In this document: one piece after another, positions 1 to 64,000 of the stretch
How the letters are laid out: every line of letters starts with the position of its first letter
How positions within the stretch are numbered: the stretch's first letter is position 1
From: Desulfomicrobium escambiense DSM 10707
Lineage (GTDB): Bacteria; Desulfobacterota; Desulfovibrionia; Desulfovibrionales; Desulfomicrobiaceae
NCBI RefSeq assembly: GCF_000428825.1
Contig: NZ_AUAR01000001.1
Location: 124,001-188,000, forward strand
Reading direction: 5' to 3'
DNA length: 64,000 nucleotides
Program-made: the position numbers and the translations under genes
The notes under the pieces: generated by a model
What the model was told of the DNA's origin: nothing
What the model saw: the letters and a program-made list of their open reading frames with translations, nothing else
Databases searched by the model: none

Positions 1-1341
1 CATGCCGTTGAACACGGCGGCGACGCCCACGCCCCGGCGCGTGAAGCGGGGGGCGGCCTTTTTCCAGGCCTGCCTGGAGGTCCAGAGTTCGTCTTCGCGC
101 AGGCGGCGCAGGCATTCGTCCAGCCCCGTGGAGGAGGTCAGGGTCACGCCGGAGCAGTTGCGGTCCCCCCGGCGCAGGGCGTTCTGGCGGCGCAGGTCCA
201 GACGGTCCCGGCCGAGGCGGTCGGCCAGGCGGTCCATCATGCCCTCGAAGGCGAAGCTGACCTGGGCCACGCCGAAGCCCCGGAAGGCTCCGGCCACGGG
301 GTTGTTGGTGTACACGCACCAGCCCCTGCAATCCATGCTGCCGATCCGGTACGGCCCGGCGGCGTGCTCCATGCCCAGTTCCATGATCTCGCCGCCCAGG
401 TGGGCGTAGGCGCCGCTGTCGTACCACAGCCGGCAGCGCAGGGCTTCGAGGGTGCCGTCGGCCATTGCCCCCAGGGTGTACTCCATGCGCGCGGCATGAC
501 GCTTGTACCCGGCCAGGAAGCTCTCCTCGCGGTCCCACCACATCTTGATCCACCGCCCCGGCAGGCGCATGGCGGCCAGGCCCAGCAGGCACTGCACCGT
601 GCTGCCGTCCTTGCCCCCGAACCCTCCGCCCAGAAAGGGGCTCTCGATGCGGATCTTCCATGGCGCAAGGCCCAGGGCGTGGCCGATCTCGAAGCGGTCC
701 CGAAACGGCGCCTGGGTGGAAACCGTCAGGTGGAGGAGGCCGTCCTCGTCCATGCGGGCCAGGCCGTTTTCCGTTTCCAGAAAGGCGTGGGCCTGGGAGG
801 GGGTGAAAAAGGTGTCCTCAAGGATCACGTCACATTTTTTTAAGGAGGCTTCGGCGTCTCCCTTGAGGATTTCGGCGGCCAGCAGCAGGTTGGAGCCGTG
901 ACCTTGATGGAGCAGGGGGGCGTTTTCGGCCAGGGCGGCGTCCACGTCGCAGACGGCGGGCAGGGGGTCGATGCTCACGCGGACGAGTTCGAGGGCCCTG
1001 CGCAGCACGTCGCGGCTGTCCGCCACCACCAGTGCCACCGGGTCCCCGGCGTGACGGACCCTGCTGCCGCACAGCACGGGCATGTCCTTGTGCACGATGC
1101 CCTGACGGTTGGCGCCCGGAACGTCGGCCCGGGTCAGCACCCGGTGTACTCCCGGAAGGCTCGCGGCCCGGGCCGTGTCGATCTCGCGGATCAGGCCGTG
1201 GGGGATGCCGGCGCGCCGGACCCCGGCCCAGAGCATGCCTGGCGGGTAGTGATCCGTGCTGAAACGCTCGGCTCCGCAGGCCTTGGACAGGGCGTCCAGG
1301 CGCGGGCGGGCGGGGCCGATGTCGTAGGGTCCGTGTGGCAT
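1..1341 (-). CDS. Molybdenum hydroxylase large subunit (xanthine dehydrogenase family), 3' end missing
   Basis: 447 codons are visible from ATG at 1341 and the frame runs open off the left edge of the window, so the C-terminal part is missing. The protein has the small N-terminal domain of the aldehyde oxidase/xanthine dehydrogenase molybdopterin subunit, then the molybdopterin-binding part with the conserved glycine-rich loop (FLGGGFGGKDG) and an AGAFRGFG segment. GGAG lies 6 nt before the ATG. It is transcribed away from the ligase at 1627. No FeS or FAD partner lies upstream, so partners are either beyond the left edge or supplied by another operon. It differs from the second molybdenum subunit at 45.6-48.0 kb. 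The family is certain; the substrate cannot be told. Confidence 0.9.
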   Translation of the reverse strand, partial: MPHGPYDIGPARPRLDALSKACGAERFSTDHYPPGMLWAGVRRAGIPHGLIREIDTARAASLPGVHRVLTRADVPGANRQGIVHKDMPVLCGSRVRHAGDPVALVVADSRDVLRRALELVRVSIDPLPAVCDVDAALAENAPLLHQGHGSNLLLAAEILKGDAEASLKKCDVILEDTFFTPSQAHAFLETENGLARMDEDGLLHLTVSTQAPFRDRFEIGHALGLAPWKIRIESPFLGGGFGGKDGSTVQCLLGLAAMRLPGRWIKMWWDREESFLAGYKRHAARMEYTLGAMADGTLEALRCRLWYDSGAYAHLGGEIMELGMEHAAGPYRIGSMDCRGWCVYTNNPVAGAFRGFGVAQVSFAFEGMMDRLADRLGRDRLDLRRQNALRRGDRNCSGVTLTSSTGLDECLRRLREDELWTSRQAWKKAAPRFTRRGVGVAAVFNGM

Positions 1342-1626
1342 GGACGCTCCTTGATGGAAAAACTGAAAAACTCTGCGAAAAAAAAACGCTTTCTGTCAAC
1401 ACAAGGCCCGAAGCGCCCCGTGCGCGGTGCCCGTTCAGGTCACCCGCCGCAGACTGCCGTCATTGTGCGGACCGCGGAAAGCATGTACGTGACAATGCGC
1501 CGCACGGCCTTGCCGCCGGCAGGCCCCGGCGCCTCGCCATGGGCGGGGCCGAACGTCGCTCAATACGGTCACGGAAGCCCGGCGGCAACGCCCGTTCCGA
1601 TCAAGGGGTGCGTAAAGGGGGAATTC

Positions 1627-3102
1627 ATGGATTCGAACTGTGTCTTGTCCATTCTCGAAGGCCACGCGGAGCGACACCCGTCCAAGGCCGCACTGATTTA
1701 TGAAGGGCGGCGGGTGAGCTACGACCGGCTGGTGCGGGACATCCGCGCCCTGGCCGGTGAGCTGCTGCGCAGAGACGTGGCCCCGGGCGACAGGGTGGCC
1801 CTGCTGCTGCCGGACAGCCCTGCCCTGGTGGAGTGGTTTCTGGCCGCCCTGGCGGTCGGGGCCGTGGCCGTGCCCATCAACGAGCGCGTCAGTCTGGCCG
1901 ACCGGGAGTTCATCCTGCACGACGCCGGGCCCCGTCTGCTCGTGCTCGGCGCCGGGCGGGGCCACGACACGTCCTGGCCTGGGCCGGTCCTGGAAACCGA
2001 TCCAGGCGAACCCGCCAGCCGGATGGATGAGGCTTCCGCTCCATTGATTAATGCCGCCGGCGGGAACAACTCCGGGTTTATGCTCTATACGTCCGGCTCG
2101 ACGGGAAGACCCAAGGGCGTGCCGCAGGCCGGCGACGTCCTGGCCGTGCCGCTACGCACCTTTGCCCCCTGCGTGCTGGGCGACGCGTCAGGCGACATTT
2201 TCCTGTCCTCCAGCAAAATGCCCTTTGCCTACGGACTGGGCGTCCAGATCGGACTGGCCCTGGGGGTGGGCGCGACCCTGGTCCTGCTCCCCGGGCCGCC
2301 GGATCCGGAAGAGATCATGGGCCTTGTGGCCAGGCACCGGGTCAGCGTCTTCTTTTCCGTTCCCACGGTCTACCAGTCCCTGCTGCGCGCGCGTTCGGGC
2401 GGGGAGGACATGTCGTCCCTGCGTCTGTGTTATTCGGCGGGGGAGGCGCTGCCCGCCCCCGTGTTCACGGAGGTGCGGGACTGGCTCGGGGTGGACATTC
2501 TCGACGGACTGGGCACAACCGAATCGGGCTTCGTCTTCCTGTCCAACCTGCCGGGGTCGGCTCTCGCCGGAACCCTGGGCCGCGTTGTGCCCGGCTACGC
2601 GGTCCGTCTTGTGGACGAGCGGGGCGACGACGTCCCTTCGGGTACGCCCGGACGCCTGCGCGTGCGCGGTCAGGGCCTGGCCAGGGGTTACTGGAACCGG
2701 CCCGAGTCCACGGCCAAGGCCATGCTGCCGGGAGGCTGGCTCGAAACCGGCGACTTGTGCGTGGAGGAGGACGAGTTCTACCGGTACCAGGGCCGGGCCG
2801 ACGACATGATCAAGTCGGGCGGGCTGTGGGTTTCGCCGATCCTGGTCGAGGACTGCCTGCAGACGCACCCGGCCGTGGCCGAGTGCGGCGTCGCCCGCTG
2901 CACGCTGCACGGCCTGGACTACCCGGCGGCCTTTGTGGTGCCCCCGGCCGGGGTCGAAGCCGACGGCAGGCTGGTCCAGGCCTTGCGCCGCCACGTCCGC
3001 GAGCGTCTCCCCAAACACATGGTCCCGGCCATGGTCGAGTTTCTGCCGTCCCTCCCGCGCACGGCCACCGGCAAGATCCAGCGTCACAAATTGCGGCGCT
3101 GA
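1627..3102 (+). CDS. AMP-dependent acyl/aryl-CoA ligase (ANL superfamily, benzoate-CoA-ligase-like)
   Basis: 491 aa. It activates a carboxylic acid as an acyl-adenylate and passes it to a thiol. Visible motifs are the P-loop YTSGSTGRPKG (154-164), the adenine/Mg motif GLGTTES (294-300), GWLETGD (370-376), the hinge RADD (390-393) and the C-terminal catalytic lysine in ATGKIQR (K483). The frame is open far upstream, but ATG 1627 is preceded by AGGGGGA at good spacing and starts the conserved N-terminal domain. A stand-alone carrier protein follows 34 nt after the stop, so the acceptor thiol may be the phosphopantetheine of that carrier rather than CoA. The sequence resembles benzoate-CoA ligases, but substrate is not predictable by eye. 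Confidence 0.88.
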   Translation: MDSNCVLSILEGHAERHPSKAALIYEGRRVSYDRLVRDIRALAGELLRRDVAPGDRVALLLPDSPALVEWFLAALAVGAVAVPINERVSLADREFILHDAGPRLLVLGAGRGHDTSWPGPVLETDPGEPASRMDEASAPLINAAGGNNSGFMLYTSGSTGRPKGVPQAGDVLAVPLRTFAPCVLGDASGDIFLSSSKMPFAYGLGVQIGLALGVGATLVLLPGPPDPEEIMGLVARHRVSVFFSVPTVYQSLLRARSGGEDMSSLRLCYSAGEALPAPVFTEVRDWLGVDILDGLGTTESGFVFLSNLPGSALAGTLGRVVPGYAVRLVDERGDDVPSGTPGRLRVRGQGLARGYWNRPESTAKAMLPGGWLETGDLCVEEDEFYRYQGRADDMIKSGGLWVSPILVEDCLQTHPAVAECGVARCTLHGLDYPAAFVVPPAGVEADGRLVQALRRHVRERLPKHMVPAMVEFLPSLPRTATGKIQRHKLRR

Positions 3103-3136
3103 GGCCGCTGTCACCAGTTACACCAAGGAGATGACC

Positions 3137-3367
3137 ATGACTGTCACCCGCGAAGAGTTGCTCGATCTTTTCCTGGACGCCGGCGTTGAGCCGGATGTCG
3201 TCGACGGGCTCGACCCCAGCCTGGCCCTGGCCAGGCAGGGCGTCGATTCCGTCGATTACCCGGCCATCCTGCTGGCCATCGCGGACCGGTTCAAGGTCAG
3301 CATCAGCGAAAAAGAGGCGTGCGAGCTGAAGACCCTCGAAGATTTCGAGAAGCGTCTGAACAGGTAG
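3137..3367 (+). CDS. Stand-alone acyl carrier protein
   Basis: 76 aa, acidic and helical, with the phosphopantetheine attachment motif G-V-D-S-V-D at residues 35-40 (Ser38). ATG 3137 is chosen over ATG 3131 because AAGGAG directly abuts 3131 but sits 6 nt before 3137. It follows the AMP-ligase in the same orientation, so ligase plus carrier looks like an acyl-loading module. It is not the housekeeping AcpP: there is no fatty-acid synthase gene near, and the DSV motif replaces the usual DSL. Confidence 0.85.
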   Translation: MTVTREELLDLFLDAGVEPDVVDGLDPSLALARQGVDSVDYPAILLAIADRFKVSISEKEACELKTLEDFEKRLNR

Positions 3368-3371
3368 GCTG

Positions 3372-3398
3372 CGGGCCGGGGAGACCCGGCCCGGTTTT
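3372..3398. terminator. Bidirectional rho-independent terminator between ACP and GNAT genes
   Basis: Perfect 9-bp stem CGGGCCGGG/CCCGGCCCG at 3372-3380 and 3385-3393 with a GAGA loop, then TTTT at 3395-3398. It lies between the convergent ACP (stop 3367) and acetyltransferase (stop at 3398) genes. Confidence 0.8.
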
Positions 3399-4441
3399 CA
3401 GGTTGCCAGGGACTCCCGGTCGGCCCGGATGAAGGCGAGCAGTTTCTTGGCCTCGTCGCCAAGGAGCCTGGGCAGGGAGAAGTCCGGCTCGGCTGGGAGC
3501 TTCTGCAGCAGGAGCACGTCGGTGCCAGTCCAGAGCGGGAGCACGCCGGCGTAGAAATAGCCCCGTGCGCGGGCCGTTTCCACGGCTTCCGGCAGGGCCG
3601 GATGGGCCAGCGGCAAGTGCAGGTGGTACGCGTGGCGGCCCGGGTGACGGGTTTCGAAGGCGTCGATGGCGGCCTGCAAGTCCGTCCCCGGTTCGTGGAC
3701 CAGGAGCTTGGCCAGGGACGCCGCATCCATGGCGGTCGCGGTGCAGCGGGTCGGTCCGGTGGCCGGCAGGGGTACGCCCGGACTGCGCTCCAGTCCTGCC
3801 GCGGCGTAGATGCCCTGGATGAACCGGGCGTAGCGCTTGGGCAGGTGGACGGTGTGTGGTTGGTCGCGGAAGATGCGCATGGCGTTGAGGAGCGAAATCC
3901 GGCCGCCGACCCCGTCGATGCTCTCCTCGGGCCTTGGCGGCATGGCTTCCAGTTCCATGGCGTAGTAGCCGTAGGCGAATTTCCGCACCATCTTCTGCGT
4001 GCTCAGCAGGTCGCATACGCACTGTCCGAACACGGCGTTGAGGCCGAGCTCCTGCGGCAGGGTGTCGATCGTCGCCGCGGTCAGGTTCACGGCCAGGAAA
4101 CCGCTACGGTACCCGGGCAGGACCATGAGCCCCCCCGATTCCATGATGCCCTCGAAAGGGGCGGCCCGGAACAGGGCCGAAACTCCGACCACGTCTCCGG
4201 ACGGGGTGCGAGCCACGTACTGGTACAGGTCCGGCCCCGCGTTCGCGGCCGCGATGCTGGCCGGGTCGTAGACATAGTCCAGGGGGAAGTTCTCCCCGTA
4301 GACGGCGAAATACAGCCGGGCGACGCCCTCGGCGTCCTCGGGCCTGAACGGGGCGATCTTCACGTCCTGTCCGGGTTCGATGGCCCTGGGGGTGGCGCGG
4401 AGCCAGTCCAGGCATTCCTGTCGGGTTCTGGTGGGGTGCAT
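3398..4441 (-). CDS. GNAT-family N-acyltransferase, two-part protein
   Basis: 347 aa. The N-terminal half (about 25-185) looks like a GNAT fold: an opening beta-alpha segment (IAPFRPEDAEGVARLYFAVY), a GD-V-GVSALF strand and the GLMVLPGYRSGFLAVNL region in the acetyl-CoA-binding position. The C-terminal half (about 200-347) has no name I recognise but ends in another acyltransferase-like strand/helix series. It starts 24 nt after the MFS gene and is probably co-transcribed with it. Facing the ligase-ACP pair, it could move an acyl group from the carrier to an amine; that role is inferred. Confidence 0.7.
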   Translation of the reverse strand: MHPTRTRQECLDWLRATPRAIEPGQDVKIAPFRPEDAEGVARLYFAVYGENFPLDYVYDPASIAAANAGPDLYQYVARTPSGDVVGVSALFRAAPFEGIMESGGLMVLPGYRSGFLAVNLTAATIDTLPQELGLNAVFGQCVCDLLSTQKMVRKFAYGYYAMELEAMPPRPEESIDGVGGRISLLNAMRIFRDQPHTVHLPKRYARFIQGIYAAAGLERSPGVPLPATGPTRCTATAMDAASLAKLLVHEPGTDLQAAIDAFETRHPGRHAYHLHLPLAHPALPEAVETARARGYFYAGVLPLWTGTDVLLLQKLPAEPDFSLPRLLGDEAKKLLAFIRADRESLAT

Positions 4442-4465
4442 CGGGTTTGTTCCTTGGCGGAAGGT

Positions 4466-5668
4466 TCAGGAATGGGGCGGCGGGTCCTGGGCCGTGCTGC
4501 GGTGTACGAGCAGGGCGGCGCCGAGGGCCATGGCCGCGGAGAGCCGGAAGAGCCAGGCGTGGGGCAGGCCGGCGGCCAGGATCATGCCGCCGAGGTACGG
4601 TCCCAGGAAATAGCCTGCGTCCATGGTGGAGAGCATCAGGTTGGCGTTCAGGCCCCTGTGCGCCGGTTCGGCCAGAACGAAGAGGGTCGACTGCAGGAGC
4701 GGCAGGGCGACGCCCATGCAGGCGCCGAACACGGTTGCCGCGAGGAGGAACGGCAGCGGAGCCCTGACCAGGGCGTACGCGCCGTAGCATCCGGCAAGGA
4801 CGCAGAAGGTCAGCACCAGGGTCCGACGCTTGTCGACCCGGTCGAAAAATCCGCTGCCCGCGACGCGCACGGCGATGGTCGCCCCTGTCGACACGGTGAA
4901 GAAAAGGCCCGCGTTGGCCAGGCCCAGACTCGTCCCGTAATCTTTCATGAAGAAGAAAAGGAGGGTGGAGCTGAGAAAGGTCAGCAGGCTCGCGCCGAGC
5001 ACCAGCGACACGTTCCTGTTTTTCAGGGCCATGGCGACGGCTCCCGGCCCCGGCCCGGTCCGTCCCATCCGGGCGGCGGCTTCCGCCGCCAGTCGGGCAT
5101 GGGGGCGCAGCGGAATCAGCAGCGCCAGGGCCGGCAGGGTCATGAGCGAGATCCAGGCGTAGGCCTGGCCGGCGCTGGGCACGAAGCGCAGCAGGAATTC
5201 CATGAGCGGGGGCATGACGGCGAAGGGCAGCATGGTGGTCAAAGAAAAGATGCCGAAGCCCCGGCCGCTTGCGGAAGGCGGGATGAAGTGCACGAGCAGC
5301 GCCGTGGTCGCCGAGACCAGGGCCACGAAGGCCGCGCCGTGAAAGATCCGCAGGCAGACGAGGGACGCCGTGTCCCTGGCCAGGCAGTAGCCGAGCAGGG
5401 CCAGAGCGGTCATGACCAGACTCGCGCACATGACCGGCAGGGCGTTGCCGGGCCCGAGCCTGGGGCTGATGAGCGGACGCAGGACCAGGGCGGTCAGAGG
5501 TTCGAGGGCCAGAATCCAGCCGGACCAGAAGGGCGAAATCCCGATGGAGATGAGGTAGGGATAGAGGCCGTAGAACACGGCGATATTGCCGAAGCCGAAC
5601 AGGGCCACCGCGCACAGGGACAGAAAGGGGTACGAGAAGAGGGCTGCGCCATGTGCACACGAAGGCAT
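4466..5668 (-). CDS. Major facilitator superfamily transporter
   Basis: 400 aa with about 12 hydrophobic segments, the usual MFS length. ATG 5668 (MPSCAHG...) is chosen: AGGA lies 7 nt upstream and the first membrane helix begins 10 residues later, whereas the longer open frame adds a Pro/Arg-rich leader. The central cytoplasmic loop is around residues 185-205 (ARLAAEAAARMG). First gene of a two-gene unit with the GNAT protein at 3398-4441. It may export the product of the ligase/ACP/GNAT enzymes; no substrate signature is visible. Confidence 0.8.
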   Translation of the reverse strand: MPSCAHGAALFSYPFLSLCAVALFGFGNIAVFYGLYPYLISIGISPFWSGWILALEPLTALVLRPLISPRLGPGNALPVMCASLVMTALALLGYCLARDTASLVCLRIFHGAAFVALVSATTALLVHFIPPSASGRGFGIFSLTTMLPFAVMPPLMEFLLRFVPSAGQAYAWISLMTLPALALLIPLRPHARLAAEAAARMGRTGPGPGAVAMALKNRNVSLVLGASLLTFLSSTLLFFFMKDYGTSLGLANAGLFFTVSTGATIAVRVAGSGFFDRVDKRRTLVLTFCVLAGCYGAYALVRAPLPFLLAATVFGACMGVALPLLQSTLFVLAEPAHRGLNANLMLSTMDAGYFLGPYLGGMILAAGLPHAWLFRLSAAMALGAALLVHRSTAQDPPPHS

Positions 5669-5821
5669 TGCATGTTCCTGAAACGGTTGCTGATGACCAG
5701 CCCATAACCGGATTGGCCGTCCTTTGCCAGAGGGAAGGGTACGCGCCCCAAAGGGATGGCGGGTCGGGCCCGGCCGGGCGAAGACCGTGACGGACTGCAG
5801 TGGCGGGCTGTGTGGGGGTCG

Positions 5822-5858
5822 AAAAAACAAAGGGACCGGACTCCGTGTCCGATCCCTT
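5822..5858 (-). terminator. Rho-independent terminator of the Gly/Asn-repeat protein gene
   Basis: On the minus strand a 12-bp stem with one mismatch (AAGGGATCGGAC with GTCCGGTCCCTT, loop ACGGA) is followed by TGTTTTTT. It lies 29 nt downstream of the stop codon at 5887. Confidence 0.8.
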
Positions 5859-5886
5859 GAACGATGATCAGCGAGATGGCGAGGTG

Positions 5887-6603
5887 CTACTTCTTTCCGC
5901 CGCCGTTGCCTCCACCATTTCCACCGCCGTTGCCACCGCCGTTGCCACCGCCGTTGCCGCCGCCGTTACCGCCGCCCTTGCCGTTGCCACCGGCGTTACC
6001 TCCACCCTTGCCGTTTCCTCCTGCCTTGCCGCCCTTGCCCGATGAAGCGGAGGCCGCGTCGCTGGATTTGCCCGTGGCGGTGTTACGCGTTGTCAGACCG
6101 TACGCGTTGCCAAAGCTGTTCATGGCGCGGTTGCGGTTGGCCACGCTCTGGCCGATGGTGCTGGGATGCACGCCAAGCTCCTGCGCGATTTGGCCCCAGC
6201 CCATTCCAAGGTCTCGCATACCCGCAATGTCGGCAGACGTGACATCCACATCGGCAGCCGCAGCTGCAGCGGTGAATGCGTCATAAGCGTCCTCATAGGC
6301 TTGCTGCGCTTTCGCGGCTTCTTCTTGGAGCGCCGTGTCGTCAGGGTTTGCCGCCGCGTTCGCGACAGCAGTGTTTCTGGCGTCGTCTGCTGCTTCAAGA
6401 TTTGTCGTCGCATCTGCGAGCTCTGCATCGGCTTTTTCCGTTGCGGCCGCAGCCAGCCCTTCGGCAATGCTCGACTGTGTCGGGTTGCTGAAGGCCGGTG
6501 CGGGGGCGTCGCCGGGATCATCCGCTTCCTGAGCCATGACCGGAAGGGCCGACAGGGTCGTCAGCAGCATTGCGGCCAGAAAATACTTGAGGATGGTACG
6601 CAT
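5887..6603 (-). CDS. Secreted protein with C-terminal Gly-Gly-Gly-Asn repeats
   Basis: 238 aa. The Sec signal peptide (MRTILKYFLAAMLLTTLS...VMA-QE) is cleaved near residue 24. Residues about 40-110 are Ala/Glu/Asp/Lys-rich and probably a coiled coil. Residues about 120-150 hold MRDLGMGWGQIAQELG followed by VHPSTIG, a motif I associate with secreted proteobacterial proteins of unknown role. The last ~60 residues are GGGN/GGNGK tandem repeats ending in GGGKK, encoded by a 12-nt repeat with synonymous third-base variation. Its own terminator follows. It is not co-directional with any recognisable pathway. Possibly a surface, matrix or mineral-binding protein; function unknown. Confidence 0.75.
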   Translation of the reverse strand: MRTILKYFLAAMLLTTLSALPVMAQEADDPGDAPAPAFSNPTQSSIAEGLAAAATEKADAELADATTNLEAADDARNTAVANAAANPDDTALQEEAAKAQQAYEDAYDAFTAAAAAADVDVTSADIAGMRDLGMGWGQIAQELGVHPSTIGQSVANRNRAMNSFGNAYGLTTRNTATGKSSDAASASSGKGGKAGGNGKGGGNAGGNGKGGGNGGGNGGGNGGGNGGGNGGGNGGGKK

Positions 6604-6620
6604 GGTGATTCTCCTTTACG

Positions 6621-7622
6621 TCATTGAACCTTGGTGAAGATGTTGACGGACTGGGCCAGGCTGTGCGTCCCGGTGTCCGTTTTGATGCTCTCGGGTTTGC
6701 CGAACCAGCTCGGCGCGAGGCGCGCCGGGGCGACTTTCGGGTACTGGCGGCGAACATATTCCCTGACGGCCAGGGCCCGGTCCCTGGCCAGGGCCGTGTC
6801 GCCCTTGACGTAGACGACGACGTGGACGTTCAGGTCCGCCTTGTCGTTCAGCATCTCGCCGATGCGCCTCAGCGATGCTTCGCCGTTTTCGGTCAGCGTC
6901 GCCGTTCCAGGCCTGAACTCCACGGCCTTCAGGGGGATGGTGCGCAGCCCGATGACGTGGTTGCGCCACGAGAAGTCGCCGGCTTCGTTCAGCATGCGCA
7001 CGCCCTGCCGCGCAAGGGGGGCGTCCGGGTAGTTCTCCAGGTAGCGGTGCATGGCCAGCTTCATCTCCCTGTCCCGCTTCAGGCGCTCCAGGGCCACTGC
7101 CCTGTTGAACATGGCTTGGGGTTCGTCCGGGTTCAGGGAGAGGGCCTTGTCGTAGAGTTTCAGCGCCTCGGCGTTTCTGCCGCGGTCGAGCATGTTGTGG
7201 GCCAGGTAGAGGTTCGCCGAGAGGTGGTCCGGGTCGATGGACAGGGCCTTTTCGTAGGCGGCCCTTTCCTTGTCCGGCTTCATCAGCGCCCACCAGGTCA
7301 CGCCTTCCCAGAAGCGGTAGTCGGCGTTGGCCGGGGCCAGCTTCACGGCCTTCTGGATGAACGGCAGCGCCGCCTCGGGTTTGTCTCCGCCCAGCTCGAA
7401 GCGGGCCATGAAGTAGTTCAGTTCAGGGTCGTCGGGCCACTGGGCCACCCTGGGGGCGAAGGCCGCCCGGCCGGCGGCGAAATCTCCCCTGTTCAGGTAG
7501 TATTGCCCCTGCACCGCATGGTATTCCCCTTGGACCTTGCGGACTGCGGCGTCCATGGTGGCGCAGGCTCCGATGGTCAGGGGCAGCAGCAGGATGATGA
7601 TCGTACGGATGATGTTTTTCAT
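6621..7622 (-). CDS. TPR-repeat lipoprotein with OmpA-like C-terminal domain
   Basis: 333 aa. Lipobox LTIGAC around residues 15-20 indicates a lipid-anchored protein. Four to five TPR units span about 35-190 (for example ADYRFWEGVTWWALMKPDKE and NLYLAHNMLDRGRNAEALKLYDKAL). The C-terminal ~110 residues resemble an OmpA/MotB-like domain (IPLKAVEFRPGTATLTENG... ALARDRALAVREYVRRQY), although the peptidoglycan-binding residues look diverged. Probably a periplasmic scaffold linking the outer membrane to the cell wall. It ends 17 nt before the repeat-protein ATG (6603), so the two may be co-transcribed. Confidence 0.75.
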   Translation of the reverse strand: MKNIIRTIIILLLPLTIGACATMDAAVRKVQGEYHAVQGQYYLNRGDFAAGRAAFAPRVAQWPDDPELNYFMARFELGGDKPEAALPFIQKAVKLAPANADYRFWEGVTWWALMKPDKERAAYEKALSIDPDHLSANLYLAHNMLDRGRNAEALKLYDKALSLNPDEPQAMFNRAVALERLKRDREMKLAMHRYLENYPDAPLARQGVRMLNEAGDFSWRNHVIGLRTIPLKAVEFRPGTATLTENGEASLRRIGEMLNDKADLNVHVVVYVKGDTALARDRALAVREYVRRQYPKVAPARLAPSWFGKPESIKTDTGTHSLAQSVNIFTKVQ

Positions 7623-7662
7623 GGCACAAGGATATACGTTGGCCGGACCCGAAGGTCACAGA

Positions 7663-8385
7663 CTATTTTGCGGTTTTGCCGGGGCTTCTGCGGATGTCAC
7701 GGCCGGTCAGCCCCAGTTCCTGCAGGAGTTCGGCCGGCCCGCCCCCGTCGTCCAGTGTCCGCATGGCGGCGTCGGCCACGGCGGCGTCGGCCATGCCTGC
7801 CTCGCGGGTCCGCTGCACCACGCGGAAGAGTTGCGTCCACTGCGCGGACAGGGAACCTGCGGCCAGGCCGCGGCGCAGGATGGCGTCGGACAGAGGCGAG
7901 GGAAATGCGACGGCGTTCAATGCTGCCCGCGTTCTGGCCGCCGTGGCCAGTTCCGCCGGCGACGCGGGCGGCGCCAATGCCGCCATCTCGTCCAGTTCCT
8001 GGCGCGTGAGTCCGACCCGCAGACTGTCCCCGGCCATGACGACGTCGTCCGGCGACGGCTCCCGACCTTCCCTTGCCAGGGCGTCTCGGGCGAACGCGTA
8101 ATCGCTGCGCATGGTCTCCAGGGCCTGGATGATGGCCCGGCCAGTGACGCGTTTGGCCAGCCCTTCCTCGGCCTTGGCTATGAAGGGCGCAGGCGGCAGC
8201 CCGTCGGCCCTGGCCTGGTCGATGGCGGCTTCGATGGCCTGGGCATCGCCGGCGGTCAGCCGTCCGTCGTCCTGGGCCTGCCGCAGGGGCGCGTCGAGTG
8301 CGGACGCCAGGGCGTCCACCGGTCCCGGTAGCCATGCCGCGGCTACGAGGAACGCAATGAGCAGGATGCTAAAGCGCCGCGCCAT
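7663..8385 (-). CDS. Exported alpha-helical protein of unknown function
   Basis: 240 aa with a signal peptide (MARRFSILLIAFLVAAAWLPG...VDALA) and then a helical, Ala/Leu/Arg-rich domain lacking cysteines. I do not recognise a family. It overlaps the 3' end of the CBM48 membrane protein gene by 17 nt and so is the third gene of the ECF-sigma operon; it may be a target or partner of that system. Confidence 0.7.
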   Translation of the reverse strand: MARRFSILLIAFLVAAAWLPGPVDALASALDAPLRQAQDDGRLTAGDAQAIEAAIDQARADGLPPAPFIAKAEEGLAKRVTGRAIIQALETMRSDYAFARDALAREGREPSPDDVVMAGDSLRVGLTRQELDEMAALAPPASPAELATAARTRAALNAVAFPSPLSDAILRRGLAAGSLSAQWTQLFRVVQRTREAGMADAAVADAAMRTLDDGGGPAELLQELGLTGRDIRRSPGKTAK

Positions 8386-8953
8386 CGCCGTTTTTCACCA
8401 GCAGGACGGAGTTGCGGCTGCCGAAGCCGTCGTCGACGCTGAGGGCCGCCGCGGCGTCGGTCACGGGCGTGGTCCCGTCGACGAGAAAGACGTATTCGTG
8501 GCTGCCGGGCGGCAAGGCCGTCGTCAGGGTCCACAGGCCCGTGGCCGGATCGTTGCGCATGGTCCAGCCCGCAGTCTTCCAGCCGTTGAAGCTGCCGATG
8601 ACGGCCACTTCCCGCGCCGAGGGCGCGGCCAGGACGAAGGTGACGGGCGACAGGCCTGCCGGTGTACGGCCGCTTCCGGTCCCGGGATTGATGGTGAAGA
8701 ACAGTCCCAGGGCGAGCAGCAGGCAGGCCGCGGCGGCCAGGCCGCCGAGGGGCGAGACGCGGATGGTTCGCGGCTCCGTGAGCCAGCCGATCACCCGCGC
8801 CATCCGCCGCTTCGGGCCGGGCAGCGGCGCGGCGGCGCCGATGCGGTCCATGACGCGGGCCGCGAAATCCGGACCCGGATCCATGGCGCCGAGGCGGCGC
8901 AGGCCGGAGGCGAGTTCGTCGTTCGATGCATCGGTGCGATGTTTCGCATTCAT
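8369..8953 (-). CDS. Membrane-anchored protein with CBM48/AMPK-type glycogen-binding domain, putative anti-sigma factor
   Basis: 194 aa. The N-terminal cytoplasmic part (1-75) is followed by one membrane helix (about 79-95, LGGLAAAACLLLALGLFFTI) and a C-terminal CBM48-like beta-sandwich (about 110-185) with AREVAVIGSFNGWK and the ...YVFLVDG strand typical of glycogen/AMPK-beta recognition domains. Start ATG 8953 is chosen by AAGGA and by its 4-nt ATGA overlap with the sigma factor stop; the open frame upstream is spurious. Gene order (sigma, then single-TM protein) is that of ECF sigma/anti-sigma pairs, which is the basis for the anti-sigma proposal. Confidence 0.72.
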   Translation of the reverse strand: MNAKHRTDASNDELASGLRRLGAMDPGPDFAARVMDRIGAAAPLPGPKRRMARVIGWLTEPRTIRVSPLGGLAAAACLLLALGLFFTINPGTGSGRTPAGLSPVTFVLAAPSAREVAVIGSFNGWKTAGWTMRNDPATGLWTLTTALPPGSHEYVFLVDGTTPVTDAAAALSVDDGFGSRNSVLLVKNGDGAAL

Positions 8954-9501
8954 GGTGTTCCTTCCTTCCCGTAGAGTTCCCGCAGCATGTGCAGGGCCCT
9001 GTGCACGCGCATCTTGGCGCCGCTCATGGACAGCCCAAGGGTTTTGGCCACGGCGTCCAGGGGCATGTCCTCGATGTACCGCAGGGCCAGGGCCTCGGCG
9101 TATTTGGGCGCCAGCCCCCGCAGGGCGTCGAGGAGCCGGGCGGCTTCGAGGCTGGCCAAGGGGTCGTGTCGTGGGTCGGCCTGGATCTTTTCCAGGTCCT
9201 GCCGATACAGGGGTTCGCGCACGACCCGCCGCGCACGGTCGCGGGCCAGGTTCAGGGCCAATGTGTAGAGCCAGGTGAAGAAGCGCCGCCGCGTGTCGAA
9301 GGAGGCCAGCCGCTCGTAGGCCCGGACAAAGGCGTCCTGGGCCATTTCGCCGGCTTCGTGCTCGTCCCGGCTGAAGCGCAGCATGAGACGGTAGACCGGT
9401 CCCTGATACCGCCGGACCAGGACGGCGAAGGCCTCGCGTTCGCCGTTCAGGGTGCGCCCCACGGCCATCGCGTCGTCTCTGTCGGTATCCGGCGTATCCA
9501 T
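8950..9501 (-). CDS. ECF-family RNA polymerase sigma factor
   Basis: 183 aa. Region 2 is seen at about 20-90 (FAVLVRRYQGPVYRLMLRFS...DAFVRAYERLASFD...FFTWLYTLALNLARDRAR) and region 4 at about 120-175 (LRGLAPKYAEALALRYIEDMPLDAVAKTLG-LSMSGAKMRVHRAL). Regions 1 and 3 are absent, as in ECF sigmas. It overlaps the putative anti-sigma gene by ATGA. It heads a three-gene operon and presumably controls its own promoter plus an unknown regulon. Confidence 0.92.
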   Translation of the reverse strand: MDTPDTDRDDAMAVGRTLNGEREAFAVLVRRYQGPVYRLMLRFSRDEHEAGEMAQDAFVRAYERLASFDTRRRFFTWLYTLALNLARDRARRVVREPLYRQDLEKIQADPRHDPLASLEAARLLDALRGLAPKYAEALALRYIEDMPLDAVAKTLGLSMSGAKMRVHRALHMLRELYGKEGTP

Positions 9502-9892
9502 GTGTGAGCATATACGCGTGCGAAGGCCGATTTGTCACATTCTTCGCACCACACGGGGAAAAGGGGCTTGGTGGCGTTTTTGCGCAGCCCGGCTTGGTCG
9601 CACGACCTTGCCGCGGTGGCGAGTCTGATTCCCGCGTGTCTGCTGCCATCGGCATTTGATCAAGGGCGCAGGGGGGAGTAGGGTGGTCGACAAAGGCTTC
9701 GGGTCCTGCGCATTCCCTTCCATCCGAGACGGGCGCAAAATACGGATGGTCAGGATATCCCGCCACGGCCGCAAGAAAAGGCCTTGTGTTGCATGGTCTG
9801 CGGCAGGGGGCTCGGGATGGATTGCCGGGAGGGGTTGAGATATGCTGTGATGCGGAGAGTCGCCAGGACATGTTAACCAGGAAGGATTCGTC
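9502..9892. other. 391-bp intergenic region between divergent ECF sigma and DUF3313 genes
   Basis: No open frame here has coding character. It must hold the divergent promoters, but I see no convincing -35/-10 pair or ECF-type motif on either strand; only TATGCT at 9841-9846 resembles a -10 box for the lipoprotein gene. No repeat or RNA gene is visible. Confidence 0.5.
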
Positions 9893-10582
9893 ATGAAGAA
9901 GTGCATGCTTGTCGCGTTGATGCTGTCCGTGTGCGCGTGCGCGGGCACGGGCAACAACACGGTCCAGAAGGACTTCAACCCTGTAAACCATTTTCTCGGT
10001 GCAGACTATTCGATGTTGCGGGAAAACCCGGATCTGAAGGGAGGGCTTGGGTGGCGCAACCCGGCGTTCAACCCTGCAACCTACTCGGCCATGTACGTCG
10101 AACCCGTGATGCTGTGGCGCGCCGAGGACATGGCCAGGGAGTCGGGGCTGAAGATCGGGGAGTTGGAACTGCTGGCCACATATTTCCATGACGTGCTCAC
10201 GCGCGTGCCTGACGGTACGGGGATGAAGCTGGCGGCGCGGCCCGGTCCTGGCGTGATCAGCGTGAAGGCGGCCGTGACGGAGGTTGAGGCAGGCAGCCCC
10301 GTGTCCAACGTCCTGACCTCCGTCATTCCCGTCGGCATCCTCCTTTCGGCTGGCAAACAGGCGGTCACGGGGCAGGGCATGGGTGTCGGCAAGTGCGCCG
10401 TGGAGATTCGCTTCGTAGACGCCGTGACGGGTGAGAACGTGGCCATGTTCGCCGATACGAAGGTCGGCAGGAAGTACGACTCCGCCGGGTTCACGAAGAC
10501 CGGCCAGACCGAGGAAGCCATGAACGAATGGGCCGAACTGCTGCAGAAACGCATCGCCGTTGTCTGGGGGCAGGCCAGATAG
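9893..10582 (+). CDS. DUF3313-family lipoprotein
   Basis: 229 aa. Signal peptide with lipobox (LMLSVCAC-AG), then a domain with YVEPVMLWR near residue 70 and VEIRFVDAVTGE near 170, matching the DUF3313 lipoprotein family as I remember it. AGGAAGG lies 6-7 nt before the ATG. It is monocistronic. Function of the family is unknown; the lipid anchor places it on the periplasmic side. Confidence 0.75.
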   Translation: MKKCMLVALMLSVCACAGTGNNTVQKDFNPVNHFLGADYSMLRENPDLKGGLGWRNPAFNPATYSAMYVEPVMLWRAEDMARESGLKIGELELLATYFHDVLTRVPDGTGMKLAARPGPGVISVKAAVTEVEAGSPVSNVLTSVIPVGILLSAGKQAVTGQGMGVGKCAVEIRFVDAVTGENVAMFADTKVGRKYDSAGFTKTGQTEEAMNEWAELLQKRIAVVWGQAR

Positions 10583-10705
10583 CATGACAGGGCAGGGCCG
10601 CGTTCTGGAAACCAGGGGCGCCGCCCGCCGGACCGATCTCAGCATCCGGTTGCACCGTCACGGCGAACCGGTATGGATGCTCAACACGTCAAGCGGAGGA
10701 AGCTC

Positions 10706-11410
10706 ATGGCATCGGTGGCGACGGTCATCACGGACACGAATCAGAACGAGCTGCTGCGGAAAGTCGCCGCGCGCATTTGCGGCGCGCTGTGCGGCGTCCT
10801 CGTCGAGCGGGGCCGGGCGGTTCTCGGGGTGCCCGGCGGCAGGAGCGTGGCCGGGGTTTTCGAGGCCATGCGGCAGGAGCGGCTGGACTGGGGGCAGGTC
10901 CATGTCTTTCTGGTCGACGAGCGGCTGGTCCCCATGGACCACCCCGACAGCAACTTCAGGCTGCTGCGCGAGCACCTTGTGGACCCTCTGGCCCGGGAGG
11001 GGCGGATGCCCCCACAGGCCCATCCGTTCCCTGGCGACGCCCCGGACCCGCAGCGGGCGGCGCGGGACTACGACGGGGCCCTGGCGGAACTGGGTTCCCG
11101 GTTCGACGTCGTTCTGCTCAGCGCGGGCGAGGACGGGCACGTGGCGTCCCTTTTTCCGGACCACCACTCCCTCATGGACGCGCGGCACGGGTTTTTCGTC
11201 ATGGACGATGCGCCCAAGCCCCCGCCGGGCAGGATGAGCGCGTCGGCGTCCCTCCTGCGCGCCTGCGGGACCGGTGTCCTGCTTTTCGCCGGCCGGGCCA
11301 AGGCCGCGGCGTTCGCCCGATTCACGGATCCTTCCGCCTCCGTGTCCTCCTGTCCGGCCAAGCTGATGCTGCAAATGGGGAATCCCTTCGTGTTCACGGA
11401 TCTCACGTGA
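10706..11410 (+). CDS. pgl: 6-phosphogluconolactonase
   Basis: 234 aa. It hydrolyses 6-phosphogluconolactone in the oxidative pentose phosphate pathway, cytosolic. Family marks are VPGGRSVAGVF (near 40), VFLVDERLVPMDHPDSNFRLLREHL (near 70-95) and the signature LLSAGEDGHVASLFPD (near 140-155). ATG 10706 is preceded by GGAGGAA; the frame opens 11 codons earlier without a ribosome site. Neither zwf nor gnd lies next to it. Confidence 0.9.
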   Translation: MASVATVITDTNQNELLRKVAARICGALCGVLVERGRAVLGVPGGRSVAGVFEAMRQERLDWGQVHVFLVDERLVPMDHPDSNFRLLREHLVDPLAREGRMPPQAHPFPGDAPDPQRAARDYDGALAELGSRFDVVLLSAGEDGHVASLFPDHHSLMDARHGFFVMDDAPKPPPGRMSASASLLRACGTGVLLFAGRAKAAAFARFTDPSASVSSCPAKLMLQMGNPFVFTDLT

Positions 11411-11521
11411 ACGCCGAAGCGGACTCGTCCCGGCCCTGGGGGCGTTTCGTCCTGCTTGACCGGGCCCGGGGGGCGTGACACATCGGGGGCCTTCGGAAAG
11501 GCGGAGCCCCGCGGAGTTGGC

Positions 11522-12202
11522 ATGATGAATACGGCAATCGACCCGTCGCGCCGTCACGAGACGGAACAGACACCGGCCTCGGACCCGCGCCGGGGCAGCA
11601 GCGCCCCTGGCGTGGTGGCCTGCCAGACCTGCGACCTGCTGACGCGGCCTTCGGGCGCGGCCGGCACGACCTCCCTCTGTCCGCGTTGCGGGGCGGTGGT
11701 GCACCGGCAAAAGAGCAACAGCATCGACCGGCCGCTGGCCTTCGCCCTGAGCGGGCTGATCCTTTTCGCCATCGCCCTGACGCACCCCTTCCTGGCCATG
11801 AAGAGCGGCGGATTCGTGCAGGAGACCACGCTGCTGACGGGCATCTTCGAGCTCTGGAAGCAGCACCTCTACGGCCTGGGCGCGCTCGTGCTCCTGACCT
11901 GCGCCCTCATACCCCTGGCCCAGCTCACGGGCCTTCTCTACATCCTTGTCCACCTGCGCCTGAACGCCGCGGCGCCGGGGAGCGTCGCCATTTTCCGGGC
12001 CATCCTGCACGTCAACTCGTGGGCCATGATGGAGGTCTTCGTCATCGGCATCCTGGTGGCCCTGGTCAAGCTCGCCAAGATGGCGACCATCGTGCCGGGG
12101 GCGGCGGTCATGGCCCTGGGCCTGCTGACCGTGGTCACCACGGCCGCCATGGCGACCCTCGACCCTCCGCTCGTCTGGGCGCGGCTGGACCGCCGCCCAT
12201 GA
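11522..12202 (+). CDS. pqiA: Paraquat-inducible protein A (PqiA) domain membrane protein, first half
   Basis: 226 aa. An N-terminal zinc-ribbon-like CxxC pair (ACQTCDLL and CPRCGAVV, about residues 35-65) precedes four hydrophobic helices. Enterobacterial PqiA carries two such domains in one chain of about 417 aa; here the two domains are separate genes (this one and 12199-12831). First gene of the pqi operon, joined by ATGA overlap to the second. PqiABC moves lipids between inner and outer membranes; PqiA is the inner-membrane component. Two consecutive ATG codons (11522, 11525) are possible starts. Confidence 0.85.
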   Translation: MMNTAIDPSRRHETEQTPASDPRRGSSAPGVVACQTCDLLTRPSGAAGTTSLCPRCGAVVHRQKSNSIDRPLAFALSGLILFAIALTHPFLAMKSGGFVQETTLLTGIFELWKQHLYGLGALVLLTCALIPLAQLTGLLYILVHLRLNAAAPGSVAIFRAILHVNSWAMMEVFVIGILVALVKLAKMATIVPGAAVMALGLLTVVTTAAMATLDPPLVWARLDRRP

Positions 12203-12831
12203 CCGGCGGATACACTTCCGCCAGGCAGGCCGGGTTGATCGCCTGCCACGACTGCGGGCTCCTGGTGCCCGCCGGGACCGTCGGCCCCGGCCATGGGCGC
12301 TGCCCGCGCTGCGGCGCGGCCCTGCACGCCCGCAAGCCGAACAGCATCGCCCGCGCCTGGGCCTTTCTGCTGGCCGCAGCCATCATGTACGTGCCGGCCA
12401 ATATCCTGCCCATGACCATCACCACGGCCCTCGGCTCGGCCCAGTCCGACACGATCATGAGCGGCGTCATCTATTTCATCCACAGCGGCTCGTGGGAGAT
12501 CGCGGCCGTCATCTTCGTCGCCAGTATCTTCGTGCCCATGGCCAAGCTGGTCATCCTGATTTTTCTGCTGACAAGCGTCCAGCTGCGCTGCCGCTGGCGG
12601 CCCAGGGACCGCACCGTGTTGTACCGCATGACGGAGCTGGTGGGCCGGTGGTCCATGGTCGACGTGTACGTGGTCACCATCCTGGTCGCCCTGGTCAAGC
12701 TCGGCGCCGTGGCCAACATCGAGGCCGGCCCGGCGGCCGTGTTCTTCGCCACGGTGGTGGTGCTGACCATGCTGGCCGCCGAGAGTTTCGACCCCCGCCT
12801 CATCTGGGATGTCATCGAGGAGGATTCATGA
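12199..12831 (+). CDS. pqiA: PqiA domain membrane protein, second half
   Basis: 210 aa, paralogous to the preceding gene: CxxC pairs ACHDCGLLV and CPRCGAAL, then KPNSIARAWAFLLAAAIMYVP and three more helices. Overlaps the previous stop and the next start by ATGA, so the four pqi genes are translationally coupled. Together with the previous gene it equals one E. coli PqiA. Confidence 0.87.
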   Translation: MTGGYTSARQAGLIACHDCGLLVPAGTVGPGHGRCPRCGAALHARKPNSIARAWAFLLAAAIMYVPANILPMTITTALGSAQSDTIMSGVIYFIHSGSWEIAAVIFVASIFVPMAKLVILIFLLTSVQLRCRWRPRDRTVLYRMTELVGRWSMVDVYVVTILVALVKLGAVANIEAGPAAVFFATVVVLTMLAAESFDPRLIWDVIEEDS

Positions 12832-14459
12832 CTGATAGCGAAAGCCCCGCGGAGCTCGCGTCTCCCGCCCAAATCCGGAAAAGCCGCAGCCTCTCGCTGG
12901 TCTGGATCGTGCCGCTGGTGGCCCTCGTCGTCGGCGGGTGGCTCGTCTTCAAGGCGCTGAGCGAGAAGGGCCCCGTCATCACCATCATGTTCTCGTCGGC
13001 CGAAGGGCTCGAGGCCGGCAAGACCAAGATCAAGTACAAGGACGTGGTCATCGGCCAGGTCGAGACCATCCGCCTGGGCGACGACCTGAAGCGGGTCGTG
13101 GTCACGGCCGAACTGGCCAAGGGGTACGACCGGTACCTGAACGACAGGACACGCTTCTGGGTGGAGCGCGCCCAGATCCGCGGCGGCACGGCCTCGGGCC
13201 TGACCACACTGTTTTCAGGCGCGTACATCGGCGTCGATCCGGCCCTCGAAGGGCAGCCAACCGTGAGCTTCGTCGGCCTCGAAGTGCAGCCCGTCGTGAC
13301 CACGGGCCTGCCCGGCAAGCATTTCTGGCTCAAAGCCAGGAAACTCGGCTCCCTCAAGGTCGGCGTCCCGGTCTACTACCGCCAGATTCAGGTCGGCCAG
13401 GTCGTCAGCTTCGGCTTCGCCCCCGACGGCCGGACCGTCGACGTCCAGGTCTTCATCGAAGCCCCCCACGACGCCAAGGTCACCCAGAACACGCGCTTCT
13501 GGAACTCGAGCGGCCTGGACGTGTCCCTTTCGGCCCAGGGGCTGAAGATCGATACGGAGTCCCTCATCACCATCATCTCCGGAGGCCTGGCCTTCGATGT
13601 GCCCGACGGCATGGAGCCTGGCGGGGAAGCGGCGGAACACGCGACGTTTCAGCTCTATCCCACCCGCGAGAGCATCCAGGAGAAAACCTACACCCTGCGC
13701 AGGACCTGGCTGGTCTATTTCGACCAGTCGGTGCGGGGCCTGAGCATCGGCGCCCCGGTGGAGATCTACGGCATCAAGATCGGCGAGGTGTCCGGTATCG
13801 ACCTGATCTACGACGAGAAGCGCAGGGAACTGCGCGTGCCCGTCCTGCTTTCCGTGGAGCCGGAGCGGATCCAGAACGTGCTGAAGGCCATTCCCGAACA
13901 GGAGGCAGGGGAGAGCAATCCCCTGCTCAGATGGTTCGTGGAGGACCGCAATCTGCGGGCCCAGCTCAAGACGGGCAACCTCCTCACGGGGCAGCTCCTG
14001 GTCGATCTCGGGTTCTATCCCGACGAGCCCAAGGCCGTCCTGGCCCATGAGAACGGACTCCCGGTCATCCCCAGCATGGGCGGCTCCATCGAGCAGATTC
14101 AGGAGAGCATCGCCAGGATCACGCGCAGCCTGGAGAAGGTGCCCTTTGAAAAGATCGGACGGGATTTCGATCTGCTGCTCAAGGATGCGACAACGACCGT
14201 CAGGGACGCCGGGGTGTTCGCGCGGCGCCTGAACGGGGAGACCGCCCCGGCGCTGCAGGCCAGTCTCGGGGCCCTGCAGACGACGTTGCAGGAGGTGCAG
14301 GGCACCATCGGCAAGGACTCGCCCCTGAACTACAACCTGAAGAAGTCTCTCGAAGAGCTGTCCCTGACCCTGCGCTCCCTGCGCGAACTGACCACCGCCA
14401 TCGAGAGCCGGCCGCAGTCGCTCCTGTTCGGCAAAGGAGAGAAGGAAGATGAAAAGTAG
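12828..14459 (+). CDS. pqiB: PqiB, MCE-domain lipid transport tunnel protein
   Basis: 543 aa, same size class as E. coli PqiB (546). One N-terminal membrane anchor (about 22-43, LSLVWIVPLVALVVGGWLVF), three successive MCE/MlaD domains (about 47-150, 160-270, 285-400; repeated G-KIGEV/G-V/I-GQV strands) and a C-terminal helical segment (about 430-535). In E. coli three-MCE subunits stack as hexameric rings and a needle that carries lipids across the periplasm. ATGA overlap with pqiA and 11-nt overlap with pqiC. Confidence 0.92.
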   Translation: MTDSESPAELASPAQIRKSRSLSLVWIVPLVALVVGGWLVFKALSEKGPVITIMFSSAEGLEAGKTKIKYKDVVIGQVETIRLGDDLKRVVVTAELAKGYDRYLNDRTRFWVERAQIRGGTASGLTTLFSGAYIGVDPALEGQPTVSFVGLEVQPVVTTGLPGKHFWLKARKLGSLKVGVPVYYRQIQVGQVVSFGFAPDGRTVDVQVFIEAPHDAKVTQNTRFWNSSGLDVSLSAQGLKIDTESLITIISGGLAFDVPDGMEPGGEAAEHATFQLYPTRESIQEKTYTLRRTWLVYFDQSVRGLSIGAPVEIYGIKIGEVSGIDLIYDEKRRELRVPVLLSVEPERIQNVLKAIPEQEAGESNPLLRWFVEDRNLRAQLKTGNLLTGQLLVDLGFYPDEPKAVLAHENGLPVIPSMGGSIEQIQESIARITRSLEKVPFEKIGRDFDLLLKDATTTVRDAGVFARRLNGETAPALQASLGALQTTLQEVQGTIGKDSPLNYNLKKSLEELSLTLRSLRELTTAIESRPQSLLFGKGEKEDEK

Positions 14460-15048
14460 ACTCACCCGCGCGGCGCTCCTGGGCCTGGCCTGCGCCATGC
14501 TGCTGGCCGGTTGCGCCGGGAAGGCGCCGACCACGTCCTACTACAGCCTGCACGTTCCGCAGGCTTCCGCCCCGGCCCCGGCCGGGGACGCGGTGTCCTT
14601 GAGCGTCGGCCCCGTGACCCTGCCCGACGTCCTCAAGCAGACGCGCATCGCCACGGGCGGGGAGAACGGGCGGTACCGCCTGTCAGAATACCACCGCTGG
14701 GCCGGCGAGGTGGACCGGGACATGGCGCGGGCTGTGGCCGAGCGGCTTTCGATGATTCTCGGGACCGAGAACGTGTCCCTCTTCCCTTGGGACCAACAGG
14801 CCCGGCCACGCTTCCGCGTCCTCGTCGACGTGGTGGCCATGGGCGGCAGCCTCGGCCGCGAGGCGACGCTGTCCGCCCGCTGGACCCTGCTGGACGCGGA
14901 AAGGCAGGGCGAACCCCTGGTGCGGCGCACGGATACGGCCCAGCCCCTGCCGGACGCCGATCACGCCACCTGGGTCGCAGCCCAGCAGCGCAACGTCGAG
15001 AGGCTGGCCGACGACATCGCCGCAGCCATCGCGGCCGCGCGGGACTGA
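14449..15048 (+). CDS. pqiC: PqiC, outer-membrane lipoprotein of the Pqi system
   Basis: 199 aa. Lipoprotein signal with LLAGC at about 18-22, then the ABC-type transport auxiliary domain (formerly DUF330): TTSYYSLHV, LSVGPVTLPDVLKQTRIATG, and a C-terminal helix. It overlaps the pqiB 3' end by 11 nt. In E. coli PqiC sits in the outer membrane and contacts the PqiB needle. Confidence 0.9.
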   Translation: MKSRLTRAALLGLACAMLLAGCAGKAPTTSYYSLHVPQASAPAPAGDAVSLSVGPVTLPDVLKQTRIATGGENGRYRLSEYHRWAGEVDRDMARAVAERLSMILGTENVSLFPWDQQARPRFRVLVDVVAMGGSLGREATLSARWTLLDAERQGEPLVRRTDTAQPLPDADHATWVAAQQRNVERLADDIAAAIAAARD

Positions 15049-15058
15049 AAGGGGGGCT

Positions 15059-15097
15059 GTAGCCGAGGCCGGACCGGGCAGCGGCTGCCTCGGCTGC
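15059..15097. terminator. Long inverted repeat between convergent pqiC and dsrE-like genes
   Basis: AGCCGAGGC (15061-15069) pairs with GCCTCGGCT (15087-15095), extendable to 11 pairs, loop 17 nt. No T tract follows in either direction, so termination would not be of the canonical intrinsic type. Confidence 0.35.
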
Positions 15098-15103
15098 ACG
15101 GGG

Positions 15104-15424
15104 CTAGAAGTTGAGTATCCTGTCGGCCTTCTGCACCTGTTCGTACAGAAACTTCATGTTCGACATGGTCACGTGTTCGCTCGCATCCACACCGTGGATG
15201 CCCATGCACTTGCCTCAGGCGACGAGCACGCCCTCGCTCAGGGCGAAGAGCTTGGCCTGTTCGGCGATGGGGAAGGTCTGGCTGTCGTCGGCGTAGAGGT
15301 CCACGGCCGGGCCGTTCAGAAACAGGGTCACGTCTTCACCCTCTGTCAGCAGAAAGTTGCCGAACCTGACGGCGTTCCATTTGATCTCCGGGTCCGGGCT
15401 GGACAGGACGAGAAGTATTTGCAT
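15104..15424 (-). CDS. DsrE-family selenoprotein (in-frame UGA read as selenocysteine)
   Basis: 106 aa if UGA at 15217-15215 is read as Sec, from ATG 15424 to TAG 15106-15104. Conventional calling stops at the UGA and gives only 69 aa, lacking the conserved part of the fold. The frame reads ...LSEGVLVA-Sec70-GKCM-GIHG... and continues with DASEHVTMSNMKFLYEQVQKADRILNF, which fits the C-terminal half of DsrE/DsrF-like sulfur-relay proteins, where a redox Cys sits at the Sec position; Sec70 and Cys73 form a UxxC pair. A perfect hairpin with a GGU loop follows the UGA (separate entry). Probably a cytosolic thiol/selenol persulfide or redox protein. It faces pqiC; no Sec machinery genes lie in the window. 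Confidence 0.85.
15183..15201 (-). promoter_or_regulatory. Bacterial SECIS element in the dsrE-like mRNA
   Basis: Starting 13 nt after the UGA, the minus-strand RNA forms a perfect 8-bp stem GCAUCCAC/GUGGAUGC with apical loop GGU. Bacterial SECIS elements lie inside the coding region just 3' of the UGA, with a G in the first loop positions and the loop about 16-37 nt away; here the loop is nt 22-24 after the UGA. The same element encodes Gly-Ile-His-Gly-Val-Asp-Ala in frame. Confidence 0.85.
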
Positions 15425-15571
15425 TTTCGCTCCTTTCGGTAGTCATCCATCGATTTTTTCGATGAATATGCGGCGCCCGGAATCGGTTGACTGTCCGGGT
15501 TCGCCTCCCAACAGGGGGACGCACGCTCGGCCGACGTGACCGGCTTCCTGCCATGCTGCGCGAACCGGGGT

Positions 15572-16093
15572 TCACTGCTGCCGGCTCAATTCCTTGACCG
15601 TCTCCTCCGCGAACTTCTCATACAACCAGCTCATCCGCGCACTGTCCTGGCCGCCGGCCAGGCCGCCCAGAGCGTAGGATGCCGAAACCTCGAAGCGGTC
15701 GAGTTCCTTGCCCGCTTCGTCCTCGAGCACGATGTCGGCCGTGATGGAATCCGCACCAGCCATGAACCCCCACATGACGGCGGAAAAGTTGGAGCGCACG
15801 CGCATGTCCTTGACCAGCACTTCAAGGTGGGGGCGCGACAGGTCGCCGGAGGGATTCAGCAGGTTGTTGGCCTCCAGGCCCCGCTTCACGTGGCTGAGCA
15901 GTTCGTCGGGATTGAACTTGAGGTTGTCCAGAGCCTTCTTTTTGGCCTCCTCGGTCAGCGATACGGATACCGAAGAAACCTGGTCCCGTTCCGAGAGACA
16001 GGGGCGACCGACCTCGGAAACCTGCGGCCGTTTGACTCCCGCCGAGCAGCCGGCAAGGGCGAGCGCCAGGATGACGATGGAGACGAGTTTCAT
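15572..16093 (-). CDS. DUF4410-like lipoprotein
   Basis: 173 aa from ATG 16093, which begins a clear lipoprotein signal (MKLVSIVILALALAGC-SAG). The frame opens further upstream, and ATG 16111 is a weaker alternative without a ribosome site; GGAGG lies 11 nt before 16093. The mature part (DELLSHVKRGLEANNLL ... LEVLVKDMRVRSNFSAVMWG ... GADSITADIVLEDEAGKELDRF) resembles DUF4410. It follows the large lipoprotein gene by 68 nt and is probably co-transcribed. Function unknown. Confidence 0.72.
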   Translation of the reverse strand: MKLVSIVILALALAGCSAGVKRPQVSEVGRPCLSERDQVSSVSVSLTEEAKKKALDNLKFNPDELLSHVKRGLEANNLLNPSGDLSRPHLEVLVKDMRVRSNFSAVMWGFMAGADSITADIVLEDEAGKELDRFEVSASYALGGLAGGQDSARMSWLYEKFAEETVKELSRQQ

Positions 16094-16161
16094 GTTCACG
16101 GGAACCTCCATGTGTGCGGTTGGTGCTTGTGCGGTCTTTTGTTCACGCGATGTCGGGACGC

Positions 16162-17976
16162 TCATGGAGCGAGCAGAATCCGCAGCTGCCGTTCTGCTTC
16201 CTCGCCGGCTTGGCGGAGCGCCTCGTGCAGGACCTTGCCGATGATGCCCTCCGACGGCCACAGGAATGTGCGCTCGGAAGCCGAAGCCGATACCGTCCCG
16301 ACCCGGCCCCGGACGCGCAGGGTCCATTCCAGCCTCGTTTCCACATTCCAGGAAAGGATGTTGGCCGGCGTTGCAATCTCGAAGGCGGTGATGTCGCATT
16401 CGATGCTTTCGGGCGCGGTGCCGCCCAGCCCGGCGAGGACACGGTCCGCGCGGTCCTCAACGATGTGTCCGACAAGCTCGGATACCGGCGGATGCAGCGC
16501 GATGCTGCTCATGAACGTGTCGAAGACCGTGGTCCGCCGGAATTCGGTTTCCTTGCGGTAATCCGTGACGATGACCTTTGCGAGGCGTTCGAGGCCTTGG
16601 TCGCGTTCCGGCGGGGCAATGACGATGTGAACCGGCTCGAAGGGTTCCGGCCGGTTCGGGTCCTGCAGGGGCCACATGGGGGTGTCGAGAGGCGTGGCAT
16701 CGGTCGCGTTCGATGCGTCCCATGCGATCCAGCGTCCCACGATGCCACCGGGGACGGGCCAGACCGCGAAGGCCTTGCCGTCGCCGGTTCCGGCCAGGTC
16801 GACGGCATCCCACGGCGTTCCCCAGAAGGAGGCGGTTGCCGGCGTGCCGAGTTCGAGCGGCGCGGACCATTCGTGGCCCGTCAGCAGCCTGTAGCTGCCG
16901 TTCTGCAGGGCGTGAAAGGCATCCCGGCCGGCCGGTGCGGTATGGGCGCGAAAACCCGTGCTTCCCGCTAGGGACGCCCCCGGTGCGTCCGTGTACATGT
17001 TTCCGCGGAGCAGCAGGACCATCCCCAGCAGAACCGTTCCGCTCTCCGGGTCCACGGCGATCGTACCGGATGAAGATCCCGCGCCGGCGGCCGGAGAGGG
17101 GAGCCGCTGGCCCATGAGGTTCTGGAGCCGCAGTGTCCGGTTGCCGATTCTGAGCTGCCGCGCCACGGGATCCTTTGCCGGGTCCGGCGCGAGTTCCCCG
17201 ATCCGGAGACGGGCGTAATGAGGGTCCGGGGCCTCCAACATGCCGCCCAGGGACGTGAAGTAGGAAATGTGGACGTCTCCATGGGGGCCGGCGGCAAAGG
17301 CGATGGGCCAGGAGTCGAGGCGTCCGGGCAGCCCGATCACGTTCCAGCAGTCGGGATGCGCCTGGCTGGCGAGGACCAGTCGCGAGCCCCGCGTGAACCA
17401 TGGCCAGATGATGCCGGCGCCGTAGCCGCCGAAACCGTAGATATCCATGCGCATGGATGCCCCGAGGTCCGCCCCGTCCACCTCGAAGGCCCAGACCAGC
17501 TCCGGGGCTCCGGGCACGAATCCGGCCCATGACGGGACAATGCCGGTGTCGGCCCAGGGAGCGGGGTCGGATGATGCCCAGGCTCCTTGCTGCAGGACGA
17601 GGTGATCGGAGTCCATGAGTACGTGGAGCGTCCCGTCCCGGTCGGAGGCCCCGTCGATCCGCTCCGGCGAAACATCGCTTCGGACGATTTCCGGTCCGGA
17701 GACGGCGTTGCCGCTTACCGTGACGTGGTAGACGCGTTCCATCCGGCTGGCGGCGACGAGGGCATGGATCCGGCCCGTGGAGTCGGGCACGAGCCTGACC
17801 CTGTCGGTGCCTGTTTCGAAATCGAGTACGTTCAGGACCGGGCCGAGACTGACCGACGGCGGGGCGAGAGAGGGGGGCGGGGCGGCCGCGCACCCCCACA
17901 GGAGCAGCAGGACCCCGCCCAGCAGCAGGGCCCCGACGCGTTTCGCGGCAAGGGTGAAAGGCCTGTCGTCCGACAT
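16162..17976 (-). CDS. Large lipoprotein of unknown function
   Basis: 604 aa from ATG 17976 (GAGGGGG upstream); a TTG at 18003 would add nine residues before the signal. Signal with lipobox LLLLWGC-AAAP (about 22-31). The middle ~400 residues consist of short beta segments with repeated G/D/W motifs (RIHALVAASRMERVYHVTV, HISYFTSLGGM, GTIAVDPESGTVLLGMVLL), suggestive of a beta-propeller-like sensor or binding domain. The last ~150 residues are mixed alpha/beta (LVGHIVEDRADRVLAGLGG... GKVLHEALRQAGEEAERQLR), reminiscent of small lipoprotein domains such as that of the next gene. No family recognised. Confidence 0.65.
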   Translation of the reverse strand: MSDDRPFTLAAKRVGALLLGGVLLLLWGCAAAPPPSLAPPSVSLGPVLNVLDFETGTDRVRLVPDSTGRIHALVAASRMERVYHVTVSGNAVSGPEIVRSDVSPERIDGASDRDGTLHVLMDSDHLVLQQGAWASSDPAPWADTGIVPSWAGFVPGAPELVWAFEVDGADLGASMRMDIYGFGGYGAGIIWPWFTRGSRLVLASQAHPDCWNVIGLPGRLDSWPIAFAAGPHGDVHISYFTSLGGMLEAPDPHYARLRIGELAPDPAKDPVARQLRIGNRTLRLQNLMGQRLPSPAAGAGSSSGTIAVDPESGTVLLGMVLLLRGNMYTDAPGASLAGSTGFRAHTAPAGRDAFHALQNGSYRLLTGHEWSAPLELGTPATASFWGTPWDAVDLAGTGDGKAFAVWPVPGGIVGRWIAWDASNATDATPLDTPMWPLQDPNRPEPFEPVHIVIAPPERDQGLERLAKVIVTDYRKETEFRRTTVFDTFMSSIALHPPVSELVGHIVEDRADRVLAGLGGTAPESIECDITAFEIATPANILSWNVETRLEWTLRVRGRVGTVSASASERTFLWPSEGIIGKVLHEALRQAGEEAERQLRILLAP

Positions 17977-18189
17977 GGGGGCCCCCTCGGGATCACGAGG
18001 CAATACGGACCGACTCCGACATCAGGAAGCGCAACCTTTTCATACCAGTTCGCGCCTCATTGCGCCAGTGCCTCAGAAATGTTTGCCCGTGCCCTCTCGG
18101 AGACATTGCGGACGTAGGCGAGAGCGGCCGCGTGTCCGCTTCAGGGATGGACCGGGTGAGAACCGGAAACGCCGCACGCTTGAAAGGCA

Positions 18190-18996
18190 TCAGGGCCGGC
18201 GTCGAACGTCTGGACTCGTGAACGGCATGGCCAGCATCCTGTGCAGGGAGCGGAATTTTCGCTCCCGGAAGATGTTCAGGCCCAGGGGCATGGCTTCGTG
18301 GCCCCTGGCGGGCTGGTCCTGGTAGGTTGCGAAGAGGCGGTCCCACCAGGGGAAGCAGAAGCCGAAGTTGCGGTTCATCTCCCGGCCGTCGGTGGAGTGG
18401 TGGATGCGGTGCATGTCCGGGGTGACCAGGATGCGCCGCAGGATCCTGTCCGCAGTCAGGGGCAGGAAGAGGTTGGCGTGGTTGAACATGGCCGCGCCGT
18501 TCAGGATGACCTCGAAGGCAAATACGGCCGCGGGCGGCGGGGCCAACAGGGCCACCAGGGCGAGCTTGAAGGCCATGGATGCCATGATTTCCACGGGGTG
18601 GAAACGCACCCCCGTCGAGAAGTCGAAGAAGGTGTCGGCGTGGTGCATTCAGTGCACCCGCCACAGGGGCCGCCAGGCGTGGAAGGCCCGGTGCTGGGCG
18701 TACATGGCCAGGTCCAGGATGAGTATGGTCACGGCGATTTCTGCCGCCGGGATCAGGCCTAGGGCGGGGAAGAGGCCCAGGCCCGCCTCACGCATCGTCG
18801 CCGCCAGGGCCATGGGGGGTACGGGGAAGAGGAGCCGGACAAGGAACGTCGACACGGCCACCAACCCGAGGTTGCCGACCCACCGGATCGTTCTCCCCGC
18901 CTCGGGCGCCCTGCGCGGACGCACCGCCTCCAGGGCGGCCAGCACCGCGGCGGTCAGGACGAAGGCGCCGAGCCTGATGACATTCCCGTTATCCAT
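18190..18996 (-). pseudogene. Fatty acid hydroxylase / sterol desaturase family membrane protein, interrupted by in-frame TGA
   Basis: 269 codons with a TGA at 18651-18649. Both sides are in one frame and together make a complete family member: membrane helices, then the His boxes Q-HRAFH, H-[TGA]-MHH, NHANL and HRIHH that bind the di-iron centre. The TGA replaces the residue after the first His of the HxxHH box, often Arg in the family, so a CGA-to-TGA nonsense mutation is the simplest reading. Selenocysteine is possible but no good SECIS hairpin is seen 16-37 nt downstream. ATG 18996 (AGGAGG upstream) is preferred to ATG 19053. The 3' part alone begins with ATG right after the TGA but lacks half the iron ligands. 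Confidence 0.65.
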
Positions 18997-19130
18997 GAAC
19001 CTCCTGCCGTGGGTCTGCGGCGGGGTGCATCCGTCCGCATATCCCGCGATCATCCGACCCTACAAGGTTCGAGCGCATCTTTCCAGGGGCGCTTCGGCGG
19101 CCTAATGAGGTGATTCGCCGGTTTTCTGCC

Positions 19131-19176
19131 TTGACACGAATGCGGGCCTGGTTAAAAAGTGAGTTATTGATCACTT
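19131..19176 (+). promoter_or_regulatory. Promoter and likely TetR operator of the ABC exporter operon
   Basis: TTGACA at 19131-19136, 16-bp spacer, TAAAAA at 19153-19158. Overlapping and just downstream is the inverted repeat AAGTGA-N8-TCACTT (19157-19176), a typical TetR-family operator placed to block the -10/start region. It is 18 nt before the tetR ATG, implying autoregulation. Confidence 0.65.
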
Positions 19177-19193
19177 ATTTTGTGAGGCTGCGC

Positions 19194-19802
19194 ATGACAC
19201 AGGTTCCCAAATATCTTTCGGCCGAGGAGCGGCGGGCCATGACGGTCAAGACCGTGCTGGAGTTGGCCGCCGTCCGCAACCCGGCCGAGATCACGACCAT
19301 GGCCATCGCCGCGCGCATGGGGTTGTCCCAGGCCGCCGTGTTTCGCCATTTCGCCACCAAGGACGAGGTCTGGCAGACGGTCATGGACTGGGTCTCCGCC
19401 GAACTGCTCGCCCGGGTCCAAGGGGCCGCCGCCGGGGCTGCGGGGCCGCTGGCCGCCCTCGAGGCCGTCTTCATCGCCCACATTGGCTTCGCGGTGGAGT
19501 ATCCGGGCGTGCCGCGCATGCTTTTCGCCGAACTGCCGCGCACCGAGCCGTCGCCGGCCAAGAAGGCCCTGGAGGATCTGCTGCGCACCTACGGCGACCT
19601 GCTCGCCGCGCTGCTGGAGCGGGGCAAGCGGGAAGGGGAGGTGGACGAGAATCTCGATGTGCCCGTGGCCGTAGCCATGTTCATCGGGTCCATCCAGGGC
19701 CTGGTCATCAAGTCCCTTCTCGGCGGCGACATGCGGCACGCCGCGGACGCGGCCTCCCGGACCTTCGAACTCTACCGGCGCGCCGTGAGGAGACTGCCAT
19801 GA
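19194..19802 (+). CDS. TetR-family transcriptional regulator
   Basis: 202 aa. N-terminal HTH (about 15-60: TVLELAAVRNPAEITTMAIAARMG-LSQAAVFRHFATKDEVWQ) and a ligand-binding C-terminal domain. ATG 19194 is chosen (GAGG 7 nt upstream, just past the operator). It overlaps the membrane-fusion protein gene by ATGA, so it heads the exporter operon and likely represses it in the absence of a toxic ligand. Confidence 0.9.
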   Translation: MTQVPKYLSAEERRAMTVKTVLELAAVRNPAEITTMAIAARMGLSQAAVFRHFATKDEVWQTVMDWVSAELLARVQGAAAGAAGPLAALEAVFIAHIGFAVEYPGVPRMLFAELPRTEPSPAKKALEDLLRTYGDLLAALLERGKREGEVDENLDVPVAVAMFIGSIQGLVIKSLLGGDMRHAADAASRTFELYRRAVRRLP

Positions 19803-20989
19803 TCCGAGCCACATCCCGCAAGACCGTCGTCCTGACCGCCATCCTGGGACTCCTTGGGGCCGCCTTCCTTTTTGTCGCGATGCGTTCGGGTCCCCTGGCG
19901 CCCGTGCCCGTGGTCGTGGCCGAGGTGAAGGACATGGCCGTCAGGCCGTCGCTTTTCGGCATCGGCACCGTGGAGGCGCGCTTCACGCACGCCATCGGAC
20001 CCACCGCGGCCGGCCGGGTGCGGATCCTGTCCGTGCACGTGGGCGACAGGGTCGAGGCCGGGCAGGTTCTCGGCGAGATGGATCCGGTGGACCTCGATGA
20101 GCGCCTCGCGGCCCAGAACGCAGCCCTGGACCGGGCTGCCGCGGCCGTGCGGGCCGCCGACGCCCAGGTGGCCGAACTGCGGGCCAGGGCGACCTATGCC
20201 CGGTCCCAGGCCGGCCGTTTCGAATCCCTGGCCGAGTCCGGGGCCGTCAGCCGCGATTCCCTGGAAGCCCGCCGGCAGGAATTCGCCGTGGCCGAGAGCG
20301 GCCTGGCCGCAGCCCTGGCGTCCGCCGAGTCTGCCAGGCACGAGCACGAGCGGCTGCGCTCCGAAGGCGAGGGGATTGCGCGGCAGCGGGACACGGTCCG
20401 GCTGGTCTCACCCGCGTCCGGGCTGGTCACGCGCCGCCTGGCCGATCCCGGCACGACGGTCGTGGCCGGTCAGGCCGTGCTGGAGGTCATCGACCCCGAC
20501 AGTCTGTGGGTCAACGCCCGTTTCGATCAACTCCGGGCCGCCGGTCTCGGGGCCGGTCTCCCCGCCCGCCTCGTGCTGCGATCGCGGGCGGGCGAGGTCC
20601 TGCCGGGCAGGGTCCTGCGCGTGGAACCCGTGGCCGATTCCGTGACCGAGGAACTGCTGGCCAAGGTCGTTTTCGAGCACTTGCCCGACCCGTTGCCGCC
20701 CGTGGGCGAACTCGTCGAGGTCACGGTTGACCTTCCGGCTCTGCCGCCAGCCCCGACCATCCCCGGCAGCAGCGTTCAGCGTGATGGTCAGACCCTCGGC
20801 GTCTGGCTGGCGGAAAACGGCGAGATCCGCTTCGCCCCCGTGGAACTCGGCCCCGGCGACCTCGACGGCATGGTCCAGGTCCGTTCGGGCCTGCGATCCG
20901 GCCAGCAGGTCGTCTCCCACAGCAAATCCCCGCTGACGGCTCGCAGTTCCATCAGGATCGTCGACCGCATCGAAGGGGGGGCGAAATGA
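19799..20989 (+). CDS. HlyD/DevB-type periplasmic adaptor (membrane fusion protein)
   Basis: 396 aa. N-terminal membrane anchor (about 9-28, VVLTAILGLLGAAFLFVAM), biotinyl-lipoyl half-motifs (GRVRILSVHVGDRVEAGQVLGEMD near 75-98 and LVSPASGLVTRRLADPGTTVVAGQAVLEV near 200-230), a coiled-coil hairpin between them (about 105-195) and a beta-barrel domain. Coupled by ATGA overlaps to tetR and to the permease. Links the ABC pump to an outer-membrane channel not found here. Confidence 0.88.
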   Translation: MIRATSRKTVVLTAILGLLGAAFLFVAMRSGPLAPVPVVVAEVKDMAVRPSLFGIGTVEARFTHAIGPTAAGRVRILSVHVGDRVEAGQVLGEMDPVDLDERLAAQNAALDRAAAAVRAADAQVAELRARATYARSQAGRFESLAESGAVSRDSLEARRQEFAVAESGLAAALASAESARHEHERLRSEGEGIARQRDTVRLVSPASGLVTRRLADPGTTVVAGQAVLEVIDPDSLWVNARFDQLRAAGLGAGLPARLVLRSRAGEVLPGRVLRVEPVADSVTEELLAKVVFEHLPDPLPPVGELVEVTVDLPALPPAPTIPGSSVQRDGQTLGVWLAENGEIRFAPVELGPGDLDGMVQVRSGLRSGQQVVSHSKSPLTARSSIRIVDRIEGGAK

Positions 20990-22185
20990 TCAGCCTGGCC
21001 GGACGCGACATCCTGCACTCCTGGGGCAAGTTCGTGTTCACCGGCATGGGCCTCGGCCTGCTCATCGGCGTCACCCTGTCCATGGCCGGCATCTACCGAG
21101 GCCTGGTCGAGGACGCCACCATGCTCCTGGACAACAGCCGCGCCGACCTGTGGGTCGTCCAGCAGGACACCCTGGGCCCCTACGCCGAGTCCTCGACCAT
21201 CCCCGACGACGTCTACCGCTCCATCCTGGCCATGGAGGGCGTGACCAAGGCCTCCAACGTGACCTACCTGACCATGCAGGTTCGCCACGACGGCGGCGAC
21301 GTACGCGCCATGGTCGTCGGCGTGGTTCCCGGCGGCCCCGGCGAGCCGGGCCAGCCGACCTTCCTGACCGCCGGCCGGCACATCACCCGCGGCCACTACG
21401 AGGCCGTGGCCGATGTCAAGACGGGCTTTCGCCTCGGCCAGGAGATCCGCATCCGCCGCAACGTCTTCACCGTGGTCGGCCTGACGCGCCGCGCCGTGTC
21501 CTCAGGCGGGGACCCCATGGTCTTCATCCCGCTGAAGGACGCCCAGGAGGCCCAGTTCCTGAAGGACAACGACGCCATCGTCCGGTCGCGCCGCCGCACC
21601 GCGGAAAATCCGGCCTTCAACCGGCCCGTGCCCGGCCTTCTGGACGCCGTCATCGCCTCCCAGTCTGCCAATGCCAACGTCAACGCCGTCCTCGTGCGCC
21701 TCGCCCCGGGACGTCCGCCAGGCGACGTGGCCGCGGACATCCGGCGCTGGACCCGTCTGGAGGTCTACACCCGGACCCAGATGGAGGAGATCCTGGTCCA
21801 AAAGCTCGTGGCCACCTCGGCCCGGCAGATCGGCATGTTCCTCGTCATCCTGTCCGTGGTCAGCGCAGCCATCGTCGCCTTCATCATCTACACCCTGACC
21901 CTGGGCAAGATCCGCGAGATCGCCGTGCTGAAGCTCATCGGCACTCGCAACCGGACCATCGCCGCCATGATCCTGCAGCAGGCCATGGGCCTGGGACTCA
22001 TCGGCTTCGTCGTCGGCAAGATCGCGGCCACCCTGTGGGCGCCCATCTTCCCCAAATACGTGCTCCTGCTCCCCGGCGACGCGGCGCGCGGTTTCGCCGC
22101 CGTCATGGTCATATGCGCCCTGGCCAGCGTCATGGCCATCCGCGCGGCCCTCAAGGTCGATCCGGCCGAGGCCATAGGAGGCTGA
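20986..22185 (+). CDS. ABC transporter permease, FtsX/MacB (DevC) type
   Basis: 399 aa. One N-terminal helix (about 15-40), a large extracytoplasmic MacB-like domain (about 45-275), then three helices (about 280-305, 325-350, 365-385) as in the four-TM FtsX/MacB fold. Unlike MacB it carries no fused ATPase; that is the next gene. Overlaps the adaptor gene by 4 nt. Drives substrate from the periplasm outward by mechanotransmission in characterised relatives. Confidence 0.87.
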   Translation: MISLAGRDILHSWGKFVFTGMGLGLLIGVTLSMAGIYRGLVEDATMLLDNSRADLWVVQQDTLGPYAESSTIPDDVYRSILAMEGVTKASNVTYLTMQVRHDGGDVRAMVVGVVPGGPGEPGQPTFLTAGRHITRGHYEAVADVKTGFRLGQEIRIRRNVFTVVGLTRRAVSSGGDPMVFIPLKDAQEAQFLKDNDAIVRSRRRTAENPAFNRPVPGLLDAVIASQSANANVNAVLVRLAPGRPPGDVAADIRRWTRLEVYTRTQMEEILVQKLVATSARQIGMFLVILSVVSAAIVAFIIYTLTLGKIREIAVLKLIGTRNRTIAAMILQQAMGLGLIGFVVGKIAATLWAPIFPKYVLLLPGDAARGFAAVMVICALASVMAIRAALKVDPAEAIGG

Positions 22186-22187
22186 AC

Positions 22188-22892
22188 ATGACCACGGGCA
22201 TCCGCATCGAAGACGTGCGCAAGCGCTACGGTCACGGCGACACGGCCGTGGACGCCCTCAAAGGCGTGGACATGGAGGTCGCCCCCGGCGAAGTGGTGGG
22301 ACTCATCGGCCCTTCGGGCTCGGGCAAGACCACGCTCCTCAAGTGCCTTGGCGCGGTCATCGAGCCCACGGGCGGCAGGATGACCCTGGGCGACGACCTC
22401 ATCTACGACCACGGCTGGAAAATTCCCGACCTGCGCGCCCTGCGCCGCGACAAGATCGGGTTCATCTTTCAGGCGCCCTATCTCATCCCCTTTCTCGACG
22501 TCACCGACAACGTGGCGCTGTTGCCCATGCTCTCGGGCCTGCCCAACTCCCAGGCCCGCTCTCGGGCCCGCGAACTCCTGGAGGCCCTGGACGTCGGACA
22601 CCGCGCCCAGGCCATGCCGTCACAGCTCTCGGGCGGGGAGCAGCAACGCGTGGCCATCGCCCGCGCCCTGGTCAACCGGCCGCCGGTCATCCTGGCCGAC
22701 GAGCCCACCGCACCCCTGGACAGCGAACGCGCCTTGGCCGTGATCCGCATCCTGAACCGCATGGCCGCGCAGTTCGAGACCGCCATCATCGTCGTCACCC
22801 ACGACGAGAAGATCATCCCGACGTTCCGCCGGCTCTACCAGATCCGTGACGGGCGTACCCACGAGCAGGTCGGGGATGGGAGAGAGGTGTGA
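22188..22892 (+). CDS. ABC transporter ATP-binding protein (DevA/LolD type)
   Basis: 234 aa. Walker [10 protein letters not shown] (about 40-48), Q-loop [11 protein letters not shown], signature [15 protein letters not shown], Walker [15 protein letters not shown] (Ala in the usual 'TSALD' position), H-loop [14 protein letters not shown] 6 nt before ATG 22188. Last gene of the tetR-adaptor-permease-ATPase operon. Confidence 0.92.
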
Positions 22893-23002
22893 GGGAGGGG
22901 AAGAAGAGATGCGGGGCGCTGGCCCTTGACCCGTTTATGGGGTAGGTGATGAGGCCCGGGTGGCGGGACCGCCTGGGAGGAACGTAATCGAAGGAGAAAT
23001 GT

Positions 23003-23593
23003 ATGGCCGATCAATGTGGACTTATGGATTTGACTGAAGAGGATGTTTTGGACGCCATGCGTTCCATGCAGGGTTACGTGGACATCACGCCCGGAACCTT
23101 TCGGGAGATATACGAGCTGGCGTACGACCTGGCCCTGAAGCGCGTCCGGGCCCTGGGCAGGGCGGACGAGATCATGTCCTCGCCCGTGCACTGTCTGGAG
23201 AAGGGCATGAAGGCCCCGGAAGCGGCCGCGCGCATGGCCAGCCTTGGCGTCAGCGGCGCGCCCGTGCTCGACGGCCAGGGGCGGGTCTGCGGCGTGGTTT
23301 CGGAAAAGGATTTCCTGCGCCGGATGGGGCTGCCAGGCACGGCCACCTTCATGGCCGTGGTCTCCACCTGCCTGAACACGCCGGGCTGCATGGTCGCGGA
23401 CCTGCGCGGGCTCCTCGTGGACGACCTCATGACCAGCCCGCCCGTGGTCGCCTCCCGCGAGACGCCGGTGTCCGAGATATCGGAACTGTTCGCCAGGCAT
23501 TCCATCAACCGTCTGCCCATCTGCGACGGCGACGGCCGCCCCGAGGGCATCGTGACCCGGACCGACCTCGTCGGCGCCATGTGCGGGAGGTAG
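23003..23593 (+). CDS. Two-CBS-domain protein
   Basis: 196 aa. An ~50-residue N-terminal helix region precedes two CBS motifs (about 56-115, ADEIMSSPVHCLEKG...VCGVVSEKDFL; and about 138-192, VDDLMTSPPVVASRE...PEGIVTRTDLV) forming a Bateman module that usually binds adenine nucleotides. The 3' end overlaps the ribosome site of the HPP membrane protein, so the two are coupled; CBS-HPP pairing (separate or fused) is common. Confidence 0.88.
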   Translation: MADQCGLMDLTEEDVLDAMRSMQGYVDITPGTFREIYELAYDLALKRVRALGRADEIMSSPVHCLEKGMKAPEAAARMASLGVSGAPVLDGQGRVCGVVSEKDFLRRMGLPGTATFMAVVSTCLNTPGCMVADLRGLLVDDLMTSPPVVASRETPVSEISELFARHSINRLPICDGDGRPEGIVTRTDLVGAMCGR

Positions 23594-23595
23594 GC

Positions 23596-24132
23596 GTGGA
23601 ATACTTCAGAAAAATGCGCGGCACGACCCAAAGCCCGCCGCGGGTCGGGAATGCCGAGGTGGTCTGGTCCTGGGTCGGGGCCTTTCTGGGCATCGCCCTG
23701 GTGGGGCTCATCGGCGCGGCCTTCGTCGACAGGCTGGGCCAGGGCCTCCTGATCGGCTCCTTCGGCGCCACGGCCGTCCTCGTCTACGGCGCCGTGCGCA
23801 GCCCCCTGGCCCAGCCGAGAAATGTGCTCGGGGGGCATGTCATCTCCGCCCTGATCGGTGTGTGCGCATTCCAGCTCTTCGGGGACGCCGTCTGGCTGGC
23901 CGCGGCCGTGGCGGTCTCCACGGCCATCGCGGCCATGCACGTGACCAAGACCCTGCACCCGCCCGGAGGGGCTACGGCGCTCATTGCCGTCATCGGCGGC
24001 GACTCGGTGCACGGCCTGGGCTATATGTACGCCCTCGTGCCCGTGGGCTTCGGGGCGGCGGTGCTCCTGGCCGTGGCCGTGCTCGTCAACAACATCCCCA
24101 AAAGCCGGCGCTACCCCGAGTTCTGGTTCTAG
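23596..24132 (+). CDS. HPP-family integral membrane protein
   Basis: 178 aa, about four to five helices with the family motif [11 protein letters not shown] around residues 115-125 that gives the family its name. GTG 23596 is preferred: GGGAGG lies 6 nt upstream; GTG 23581 would overlap the CBS gene and lacks a ribosome site. Some HPP proteins have been linked to nitrite transport; the downstream hcp gene makes a nitrogen-oxide link plausible but unproven. Confidence 0.85.
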
Positions 24133-24244
24133 CTGCCGAGCGGCATCGTTGCGGCAAAAACGGCTGGAATATTCCTGTAGGCCATGGTACGAGGGGGGGC
24201 ATTTTCGTCGATGTCACCGGCAACCTGAAAAAAGGAGGAAAACC

Positions 24245-25906
24245 ATGTTCTGTTTTCAGTGTCAGGAAACGGCCAAGAATACCGGCTGCACCATCAAGGG
24301 CGTGTGCGGAAAACCGGAGGAGACGGCCAACCTGCAAGATCTTCTGATTTTCGTGCTGCGCGGCATCGCCGTGTACGGGGAACGCCTGAAAGAACTGGGG
24401 CAGCCCGACCGCTCCAATGACGACTTCGTCCTGCAGGGCCTCTTTGCCACCATCACCAACGCCAACTGGGACGACGCGCGCTTCACGGCCATGATCCAGG
24501 AGGGCCTGGCCCGCCGCGACAAGCTCAGAAGCGCCTTCCTGGCCGCCTACAAGGCCAAGAACGGCAAGGACTTCAGTGAACCCCTGCCCGAGGCCGCCAC
24601 GTGGAGCGCGCCTTCGTCGGCCTTTGCCGAAAAGGCCAAAACCGTCGGCATCATGGCCACGGAGAACGAGGATGTGCGCTCTCTGCGCGAGTTCCTGATC
24701 ATCGGCCTGAAGGGCATCGCCGCCTACGCCGAGCACGCCGCGGTGCTGGGCTTCCGCAAGGCCGAGATCGACGACTTCATGCTGGAGGCCCTGGCCTCGA
24801 CCACCAAGAACCTGTCCGTGGACGAGATGGTCGGCCTGGTCATGAAGGCCGGACAGGTGGCGGTCACGACCATGGCCCTGCTGGACGAGGCCAATACGAG
24901 CACCTACGGCCACCCCGAGATCACCCATGTCAATATCGGCGTGGGCGCGAACCCGGGCATCCTCATCAGCGGCCATGACTTGAAGGACATGGAGGAACTG
25001 CTCAAGCAGACCGATGGCACGGGCGTGGACGTCTACACCCACGGCGAGATGCTCCCGGCCAACTACTACCCGGCCTTCAAGAAGTTCAAGCACTTCATCG
25101 GCAACTACGGAGGGTCCTGGTGGCACCAGAACCCCGAGTTCGAGGCCTTCAATGGTCCCATCCTGCTGACCACCAACTGCCTGGTGCCGCTGAAGAAGGA
25201 AAACACGTACCTCGGCCGCCTCTACACCACGGGCGTGGTCGGCTACGAGGGCGCCACGCACATCCCGGACCGCCCGGCCGGCGGGGCCAAGGACTTCTCA
25301 GGCCTTATCGCCCAGGCCAAGAAATGCGCGCCGCCCACGGAACTGGAAAAGGGCACCATCGTCGGCGGCTTCGCCCACCATCAGGTCATGGCCCTGGCCG
25401 ACAAGGTGGTGGAGGCCGTCAAGTCCGGCGCCATCAAGCGCTTCGTGGTCATGGCCGGCTGCGACGGCCGCCAGAAGTCCCGCGAGTACTTCACCCAGGT
25501 GGCGGAGGCCCTGCCCAAGGATACAGTCATCCTTACGGCCGGGTGCGCCAAGTACCGCTACAACAAGCTGAACCTCGGCGACATCGGCGGCATCCCGCGC
25601 GTGCTGGACGCCGGCCAGTGCAACGATTCCTACTCCCTGGCCGTCATTGCCCTGAAGCTCAAGGAGGTCTTCGGCCTGGACGACATCAACAAGCTGCCCG
25701 TGTCCTACGACATCGCCTGGTACGAGCAGAAGGCCGTGGCCGTGCTCCTGGCCCTGCTGTTCCTCGGCGTGAAGGGCATCCGCCTCGGGCCCACGCTGCC
25801 GGGCTTCCTGTCCCCGAACGTGGCCAAGGTCGTCATCGAGAAGTTCGACCTCAAGCCCACCGGCACGGTGCAGGACGACATCGCGGCCATGATGGCCGGG
25901 AAATAG
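24245..25906 (+). CDS. hcp: Hydroxylamine reductase / hybrid-cluster protein
   Basis: 553 aa, the size of class I Hcp from Desulfovibrio. N-terminal cysteines C3-x2-C6-x8-C15-x5-C21 bind the cubane cluster with the spacing of strict anaerobes. Later cysteines in [24 protein letters not shown] and GQCNDSYS provide hybrid-cluster ligands. Hcp acts on NO/hydroxylamine under nitrosative stress. A GGAGG follows an A-run immediately upstream. No hcr reductase gene is adjacent. In sulfate reducers hcp is commonly controlled by HcpR; I could not point to a convincing site in the 112 bp upstream. Confidence 0.96.
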
Positions 25907-25910
25907 GAAA

Positions 25911-25930
25911 AGGGGGGCTTCGGTCCCCCT
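25911..25930 (+). terminator. Hairpin after hcp
   Basis: AGGGGGG stem capped by a CUUCGG tetraloop and closed by TCCCCCT, 5 nt after the hcp stop. Very stable, but no T tract follows, so it may stabilise the 3' end as much as terminate. Confidence 0.55.
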
Positions 25931-26066
25931 AGTTCATGCCGTTTCGCCGGAGCCCTCTCGTTGCCGGTCTTTCCGTAACGTCCCGATATTGTCTTGGCGG
26001 GCGGAAGCCTCTGAGGTAGGAAGTTCAACGCAGCCGGTGCATCGTTCAGGGCTGCCGGAAAACCTC

Positions 26067-27404
<1,338 letters not shown>

Positions 27405-27418
27405 TTTTTCCTTTTCGG

Positions 27419-27435
27419 CCTTGCATAATGCAAGG
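27419..27435. promoter_or_regulatory. 17-bp perfect palindrome, candidate activator-binding site
   Basis: CCTTGCAT-A-ATGCAAGG lies 15 bp after the regulator stop and about 100 bp upstream of the candidate sigma-54 promoter. Its position and symmetry suit an enhancer site for an NtrC-type activator, most simply the gene product just upstream. Confidence 0.5.
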
Positions 27436-27519
27436 TTCCAAATCCCCGCATCACGCAAACTGCAATACCGTTCCCCGGTTCTTTCTTTCAACTCTTTGAA
27501 ATATATAAAAATATGTTTG

Positions 27520-27535
27520 GCCTGGCCCTTGCTTT
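27520..27535 (+). promoter_or_regulatory. Candidate sigma-54 promoter of the kinase-ktr operon
   Basis: TGGCCT-N5-TTGCT gives the invariant GG-N10-GC spacing of sigma-54 promoters. The start point would be near 27546, 17 nt before the kinase ATG. An AT-rich, bendable tract (27500-27519) lies upstream. A 9-bp stem GCCTGGCCC/GGGCCAGGC (27522-27550) overlaps it. Confidence 0.5.
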
Positions 27536-27562
27536 CGTAGGGCCAGGCGCGGAGGGCAACGC

Positions 27563-29395
27563 ATGACGCTCAAAAAAAAGATTCTGCTCGGCTACGGCCT
27601 TTCCTTCGCCTTCATGGGCCTCGTCGTCATTCTGGCCGTGGTCAACCTGATTTCCCTGGGCAGGGCCACCGAGGCCATCCTGAGCGAGAACTACCGCAGC
27701 ATCCTGGCCGCGGAGAACATGGTCGACACCATCGAGCGCCAGGACAGCGCCATCCTTCTGATGCTCCTGGGGCAGGGCGGCGGTGCGGAACTCTTTCGCA
27801 GCAACGAGGCGGCGTTTCTCGAATGGCTGGCCAAGGCCAGGGACAATGTCACCGTCGGCGGTGAGGGAGAGCTGCTGCAAGGCATCGAGCGCGACTACGC
27901 GGCCTACCGCAGGGCCTTCGAAGTTCTGGCGGCAACGCTCCCCGATCACGGCGCGTCCGAGGCGGCGGGCTACCTGCGCGACGTCTCGCCGCTGTTCACG
28001 CGGGTCCGGGACGCCTGCGTCAGGCTGCGCCTCCTCAACGAGGAGGCCATGTACGGCGCAAGCCTCAGGGCGGGCGAGGTCGCGCGCAGCGCCATCTGGT
28101 CCACGTCCCTCGTGGCCGCGGTGTCCCTGGGCGTGGCCCTGGTGTTCAGCATGGTCCTGGCGGACCGCATCGTGCGGCCCATCAGCCGGTTCATGGAGGC
28201 CTCGCGGCATATTTCGGACGGGGACTACGCGGTGCAGGTCCCGGTCGGTGGGTCCGACGAGCTGAGCCATCTGGCCGGCGAGTTCAACCGCATGGCGACC
28301 CAGGTGGGGCGTTACCATGCCATGAACATCGAGCAGATCATCGCGGAGAAGGACAAGAGCGAGGCCGTGCTGGCCAGCATCGAGGATTCGCTCGTGATTT
28401 TCGACACGCAGCTGCGGGTCACGGGCATCAACCCGGCGGCGCGGCGTCTCTTCGGGACGGATTTCGCCGGACCCGGCGACGTGCATTGCGCCGACATCGT
28501 CCCGGACGCCAGGGTCTGCGACCTCGTCCGGGCCACGGTGCGCACGGGGCAGCCGCCGGCCATGCCGGACGAGGAGCGCATTCTGGTCTTCAAGGGCGAA
28601 GGCCGCGCCGCGCACCACCTCTTCTCCGTGACGGCCATCGGCAGCGGGAAGAACCTGTCCGGGGCGGTTCTGCTGCTGCGGGACATCACCCGGCTGAAGC
28701 AGGTCGAGCAGCTCAAGAACGACTTCGTCATGGCGGCGTCCCATGAACTGCGTACGCCCCTGACGAGCATCGGCATGAGTGTGGACCTGCTCCTCGAACA
28801 TGCCGCGGGCAGCCTGACCGAGAAGGACCGGGAACTGCTGGTCGCGGCACACGAGGAGGTGGGGCGCATGAAGTCGCTGGTCAGCGACCTGCTGGACCTG
28901 TCCAGGATCGAGGCCGGCAGGATCGAGATGGAGTTCGAGCCGGTGCCGGTGGAGACGCTCTTTTCGCACGTGCAGTCGGTCTTCAGGAGCCAGATGGACT
29001 TGAAGGACATTTCCTTCCTTCGGGAGATCGACGGGGATGAGCCGTCGGTCCGGGCCGATGCGAACAAGATCGCCTGGGTGCTCAGCAACCTGGTCTCCAA
29101 CGCCCTGCGCTACGTCGGCCGGGGCGGGCGCATCGCGCTGCGGGCCAACGATGACGGGTCCTGGGTCCGCCTGGCCGTGGCCGACGACGGGCCGGGCATC
29201 CCGCAGGAGTACCAGTCCAGGATATTTCAGAAATTCGTGCAGGTCGGGGACAGGGAGAGCGAGGGCTCGGGCCTGGGGCTTGCGATCTGCAAGGAGATCG
29301 TGCGCGCCCATGGCGGCACGATCTGGGTCGAATCGGAACCGGGGAGGGGGAGCACGTTCGTCTTCACCTTGCCCAAGGTGTTCAGGGAGCCGTAA
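27563..29395 (+). CDS. KinB-like sensor histidine kinase
   Basis: 610 aa. TM1 (about 9-32), periplasmic helical sensor (about 33-180), TM2 (about 181-205), HAMP (about 205-258), PAS (about 270-380), HisKA with ASHELRTPL (His near 397) and HATPase (GIPQEYQSRIFQKF, EGSGLGLAICKEIV). The overall plan matches KinB, partner of AlgB-type regulators. The gene starts 158 bp after the regulator. Its TAA stop is immediately followed by the ATG of the next gene. Confidence 0.92.
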   Translation: MTLKKKILLGYGLSFAFMGLVVILAVVNLISLGRATEAILSENYRSILAAENMVDTIERQDSAILLMLLGQGGGAELFRSNEAAFLEWLAKARDNVTVGGEGELLQGIERDYAAYRRAFEVLAATLPDHGASEAAGYLRDVSPLFTRVRDACVRLRLLNEEAMYGASLRAGEVARSAIWSTSLVAAVSLGVALVFSMVLADRIVRPISRFMEASRHISDGDYAVQVPVGGSDELSHLAGEFNRMATQVGRYHAMNIEQIIAEKDKSEAVLASIEDSLVIFDTQLRVTGINPAARRLFGTDFAGPGDVHCADIVPDARVCDLVRATVRTGQPPAMPDEERILVFKGEGRAAHHLFSVTAIGSGKNLSGAVLLLRDITRLKQVEQLKNDFVMAASHELRTPLTSIGMSVDLLLEHAAGSLTEKDRELLVAAHEEVGRMKSLVSDLLDLSRIEAGRIEMEFEPVPVETLFSHVQSVFRSQMDLKDISFLREIDGDEPSVRADANKIAWVLSNLVSNALRYVGRGGRIALRANDDGSWVRLAVADDGPGIPQEYQSRIFQKFVQVGDRESEGSGLGLAICKEIVRAHGGTIWVESEPGRGSTFVFTLPKVFREP

Positions 29396-29980
29396 ATGAA
29401 GTGCGCAAAAGCAAGTGTGTGTCCGGCGGTCCAGGGCGGGGAGCTGCTTCTCGTGGACCCGGACGGTGTCGTCGGGGGCGCTTCCCCGGAGGAATGCGTC
29501 TCCGGCACCATGCAGTGCCTGGAGCGGACGGCCGATGGATGCGTGTCCACGGTAGCCGTCGTGGCCGCCAGCAACGCGCAGGCCCGGAGGTTCGCGTTGC
29601 CGGATCTCGTCGGCTTGCTGAAACGTTCCGGCCGCGTCCGTAGCGTCGTGGCGGTCATGCCGCATCGGCACCGCGTGCTGCTGGAGAGCTTCCGCCGCAA
29701 CGGAACCGATTTCATCGCCGTCATGAATTTCAGGAGGCTGGACGCTGCCGGGATCAAGGAGGCGGTCCTGCACCTCGGCGCCGCGGACAGCCCCGAACGC
29801 CAGCTGGCGCTGGTCTGCCCCTTCCTGAACTACTGCGCCGTCGACGAGCGAACCGAAATGGCCGTGTGCGGCGCATACCGCAACAGGATGGTCCTCGGGC
29901 CGCAGCGCCTGCAGGCGTGGTGCGAGATGGCGGCCCATGCGCACTGCGAACAGTTTCTCCATCCCAGGCGCTGCGCATGA
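29396..29980 (+). CDS. Cysteine-rich protein of unknown function in the kinase-ktr operon
   Basis: 194 aa, soluble, ten cysteines. C3 and C9 are near the N-terminus. The C-terminal third has CPFLNYC, AVCGAYRNRM and a WC-x6-HC segment (WCEMAAHAHCEQF) that could ligate an Fe-S cluster or metal. The central part (about 45-120) has an alternating strand/helix pattern (CVSTVAVVAAS, RVRSVVAVMPH, DFIAVMNF). The ATG directly follows the kinase TAA and the stop overlaps ktrB by ATGA. No known family; a redox or signalling partner of the kinase is a guess. Confidence 0.7.
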   Translation: MKCAKASVCPAVQGGELLLVDPDGVVGGASPEECVSGTMQCLERTADGCVSTVAVVAASNAQARRFALPDLVGLLKRSGRVRSVVAVMPHRHRVLLESFRRNGTDFIAVMNFRRLDAAGIKEAVLHLGAADSPERQLALVCPFLNYCAVDERTEMAVCGAYRNRMVLGPQRLQAWCEMAAHAHCEQFLHPRRCA

Positions 29981-31347
29981 CCTTCCGTTCCCGCATGCTG
30001 AAGATGCATCCCGCGGCTCTCGTCCTGGCGAGTTTCCTGGCCGTCATTCTCATCGGCAGCCTGCTGCTCATGCTGCCCGCCGCGACCTTTGCCGGCCGCA
30101 TCGCCGCCGTGGACGCCCTGTTCACCGCAACCTCGGCCGTGTGTGTCACGGGCCTGACCGTGGCCGACACCGCGACCACCTTCACCCTGTTCGGCCAGGC
30201 CGTCATCCTCGGCCTCATCCAGGTGGGGGGGCTTGGCCTCATGACCATATCCGTGGCCCTCTTCAACTGGCTCGGACGCAGTGTCTCCATCCGGCACAGG
30301 CTGGTCATGCAGGATGTCTTCACCCACACCCCGCGCGAGGACATTGCCAGCCTCGTCAGGAGCGTCATCCTGTTCACGCTCGGCGTGGAAGCCGTCGGGG
30401 CCGTCCTGCTCACCCTGCATTGGCTTGTGGAGTATCCGTTCGGGAAGGCGTTGTATTTTGGCGTCTTTCATTCCATCTCAGCGTTCTGCAACGCCGGGTT
30501 CGCTCTTTTTCCCGACAGCCTGGTGCGCTACAACGGAAGCCTGCTTCTGAACTTCGCCGTCTGCGCCCTCATCGTCATCGGCGGCATCGGCTTCCCCGTA
30601 TTGTACGACCTCCAAGCCTGGGCGACCGGCCGCAAGGGGTCCAGGGGTCGTTTGGCGCTGCAGACCAAGGTCGTGCTCTGGACGACGCTCATCCTCATCA
30701 CGGGAGGCTCCGTGATGTTCTATCTGCTCGAAATGCACGGCTCGCTGCCGGACGGGCCCCCGGCGCAGAAGTTCCTGGCACCGGTCTTCCAGTCCATCAC
30801 CTGCAGGACCGCCGGCTTCAACACCGTGGACATCGGCGCCCTGCAGGACGCAACCCTGACTTTCATGCTTTTCCTCATGTTTTTTGGTGCGTCCCCGGGA
30901 TCGTGCGGCGGCGGCGTCAAGACGACGACGCTGGCCCTGCTGGCCGCCTTCACCATCTGCCGCGTCCGCAAAAGCCCGCGCGTCAACATGTTCCGCAAGA
31001 GCGTTCCGAACGAGACCGTGACCCGCAGCGTATCCCTCGTCCTGGTTTCCCTGAGCATCATCGGACTGGCCGTGTTCCTGCTCCTGGCCGGGGACGCGGT
31101 GGGCGAGAGCGCCCTGGCCACGCCTCACGGGTCGTTTTTGTCCTACATGTTCGAGACCGTGTCGGCCTTCGGCACCGTGGGGCTGTCCATGGGGATCACG
31201 CCGTCCCTGACGGTATGGGGCAAGCTGGTCATCACCTGCATGATGTTCATCGGGCGGGTCGGCGTGCTGACCTTCACCTACATCGTCGTGGGCGCGGGCC
31301 CGGCCAGGGGCGTCGAGTATTCCGAAGAAAACCTGATGATCGGATAG
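29977..31347 (+). CDS. ktrB: Potassium uptake membrane subunit, TrkH/KtrB family
   Basis: 456 aa. Four M1-P-M2 units, each with a selectivity-filter segment: TSAVCVTGLT, SAFCNAGFA, TCRTAGFNT, SAFGTVGLS. About the length of KtrB. Start ATG 29977 is fixed by ATGA overlap with the preceding gene. Works with the RCK protein encoded next. Confidence 0.92.
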   Translation: MTFRSRMLKMHPAALVLASFLAVILIGSLLLMLPAATFAGRIAAVDALFTATSAVCVTGLTVADTATTFTLFGQAVILGLIQVGGLGLMTISVALFNWLGRSVSIRHRLVMQDVFTHTPREDIASLVRSVILFTLGVEAVGAVLLTLHWLVEYPFGKALYFGVFHSISAFCNAGFALFPDSLVRYNGSLLLNFAVCALIVIGGIGFPVLYDLQAWATGRKGSRGRLALQTKVVLWTTLILITGGSVMFYLLEMHGSLPDGPPAQKFLAPVFQSITCRTAGFNTVDIGALQDATLTFMLFLMFFGASPGSCGGGVKTTTLALLAAFTICRVRKSPRVNMFRKSVPNETVTRSVSLVLVSLSIIGLAVFLLLAGDAVGESALATPHGSFLSYMFETVSAFGTVGLSMGITPSLTVWGKLVITCMMFIGRVGVLTFTYIVVGAGPARGVEYSEENLMIG

Positions 31348-31364
31348 AAAAGAGGTCTGAAGAT

Positions 31365-32021
31365 ATGAAACGTTTTGCGGTGATAGGCCTTGGCAACTTC
31401 GGTTTTCACGCCGCCAAGGCGCTCTACGAGGATGGCAACGAGGTGCTGGCCATCGACTCGGACCGGGCCAGGGTCCAATCCATCGACCCCCATTGCTCGG
31501 AGGCCATGGTCCTCGACGCGACGGACAAGGAGGCGGTCAAGTCCCTGGGCCTGGAGGAGACGGACGGGGTCATCGTCTCCACGGGGACCAAGATCAGCAA
31601 CAGCATCCTCATCTGTCTGTACCTGCAGGAGGCCGGGGTGAAGAAGATCCTGGCCAAGGCCATCGACGACGACCACGCCAAGATCCTCCGGCGCATGGGT
31701 GCCACCGAGATCATCCATCCCGAACGGGACATGGCCATCCGCGTGTCCCGCAATCTCTCCCGGCCCAACGTGCTCGATTTCATCCCGCTGGCGGAGGAGT
31801 TCGACATGATCCAGGTCGGCGCCCCCCGGGAGTTCATCGGCAAGTCCCTCATCCAGCTGAACCTCCGTGCGAGGTACAACGTGCACGTCATCGCCATCAA
31901 AGAACTCGTGCCCGAGAACTTCGTCCTCGTCCCGCCCGCGGACTACGTCATCAAGGACAGCGACATCCTCGTCATGCTCGGCAAGTCCGCGGACATCCGC
32001 CGGATCAAGGAACTCAAGTAG
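31365..32021 (+). CDS. ktrA: Potassium uptake regulatory RCK protein, KtrA type
   Basis: 218 aa, one RCK unit: Rossmann motif VIGLGNFGFHAAKAL (about 6-20) with acidic IDSD at the end of strand 2, then RCK-C (about 135-218). Single-unit length identifies KtrA rather than the duplicated TrkA. Cytosolic gating ring binding ATP/ADP. 17 nt after ktrB with AGAGG upstream. Confidence 0.93.
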   Translation: MKRFAVIGLGNFGFHAAKALYEDGNEVLAIDSDRARVQSIDPHCSEAMVLDATDKEAVKSLGLEETDGVIVSTGTKISNSILICLYLQEAGVKKILAKAIDDDHAKILRRMGATEIIHPERDMAIRVSRNLSRPNVLDFIPLAEEFDMIQVGAPREFIGKSLIQLNLRARYNVHVIAIKELVPENFVLVPPADYVIKDSDILVMLGKSADIRRIKELK

Positions 32022-32044
32022 CCCGGCGGCATGCGCCCATTCGG

Positions 32045-32473
32045 CTAGTCCCGCTTGAAGAAGAGCGGGTTGTCCGGAACCTTGCGCGGGCGGCGGTTCT
32101 CGTCCACGGCCACGTAGCGGAACAGGCCTTCCGTCACCAGCTGGCGTTCGGCCTCGTAGGCCCCGACGAGCTGCCGGGCCCAGACTTCCAGCTTGATGTC
32201 CATGGAGGAGGTCCCCACGCGCTGGAGCTCCGCGTAGATGCAGACGGTGTCGCCGACCTTGACCGGCTTGTCGAAGGACATCTTCTCCACGCTGACGGTC
32301 ACTGTCCGGCCCTTGGCGATTTCCGAGGCCATGAGCCCACCGGCCACGTCCATCTGGGCCAGCATCCAGCCGCCGAAGATGTCGCCGTTGGGGTTGGTGT
32401 CCTTGGGCATGGCCAGGGTGCGCAGGACCAGCAGCCCCTTGGGCTGGCGTCCTGGTCTGTCGGGCTCTGACAT
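32045..32473 (-). CDS. yciA: YciA-type hotdog acyl-CoA thioesterase
   Basis: 142 aa. Hotdog-fold motif NPNGDIFGGWMLAQMD (about residues 27-42) followed by the thioesterase helix and strands to VAVDENRRPRKVP. ATG 32473 has GAGGAG 6 nt upstream; the frame extends 22 codons further without one. Hydrolyses acyl-CoA in the cytosol. It converges on ktrA with 23 bp between stops. Confidence 0.88.
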   Translation of the reverse strand: MSEPDRPGRQPKGLLVLRTLAMPKDTNPNGDIFGGWMLAQMDVAGGLMASEIAKGRTVTVSVEKMSFDKPVKVGDTVCIYAELQRVGTSSMDIKLEVWARQLVGAYEAERQLVTEGLFRYVAVDENRRPRKVPDNPLFFKRD

Positions 32474-32620
32474 GGGCTCTCCTCGCGGTGCGGCCACGGC
32501 CCGGACGGGCGCGGCCGGGTTGGGGTTGCGTTCCGGCATTTTTCATCCCTAGCAGCAACACCATCCCGTTGTCGAATCGCGGGGGGCCGCTTCGGGGCCG
32601 GGCGACGGGAAGCCGCCGGC

Positions 32621-34915
32621 TCAGGTCCAGGTCCCTGCCGGTTCCCGCAGGCCGCGCAGGAACGCGCCGAGCGCCTTGTCCTGCTTCAGGATGTGTTCCA
32701 GGAGCCATGTCGTGAAAAAGTCGCTCAGGAACGCAGCGTCCCTGCCGCCCATCTCCAGGCCGAAGTGGCGCAGCTCCCGCACCAGCTGTTCGTGTTCGGC
32801 GTCATGTTCCCTGCGGTTCGGGTAGTCGTGCTGCAGCATGAGCCTCAGCTCGGTGGCGAAATGGTATTCGGTGTACGCCAGGAGCACCTTGAAAAGGCTC
32901 TCCACCACCAGGCCATCCCCGACCTGCAGGGTGGAGCACAATCTGTTGACCAGCGAGACCAATTCCGCGTGCTGCTCGTCGATCTCCCCCACGCCCACGA
33001 CATGCTTTTCGCTCAGCCTGACGCCGGTTTCGGGCTGTTCTGCCTCTCCGGCGAAGGCGAAGCCGTTTCGGCCCTTCTTTTTGCTCAGGTACATGGCCAT
33101 GTCCGCGGCCATGAGCAGGCTGTCCATGTCGGCGCCATGCTCGGGATAGAGGCTGATGCCGATGCTGGCGCCGACCGAGCACGTCAGCGTGTCGGACAGG
33201 GGAATCTCGGGGGTCACCGCGCTCAGGATCTTCCGCGTCACGAGTTCGGCCCCGTCCTGGCCCTCGATCTCGCTGAGGATGACCACGAACTCGTCGCCGC
33301 CCATTCTGGCGACGGTGTCGGTGGCCCGCACGGTTTCCACGAGCTTGCCGGCGATGGTCTTCAGGACCGTGTCGCCCGCGTCGTGGCCGTGCTCGTCGTT
33401 GACCTTCTTGAACCCGTCCAGGTCGAGGAAGAGGATGCCCAGACGCTTCTGGTTGCGTTTGGCGACGGACAGGGCCTGGGACAGGCGGTCGAAGAAGAGC
33501 GATCGGTTGGGGAGCCCCGTCAGGCGGTCATGGTAGGCCAGTTCATGCAGATGCCGCTCCGTCTCCTTGCGCTCGGTGATGTCGTGGGCCGCGGCGTAGA
33601 CTAGGCCGTCGCGGCCTGCCGCGGACCATTCGAGGCAACGGTAGGACCCGTCCCTGTGCCGGAATCTGGCCACGAAGTCGGAAATGGTCTTGCCGGCGGC
33701 GATGTCGGCCAGGGTATCGAAAACCGCTTGCGTGTCGTCGGGGTGGAAGAGGTCGACGCAATGTTGACCTTCCAGTTCCCCGGCAGCGTACCCCATGCCC
33801 TTTTCCCAGGCCGGGTTGAGTTTCTGGCAGACGCCTTGGAGGTCGGCGATGACGAGCAGGTTCGGGGAAATGGAAAAGAAGCTTTCGAGTTCCGTCCGGA
33901 CCGACTGCAGTTCGATGCCCATGCGTTCGGAACGGAGGCGCGTCGTGCGGCGCCAGCGCTGCGAGCTGAAGAGGGCTGCTGCCCCGGCCAGGGAGACGGA
34001 GCAGAAGAGGACGATGGAGACGCGAACATTATGGCGCCAATACAGGAACACGGTGTGCGTGTCCCTGCCGACGCCCAGGACCAGCGGCGGACTCAGCTTG
34101 AGGCTCGGCGACTGCACCGTGCGCAGGATGAGCAGGGACTCTTCCTGCGCGGCATAGCTTTTCCCCTCGAACAGGGCGGATTCGAGTCCGCTCTCGAGGT
34201 GACGCGTGAAAAATGTGCCCGGGATGGCCAGGTTCGAGCCGACGAGTCCCGGCCTTTCGGGCACCCAGAGGAGGATCGTGCCCGAGCCGTGGACCAGCCT
34301 GGCCCATGAATTGGGAGCGTACAGCACCGCGGTCATGATGGCCCGGAAGAACTCCGGGTCGACGGCGGCCGTGACCAGGCCGGCAAAGGAGCCGTCCGGC
34401 GCGATGAGGCATTTCGTGATGTTGACGGTCAGGTCGCCGACGGTGCTGTTGAAGGGGCGGCTGACGTAGAGGGCATCGTCGGCAGGTCGGTCGCGGGGAG
34501 TCGTGAAGTATTCCTGTGCCGCCGCGTTCTGGCCTGCGTGCTCATCGAGGTTGGACGCGAGGATTGCGCCCGACGCGTCGATGATGTCCAGGGAGCGGAC
34601 GCTGGTCATGGCCGTGGCCAGGATCTTGAGCCTGGCTGCGGTCGAAAGGGCCGCCGAGCTGTCACGAAGGCGTTGCGTGAGCGCGGGAGGGGGGAATGCG
34701 TCCCGGAGGTTGCCGAGGGTCGCGCCGATCTTTCCGAGCTGGGTCTCGACCATGTACTCGCTGACCGAGGCCACGGCCGTCAGGCGTTCCTGTTCCCGAG
34801 CCTTGATGGCGGCGTATTCACGCTGATTCTCGTATGTCAGGACGGCAGCCAGGATGCAGGCGCAGACCGCGAAGGTCGTCCATTCTGTGCGGAATGTATC
34901 CGGCTTGCCGGACAT
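32621..34915 (-). CDS. Diguanylate cyclase with Cache and PAS sensors and C-terminal bacteriohemerythrin
   Basis: 764 aa. TM1 (about 14-29), extracytoplasmic Cache-like sensor (about 35-300), TM2 (about 303-322), PAS (about 345-460), GGDEF cyclase (about 465-630, MGGDEFVV intact), then a hemerythrin domain (about 645-760) with the iron-binding pattern H in DEQHAEL, H/E in YTEYHFATELRLM, H in DAEHEQL and H in LLEHILKQD. The hemerythrin suggests c-di-GMP output tuned by O2 or NO. Separated from the upstream hybrid kinase by 122 bp. Confidence 0.9.
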   Translation of the reverse strand: MSGKPDTFRTEWTTFAVCACILAAVLTYENQREYAAIKAREQERLTAVASVSEYMVETQLGKIGATLGNLRDAFPPPALTQRLRDSSAALSTAARLKILATAMTSVRSLDIIDASGAILASNLDEHAGQNAAAQEYFTTPRDRPADDALYVSRPFNSTVGDLTVNITKCLIAPDGSFAGLVTAAVDPEFFRAIMTAVLYAPNSWARLVHGSGTILLWVPERPGLVGSNLAIPGTFFTRHLESGLESALFEGKSYAAQEESLLILRTVQSPSLKLSPPLVLGVGRDTHTVFLYWRHNVRVSIVLFCSVSLAGAAALFSSQRWRRTTRLRSERMGIELQSVRTELESFFSISPNLLVIADLQGVCQKLNPAWEKGMGYAAGELEGQHCVDLFHPDDTQAVFDTLADIAAGKTISDFVARFRHRDGSYRCLEWSAAGRDGLVYAAAHDITERKETERHLHELAYHDRLTGLPNRSLFFDRLSQALSVAKRNQKRLGILFLDLDGFKKVNDEHGHDAGDTVLKTIAGKLVETVRATDTVARMGGDEFVVILSEIEGQDGAELVTRKILSAVTPEIPLSDTLTCSVGASIGISLYPEHGADMDSLLMAADMAMYLSKKKGRNGFAFAGEAEQPETGVRLSEKHVVGVGEIDEQHAELVSLVNRLCSTLQVGDGLVVESLFKVLLAYTEYHFATELRLMLQHDYPNRREHDAEHEQLVRELRHFGLEMGGRDAAFLSDFFTTWLLEHILKQDKALGAFLRGLREPAGTWT

Positions 34916-35037
34916 GGCTTGCCTCCCGTCACATCGTCACCAGTTACACGTTCCTGCCGTGATGGGTAACAGACTCCCTGCGGCGTGTCACCCCGGATGA
35001 GCAAACCTGCCGGGTGCGGGCGCGGGAGGACGCTTCG

Positions 35038-37533
<2,496 letters not shown>

Positions 37534-37672
37534 GGTTCCGGGGCTGCGGTTGTTTGGGGGCCGGAAGGCGCCGGTCCTGCCCGGATGCCTGCCGGGGCGG
37601 TTTTCGGTATAATCAATGTGACAGATGGCGGGGGCTGTGGTCAAGGGCGGGGAGAAGCTGATGGGGGGCGAG

Positions 37673-37787
37673 ATGGACCCTATGGACGAGATGGACCCTA
37701 TGGACGAAATGGACCAAATGGACGAGATGGACCAAATGGACCACGCATGAACCCGTCCATACTGTCCATTTCGTCCATAAGGTCCAT
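37673..37787. repeat. 9-bp-period inverted repeat array, left copy
   Basis: Eight units ATGGAC+NNN start every 9 bp at 37673, 37682, 37691, 37700, 37709, 37718, 37727 and 37736. After 13 bp come four units of the complement GTCCAT, again every 9 bp, at 37755, 37764, 37773 and 37782. The variable triplets are mostly GAG, CAA, CCT, GAA. The two arms can pair as a long hairpin. It lies in the 382-bp gap between the hybrid kinase and the YeeE/YedE gene; the rest of the gap holds only a leader with AGGAGG before 37916. Confidence 0.9.
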
Positions 37788-37915
37788 GCAGCTCCCTCCC
37801 CCATTTTTGGGGCTCCACTTTTTCCCTATTCTCAAGTATGGTTTTCTTGAATCGGCATGCGCGGCGTCCGGCGGCGCAGGGTTTTGGCTCTCAATCTTTT
37901 CAGGAGGGAACGCGA

Positions 37916-38455
37916 ATGCAATCAAACAGGAACGACGGAGGCTGGAGCCCGTATCTGGCCGGGGCTTTGGTGGGCGTGCTGGCCATTCTTTCGGCCTATG
38001 CCACCACGGTCTGGCTGGGCAAGACGACCTATCTCGGCGCCTCGACGACCTTCGTGCGCGGGGCGGGCATCATTGAGAAGCAGGTCGTGCCGGAACGCGT
38101 GGAGGCCAACGAATATTTCACCAAGGAAAAGGTCAAGGTCGACTGGCAGTTCATGCTGGTGCTGGGCATCTTCGCCGGCGCGTTCATCGCGGCGTCCACG
38201 GACAAAAGCTTCAAGCTCGAAGGCGTGCCCCCGGTCTGGAAGGAGCGCTTCGGCCCGTCCGTGGGCAAGCGGGCCGCGGCCGCCTTTCTCGGCGGCATCG
38301 TGGCCATGTTCGGGGCGCGCATGGCCGACGGCTGCCCGAGCGGGCACGGTCTGAGCGGCATGATGCAGCTTTCGGTCAGCGCCTTCGTGGCCCTGGCCAT
38401 GTTCTTTGGGGTCGGCATCGTCGTGGCGGCAATGGTCTACGGGAGGAGGAAGTGA
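37916..38455 (+). CDS. YeeE/YedE-family transporter, first subunit
   Basis: 179 aa. Family-typical conserved Cys motif ARMADGCPSGHGLSG (about 140-155) with five or so membrane helices. CAGGAGGG precedes ATG 37916. With the next gene it forms a two-subunit version of the YeeE/YedE fold. Characterised relatives import thiosulfate through conserved cysteines, and a YedE subfamily co-occurs with selenium-using genomes. The neighbouring YqeB/YqeC genes favour a sulfur- or selenium-species substrate; this is inferred. Confidence 0.87.
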   Translation: MQSNRNDGGWSPYLAGALVGVLAILSAYATTVWLGKTTYLGASTTFVRGAGIIEKQVVPERVEANEYFTKEKVKVDWQFMLVLGIFAGAFIAASTDKSFKLEGVPPVWKERFGPSVGKRAAAAFLGGIVAMFGARMADGCPSGHGLSGMMQLSVSAFVALAMFFGVGIVVAAMVYGRRK

Positions 38456-38985
38456 TGGACACTGCGCAGATCATGGGACTGGTCACCGGCATCCTGTTCG
38501 GGTTCCTGTTGCAGAAGGGGCGCGTGCTGCGCTTCGAGAAGCAGGTCGGGGCCATGCTCCTCAAGGACATGACCATCCTCAAGTTCATGCTCTCGGCCAT
38601 CATCGTCGGCATGGTCGGCGTGGCTCTGTTGTCGGATGCGGGAGTGATCGCCCTCAGTCACAAGCCCATGAACGTCGGCGCCATCCTGGTCGGCGGCGCC
38701 CTGTTCGGAGCAGGCTGGGCGGTCATGGGCTTCTGCCCGGGGACGTCCGTGGGCGCCCTGGGCGAGGGCCGCTGGCACGCCGCCTTCGGCATCGCCGGCA
38801 TGATCGCCGGCGCGGCCCTCTACGCGGAACTCTACCCGCTGATGAAGGCCACGGTCCTGTCCTGGGCCGACCTGGGCAAGATCGGCCTGCCCGAAACCCT
38901 GGGCGTGTCGCCCTGGGTGGTCATCATCGTCTTCATCGCCGTGGCCCTGGGGCTTTTCCGCTGGTTCGAGAGCAGGGGGCTGTGA
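38455..38985 (+). CDS. YeeE/YedE-family transporter, second subunit
   Basis: 176 aa, membrane protein with the second conserved Cys motif WAVMGFCPGTSVGALGEG (about 85-100). ATG 38455 overlaps the previous stop by one base (TGATG); GTG 38452 is an alternative. Coupled to the first subunit; the two Cys motifs would line one transport path. Confidence 0.87.
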   Translation: MDTAQIMGLVTGILFGFLLQKGRVLRFEKQVGAMLLKDMTILKFMLSAIIVGMVGVALLSDAGVIALSHKPMNVGAILVGGALFGAGWAVMGFCPGTSVGALGEGRWHAAFGIAGMIAGAALYAELYPLMKATVLSWADLGKIGLPETLGVSPWVVIIVFIAVALGLFRWFESRGL

Positions 38986-39004
38986 GGGGAGAGGCGGCAG
39001 GGCC

Positions 39005-39139
39005 GTGGACGAGATGGGCGTGATGGACGGTATGGACGCTGCCTGGGGAGAGCTTCGTAATGGCCAGTTCTGCCGAGAGATCCTGGGCAGCCACCAGGTC
39101 CATGACGTCCATCTCGTCCATCACGTCCATCTCGTCCAT
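39005..39139. repeat. 9-bp-period inverted repeat array, right copy
   Basis: Four ATGGAC-like units every 9 bp at 39005 (GTGGAC), 39014 (ATGGGC), 39023 and 39032. A 60-bp unique spacer follows, then five GTCCAT units every 9 bp at 39098, 39107, 39116, 39125 and 39134. Same unit and polarity as the array at 37673-37787. It fills the gap between the convergent YeeE/YedE second gene and the MoeA-like gene, where it may also act as a transcription block. Confidence 0.9.
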
Positions 39140-39165
39140 TGAGCCCTTCCTCCCCCCAGTCCCTT

Positions 39166-40185
39166 TCATTTCCCGAAGCCGCAGGCCGGGTAGCGGCACG
39201 TCCCGCAGTTTTCGCACAGGCCGCCGTGGCCCAGGGCCACGATGTCGCGGCGCGTGAGGCGTTCGCCCGCCAGGATGCGGGGCACCACCAGATCGAAGAT
39301 GCTGGCCTTGTAATACATGACGCAGCCGGGCAGACCCAGGATGGGCACATCGCCCAAGTAGGCCAGCATGAACATGGCGCCTGGATAGGTCGGCGCGCCG
39401 TAGGAGACAACCTCGGCCCCCGTGGCGCGGATGGCCGCGGGTGTCTGGTCGTCGGGGTCCACGCTCATGCCGCCGGTCACGGCGATGAAGTCCGCGCCCT
39501 GGCGGACCAGGGACGTGATGGCGTCGACGGTCAGGCCGACGATGTCGGACACGAAGACCTGGTCCACGACCTCGCTGCCCAGGTCGTCGAACTTGGCGCG
39601 CAGCAGGGGGCCGAAGCCATCCTTGATGCGGCCGTGGAAGATCTCGCTGCCCGTCGTCACCACGCCGACCTTGGCGCGCCGCAGCGGTTTGACCTCGATC
39701 AGGGGGGCGTGCTCGGCGCAGACCGCCTCGGCCGCGCGCATGAGTTCCTCGGGGACGACCAGCGGTATGACCCGCGTGCCGGCCAGAACGCGGCCGGGGC
39801 GCACGCGCTGGTGGCGGTGGATGGTGCTGAAGGTCACGTCTTCGATGGAATTGAGGCGCATGAGCCCGTCCACGTCGATGCACAGCAGGCCGTCCTCTTC
39901 GGCGGTCAGCGTGACCTTGCCCTCCTGGGGCTCGCTCAAGACGATGCCGCGTCCGGCCGCTGCCCGGGCCAGGCGGACGGCGGCCGTGTCCTCGTGCACA
40001 AAGCCGTCGGCCGGGTCGAAGACGTAGAGGTTGGCCTTGCCGATATCGAGCAGCACGGGGATGTCCTCCTCCCGCACCACGTGCCCGCGCCGGAAGGCCG
40101 GGCCCTTTTCGCCGCCCGGCACGATCCGGGTGATGTCATGGCAGAGCACTGTTCCGACAGCGTGTTCGACAGCGATCGTCTTCAT
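39166..40185 (-). CDS. MoeA/MogA-like molybdopterin-binding protein with C-terminal Cys cluster
   Basis: 339 aa. The central and C-terminal part is a MoCF-biosynthesis domain (VGVVTTGSEIFHGRIKDG, DFIAVTGGMSVDPDDQTPAAI, LGLPGCVMY). The tail ends in CENCGTCRYPACGFGK, four cysteines not found in E. coli MoeA and likely an Fe-S or metal site. Shorter than MoeA (about 410 aa). Last gene of the molybdenum hydroxylase operon, 14 nt after mocA, with GAGGAGAAAG before the ATG. Probably acts in cofactor sulfuration, selenation or insertion. Confidence 0.85.
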   Translation of the reverse strand: MKTIAVEHAVGTVLCHDITRIVPGGEKGPAFRRGHVVREEDIPVLLDIGKANLYVFDPADGFVHEDTAAVRLARAAAGRGIVLSEPQEGKVTLTAEEDGLLCIDVDGLMRLNSIEDVTFSTIHRHQRVRPGRVLAGTRVIPLVVPEELMRAAEAVCAEHAPLIEVKPLRRAKVGVVTTGSEIFHGRIKDGFGPLLRAKFDDLGSEVVDQVFVSDIVGLTVDAITSLVRQGADFIAVTGGMSVDPDDQTPAAIRATGAEVVSYGAPTYPGAMFMLAYLGDVPILGLPGCVMYYKASIFDLVVPRILAGERLTRRDIVALGHGGLCENCGTCRYPACGFGK

Positions 40186-40199
40186 GTCTTTCTCCTCGT

Positions 40200-40814
40200 T
40201 CAGGGTCTGTGAACATCGTGATCAGCCTGCCGACGCATGGCCAGCAGGGTCAGGTAGTCGTCCATGGTGTCCACGTCGCGAAACACGGCGGGGTCACCGA
40301 TTTCGATCTGTCGCACATGCCGGGCGTTGTCGCGCAGCATGTATCGGGCGCCGACATCGCCCGTCAGCCCTTCCGCATCACGCATCAGCTCGCGGCCGAT
40401 GATGGCGGGGTTGCCGGGACGGCCCTCGTGGACCGGCACGAGGGCCGGGGGGAGGGCGGCCAGAAAGCGCGCCACGAGAAGGTCGATGAGCGGGGCGCCG
40501 ACCAGGGGCTGGTCCCCGAGAAGGAACATGACGCCGTCGGCATCCGGCCCGTGGGCGAGCCCTGCGCGAACCGACGTGCTCTGGCCGGAGGCGAAGTCGG
40601 GGTTCAGGACAACGTCGAGGCCGCGTGCGTCGATCCGTGGCAGGATCTCCGCATGGGCGTTGCCGAGGACCAGCGTCACGTGTGCGAGGGTCGAGGACCG
40701 GGCCGCATCGATGACGTGCTGCAGCAGCGGTCTGCCGTGGAAGGGCAGGAGCTGTTTGACCGCGCCCATGCGCCGTCCGAGCCCGGCGGCCAGGATCACG
40801 CCCCGCACGTTCAT
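40200..40814 (-). CDS. mocA: Molybdenum cofactor cytidylyltransferase (MocA)
   Basis: 204 aa. Nucleotidyltransferase motif LAAGLGRRMGAVKQLLPFHGRPLL (about 8-31), FLLGDQPLV and GRPGNPAIIGRE. Converts Mo-MPT to the MPT-cytosine dinucleotide form used by xanthine dehydrogenase-family enzymes. ATG 40814 has GGAGG 7 nt upstream and overlaps the yqeC stop by 4 nt. Confidence 0.92.
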   Translation of the reverse strand: MNVRGVILAAGLGRRMGAVKQLLPFHGRPLLQHVIDAARSSTLAHVTLVLGNAHAEILPRIDARGLDVVLNPDFASGQSTSVRAGLAHGPDADGVMFLLGDQPLVGAPLIDLLVARFLAALPPALVPVHEGRPGNPAIIGRELMRDAEGLTGDVGARYMLRDNARHVRQIEIGDPAVFRDVDTMDDYLTLLAMRRQADHDVHRP

Positions 40815-41608
40815 GTTCGGACCTCCAGGACGCACGGCGTGCGTCCGGCCGAGCCGATGCCGGCCCGACGGGGCAGGGCGCCGGCATCATGCAGCAGGTC
40901 CAGTATCGCGCGTCCGTGTTCGAGGGCCTGCGGGGCGTCGGCCTGGTTCAGCCAGAGCAATTTCGCGGCACCTTGGGGAGCGCCCTTGAACAACCCTTCG
41001 GGGTGGGCGCAGACACGGGCGACGGAAGCCGGGGTGACCGGGGCTCCGCAAGCAAGGCCGCTCAGTTTCGCGAAACACGCGCTCCGGCAGACGTGACGTT
41101 CGTCCAGGGGCGCGCCGACGCCCGTCAGTCCCACCACGGCCAGGACATGGGTGCTGCGGCCGGGGACGACAGGCTCGTGCGCGGCCGGCGCCTTGAGGGG
41201 CAGGCAGCGCGCTCCGTCGGCCTCGACCAGGATCCAGTCGAAGATTTCCGCGTCCGACAGTTTGTGGATGAAATCCGGCATGAGCCCCATGAGCTTGCCG
41301 TTCTCCATTGCCCAGGCGACGCAGACCGGACGACCCAGGGCCGCTGCGTCCCGGCATTCGTCGAGGAGCGCCTCGTTGTTCTCGGCCAGGATGAGACGGG
41401 CCTGCCGCGGCTCAGGGGGGAATATCCTCGTCGTGGTCGTGCAGGCTACCCGCAGTCCGCGTTCGGTCAGTTCCGCGGCCAGGCGGTACATGGCCGTGGT
41501 CTTGCCTCCCGCGCCGACGATGGCCAGCAGGCCCCGCTCGGGCAGGGCCAGGGCCTCGGTCATGGTTTCGGGCGCGGCCACACTCAATTGTACGCCCTCA
41601 TGATGCAC
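40811..41608 (-). CDS. yqeC: YqeC, selenium-dependent molybdenum hydroxylase accessory protein
   Basis: About 258-265 aa. P-loop-like LLAIVGAGGKTTAMYRLA near the N-terminus, then TTTTRIFPPE and WILVEADGARCLPLKAPAAHEPVVP, the marks of the YqeC family that co-occurs with YqeB in genomes with labile-selenium molybdenum hydroxylases. The start is uncertain: GTG 41608 is given, but TTG 41587, overlapping the yqeB stop and following GAGGG, is equally likely. Confidence 0.88.
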   Translation of the reverse strand: MHHEGVQLSVAAPETMTEALALPERGLLAIVGAGGKTTAMYRLAAELTERGLRVACTTTTRIFPPEPRQARLILAENNEALLDECRDAAALGRPVCVAWAMENGKLMGLMPDFIHKLSDAEIFDWILVEADGARCLPLKAPAAHEPVVPGRSTHVLAVVGLTGVGAPLDERHVCRSACFAKLSGLACGAPVTPASVARVCAHPEGLFKGAPQGAAKLLWLNQADAPQALEHGRAILDLLHDAGALPRRAGIGSAGRTPCVLEVRT

Positions 41609-42384
41609 TCAAGCACCGCCCCGCCGATGGCGCGGCCCTTGTCGGAGATGGTGTGCAGGTAGGCCATGTCCCCGCGCGGGTCGATGTCCCCGAGCTTGAG
41701 GCCCTGGGGCACATGGCCGTTGGGGCGGATCTGTCCGCGCAGGAGCCCGGAGATCACGGCCGTGACGGGCGAGCCGTCGACCCGTCCCAGAATCTGCCCC
41801 TTGTTCACCAGGTCGCCGAGAGAGCAGTCCCAGACCAGCTTGCCCGGCACGGGCGCACGCAGGACGCGCTCTTTCGAGAATCCGCCGATGGTGCCGGGAA
41901 TGCCCGTGTTGGGGGCCGCCATCCCTTCGGTGATGATGCGCCCCAGGTCGTGCCCGCGGTTGGTCTCGACGACGAGGTGCGCGTCCTGCCCGGCCTCGAA
42001 GCCCGGCCCCAGGCCGATGACCAGCGGCGCGTCGCGCACGCTCGTGCCCAGGTTGCGCTTGGCGATGATGGCGTCCACGAGCACGTCGGGCCGGATGGCA
42101 TCCAGGCTCCGCCATTCGGGGTCCACCAGTATGGGGACGTCGCCTGCGGCCCAGGCCGCCTCGATCTGTTCCGGCCCGTCGATGCGCACGCCGCGCACGT
42201 CTTCGACCATGCAGGACCCGTCATGCACGGCCTCGCAGAAGCTGACCGTTCTCCGCACGGCCAGGGGGTGCTTCGTCTCCAGGATGACGATGCGGCGCAT
42301 CCGCGCGTGATGCAGCCGCCAGACGATTGCCGAGGCCATTTCACCGCCGCTCTTGATGGCGATGACCCGTTCGTTCAGGTTCAT
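41584..42384 (-). CDS. yqeB: YqeB, selenium-dependent molybdenum hydroxylase maturation protein
   Basis: 266 aa. XdhC/CoxI-related Rossmann protein: IAIKSGGEMASAIVWRLHHA at the N-terminus, VDAIIAKRN, LVIGLGPGFEAGQDAHLVVETNRGHDLG and IPGTIGGFSKERVLRAPVPG. YqeB is the marker family for selenium-dependent molybdenum hydroxylases. GGAGGAG precedes ATG 42384. Overlaps yqeC. Absence of selenophosphate synthetase (selD) here means the selenium donor gene must be elsewhere. Confidence 0.93.
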   Translation of the reverse strand: MNLNERVIAIKSGGEMASAIVWRLHHARMRRIVILETKHPLAVRRTVSFCEAVHDGSCMVEDVRGVRIDGPEQIEAAWAAGDVPILVDPEWRSLDAIRPDVLVDAIIAKRNLGTSVRDAPLVIGLGPGFEAGQDAHLVVETNRGHDLGRIITEGMAAPNTGIPGTIGGFSKERVLRAPVPGKLVWDCSLGDLVNKGQILGRVDGSPVTAVISGLLRGQIRPNGHVPQGLKLGDIDPRGDMAYLHTISDKGRAIGGAVLECIMRAYN

Positions 42385-42435
42385 GGCTCCTCCTCGTGAT
42401 TTCGGGAACGGGGGAGGGTTGGCCTCCCCCGGTTG

Positions 42436-43833
42436 TCACCAGCCCCAGGTCAGGTATTCGTGGATGGAGTCGGCGGCCTTGCGGCCCGCGCCCATGGCCA
42501 GAATGACCGTGGCCGCGCCGGTCACGATGTCTCCGCCGGCCCAGACCCCTTTCTTGCCCGTCTTGCCCGTGTCCGCGTTGGCCGTGACGTAGCCCAACTT
42601 GTTCAGCGGCAGGTCCGGCGTGGAGCGGGTCAGCAGCGGGTTGGCCCCGGCGCCGATGGCCACGATGGCCAGGTCGCACTCGACGACGAACTCCGAACCC
42701 GGCACCTCCACCGGCCGCCTGCGCCCCGAGGCGTCGGGCTCGCCCAGTTCCATGCGGATGCACTCGATGCCCGTCAGGCGGCCCTTGTCGTCGCCCAGGT
42801 AGCGCACCGGGTTGCACAGCAGTTCGAAGTTGAGCCCCTCCTCCTCGGCGTGGTGGATCTCGGCCTTGCGGGCCGGCATCTCGTCGCGGGAGCGACGGTA
42901 GACCAGGCTGACCTTGTCCGCGCCCAGACGCATGGCCGTGCGCGCGCTGTCCATGGCCACGTTGCCGCCACCCAGAACTGCCACATGCTTGCCGCGCGGG
43001 ATGGGCGTGTCCACTTCGGGGAAGAGGTAGGCCTTCATCAGGTTGGCCCGCGTCAGGTACTCGTTGGCCGAGAGCACGCCGACGAGGTTCTCGCCCGGGA
43101 TGCGCATGAACTTGGGCAGGCCGGCGCCCACGCCCAGGTACACGGCGTCGAAGCCCTGCTCGAAGAGCTCTTCAACGCTCACGGTGCGGCCCACGACCAC
43201 GTCGCACTCGAGCTTCACGCCCTGGGCCTGCAGGCAGGACACCTCGGCGGCGACGATGTCCTTGGGCAGCCGGAATTCCGGGATGCCGTAGACGAGCACG
43301 CCGCCGGGCTTGTGGAAGGCCTCGAAGAGGCTGACCTCATGGCCTTTGAGGATCAGGTCGCTGGCCACGGTCAGGCCCGACGGCCCCGAGCCGACCACGG
43401 CCACGCGCTTGCCCGTGGCCGCCTCGCGGGAGGGCAGTTCGCAGACGTGGTGCGTGCGTTCCCAGTCGGCGGCGAAGCGCTCCAGGTTGCCGATGGCCAC
43501 GGCCTCGCCCTTGCGGCCGAGCAGACAGTTGCCCTCGCACTGGACCTCCTGGGGGCAGACCCGGCCGCACACGGCCGGCAGGCTGTTGCGCTCCCAGATC
43601 TTGCCGATGGCCTTGTCGAAGTCGCCGGCGGCCATGTGCTTGATGAAGCCCGGGATGTCGACATTGACGGGGCAGCCCTGCACGCAGGCCGGGCTCTTGC
43701 ACTGCAGGCAGCGCGAGGCTTCGGCCACGGCCTGTTCCGGGGTGTAGCCCAAGGGCACTTCCTCGAAGTTGCGGGCCCGGACCAGGGGCGGCTGCTCGGG
43801 CATGGCCTGTCGCGGGGTCTTGGCGGTGCTCAT
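42436..43833 (-). CDS. NfnB/GltD-type NAD(P)-dependent flavin oxidoreductase
   Basis: 465 aa. N-terminal 4Fe-4S region (CLQC, CVQGCP, CGRVCPQEVQCEGNC; about 42-105), FAD motif VVGSGPSGLTVASDL and NADPH motif VLGGGNVAMDSARTAMRLGA. Class of glutamate synthase small subunit; next to the NfnA-like subunit it resembles the bifurcating NADH-dependent ferredoxin:NADP oxidoreductase. Overlaps nfnA by ATGA. Being inside the hydroxylase operon, it probably exchanges electrons between the hydroxylase and the NAD(P)/ferredoxin pools. Confidence 0.9.
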   Translation of the reverse strand: MSTAKTPRQAMPEQPPLVRARNFEEVPLGYTPEQAVAEASRCLQCKSPACVQGCPVNVDIPGFIKHMAAGDFDKAIGKIWERNSLPAVCGRVCPQEVQCEGNCLLGRKGEAVAIGNLERFAADWERTHHVCELPSREAATGKRVAVVGSGPSGLTVASDLILKGHEVSLFEAFHKPGGVLVYGIPEFRLPKDIVAAEVSCLQAQGVKLECDVVVGRTVSVEELFEQGFDAVYLGVGAGLPKFMRIPGENLVGVLSANEYLTRANLMKAYLFPEVDTPIPRGKHVAVLGGGNVAMDSARTAMRLGADKVSLVYRRSRDEMPARKAEIHHAEEEGLNFELLCNPVRYLGDDKGRLTGIECIRMELGEPDASGRRRPVEVPGSEFVVECDLAIVAIGAGANPLLTRSTPDLPLNKLGYVTANADTGKTGKKGVWAGGDIVTGAATVILAMGAGRKAADSIHEYLTWGW

Positions 43834-44669
43834 GCGTTGCCTCCTTCTTCCCACTTGCAGCGCTCGTGGCTGCAGCGTTCCTGTTCGGTGTAGGCCCGCA
43901 GGCGCAGGATCAGCTCGTCGAAGTCGACCTGATGCCCGTCGAACTCCGGCCCGTCCACGCAGCCGAACTTCGTCTCCCCGCCCACGGTCACGCGGCAGCC
44001 GCCGCACATGCCCGTGCCGTCGATCATGATGGGGTTGAGGCTGACCATGGTCGGTACGCCGTAGTCCTTCGTCATGAGGGACACGAACTTCATCATCGGC
44101 ACCGGCCCGATGGCCACGACCTGGTCCACGCCGCCGGCGTCGAGCTTCTCCTTCAGCACCTCGGTCACGAAGCCCTTGCGGCCGTAGGAGCCGTCGTCGG
44201 TGCAGACGTGCAGTTCGCTGGAGGCCCGGCCCATCTTCTCTTCGAGGATGAGCAGGTCCTTGTTGCGGGCGCCGATGATGGAGGTGACGGCGCAGCCGGC
44301 CTGCTTCATGCCGCGGGCGATGGGGTGCAGCACGGCTACGCCGGTGCCGCCGCCCACGCAGACCACGTTCCGGCCGGGCTCGATGTGTGTGGGCTGGCCC
44401 AGGGGGCCGATGACGTCCTGGTAGGCCTGGCCGACCTTCAGGCGCTTGAAGAGCTCCGTGCTCTTGCCCACGACCATATAGATGACCGTGACCGTGCCCT
44501 TTTCCGGGTCCGTCTCGGCCATGGTCAGGGGGATGCGCTCCCCGTTTTCGTTGGCCTTGAGAATGAGGAACTGCCCCGGCCTGGCCTTGGCCGCGATGCG
44601 CGGGGCCTCGATCTCGTTGAGGATGACCGTGCCGCCGGCCATCTCCTCGCGGTTGACTATGGTGAACAT
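43830..44669 (-). CDS. NfnA-like FAD/2Fe-2S oxidoreductase subunit
   Basis: 279 aa. Dihydroorotate dehydrogenase electron-transfer-type fold: flavin-binding barrel (about 1-100; ERIPLTMAE), NAD domain (NVVCVGGGTGVAVLHPIARGM) and a 2Fe-2S site with MCGGCRVTVGGETKFGCVDGPEFDGH near the C-terminus. Partner of the downstream NfnB subunit. AAGGA lies about 7 nt before the ATG. Confidence 0.9.
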   Translation of the reverse strand: MFTIVNREEMAGGTVILNEIEAPRIAAKARPGQFLILKANENGERIPLTMAETDPEKGTVTVIYMVVGKSTELFKRLKVGQAYQDVIGPLGQPTHIEPGRNVVCVGGGTGVAVLHPIARGMKQAGCAVTSIIGARNKDLLILEEKMGRASSELHVCTDDGSYGRKGFVTEVLKEKLDAGGVDQVVAIGPVPMMKFVSLMTKDYGVPTMVSLNPIMIDGTGMCGGCRVTVGGETKFGCVDGPEFDGHQVDFDELILRLRAYTEQERCSHERCKWEEGGNA

Positions 44670-44679
44670 GACGTTGTCC

Positions 44680-45576
44680 TTAGAATGCTTTCATGATCAT
44701 GAGGGTGGTCACGTTGCCCTGGGAGTTGACCTTGTTCTCGAACTCCCACAGCGAACGCAGGGACACGCCCAGGCCCCAGTCGGGCACGAAGACGCTGACT
44801 TCCGGTCCCACCGCGTAGGCCTCTTCGCGGTCGTCGGACGTGCCGGGGCCGCTGTCGTCCGTGACCTGCCAGCGGCAGTAGCCGGCCAGGCCCACGTCCC
44901 AGATCTTGGCCACGGTCTTGCCCAGGCCCCACTCGAAGTGGAAGTCGTTGCCGTAGGTCACGTCCGTGTCCTCCTGCTCCGAGTGGATCTCGTAGCGGGA
45001 CAGGATGGAGGCCGACCAGGTCCGGGCCTCGTCGAAATAGAGGGTCGCGCCGGCCGTGAGCATGCCGGTCCAGAAGCCCTTGCCGGGGCTGGCCGGCTCG
45101 TCGGCGTCGAAGTCGCCCGTGGGTAGGTACACGCCTACGCCCAGGGCCGCGTCGTACCGGGGGCCGTGCCAGGCCAGGATGGCGGGCTCGATGAGGATGT
45201 CGCCCAGCCCGAACTCGTTATCGTCGAAGAACGTCATGCCGCCGGCCTTCATGGAGATGTCGGTGTAGACCAGGGGCACGCAGATGTCGGCCACGACGTT
45301 GGCGCCGAGAATCTCGATGCCCGAGGAGTACACGAGGCGGTTGACCAGGGCGTAGACGTTCACGTCGAAGTCGGCGTCGATCTCGTCGCCGTGCTTGTCC
45401 CGCAGGTCGTCGGCCGTGTAGAAGAGATTGTACATGCGCCAGTAGACGCCCTGCGGCGGCAGTGTCGCGCCCTTGATGCCCTCGGCGCCGCTCACGTAAT
45501 GCCCCGAACCGGCCAGGGCCGTCGATCCCGTCATCAGCAGGGCCGCCGTCATGGCGGCAAAGAGCAGTTTCTTCAT
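44680..45576 (-). CDS. Outer-membrane beta-barrel protein (phenol/SphA-type transporter family)
   Basis: 298 aa. Signal peptide (MKKLLFAAMTAALLMTGSTALA-GS), then alternating amphipathic strands with aromatic girdles (YWRMYNLFYTADDLRD, DINEFGLGDILIEPAILAWHG-like, LPTGDFD) ending in Phe. Fits the MetA-pathway phenol-degradation/SphA-like outer-membrane family. ATG 45576 follows GGAGGGG. Located inside the hydroxylase operon, it may admit the aromatic or heterocyclic substrate. Confidence 0.8.
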   Translation of the reverse strand: MKKLLFAAMTAALLMTGSTALAGSGHYVSGAEGIKGATLPPQGVYWRMYNLFYTADDLRDKHGDEIDADFDVNVYALVNRLVYSSGIEILGANVVADICVPLVYTDISMKAGGMTFFDDNEFGLGDILIEPAILAWHGPRYDAALGVGVYLPTGDFDADEPASPGKGFWTGMLTAGATLYFDEARTWSASILSRYEIHSEQEDTDVTYGNDFHFEWGLGKTVAKIWDVGLAGYCRWQVTDDSGPGTSDDREEAYAVGPEVSVFVPDWGLGVSLRSLWEFENKVNSQGNVTTLMIMKAF

Positions 45577-45629
45577 ATTGCCCCTCCAGGGGGAAGCGGC
45601 GCAAGGGGGTCGCCCCTGCGCCGTCGTGT

Positions 45630-47965
<2,336 letters not shown>

Positions 47966-47969
<4 letters not shown>

Positions 47970-48463
47970 AAGTCTCCTCCCTTGACGGCGGACGCCCGAA
48001 GTTGACGTGCGGCGTCCTCCACCGCTTCCTCGATTTTGACGTAGCCGGTGCAGCGGCAGATGTTTCCGCCCACGGCTTCCCTGATCTGCTCCTTGGAGGG
48101 GGACTTGTTCTTGTCCAGCAGGGCCTTGGCCGACATGATCATGCCCGGCGTGCAGAAGCCGCACTGCACGGCGCCCTTGTCGATGAAGCTCTGCTGCAGC
48201 GGGTGCAGGCCGCCCGGGCCCTCGACGCCCTCGATGGTCTGGATGTCCGCGCCCTGGGCGCGCATGGCCGGGATGAGGCAGGCGTTCATGGCCTTGCCGT
48301 TGAAGATGATGGTGCACGCGCCGCACTCGCCCTTGCCGCAGCCGCGCTTGGTGCCCGTGAGGTGCATTTTCTCGCGCAGCACGTCGAGGAGCATCTCCGC
48401 AGGGGAGACGGCCATCTCGACGACCTCGCCGTTCAGTCGGAATGAAATGATCTGGTTCGGCAT
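47966..48463 (-). CDS. Molybdenum hydroxylase, 2Fe-2S subunit
   Basis: 165 aa. Plant-type 2Fe-2S site CGKGECGACTIIFNGKAMNAC (near 42-62) and the second, helical 2Fe-2S domain QCGFCTPGM (near 100) with NICRCTGY (near 134). Full family length. GGAGGAAG upstream. 12 nt after the FAD subunit and overlapping the Mo subunit. Confidence 0.96.
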
Positions 48464-48475
48464 GTTCTTCCTCCG

Positions 48476-49345
48476 TTATGCTTTGCGGGCGTCTTCGACA
48501 GCCGCTTGAAGGACCCGTTCGACGAAAACGGGCAGGACTCCCATCCGGTATTCCTTGGAACCGCGGATGGCGCTGCTGCGGAACATGGCCTGGTTGCGGG
48601 CCAGCTGTCCGGCTTCGGTCAAGGTGGCCGCGCTGACGGGCGCGCCCTTCAGGAACTCCTCGGCGTCAAGGGCGTGCTGCGGGCCGGCGCCGACGGGGGC
48701 GATGATGAGCCGCGCCCATTCGAACCTGTCGCCGTCGAGGGCGACCATGGCCGAGACGGCGAGCATCGGCAGGGCCAGGGCCTTGCGCTGCTCCATGCGC
48801 AGGTAGGCGGAACCCTGGTTCTTTTGCTTCACGGGAAATTTGACGTGGGTCACGACCTGGCAGCAGCTGTCGATGCAGGACAGGCAGACGCCGGCGTACA
48901 TGTCCTCCAGCGGCATGGACTGCATGCCCTCCTGCGTGGTCACTTCGGCCGTGGTTTCCAGGCAGGCCAGGGCCACGGCGGCGTCGGCGGCCGGGTTGCC
49001 GGTCACGATGTTGCCGATGATGGTGCCCATGTTGCGGATCTGCAGGGAGCCGACCTTGCGGCAGGCCTGAGCCAGGGCCGGGGCGTGCTTCAGGATGAGC
49101 TCGGATTTGGACGCCTGGGCGTGGGTCACGCTCGCGCCGATGCGGATGAACCCGTTCTCCTCCGTGATGTTTTTGAGTTCCGCGATCTGGGTCAGGTCGA
49201 CCAGCACGTCGCAGGTGTTCTTGCCGTCCTGCAGCTCCAGCATCAGGTCCGTGCCGCCGGCGATGATCCGGGCCTTCCCCCTGTTGGTGCTGAGGACCGT
49301 GACCGCTTCGGATACGGTCGCCGGGAAAACGTAGTTTTGAACCAT
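48476..49345 (-). CDS. Molybdenum hydroxylase, FAD subunit
   Basis: 289 aa. FAD motifs IIAGGTDLMLELQDGK (about 27-42) and MGTIIGNIVTGNPAADAAVAL (about 106-126). Unusual cysteines C154, C157, C161 and C162 (YAGVCLSCIDSCCQV) replace the usual aromatic/Arg stretch before the C-terminal domain. First gene of the ten-gene operon; GGAGG 6 nt before ATG 49345, sigma-54-like promoter 65 bp upstream. Confidence 0.93.
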   Translation of the reverse strand: MVQNYVFPATVSEAVTVLSTNRGKARIIAGGTDLMLELQDGKNTCDVLVDLTQIAELKNITEENGFIRIGASVTHAQASKSELILKHAPALAQACRKVGSLQIRNMGTIIGNIVTGNPAADAAVALACLETTAEVTTQEGMQSMPLEDMYAGVCLSCIDSCCQVVTHVKFPVKQKNQGSAYLRMEQRKALALPMLAVSAMVALDGDRFEWARLIIAPVGAGPQHALDAEEFLKGAPVSAATLTEAGQLARNQAMFRSSAIRGSKEYRMGVLPVFVERVLQAAVEDARKA

Positions 49346-49409
49346 AACTGTCCTCCGTGGTGTTTTCGAACGCGGCCGGGATGCCGGTGCCGAAATTCGA
49401 TCCCTGTAT

Positions 49410-49425
49410 TGGAAGGAACGTGCCA
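49410..49425 (-). promoter_or_regulatory. Candidate sigma-54 promoter of the molybdenum hydroxylase operon
   Basis: Minus strand TGGCAC-GTTCC-TTCCA: the -24 element is perfect; the -12 element has CC instead of the preferred GC. It lies 65 bp before the FAD-subunit ATG. GTTG-N10-CAAC (49428-49445) is just upstream and might be a weak activator site. Confidence 0.5.
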
Positions 49426-49470
49426 GGTTGTATGACAGTGCAACATGCCGGAATTTAAGGATGGCTTGAA

Positions 49471-49507
49471 TGAGAAAAGAAAAAGGCCATAACAAAAGTT
49501 ATGGCCT
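49471..49507 (-). terminator. Terminator of the kinase/response-regulator operon
   Basis: Perfect 10-bp stem AGGCCATAAC/GTTATGGCCT with a TTTT loop (49484-49507), followed on the minus strand by TTTTTCTTTTC. Separates the regulatory genes from the hydroxylase operon. Confidence 0.85.
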
Positions 49508-49599
49508 GGATGAGGCGAAATGCAGTGGGAAAATCAATTCAGATCATGGTTTCGCATAGATGGGTTCATGTATTCCCCAGGTGCGGGTTATGCAAAAAG

Positions 49600-50963
49600 T
49601 TATGAGCCGCCTTTTTTCAAGCGCTTGCTGAGCGCCGGCTGGGAGATGCCGAGCCAGCGCGCGGCCAGGGTCTGGACGCCGCCCGCGCGGTTCATGGCTT
49701 CGCGCACGAGGGCCTGCACGGTCTCCTCGATGGTCGGCAGGGCGGCTGGGAAGCACAGCTCTTCGGCCGCGCCGAAAAGTTCCGAAGTGTCGTTGTCCGG
49801 TCCGCAGGAGAAGTCGCCGCCGTTCCAGCTGCCCATGGCGTCGAAGACGTAGGCGCGCAGCTCGCGCACGTTGCCGGGGAAGGGGTAGGCGCGCAGGCGG
49901 CTGACGAGGCAGCGGCTCGGCTTCGGTGCGTCCTTGCCGAAACTGGCCGCGGCCTCGGCGATGAAAAGCTCCAGCAGCACGGGTATATCCTCGGGGCGTT
50001 CGCGCAAGGGCGGAATGCGGACCATGTGGGTGCGCAGGCGATAATAGAGGTCCTTGCGGAAGCTTCCCTCGCGGGTCATGGCCTCCAGGTCGCAGTTGGT
50101 GGCCACCACGACCCTCGCCTCGGACGGGCGGGGCACGTCGGCCCCCAGGGGCAGGTACTCCCGCTCCTGTAGCAGGCGCAGCAGCTTGACCTGCGACGAT
50201 TCGCCCAGATCGCCGATCTCGTCGAGGAAGAGCACGCCGTCGGCGGCCTGCTCCACCAACCCCTTGCGGGCGGCGACGGCCCCGGTGAAGGCCCCCTTGC
50301 GGTGGCCGAACAGGGTGTCGCTGAAGACCACGTCGTCAAGTCCGGCCACGTTGACGGCCACGAAGGGTTTGCGCGGGCAGGTCAGCTTGTGCACGGCCCG
50401 CGCGGCCAGCTCCTTGCCGACGCCCGTCTCACCAAAGATGAGGATGGGTTCGGACGACGCGCTGACCGCCTCCAGGTACTGGAAGATCTGCCGCATCTTG
50501 GGGCTGTCCGTGGCGATATGCTCGAAGGCCTCGGGCCGGGTCAGGCGGTCCAGCACGAGGCATTGGCGCAGAGACGTGTTCTCGCGGCGCAGCCGGCTCA
50601 TTTCCAGGGCCGTGCGCACGGAGGCCACCAAGCGCTCCTCCTCCACGGGCTTGGCCAGGTAATCCAGGGCGCCGAGCTTCATGCACGCCACGGCCGATTC
50701 GATGGACTCCACGCCCGTGGCCACGATGACCGGCAGTTCCGGACGCGCCTCCCGCACATGGGCCAGTATCTCCTGGCCGGTCACGCCGGGCATGCTCAAG
50801 TCAAGGATCATGGCCCCCAGGGGCCGCTCGTCGATGATGCGCAGAGCCTCGGCCGGGTTCTGGCAGCAGACGGTGTTGTCGATGCCGCTTGCGCGCAGGC
50901 ACAGGTCGAAACTGTTCAGAATGTCGGCCTCGTCGTCGACGATGAGGACGGGAAAGGTCTGGA

Positions 50964-50967
<4 letters not shown>
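49600..50967 (-). CDS. Sigma-54-dependent response regulator
   Basis: 455 aa. Receiver (about 5-120; phospho-Asp in GAMILDLSMPG, Lys in YLAKPVE), AAA+ domain (about 145-370; GETGVGKE, GHRKGAFTGAV, VLFLDEIGD, FRKDLYYRLR) and a C-terminal Fis-type HTH (MNRAGGVQTLAARWLGISQPALSKRLKKG). ATG 50967 overlaps the kinase stop by ATGA. Co-directional with, and immediately upstream of, the hydroxylase operon, which it most likely activates. Confidence 0.93.
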
Positions 50968-53255
<2,288 letters not shown>

Positions 53256-53402
53256 GATGCCCTCGCCGGGAAACTTCAGTGAGCAGGCAGTCCGGGCACG
53301 GATCTGTACTGCCCGGAAGGTTTTTGTGTGAAGCGCCTTCATAGCGGAGGCGGGGGGGAGAATAAAGGAAGAAAGTCCGCTGCTCGAATTTCAAGGCCTT
53401 GG

Positions 53403-53436
53403 AAAAGCGAAAGGCCGGTTGAGCCCGGCCTTTCGC
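53403..53436 (-). terminator. Terminator of htpG
   Basis: 12-bp perfect stem GCGAAAGGCCGG/CCGGCCTTTCGC with a 6-nt loop (53407-53436), followed on the minus strand by TTTT, just after the htpG stop at 53445. Confidence 0.85.
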
Positions 53437-53444
53437 GTGCGTCG

Positions 53445-55337
53445 CTATTTCGTGCCTCGTTCCTTGTACCAGTCGCTGGAGTCCTCCAGGAGGCGGTTCA
53501 GGCGCTGGACCATCTTGTGCGGGTCGGCCAGGTAGCCGTCCATGAGCAGGGCGGATTCGTAGAGCTGTTCGACCACGGTGGCCACGAAGTCGTCCTGCTC
53601 GTTTTTGGCGAAGACCGAGAGGAGATTGCGGACCAGCTTGTGGTCCTGGTTGATCTCGAAGATCTTCTTGGGGATGGAGGAGTCCTTGGTCACCATCTGC
53701 ATGATCTTGTGCATCTGGGAGGTGGATCCGTCGGGGCTGACCAGGCAGGACGGGCTCTGGCTCAGGCGCTTGGAGATGCGGACCTCGGTGATGCGGTCGC
53801 CCAGGATCTCCTGCACGCGCTTCAGGAAGCGGTCCATGTCCTCGGACTCTTCCTTGGACAGCTCCTCGGGCTTGTCCTTCTTTTCGGCGCTGTCGGCGAA
53901 CTTCTCGATATTCGTGATGTCGGCGTTCTCGGTGGCCTTGAGCTCGAACTCCTTGAACTTGCGCAGGCTGTCCATGACGAACTCGTCCACGGGCTCGTAG
54001 AGGTAGATGACTTCGAGCCCCTTGGTGCGGAAGATCTCCAGGTGCGGGTTCTGCTCGATGGCCTCGCGGCTGGGGCCGGAGATGTAGTAGATCTCCTTCT
54101 GCCCGTCCTTGGCCGCCTCGATGTACTCGTCCAGGGAGATGAGCCCGTCCTTGTCCTCGTGGCGGGAGGAATTGAAACGCAGGAGTTCGCCAAAGGCCTC
54201 CTGGTTGGCGAAGTCGGCGTAGCCGAGCTTGAAGCGCTTGGCGTGCTCCTTCCAGAACGTGGCGTAGCGGTCCTTGTCCTGGCCGAGTTTTTTCAGGTGC
54301 GAGAGGATCTGCTTGGTCAGGGTCTGGGCGATCTTGCGGATGAGCAGGTTCTCCTGCAACGTCTCGCGCGAGATATTGAGCGGCAGGTCCTCGGTGTCGA
54401 CCACGCCGCGCACGAAGCCCAGGTACTCGGGGATGAGGTCCTTGTTCTTGCTCTGGATGAGAACCCGGCGCACGTAGAGGTCCAGGCCGTAGTTGTCGCG
54501 GTCGAAGCCGAAGGCATCCTGGCTGCGGGGGGGCACGAAGGCCAAGGCCGAGAACTGCACGGGCGCGTCGACGCTCAGGTGCAGGGTATCCAGGGGCTCC
54601 TCGTGGTCGTAGGTCAGGAACTTGTAGAACTCCGTGTACTGCTCTGGCGTGACCGAGAATTTGTTCTCGCGCCACAGGGCCTGCACGGTGTTGGCCTTCT
54701 CGCCCTGCACGAGGATGGGGAAGGAGATGAAGTTGGAGTGCTTCTTGATGATGGACGTGATGCGGTGCTGCTCGGCGAACTCCTTGCCATCCTCCTTGAG
54801 GTGCACGGTGATGGTCGTGCCGCGCGGCAGGTCCTCGTCCAGTTCGGCCACGGTGTAGGTGCCCAGGCCGTCGGAGGTCCACTCGACGGCCTTTGCGCCG
54901 GGGCGGAAGGAGCGGGTGCGGATGGTGACCTTGTCGGCGACCATGAAGACCGAGTAGAAGCCCACGCCGAAGCGGCCGATGATGTTGGACGAATTGCCCT
55001 GGTCGGCCATGGCCTGGCGGATGAACTCGGCCGAGCCCGAGCGGGCGATGGTGCCGATGTTGTCCACCAGCTCGTCCTGGGTCATGCCGATGCCCGTGTC
55101 GGCGATGACGAGCTCGCGCTTCTCCTCGTCGGCGGTGATGGAAATCTGCAACTCCAGGTCGGGGCTGACGATTTCGGCCGAGCGGTTCTGCTCGAAGCGC
55201 AGCTTGTCCAGGGCGTCGGAGGCGTTGGAGACCAGCTCACGCAGGAATATTTCCCGGCTCGTGTAGAGCGAATGGGTAATGATGTCGAGGAGTTGTTTGA
55301 TTTCGGTCTTGAATTCGAATTGTTGTGCGGAAGACAT
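53445..55337 (-). CDS. htpG: Molecular chaperone HtpG (Hsp90)
   Basis: 630 aa. GHKL ATPase N-terminal domain ([55 protein letters not shown]), middle domain ([19 protein letters not shown]) and C-terminal dimerisation domain. ATG 55337 has AAGGAG 6 nt upstream. On the minus strand CTTGACA at 55399-55393 and CCATTTAT downstream of it loosely resemble a heat-shock promoter. Monocistronic, with its own terminator. Confidence 0.96.
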
Positions 55338-55437
55338 GTCCACTCCTTGGTTTGAAAATTTCGATGGCACCAAATAAATGGCCTTGGCCGGTTGTCAAGG
55401 GCGGCGGCAGCAAGGTGATTTTCCCCGCGATTTTTGC

Positions 55438-55466
55438 TTGACCGGGGCAGGGGGCTTGGGTAGAGA
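55438..55466 (+). promoter_or_regulatory. Promoter of the first tRNA-His gene
   Basis: TTGACC (55438-55443), 17-bp spacer, TAGAGA (55461-55466), 17 bp before the tRNA 5' end. Confidence 0.55.
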
Positions 55467-55482
55467 GTTTTTCCTCTCACGT

Positions 55483-55559
55483 GGTGGGTGTAGCTCAGTA
55501 GGCAGAGCACCTGGTTGTGGCCCAGGATGTCGCGCGTTCAAGCCGCGTCACTCACCCCA
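55483..55559 (+). tRNA. tRNA-His (GTG anticodon), copy 1
   Basis: 77 nt including the G-1 that is specific to tRNA-His, pairing with discriminator C73. Acceptor GTGGGTG/CACTCAC, D arm GCTC...GAGC, anticodon stem CCTGG/CCAGG with loop TTGTGGC, T arm GCGCG-TTCAAGC-CGCGT, encoded CCA. Confidence 0.95.
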
Positions 55560-55570
55560 TTCGCATATAC

Positions 55571-55595
55571 GGGACAGCTCGCTGTCCCTTTTTTT
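55571..55595 (+). terminator. Terminator after tRNA-His copy 1
   Basis: GGGACAG-CTCG-CTGTCCC followed by seven T. It separates the two tRNA genes. Confidence 0.9.
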
Positions 55596-55604
55596 CTCCC
55601 TCGT

Positions 55605-55681
55605 GGTGGGTGTAGCTCAGCAGGCAGAGCACCTGGTTGTGGCCCAGGATGTCGCGCGTTCAAGCCGCGTCACTCACCCCA
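55605..55681 (+). tRNA. tRNA-His (GTG anticodon), copy 2
   Basis: Identical to copy 1 except for one D-loop base (T to C), with encoded CCA and G-1. Because a terminator precedes it, it needs its own promoter or read-through. Confidence 0.95.
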
Positions 55682-55693
55682 TTTGACACTCAG

Positions 55694-55728
55694 GCAGAAC
55701 CGGATAGAAACTGGTTCTGCTTTTTTTT
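55694..55728 (+). terminator. Terminator after tRNA-His copy 2
   Basis: GCAGAACC/GGTTCTGC stem with an 11-nt loop, followed by eight T. It ends directly before the ribosome site of the VOC gene. Confidence 0.88.
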
Positions 55729-55738
55729 GGAGGTCTGT

Positions 55739-56323
55739 TTGGCATTCACCGGCATCAACCATCTCGCCATGGTCACGGCAGACATGGACAAGACCGTCCA
55801 TTTCTGGCGCGACCTGCTGGGCATGCGCCTGGTGGTGGGCATGGGGCATCCTGGCTACCGCCACTACTTCTTCGAGATCACGCCGACGGACTGCATCGCC
55901 TTCTTCGAATGGCCGGGCGTGGAACCCGTCGCGGAGAAGGACCACGGCGCTCCGGTCAAGGGACCGGCGGCCTTCGACCACCTGTCCTTCGGGGTGGACA
56001 GCGTCGACGAATTGAGCCGCCTGAAGGACCTCCTCGAAACCAACGGCTTCTGGGCCTCGGAACTCATCGACCACGGGTTCATCATCTCCCTCTATTCCTT
56101 CGACCCGAACAACATCCCCATCGAGTTCAGCTGGCCCGTTCCCGACTGCGACGTGCACGAAAGCCCCATCATGATCGATTCCCGTCCGACGCCTGCGGCC
56201 CGCGAAGGCAGCGAGCCGAGGCCGAATCGCTGGAAGACCCCGGGCCCGCGGACAGAAGAGTTCGACATCTACCCCGGCGAAGCGGAAGCCGTGCGCGCCG
56301 CGTTCAGCAAGAAGAAACCGTGA
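55739..56323 (+). CDS. VOC-family (glyoxalase/dioxygenase-like) protein
   Basis: 194 aa from TTG 55739, preceded by GGAGG at 5 nt; no ATG fits. Two beta-alpha-beta-beta-beta units: [30 protein letters not shown] with metal-ligand His7 and Glu in HYFFEI, then [14 protein letters not shown] with His and IEFSW with Glu. The C-terminal ~50 residues are polar, extended, and end in SKKKP. Dioxygenase or lyase of unknown substrate. 37 nt before murA. Confidence 0.8.
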
Positions 56324-56360
56324 GCGACGGGAACTCCCGCCTCACCTGCAAGGATTTATA

Positions 56361-57611
56361 ATGGACAAACTTGTCATCGAAGGCGGTATGCCCCTCAAGG
56401 GCACCGTGACCATAAGCGGTTCCAAGAACGCCGCATTGCCTATCCTCCTGGCCTCCATCCTCGTCGACGGGGAGGTGCGCCTGTCCAACGTGCCCGATCT
56501 GCGCGACATCGGCACCACCCTGAAACTCCTGGAACTGCTGGGCTGCACGGCGGAATACGCCGAAGGCGAAGTCTACCTCAAGTCCTGCAACCTGAAGCCC
56601 GAAGCCCCCTACGACCTGGTCCGCACCATGCGCGCTTCGGTCCTGTGCCTGGGACCGCTCCTGGCCCGCCTGGGCCGCGCCCGCGTGGCCCTGCCCGGCG
56701 GCTGCGCCATCGGTGCCCGGCCCGTGGACATGCACCTGAAGGGCCTGGAGCAGATGGGCGCGGTCTTCGAACTGGAGAGCGGCGACATCATCGGCAACTG
56801 CGACCGCCTGAAGGGCGCCCACATCCAGCTCGACTTCCCGACCGTGGGCGGCACCGAGCACCTCATCATGGCCGCCACTCTGGCCGAGGGCGAGACGGTC
56901 CTGGAAAACGCGGCCCGCGAGCCCGAGATCCAGGACCTGGCCGAGTTCCTGAACAGCTGCGGGGCGAAGATCTCCGGCCACGGCACGAGCGTGGTGCGCA
57001 TCCAGGGCGTGGAGAGTCTGCACGGCACGTCCTACCGCGTCATGCCGGACCGCATCGAGGCCGGCACCTACCTCGTGGCGGCCGGCATCACCAAGGGCGA
57101 CCTGACCCTCAAGGACTGCCCGGTAGACGCCCTCGACGCCGTCATCTTCAAGCTCAACGAAATGGGCATGGTCATCGAGGGCGACCGCGACACCCTGCGG
57201 GCCACCGTCGACGGCCCCCTGAACTGCGTGGACCTCTCCACCCGGCCCTATCCCGGCTTTCCCACGGACATGCAGGCCCAGATCATGGCGCTGATGTGCG
57301 TCAGCCGCGGTGCGGGCGTCATCACCGAGGGCATCTTCGAGAACCGCTTCATGCACGTGCAGGAGCTCGCCCGCCTGGGCGCGCACATCTCCCTCTCGGG
57401 CCAGAGCGCCATGGTGCGCGGCGTGGACTCCCTGAAGGGCGCCACGGTCATGGCCTCGGACCTGCGGGCCAGCGCCTGCCTCGTCCTGGCCGGCCTGGCC
57501 GCCACGGGCCGCACCGACGTGCGCCGCATCTACCACCTGGACCGCGGCTACGAGCAGATGGAAGTGAAACTCGGCGCCGTGGGCGCGAGGATCAGGCGCG
57601 AGAAGGAATAA
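56361..57611 (+). CDS. murA: UDP-N-acetylglucosamine 1-carboxyvinyltransferase
   Basis: 416 aa, full length for MurA. Catalyses the first committed step of peptidoglycan synthesis, transferring enolpyruvate to UDP-GlcNAc. Marks: [17 protein letters not shown] (Lys22-type residue), [24 protein letters not shown] with the catalytic Cys targeted by fosfomycin present, and [16 protein letters not shown] 56361. Confidence 0.97.
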
Positions 57612-57654
57612 AGGCCTGTCCGTCTGCGGCCGCAGAGTTCACCGCGCGGACACG

Positions 57655-57693
57655 AAAAAACCTCGCCGGGTATCATCCCGACGAGGTTTTTTT
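57655..57693. terminator. Bidirectional terminator between murA and the VKOR gene
   Basis: AAAAAACCTCG-C-CGGG ... CCCG-A-CGAGGTTTTTTT with loop TATCAT, symmetrical and flanked by A and T runs, between convergent genes. Confidence 0.93.
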
Positions 57694-57715
57694 GTGCTGC
57701 CGACCCGGTTGGCCG

Positions 57716-58708
57716 CTACTCCTTCGTAGCGTTCGCCTCGGCCTTGGCCGGCGGGTCGGGGAAGTGCAGCTCGCGTTTGAGGAAGCCGCGGATGCGCAGG
57801 TATTCGGTGATGTTGTTCTCACCGCGCAGGACCATCTCCCAGCCCGGACGCTCCATGACCACCAGGACCGGGATGCCCTGGAAGCCCTTCATCTTGAAGT
57901 AGGCCCGGGCCGTGCGCACGGTCTGGCGCAGGTCGTCGCTCACGGGCGTCGGCTCTGGCTTGTCCAGGCTCTCGACGCGCAGGATCTCCAGGAAGGGGTT
58001 CTGCTTGCCTTCCGGGGTGTTCAAGACCGTGGCCAGGCGGTAGAAATCCTCCTCCTTGTTGTCCGTGCAGGCCAGGTGCCATTTGCCGGGCAGGGTCTGG
58101 GCGTTGATGGACAGGTTGGCCAGGATCTTGGAGCAGTGGTCGCAGTGCAGGCTGAAGAAGAGCACGTGCTGGGGCGCGTTGTCCGGGGAGTTTTCCCAGG
58201 TCGTGAAGGCCGTGTCGACGATGGCCGGCGGGGTGACGTTCAGGTCCAGCACCGCATTGGCCGCGAACCCGCCCGTCCATACGGCGATGCCCAGGAGCAC
58301 GGTCAGCAGGGTCCTCCGCACCCAGGAGAACAGGGACAGGGTGACGAAGAGCATGGCCCCCACCGCGACGCACAGCAGGCATTTCTCCTTGAGGCCCATG
58401 AACTGGAAGCCCAGGATGGCGCCGTCGAAGGCCAGGGCGCCGAAGAGGAGCAGGGTGGCAGAGCCCCAGATCCACTTTTTGTCGTAGCGGCCGCCGAAGA
58501 AGGCCAGGGACCACAGGAACCAGAAGAAGGCTGCGCCCATCTTGATGAGGTTGCCTTCGCCGAAGCGTACGTACTCCCCGACCACGTCGCAGGACGAGGT
58601 GGTGCAGAAGGAGGTGTGGCGGATGGCCTGCATCCAGACTTCGGCCGAGAGGAACGAGGCGGCCAGGAAGAGAAAGGTGAGCAGGGCGTATCGTGAGACC
58701 TTGGTCAT
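57716..58708 (-). CDS. VKOR-family membrane disulfide oxidase fused to a thioredoxin-like domain
   Basis: 330 aa. N-terminal VKOR domain with about four helices, the loop cysteines C35/C40 (FCTTSSCDVVGEY) and the membrane-face CxxC (KCLLCVA near 107-112). The C-terminal domain after about residue 170 is thioredoxin-like with SLHCDHCSK as its CxxC and IPVLVV as the cis-Pro strand. Bacterial VKOR replaces DsbB, and the fused thioredoxin acts as DsbA in the periplasm. Monocistronic; the terminator is shared with murA. Confidence 0.85.
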   Translation of the reverse strand: MTKVSRYALLTFLFLAASFLSAEVWMQAIRHTSFCTTSSCDVVGEYVRFGEGNLIKMGAAFFWFLWSLAFFGGRYDKKWIWGSATLLLFGALAFDGAILGFQFMGLKEKCLLCVAVGAMLFVTLSLFSWVRRTLLTVLLGIAVWTGGFAANAVLDLNVTPPAIVDTAFTTWENSPDNAPQHVLFFSLHCDHCSKILANLSINAQTLPGKWHLACTDNKEEDFYRLATVLNTPEGKQNPFLEILRVESLDKPEPTPVSDDLRQTVRTARAYFKMKGFQGIPVLVVMERPGWEMVLRGENNITEYLRIRGFLKRELHFPDPPAKAEANATKE

Positions 58709-58783
58709 GACAGACTCCCGGTTGAATGAATGCGTGTTTGTGTATCGCTTCAGGGCGTTGCGTCAAGCCGTGTTGCGTCGCGG

Positions 58784-60217
58784 CTACCGCAGGCGCACGG
58801 CGTGCTTCTTGAGCAGCTCGTAGAGCCGTGCGCGGGAGAGCCCGGAGCGCTCGCATGCCGCCGCCACGTCGCTGCCGCACTGTTCGGCGAGCTGCTGCAG
58901 GTAGGCCTTTTCGAGCTGGTTGACGACCGTTTCGCGGGCGTCCCGGAATTGGGGCAACGCTCCTCCCGGCACGAAGGGCATCTGCAGGGGGCGGGTCAGC
59001 GGGCCCGGGTCGATGACCACGGGCTGAGCCTTCTCGGGTTTCGGCCGGAAGGCGCTCCGGGCGATGCCGATGCGCACGTCGATGGGCAGGTGATGGCTGA
59101 AGAGGCTCGGTTCGTTCGCGGCGTTGTCCACGGCCACGGCGATGGCGTTGACGAACTCACGCACGTTGCCCGGCCACTGGAAGGCGGCCAGGGCGCCGAG
59201 GAATTCGGGCGTGAGCTGCTTGGGCGGGGCCTGGTTCTCGCGGCAGATTTTCTCCACGTAGTACTCCGCGAGCAGCGGGATGTCCTCCTTGCGTTCGCGC
59301 AGGGACGGGATCTGGATATGGTGCCCGTTCAGGCGGTAGAAGAGGTCGCTGCGGAAGTTCCCTTCCTCGACCATCCTGCGCAGGTCGCGGTTGGTGGCCG
59401 CGATGACGCGGAAGTTGCTGGCGACCTCCTCCTTGGAGCCGATGGGCCGGAACTTGCGCTCCTGCAGGACGCGCAGCAGGTTCTTCTGCAGGTCGAGGCC
59501 GAGTTCCGCGATCTCGTCCAGGAAGACCGTGCCGTTGTCGGCCAGCTTGAAGAGGCCGTCGCGGGATTCGTGGGCGCTGGTGAAGGAGCCCTTGACGTGC
59601 CCGAAGAGGGTGCTCTCGGCCAGGTGCGTGGACAGGTTCGTGCAGTCGATGACCACGAGCTTGCCGGGCGTGCCGCTGTTCTCGTGGATGCCGCGGGCGA
59701 AGAGTTCCTTGCCCGTGCCCGTCTCGCCGGTGATGATGACGTTGGCCTTGCTGCGCGCGGCCTTGCCCATGGTTTCCAGGCAGGCCATGATCTTGGGGCT
59801 TTCGCCGATGATGGCGCTGCGTTTGACCTTGCGTCGCCCGCCGGCGCCCTTGGAGGCGCGGTAGGCCATGGCCCGCTGCAGGATGAGGGTGATGGCGCTG
59901 ACCGAAATGGGCTTGCCCACATAGTCCCAGGCGCCGTTGGCGATGGCCAGGGCCGCACCGTCCGAGTCGCCGTCTCCCGTGAGGATGACCACCTCGGGCA
60001 GGGACGCGGCGGCCTGGAACTGCTTGATGTGGGCCAGCCCGTTGCCGTCGGGCAGGTTCACGTCGAGGAAGATGAGGTCGCAATCCGCGCCGGCCTGGGG
60101 GGCCAGCGCTTCCCTGATGGAATGGGCCACGGTGCAGGTGTGCCCCATGCGTTCGATGATGCGCTGGAAGGAGCGGGAAAAATCCTGGTCGTCGTCGATG
60201 ATGAGAATGTCGGCCAC
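58784..60217 (-). CDS. Sigma-54-type response regulator with divergent GAFTGA loop
   Basis: 477 aa from GTG 60217 (GGAG about 7 nt upstream; ATG 60247 adds ten residues without a ribosome site). Receiver (about 3-120; phospho-Asp in LIFLDVNLPDGNG, Lys in YVGKPIS), AAA+ domain (about 145-380; GETGTGKE, VFLDEIAE, FRSDLFYRLN) and Fis-type HTH at the end (CGSDVAAACERSGLSRARLYELLKKHAV). The sigma-54 contact loop reads GSFTSA (FGHVKGSFTSAHES) instead of GAFTGA. No kinase adjacent; divergent from the cytochrome genes. Confidence 0.9.
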   Translation of the reverse strand: MADILIIDDDQDFSRSFQRIIERMGHTCTVAHSIREALAPQAGADCDLIFLDVNLPDGNGLAHIKQFQAAASLPEVVILTGDGDSDGAALAIANGAWDYVGKPISVSAITLILQRAMAYRASKGAGGRRKVKRSAIIGESPKIMACLETMGKAARSKANVIITGETGTGKELFARGIHENSGTPGKLVVIDCTNLSTHLAESTLFGHVKGSFTSAHESRDGLFKLADNGTVFLDEIAELGLDLQKNLLRVLQERKFRPIGSKEEVASNFRVIAATNRDLRRMVEEGNFRSDLFYRLNGHHIQIPSLRERKEDIPLLAEYYVEKICRENQAPPKQLTPEFLGALAAFQWPGNVREFVNAIAVAVDNAANEPSLFSHHLPIDVRIGIARSAFRPKPEKAQPVVIDPGPLTRPLQMPFVPGGALPQFRDARETVVNQLEKAYLQQLAEQCGSDVAAACERSGLSRARLYELLKKHAVRLR

Positions 60218-60468
60218 GTGTGTCTCCGGAGAATGTTCTGTCCGCATTTGTCGGATTTTGTCCGGAAAAGCAAGATTCACGTGCGCCCTGCGCGGAGTTG
60301 CGCCATGTGCTGAAAACATCCTCGGCTTGCGTCTGGCTTTTTTGAAGTCTTGGTTGTAAAAGGAGAACTTGAGTCCGGCCAGGGGCGCCTTCCCGAGCTG
60401 CATGGAGTGCCGGGGCGAACCCGTGTCGGTCCGTGACCATCAACGATTTTCACGTCAAGGAGTTCAGC

Positions 60469-60786
60469 GTGAACATGACCGAACAAGCGATCCGGGTGCT
60501 CAGGTCGAGGCCCCATGCTGTTCCCGCCTTTCTGACCGTCCTCGTCCTGCTGGCCTGCTTCGCCGGGGCCCAGGACACCGGCGCGCTCATCCTCGAACGC
60601 TGCCAGGACTGCCACGAGATGGACAAGGTCTGTCTCGTCGGGAGCGATGACGCCAAGTGGTGGCAGGAAACCGTGCTGCGCATGGTCGAGTACAAGAGCG
60701 AACTGCTCACGGCCGACGACGCATCCTCAGTTTCCGTTTTTCTGGCCGATCCGCAGAAGCGCGCCTCGGTCTGCACCCCCAAATGA
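60469..60786 (+). CDS. Small exported c-type cytochrome-like protein
   Basis: 105 aa from GTG 60469 (AAGGAG 6 nt upstream); ATG 60475 is an alternative. Signal peptide/anchor near 15-38 (AVPAFLTVLVLLACFAGA), then one haem-binding CQDCH (near residue 49) and an extra Cys (KVC) soon after, with no obvious distal Met near the C-terminus. First gene of the oxidase cluster, 22 nt before the next cytochrome. Confidence 0.75.
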   Translation: MNMTEQAIRVLRSRPHAVPAFLTVLVLLACFAGAQDTGALILERCQDCHEMDKVCLVGSDDAKWWQETVLRMVEYKSELLTADDASSVSVFLADPQKRASVCTPK

Positions 60787-60808
60787 CAACACCATACCGG
60801 AGGAAGCC

Positions 60809-61111
60809 ATGAAATACGTATTCGTCTGTCTTGCCGCCTGCCTGTTTTTTGCCGCCCCCGCCCTGGCTGAAGGTCCGGCCGACCTCTATGCCAAGAACTG
60901 CAAGGGCTGTCACGGTGCCGACGGCTCCAAGGTGGCCATGGGCATGACCAGGCCCCTGAATTCCCTGACCCTTGACGAGGTCAAGGCGGCCCTGTCCGGC
61001 TACAAGTCCGGGACCTACGGCGGCGCGAAGAAGGCCATGATGGAGCGCGTGGTCAAGCCTTTGTCCGACGCGGATCTGGAAGCCCTGGCCGCCCACGTCG
61101 ACAGCCTGTAG
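60809..61111 (+). CDS. Cytochrome c553-like class I cytochrome
   Basis: 100 aa. Cleaved signal (MKYVFVCLAACLFFAAPALA-EG), haem site CKGCH (near 31-35), Met ligand candidates in MTRPLN and AMMERVVKPLSDADLEALAAHV. Matches the monohaem c553 of Desulfovibrio in size and pattern. CGGAGGAAG upstream. Likely electron donor to the adjacent oxidase. Confidence 0.9.
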   Translation: MKYVFVCLAACLFFAAPALAEGPADLYAKNCKGCHGADGSKVAMGMTRPLNSLTLDEVKAALSGYKSGTYGGAKKAMMERVVKPLSDADLEALAAHVDSL

Positions 61112-61221
61112 CCGCGAAGTCCCCGGACGTGCCGGACGTTCCCGCTGGGCGGGCCCGGCAGGCCCGGGGACAGTTTTTCCAATACCCGGGCCGCGGGCCC
61201 GCAAACCCTGCCGAGGTCAAG

Positions 61222-62238
61222 GTGCGACCGACCATCCTCATTCTCGTCCTGCTCCTGCTGCCGCTGCCCCTGGCGGCCCAGACCGCGGTGCAGCAGGCCC
61301 GCCAGGCGGCCCAGGCGTCGACCGCGCAGGAAACGGCCACGGCCGGCCAGGCCGAGCAGGCCGTCCCGCCCGCGGAACATTCCGGCCACGACATGTCCGG
61401 TCATGTCGGTCACGACGCGGCCGCCGGGCAACCCGCTTCCGGGGCCGCCGCGGATCACTCCATGCACGCCGCCCCGGCCGAACCATCACAGGCGCCGCAT
61501 GTCCACCAGGAGCCAGCTCCGGCGGCTCAGGGGACGCAGGACGTCGGCGTGACGGAGAAGCTCGGCGGTCACATCGCCGCCGACGCCAGGTTTCTCGACG
61601 AAACGGGCCGGCCCGTGACCATCGGGCAGATCATCGACAAGCCGACCATCGTCGTGCCCATCTATTTCTCCTGTCCCAACGTCTGCGCCATCATCCAGAG
61701 CTCCCTGACGCAGGTCCTGCCCGACGTGACGCTCACGCCTGGCGTGGACTTCCAGGTGGTCAGCGTCAGCTTCGACGAGACGGACACGCCGGAGCTGGCC
61801 GCCAGCCAGCGCCGAAACTACCTGGCGGCCATGGACTTCAAGTACCCCGAGAGCGGCTGGCGCTTCCTGACGGGCGACGAGAAGAACATCCGCCTGCTGA
61901 CGGACTCCCTTGGTTTCGGCTTCCGCCGCTCGGGCAAGGATTTCCTGCATCCCGTGGTGGTCATGGCCGTGTCGCCCAAGGGCAAGATCGTGCGCTATCT
62001 CTACGGCACCAAGCCCCTGGCCTTCGACCTGACCATGGCCGCCACCGAGGCCGGGAAGGAGCAGGTCGGGCTGTCCGTCAAGCGCGTCCTGGCCTACTGC
62101 TTTTCCTACGACCCCGAGGGCAAGCGTTACGCGTTCAATTTCATGAAGATCACGGCCACAGGCATACTCGTCATCCTGGGCGTGCTCCTCGTCTCCCTGC
62201 TGCTGGCCGGCCGCAAGAAGCGCCGGCCTCGAAACTGA
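61222..62238 (+). CDS. SCO1/SenC-family copper chaperone with His-rich N-terminal region
   Basis: 338 aa from GTG 61222 (GAGG 5 nt upstream), giving a clean signal peptide (MRPTILILVLLLLPLPLAAQ). Residues about 50-96 are rich in His and Met (EHSGHDMSGHVGHD, DHSMHAAP, PHVHQ). The SCO domain follows with CPNVC (C151, C155) and the His ligand in DFLHPVV. A C-terminal membrane helix (about 312-332) ends in KKRRPRN. Delivers copper to the oxidase; the His-rich segment may be an extra metal store. 17 nt before coxA. Confidence 0.88.
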   Translation: MRPTILILVLLLLPLPLAAQTAVQQARQAAQASTAQETATAGQAEQAVPPAEHSGHDMSGHVGHDAAAGQPASGAAADHSMHAAPAEPSQAPHVHQEPAPAAQGTQDVGVTEKLGGHIAADARFLDETGRPVTIGQIIDKPTIVVPIYFSCPNVCAIIQSSLTQVLPDVTLTPGVDFQVVSVSFDETDTPELAASQRRNYLAAMDFKYPESGWRFLTGDEKNIRLLTDSLGFGFRRSGKDFLHPVVVMAVSPKGKIVRYLYGTKPLAFDLTMAATEAGKEQVGLSVKRVLAYCFSYDPEGKRYAFNFMKITATGILVILGVLLVSLLLAGRKKRRPRN

Positions 62239-62255
62239 TTTCCGGAGGTCCCCCG

Positions 62256-63867
<1,612 letters not shown>

Positions 63868-63875
<8 letters not shown>

Positions 63876-64000
63876 GCAGCACAAGGACTACCTGGGCGAC
63901 AAGTTCGGCATGTGGCTCTTCCTCTTCACGGAGATCCTGCTCTTCGGCGGGCTCTTCCTCCTGTACGCGATCTTCCTGCACCGCTACCCGGCCGAGTTCC
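63868..64000 (+). CDS. coxC: Cytochrome c oxidase subunit III, 5' part only
   Basis: 44 codons are visible to the window edge: MPEQHKDYLGDKFGMWLFLF then TEILLFGGLFLLYAIF, the first membrane helix of CoxC with its conserved WLFL-TE. Overlaps coxA by 8 nt. No subunit II lies between SCO and coxA, so it must be elsewhere, probably further downstream. Confidence 0.88.

Follow-up and report, generated by a model that had tools for sequence, protein, structure and literature searches.

The window, which is the whole 64,000-nucleotide stretch of Desulfomicrobium escambiense DSM 10707 DNA that was analysed, carries a gene predicted, with a probability of roughly 93%, to encode a 106-residue selenoprotein of the DsrE/DsrF fold with selenocysteine (Sec) at residue 70. 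Encoded on the minus strand, the gene starts at an ATG (15424-15422), runs through 69 codons to an in-frame UGA (15217-15215) and continues for 36 codons to a TAG (15106-15104). Translation of the UGA as Sec gives 106 residues that include the sequence LVA-U-GKCM. The original prediction had placed the ATG, TGA, TAG and this motif exactly to the base and in the correct frame. The features of the gene are as follows.

15430..15436 (15436-15430), minus strand, Shine-Dalgarno-like AAAGGAG, read from the sequence
15104..15424, minus strand, predicted gene for a DsrE-like selenoprotein of 106 aa, including Sec70, with a TAG end, from translation and PF02635
15215..15217, minus strand, in-frame UGA, codon 70, inferred Sec; TGA at the same codon in relatives, aligned with a YchN Cys and DsrE Cys78
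15206..15208, minus strand, codon of Cys73, presumed to pair with Sec70; not constant across the family, with C in 77, L in 12, S in 7, A in 2 and R in 1 of the 99 distinct TGA rows
15183..15201, minus strand, SECIS-like hairpin of 8 bp with a GGU loop (15193-15191), from the fold, covariation, frozen codons and published bSECIS constraints

Standard gene calling would reduce this gene to a 69-aa stump that ends just before the catalytic residue. The 36 open codons after the UGA are, we think, unremarkable at the G+C of the window. A search for a sigma-70-type promoter of the gene found none, and the sole terminator-like site was on the opposite strand.

The existence of such proteins is not new. 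The original prediction had stated that DsrE-like selenoproteins were already reported, and this is correct: published surveys describe two sequences with a UxxC motif from the Sargasso Sea (2005), a predicted protein in Desulfovibrio vulgaris (2006) and the families 'DsrE 1' and 'DsrE 2', again UxxC, in the GOS survey (2008). DsrE-like selenoproteins are also included in reviews of 2022 and 2026, the latter of which, in the sections concerned, grades them 'predicted with high confidence' and describes the functions of a list that includes them as largely uncharacterized. The family is thus already predicted and the window gene adds one well-supported copy. What is newly added is that one DsrE clade carries the Sec codon throughout and that this codon outlasts the presumed partner cysteine, a mechanistic clue for the family.

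The read-through product matched the PF02635 DsrE domain over residues 2-106 (1.2e-9, 38.8 bits against a cut-off of 22.7). An AlphaFold model calculated from alignment A1 (37 sequences) had a mean pLDDT of 96.2, the five models ranging from 96.2 to 63.4. The closest structures to the model were YchN (Z 16.6, rmsd 2.0, 106 aligned residues) and the archaeal DsrE/DsrF-like protein 3mc3 (Z 16.2), followed among others by TusBCD chain A and DsrE (2hy5_A), both with Z 14.4. The top ten rows all had Z of at least 12.9, while the next row fell to 7.1. The product is predicted to adopt a DsrE/DsrF-like fold. When the sequence alone was searched against the PDB, only chance-level matches came back. 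Profile searches found YchN at 0.0098 with A1 and at 2.1e-13 with the more divergent alignment A3 (33 members), which also reached DsrE at a weak E of 0.17. In the A3 alignment the Sec column fell on the first Cys of LCKTC in YchN and, at that weak E of 0.17, on the Cys of VVCVAAAQRRG in DsrE, which is Cys78 as counted from the printed alignment range. The fold match supports this placement of Sec70 at the Cys78 position. The residue of DsrE aligned with Cys73 is Ala, and the only invariant columns among the 33 divergent members of A3 were R20 and the Sec/Cys position itself.

The UGA is conserved among relatives. Matches were found in 49 of the 199 genomes of the order, and 46 of these 49 carried TGA where Sec is predicted. 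Some of these copies are broken (in G010, which has no other copy, and in G193, where the frame is split), and the one in G190 is distant, with 33% identity; G012, from the same genus as the host, G103 and G110 had distant DsrE matches with no stop. Across the phylum, 84 of 395 genomes matched, and 78 genomes with a match lie outside the order, by our count 58 of them with TGA, some in broken or divergent copies. The frame downstream of the UGA was mostly open to residue 106 in relatives. The Sec codon was TGA in the readable rows, or TGC/TGT in Cys forms, with a single CGA in the fragment L146; none of the rows that were read had TAA or TAG there. The part of the protein after the UGA, and not only the first 69 residues, was common to the homologues, which had Sec or Cys at the position, as the original prediction implied. 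The ratio dN/dS was 0.14 before the UGA, 0.18 after it and 0.17 after it when the hairpin codons were left out (48 pairs with at least 78% DNA identity, among 47 genes with at least 60% protein identity).

A tree of 107 rows, with few columns and long branches, comprised 93 Sec and 14 Cys forms; rows shorter than 95 aa or with another stop were left out and L085 was included despite an out-of-frame start. All 72 tree rows in the clade of the window gene have Sec. A Cys form, L112, lies just outside this clade and a Sec row, L115, lies outside L112. The Sec/Cys label required six changes on the tree, of which well-supported branches force four. TGA is present in other DsrE clades too, in the contexts UGVCMKSHGL and UKKALKMHGVH. 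The TGC form that adjoins the all-Sec clade, L112:1501-1818, is in a genome (G342) that retains selB and has a tRNA-Sec hit above the cut-off.

Visibly broken related copies were seen at L075, L076, L085, L099, L113 and L146. Two are from the genus of the host, L075 (the only copy in G010) and L076 (a second copy in G002); in both, the N-terminal part is disrupted and there is an additional TAA. L146:2500-2658 is a decayed gene fragment that has CGA at the Sec codon and a hairpin sequence that is still visible. Among plasmids, the search matched only four haloarchaeal records, DsrE family proteins with at most 39% identity, and no match was found in phages.

The hairpin that had been claimed 13 nt past the UGA, eight perfect base pairs capped by a GGU loop, is present as described. 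Its stem is formed by 15201-15194 and 15190-15183, with a folding energy of -11.2 kcal/mol. The 8 bp, the 3-nt loop with G first, the 21 nt from UGA to loop and the stability are all within the limits given for bacterial SECIS elements in the relevant section of PMC13188914. The hairpin alone would be weak evidence; conservation makes the case. The fold of the single sequence was not significant (z -0.58; 48 of 200 shuffles were equally stable). Of the 1568 TGAs in the window, counted on both strands and with that of the gene itself, 99 were followed by a perfect SECIS-like hairpin with an energy of -7.5 kcal/mol or lower and 29 (1.8%) by one as stable as that of the Sec gene. An Rfam search returned two irrelevant matches (E 4 and 7.6).

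In alignment A2, which comprised 51 of 55 distinct 36-nt TGA rows (L023, the second L084 copy, L086 and L087 were left out), 93.1% of the cells could pair and four of the eight pairs had changed on both sides. The covariation was 0.202 compared with 0.069 in shuffled alignments, none of 500 shuffles was as high, and slid registers gave 0.051 at most. The outermost pair was frequently unpaired (24 of the 51 windows); when all 55 rows were counted, standard pairs occurred in 51 to 55 for the seven inner pairs and in 27 for the outermost. Since the peptide encoded by the hairpin is conserved too, synonymous codon choice was tested in 59 distinct TGA rows with at least 40% identity, of which 57 had the His and 58 the Val. 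His77 was encoded by CAC in all 57, compared with 19 of the 39 other His codons of these genes, and Val79 by GTG in all 58, compared with 163 of the 347 other Val codons. Compensatory changes and frozen synonymous codons thus indicate, at the level of sequence, that the hairpin is under selection. A strict perfect-stem SECIS test was passed by 83 of the 99 distinct TGA rows (distinct 60-nt stretches, some from broken copies) as against 99 of the 1568 window TGAs. Some of the 16 rows that failed have a hairpin in the same place that is shorter or has one mismatch; others, mostly from divergent clades, have none. Two internal controls came from the same genome: selD, with an in-frame TGA, has a 7-bp hairpin with a GGA loop and 20 nt from UGA to loop, and the formate dehydrogenase alpha gene at L149 has an 8-bp hairpin with a GGC loop and 23 nt to the loop. 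The latter was read by a narrow motif that matched L149 and not L150, the other of the two TGA-bearing loci.

The UGA could be a real stop, the DsrE gene being truncated or in decay, or a leaky codon read through without Sec. Chance could provide open codons and one hairpin, and some related copies are indeed broken, as listed above. However, the codon is TGA and never TAA or TAG in the rows read, and purifying selection past the UGA, the covarying hairpin and the frozen synonymous codons all speak against a stop, which is considered highly improbable. A contrast is provided by a second interrupted gene in the window. An in-frame TGA at 18651-18649 splits a fatty acid hydroxylase gene (18193-19053, minus strand) that had a match in 11 of the 16 genomes of the genus, the host included. 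Eight long matches have no stop; G010 has a part with a TAA and G009 a short piece. No SECIS-like hairpin of note followed the hydroxylase TGA (-2.2 kcal/mol). Because the eight relatives are open, this TGA is attributed to a private nonsense change or a sequence error and not to Sec, and it is an example of an ordinary private nonsense change.

The genome has the machinery that Sec insertion would need. The original prediction had been said to depend on selB and selC, and a search found all four genes: selA (621 bits), selB (361 bits), selD (325 bits), which itself contains an in-frame TGA, and the tRNA-Sec gene selC (86 bits), to which ARAGORN assigned the anticodon TCA (UCA). There are also two formate dehydrogenase alpha genes with one TGA each. 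Within the order, selB was above the cut-off in all 46 TGA-bearing genomes and in 134 of the 153 others; no p value is attached to this co-occurrence because the genomes are related. In the phylum outside the order, selB was found in 56 of the 58 genomes with a TGA match and in 15 of the 20 without TGA. G207 (85% complete) and G231 (94%) have TGA-bearing DsrE genes and tRNA-Sec with no selB match at 1e-60, which may reflect an incomplete assembly or a divergent selB.

Recoding of the UGA to Cys or Trp is the other way to read through it, and Cys homologues do exist. The genome, however, has a full Sec system with a tRNA-Sec of anticodon UCA, and the conserved hairpin together with selB in 46 of 46 TGA genomes fits Sec and would be superfluous for plain reassignment; this reading is considered very improbable. 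Both the plain stop and Cys/Trp were rejected on conservation, hairpin selection and Sec machinery. The proposal that the UGA is read as Sec is supported by the conserved UGA, the hairpin under selection and the complete machinery. On the basis of this conservation and machinery, SelB and Sec-tRNA(UCA) would recognise the post-UGA hairpin and Sec would be inserted at residue 70.

The function is less certain than the decoding. In the sulfur relay described in PMC3397948, DsrE-Cys78 binds sulfur and hands it to DsrC. Sec70 would occupy the place of this sulfur-carrying residue, accept a sulfur atom to form a selenyl-sulfide and then pass it on or release it as sulfide; Cys73, where present, may help to resolve the sulfur bound to Sec70. 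That Sec70 handles sulfane sulfur in this way is a tentative prediction, given not quite even odds. The same selenoprotein could instead be a UxxC thiol/selenol oxidoreductase in which Sec70 and Cys73 alternate between the selenol/thiol and the selenylsulfide state, a reading that competes with the carrier step only and is possible, though rather less likely than not. The surveys describe the family by a UxxC motif and count it with the homologues of thiol-based oxidoreductases, and Pyr_redox_2 genes are close by at L084 and L031. The UxxC pair that the original prediction described is indeed found in the window gene and in 77 of the 99 distinct TGA rows, but the second Cys was replaced in the other 22. 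The residue three after Sec was Cys in 77, Leu in 12, Ser in seven, Ala in two and Arg in one, with the TGA retained throughout. That the Sec codon persists even where Leu, Ser, Ala or Arg has taken the place of the partner speaks against a UxxC pair being obligatory and in favour of a sulfur carrier that works with one residue. DsrE also has Ala at the Cys73 position, and the loss of Cys73 with the Sec codon kept favours one-residue chemistry as in DsrE. From these alignments we infer a putative one-residue sulfur carrier with no obligatory UxxC pair.

A more specific proposal, which is rather unlikely as it stands, is that Sec without a partner Cys carries sulfane sulfur (Se-S) at the Cys78 position, unlike the redox role of UxxC, and that some lineages form a mixed Cys/Sec complex with a tandem Cys-type DsrE. 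No report of members lacking the partner Cys, or of a function having been tested, was found in searches of open PMC papers. The Sec codon outlasts the partner Cys and coincides with the residue that carries sulfur in a relay already studied, which raises a testable question, namely whether Sec can serve as a sulfane-sulfur carrier.

The window protein shares with the published DsrE-like selenoproteins, as summarized in the accounts cited above, the PF02635 domain and Sec in UxxC; the published proteins include some from Desulfovibrio. The published tables, in the parts concerned, give UxxC, whereas the family here also has UxxL, UxxS, UxxA and UxxR members. The comparison with the DsrE-like selenoprotein cited as WP_014524487.1 covers its published description (domain and motif). 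DsrE of DsrEFH (2hy5) and TusBCD (2d1p) resemble the window protein in fold and in the alignment of Cys78 with Sec70, and differ in that Sec replaces Cys and that no DsrF- or DsrH-like gene was found by Pfam among the ten neighbouring genes. E. coli YchN (1jx7) is the best solved relative by profile and by fold and has CxxC in place of UxxC; unlike the window protein, to which it is about 20% identical, it has Cys only. According to the pertinent passage of PMC5322559, YedF combines a SirA-like with a DsrE-like domain, the latter with a CGxC motif, whereas the window protein has PF02635 only in its 106 residues and no SirA-like domain.

No conserved operon was found: when 943 flanking ORFs (mechanical ORFs, antisense included) were clustered, no cluster exceeded eight loci. 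Any substrate is a guess because there is no conserved neighbourhood. Tandem DsrE genes with a Cys-type beside a Sec-type occur at L121:2905-3654 and L135:2540-3266, and at L125:2662-3332 such a pair is followed by a Pyr_redox_2 gene. Two divergent tandem DsrE genes with in-frame TGA are followed by PALP and JAB-domain genes at L143:2576-3336. The Pyr_redox_2 domain near L031 is fused to a thioredoxin domain. Such neighbours of sulfur or redox type, seen in a few relatives, would fit sulfur carriage. In the window itself, PqiA, PqiA, MlaD and ABC_trans_aux genes lie in a row at 11456-15048 on the plus strand, convergent with the selenoprotein gene.
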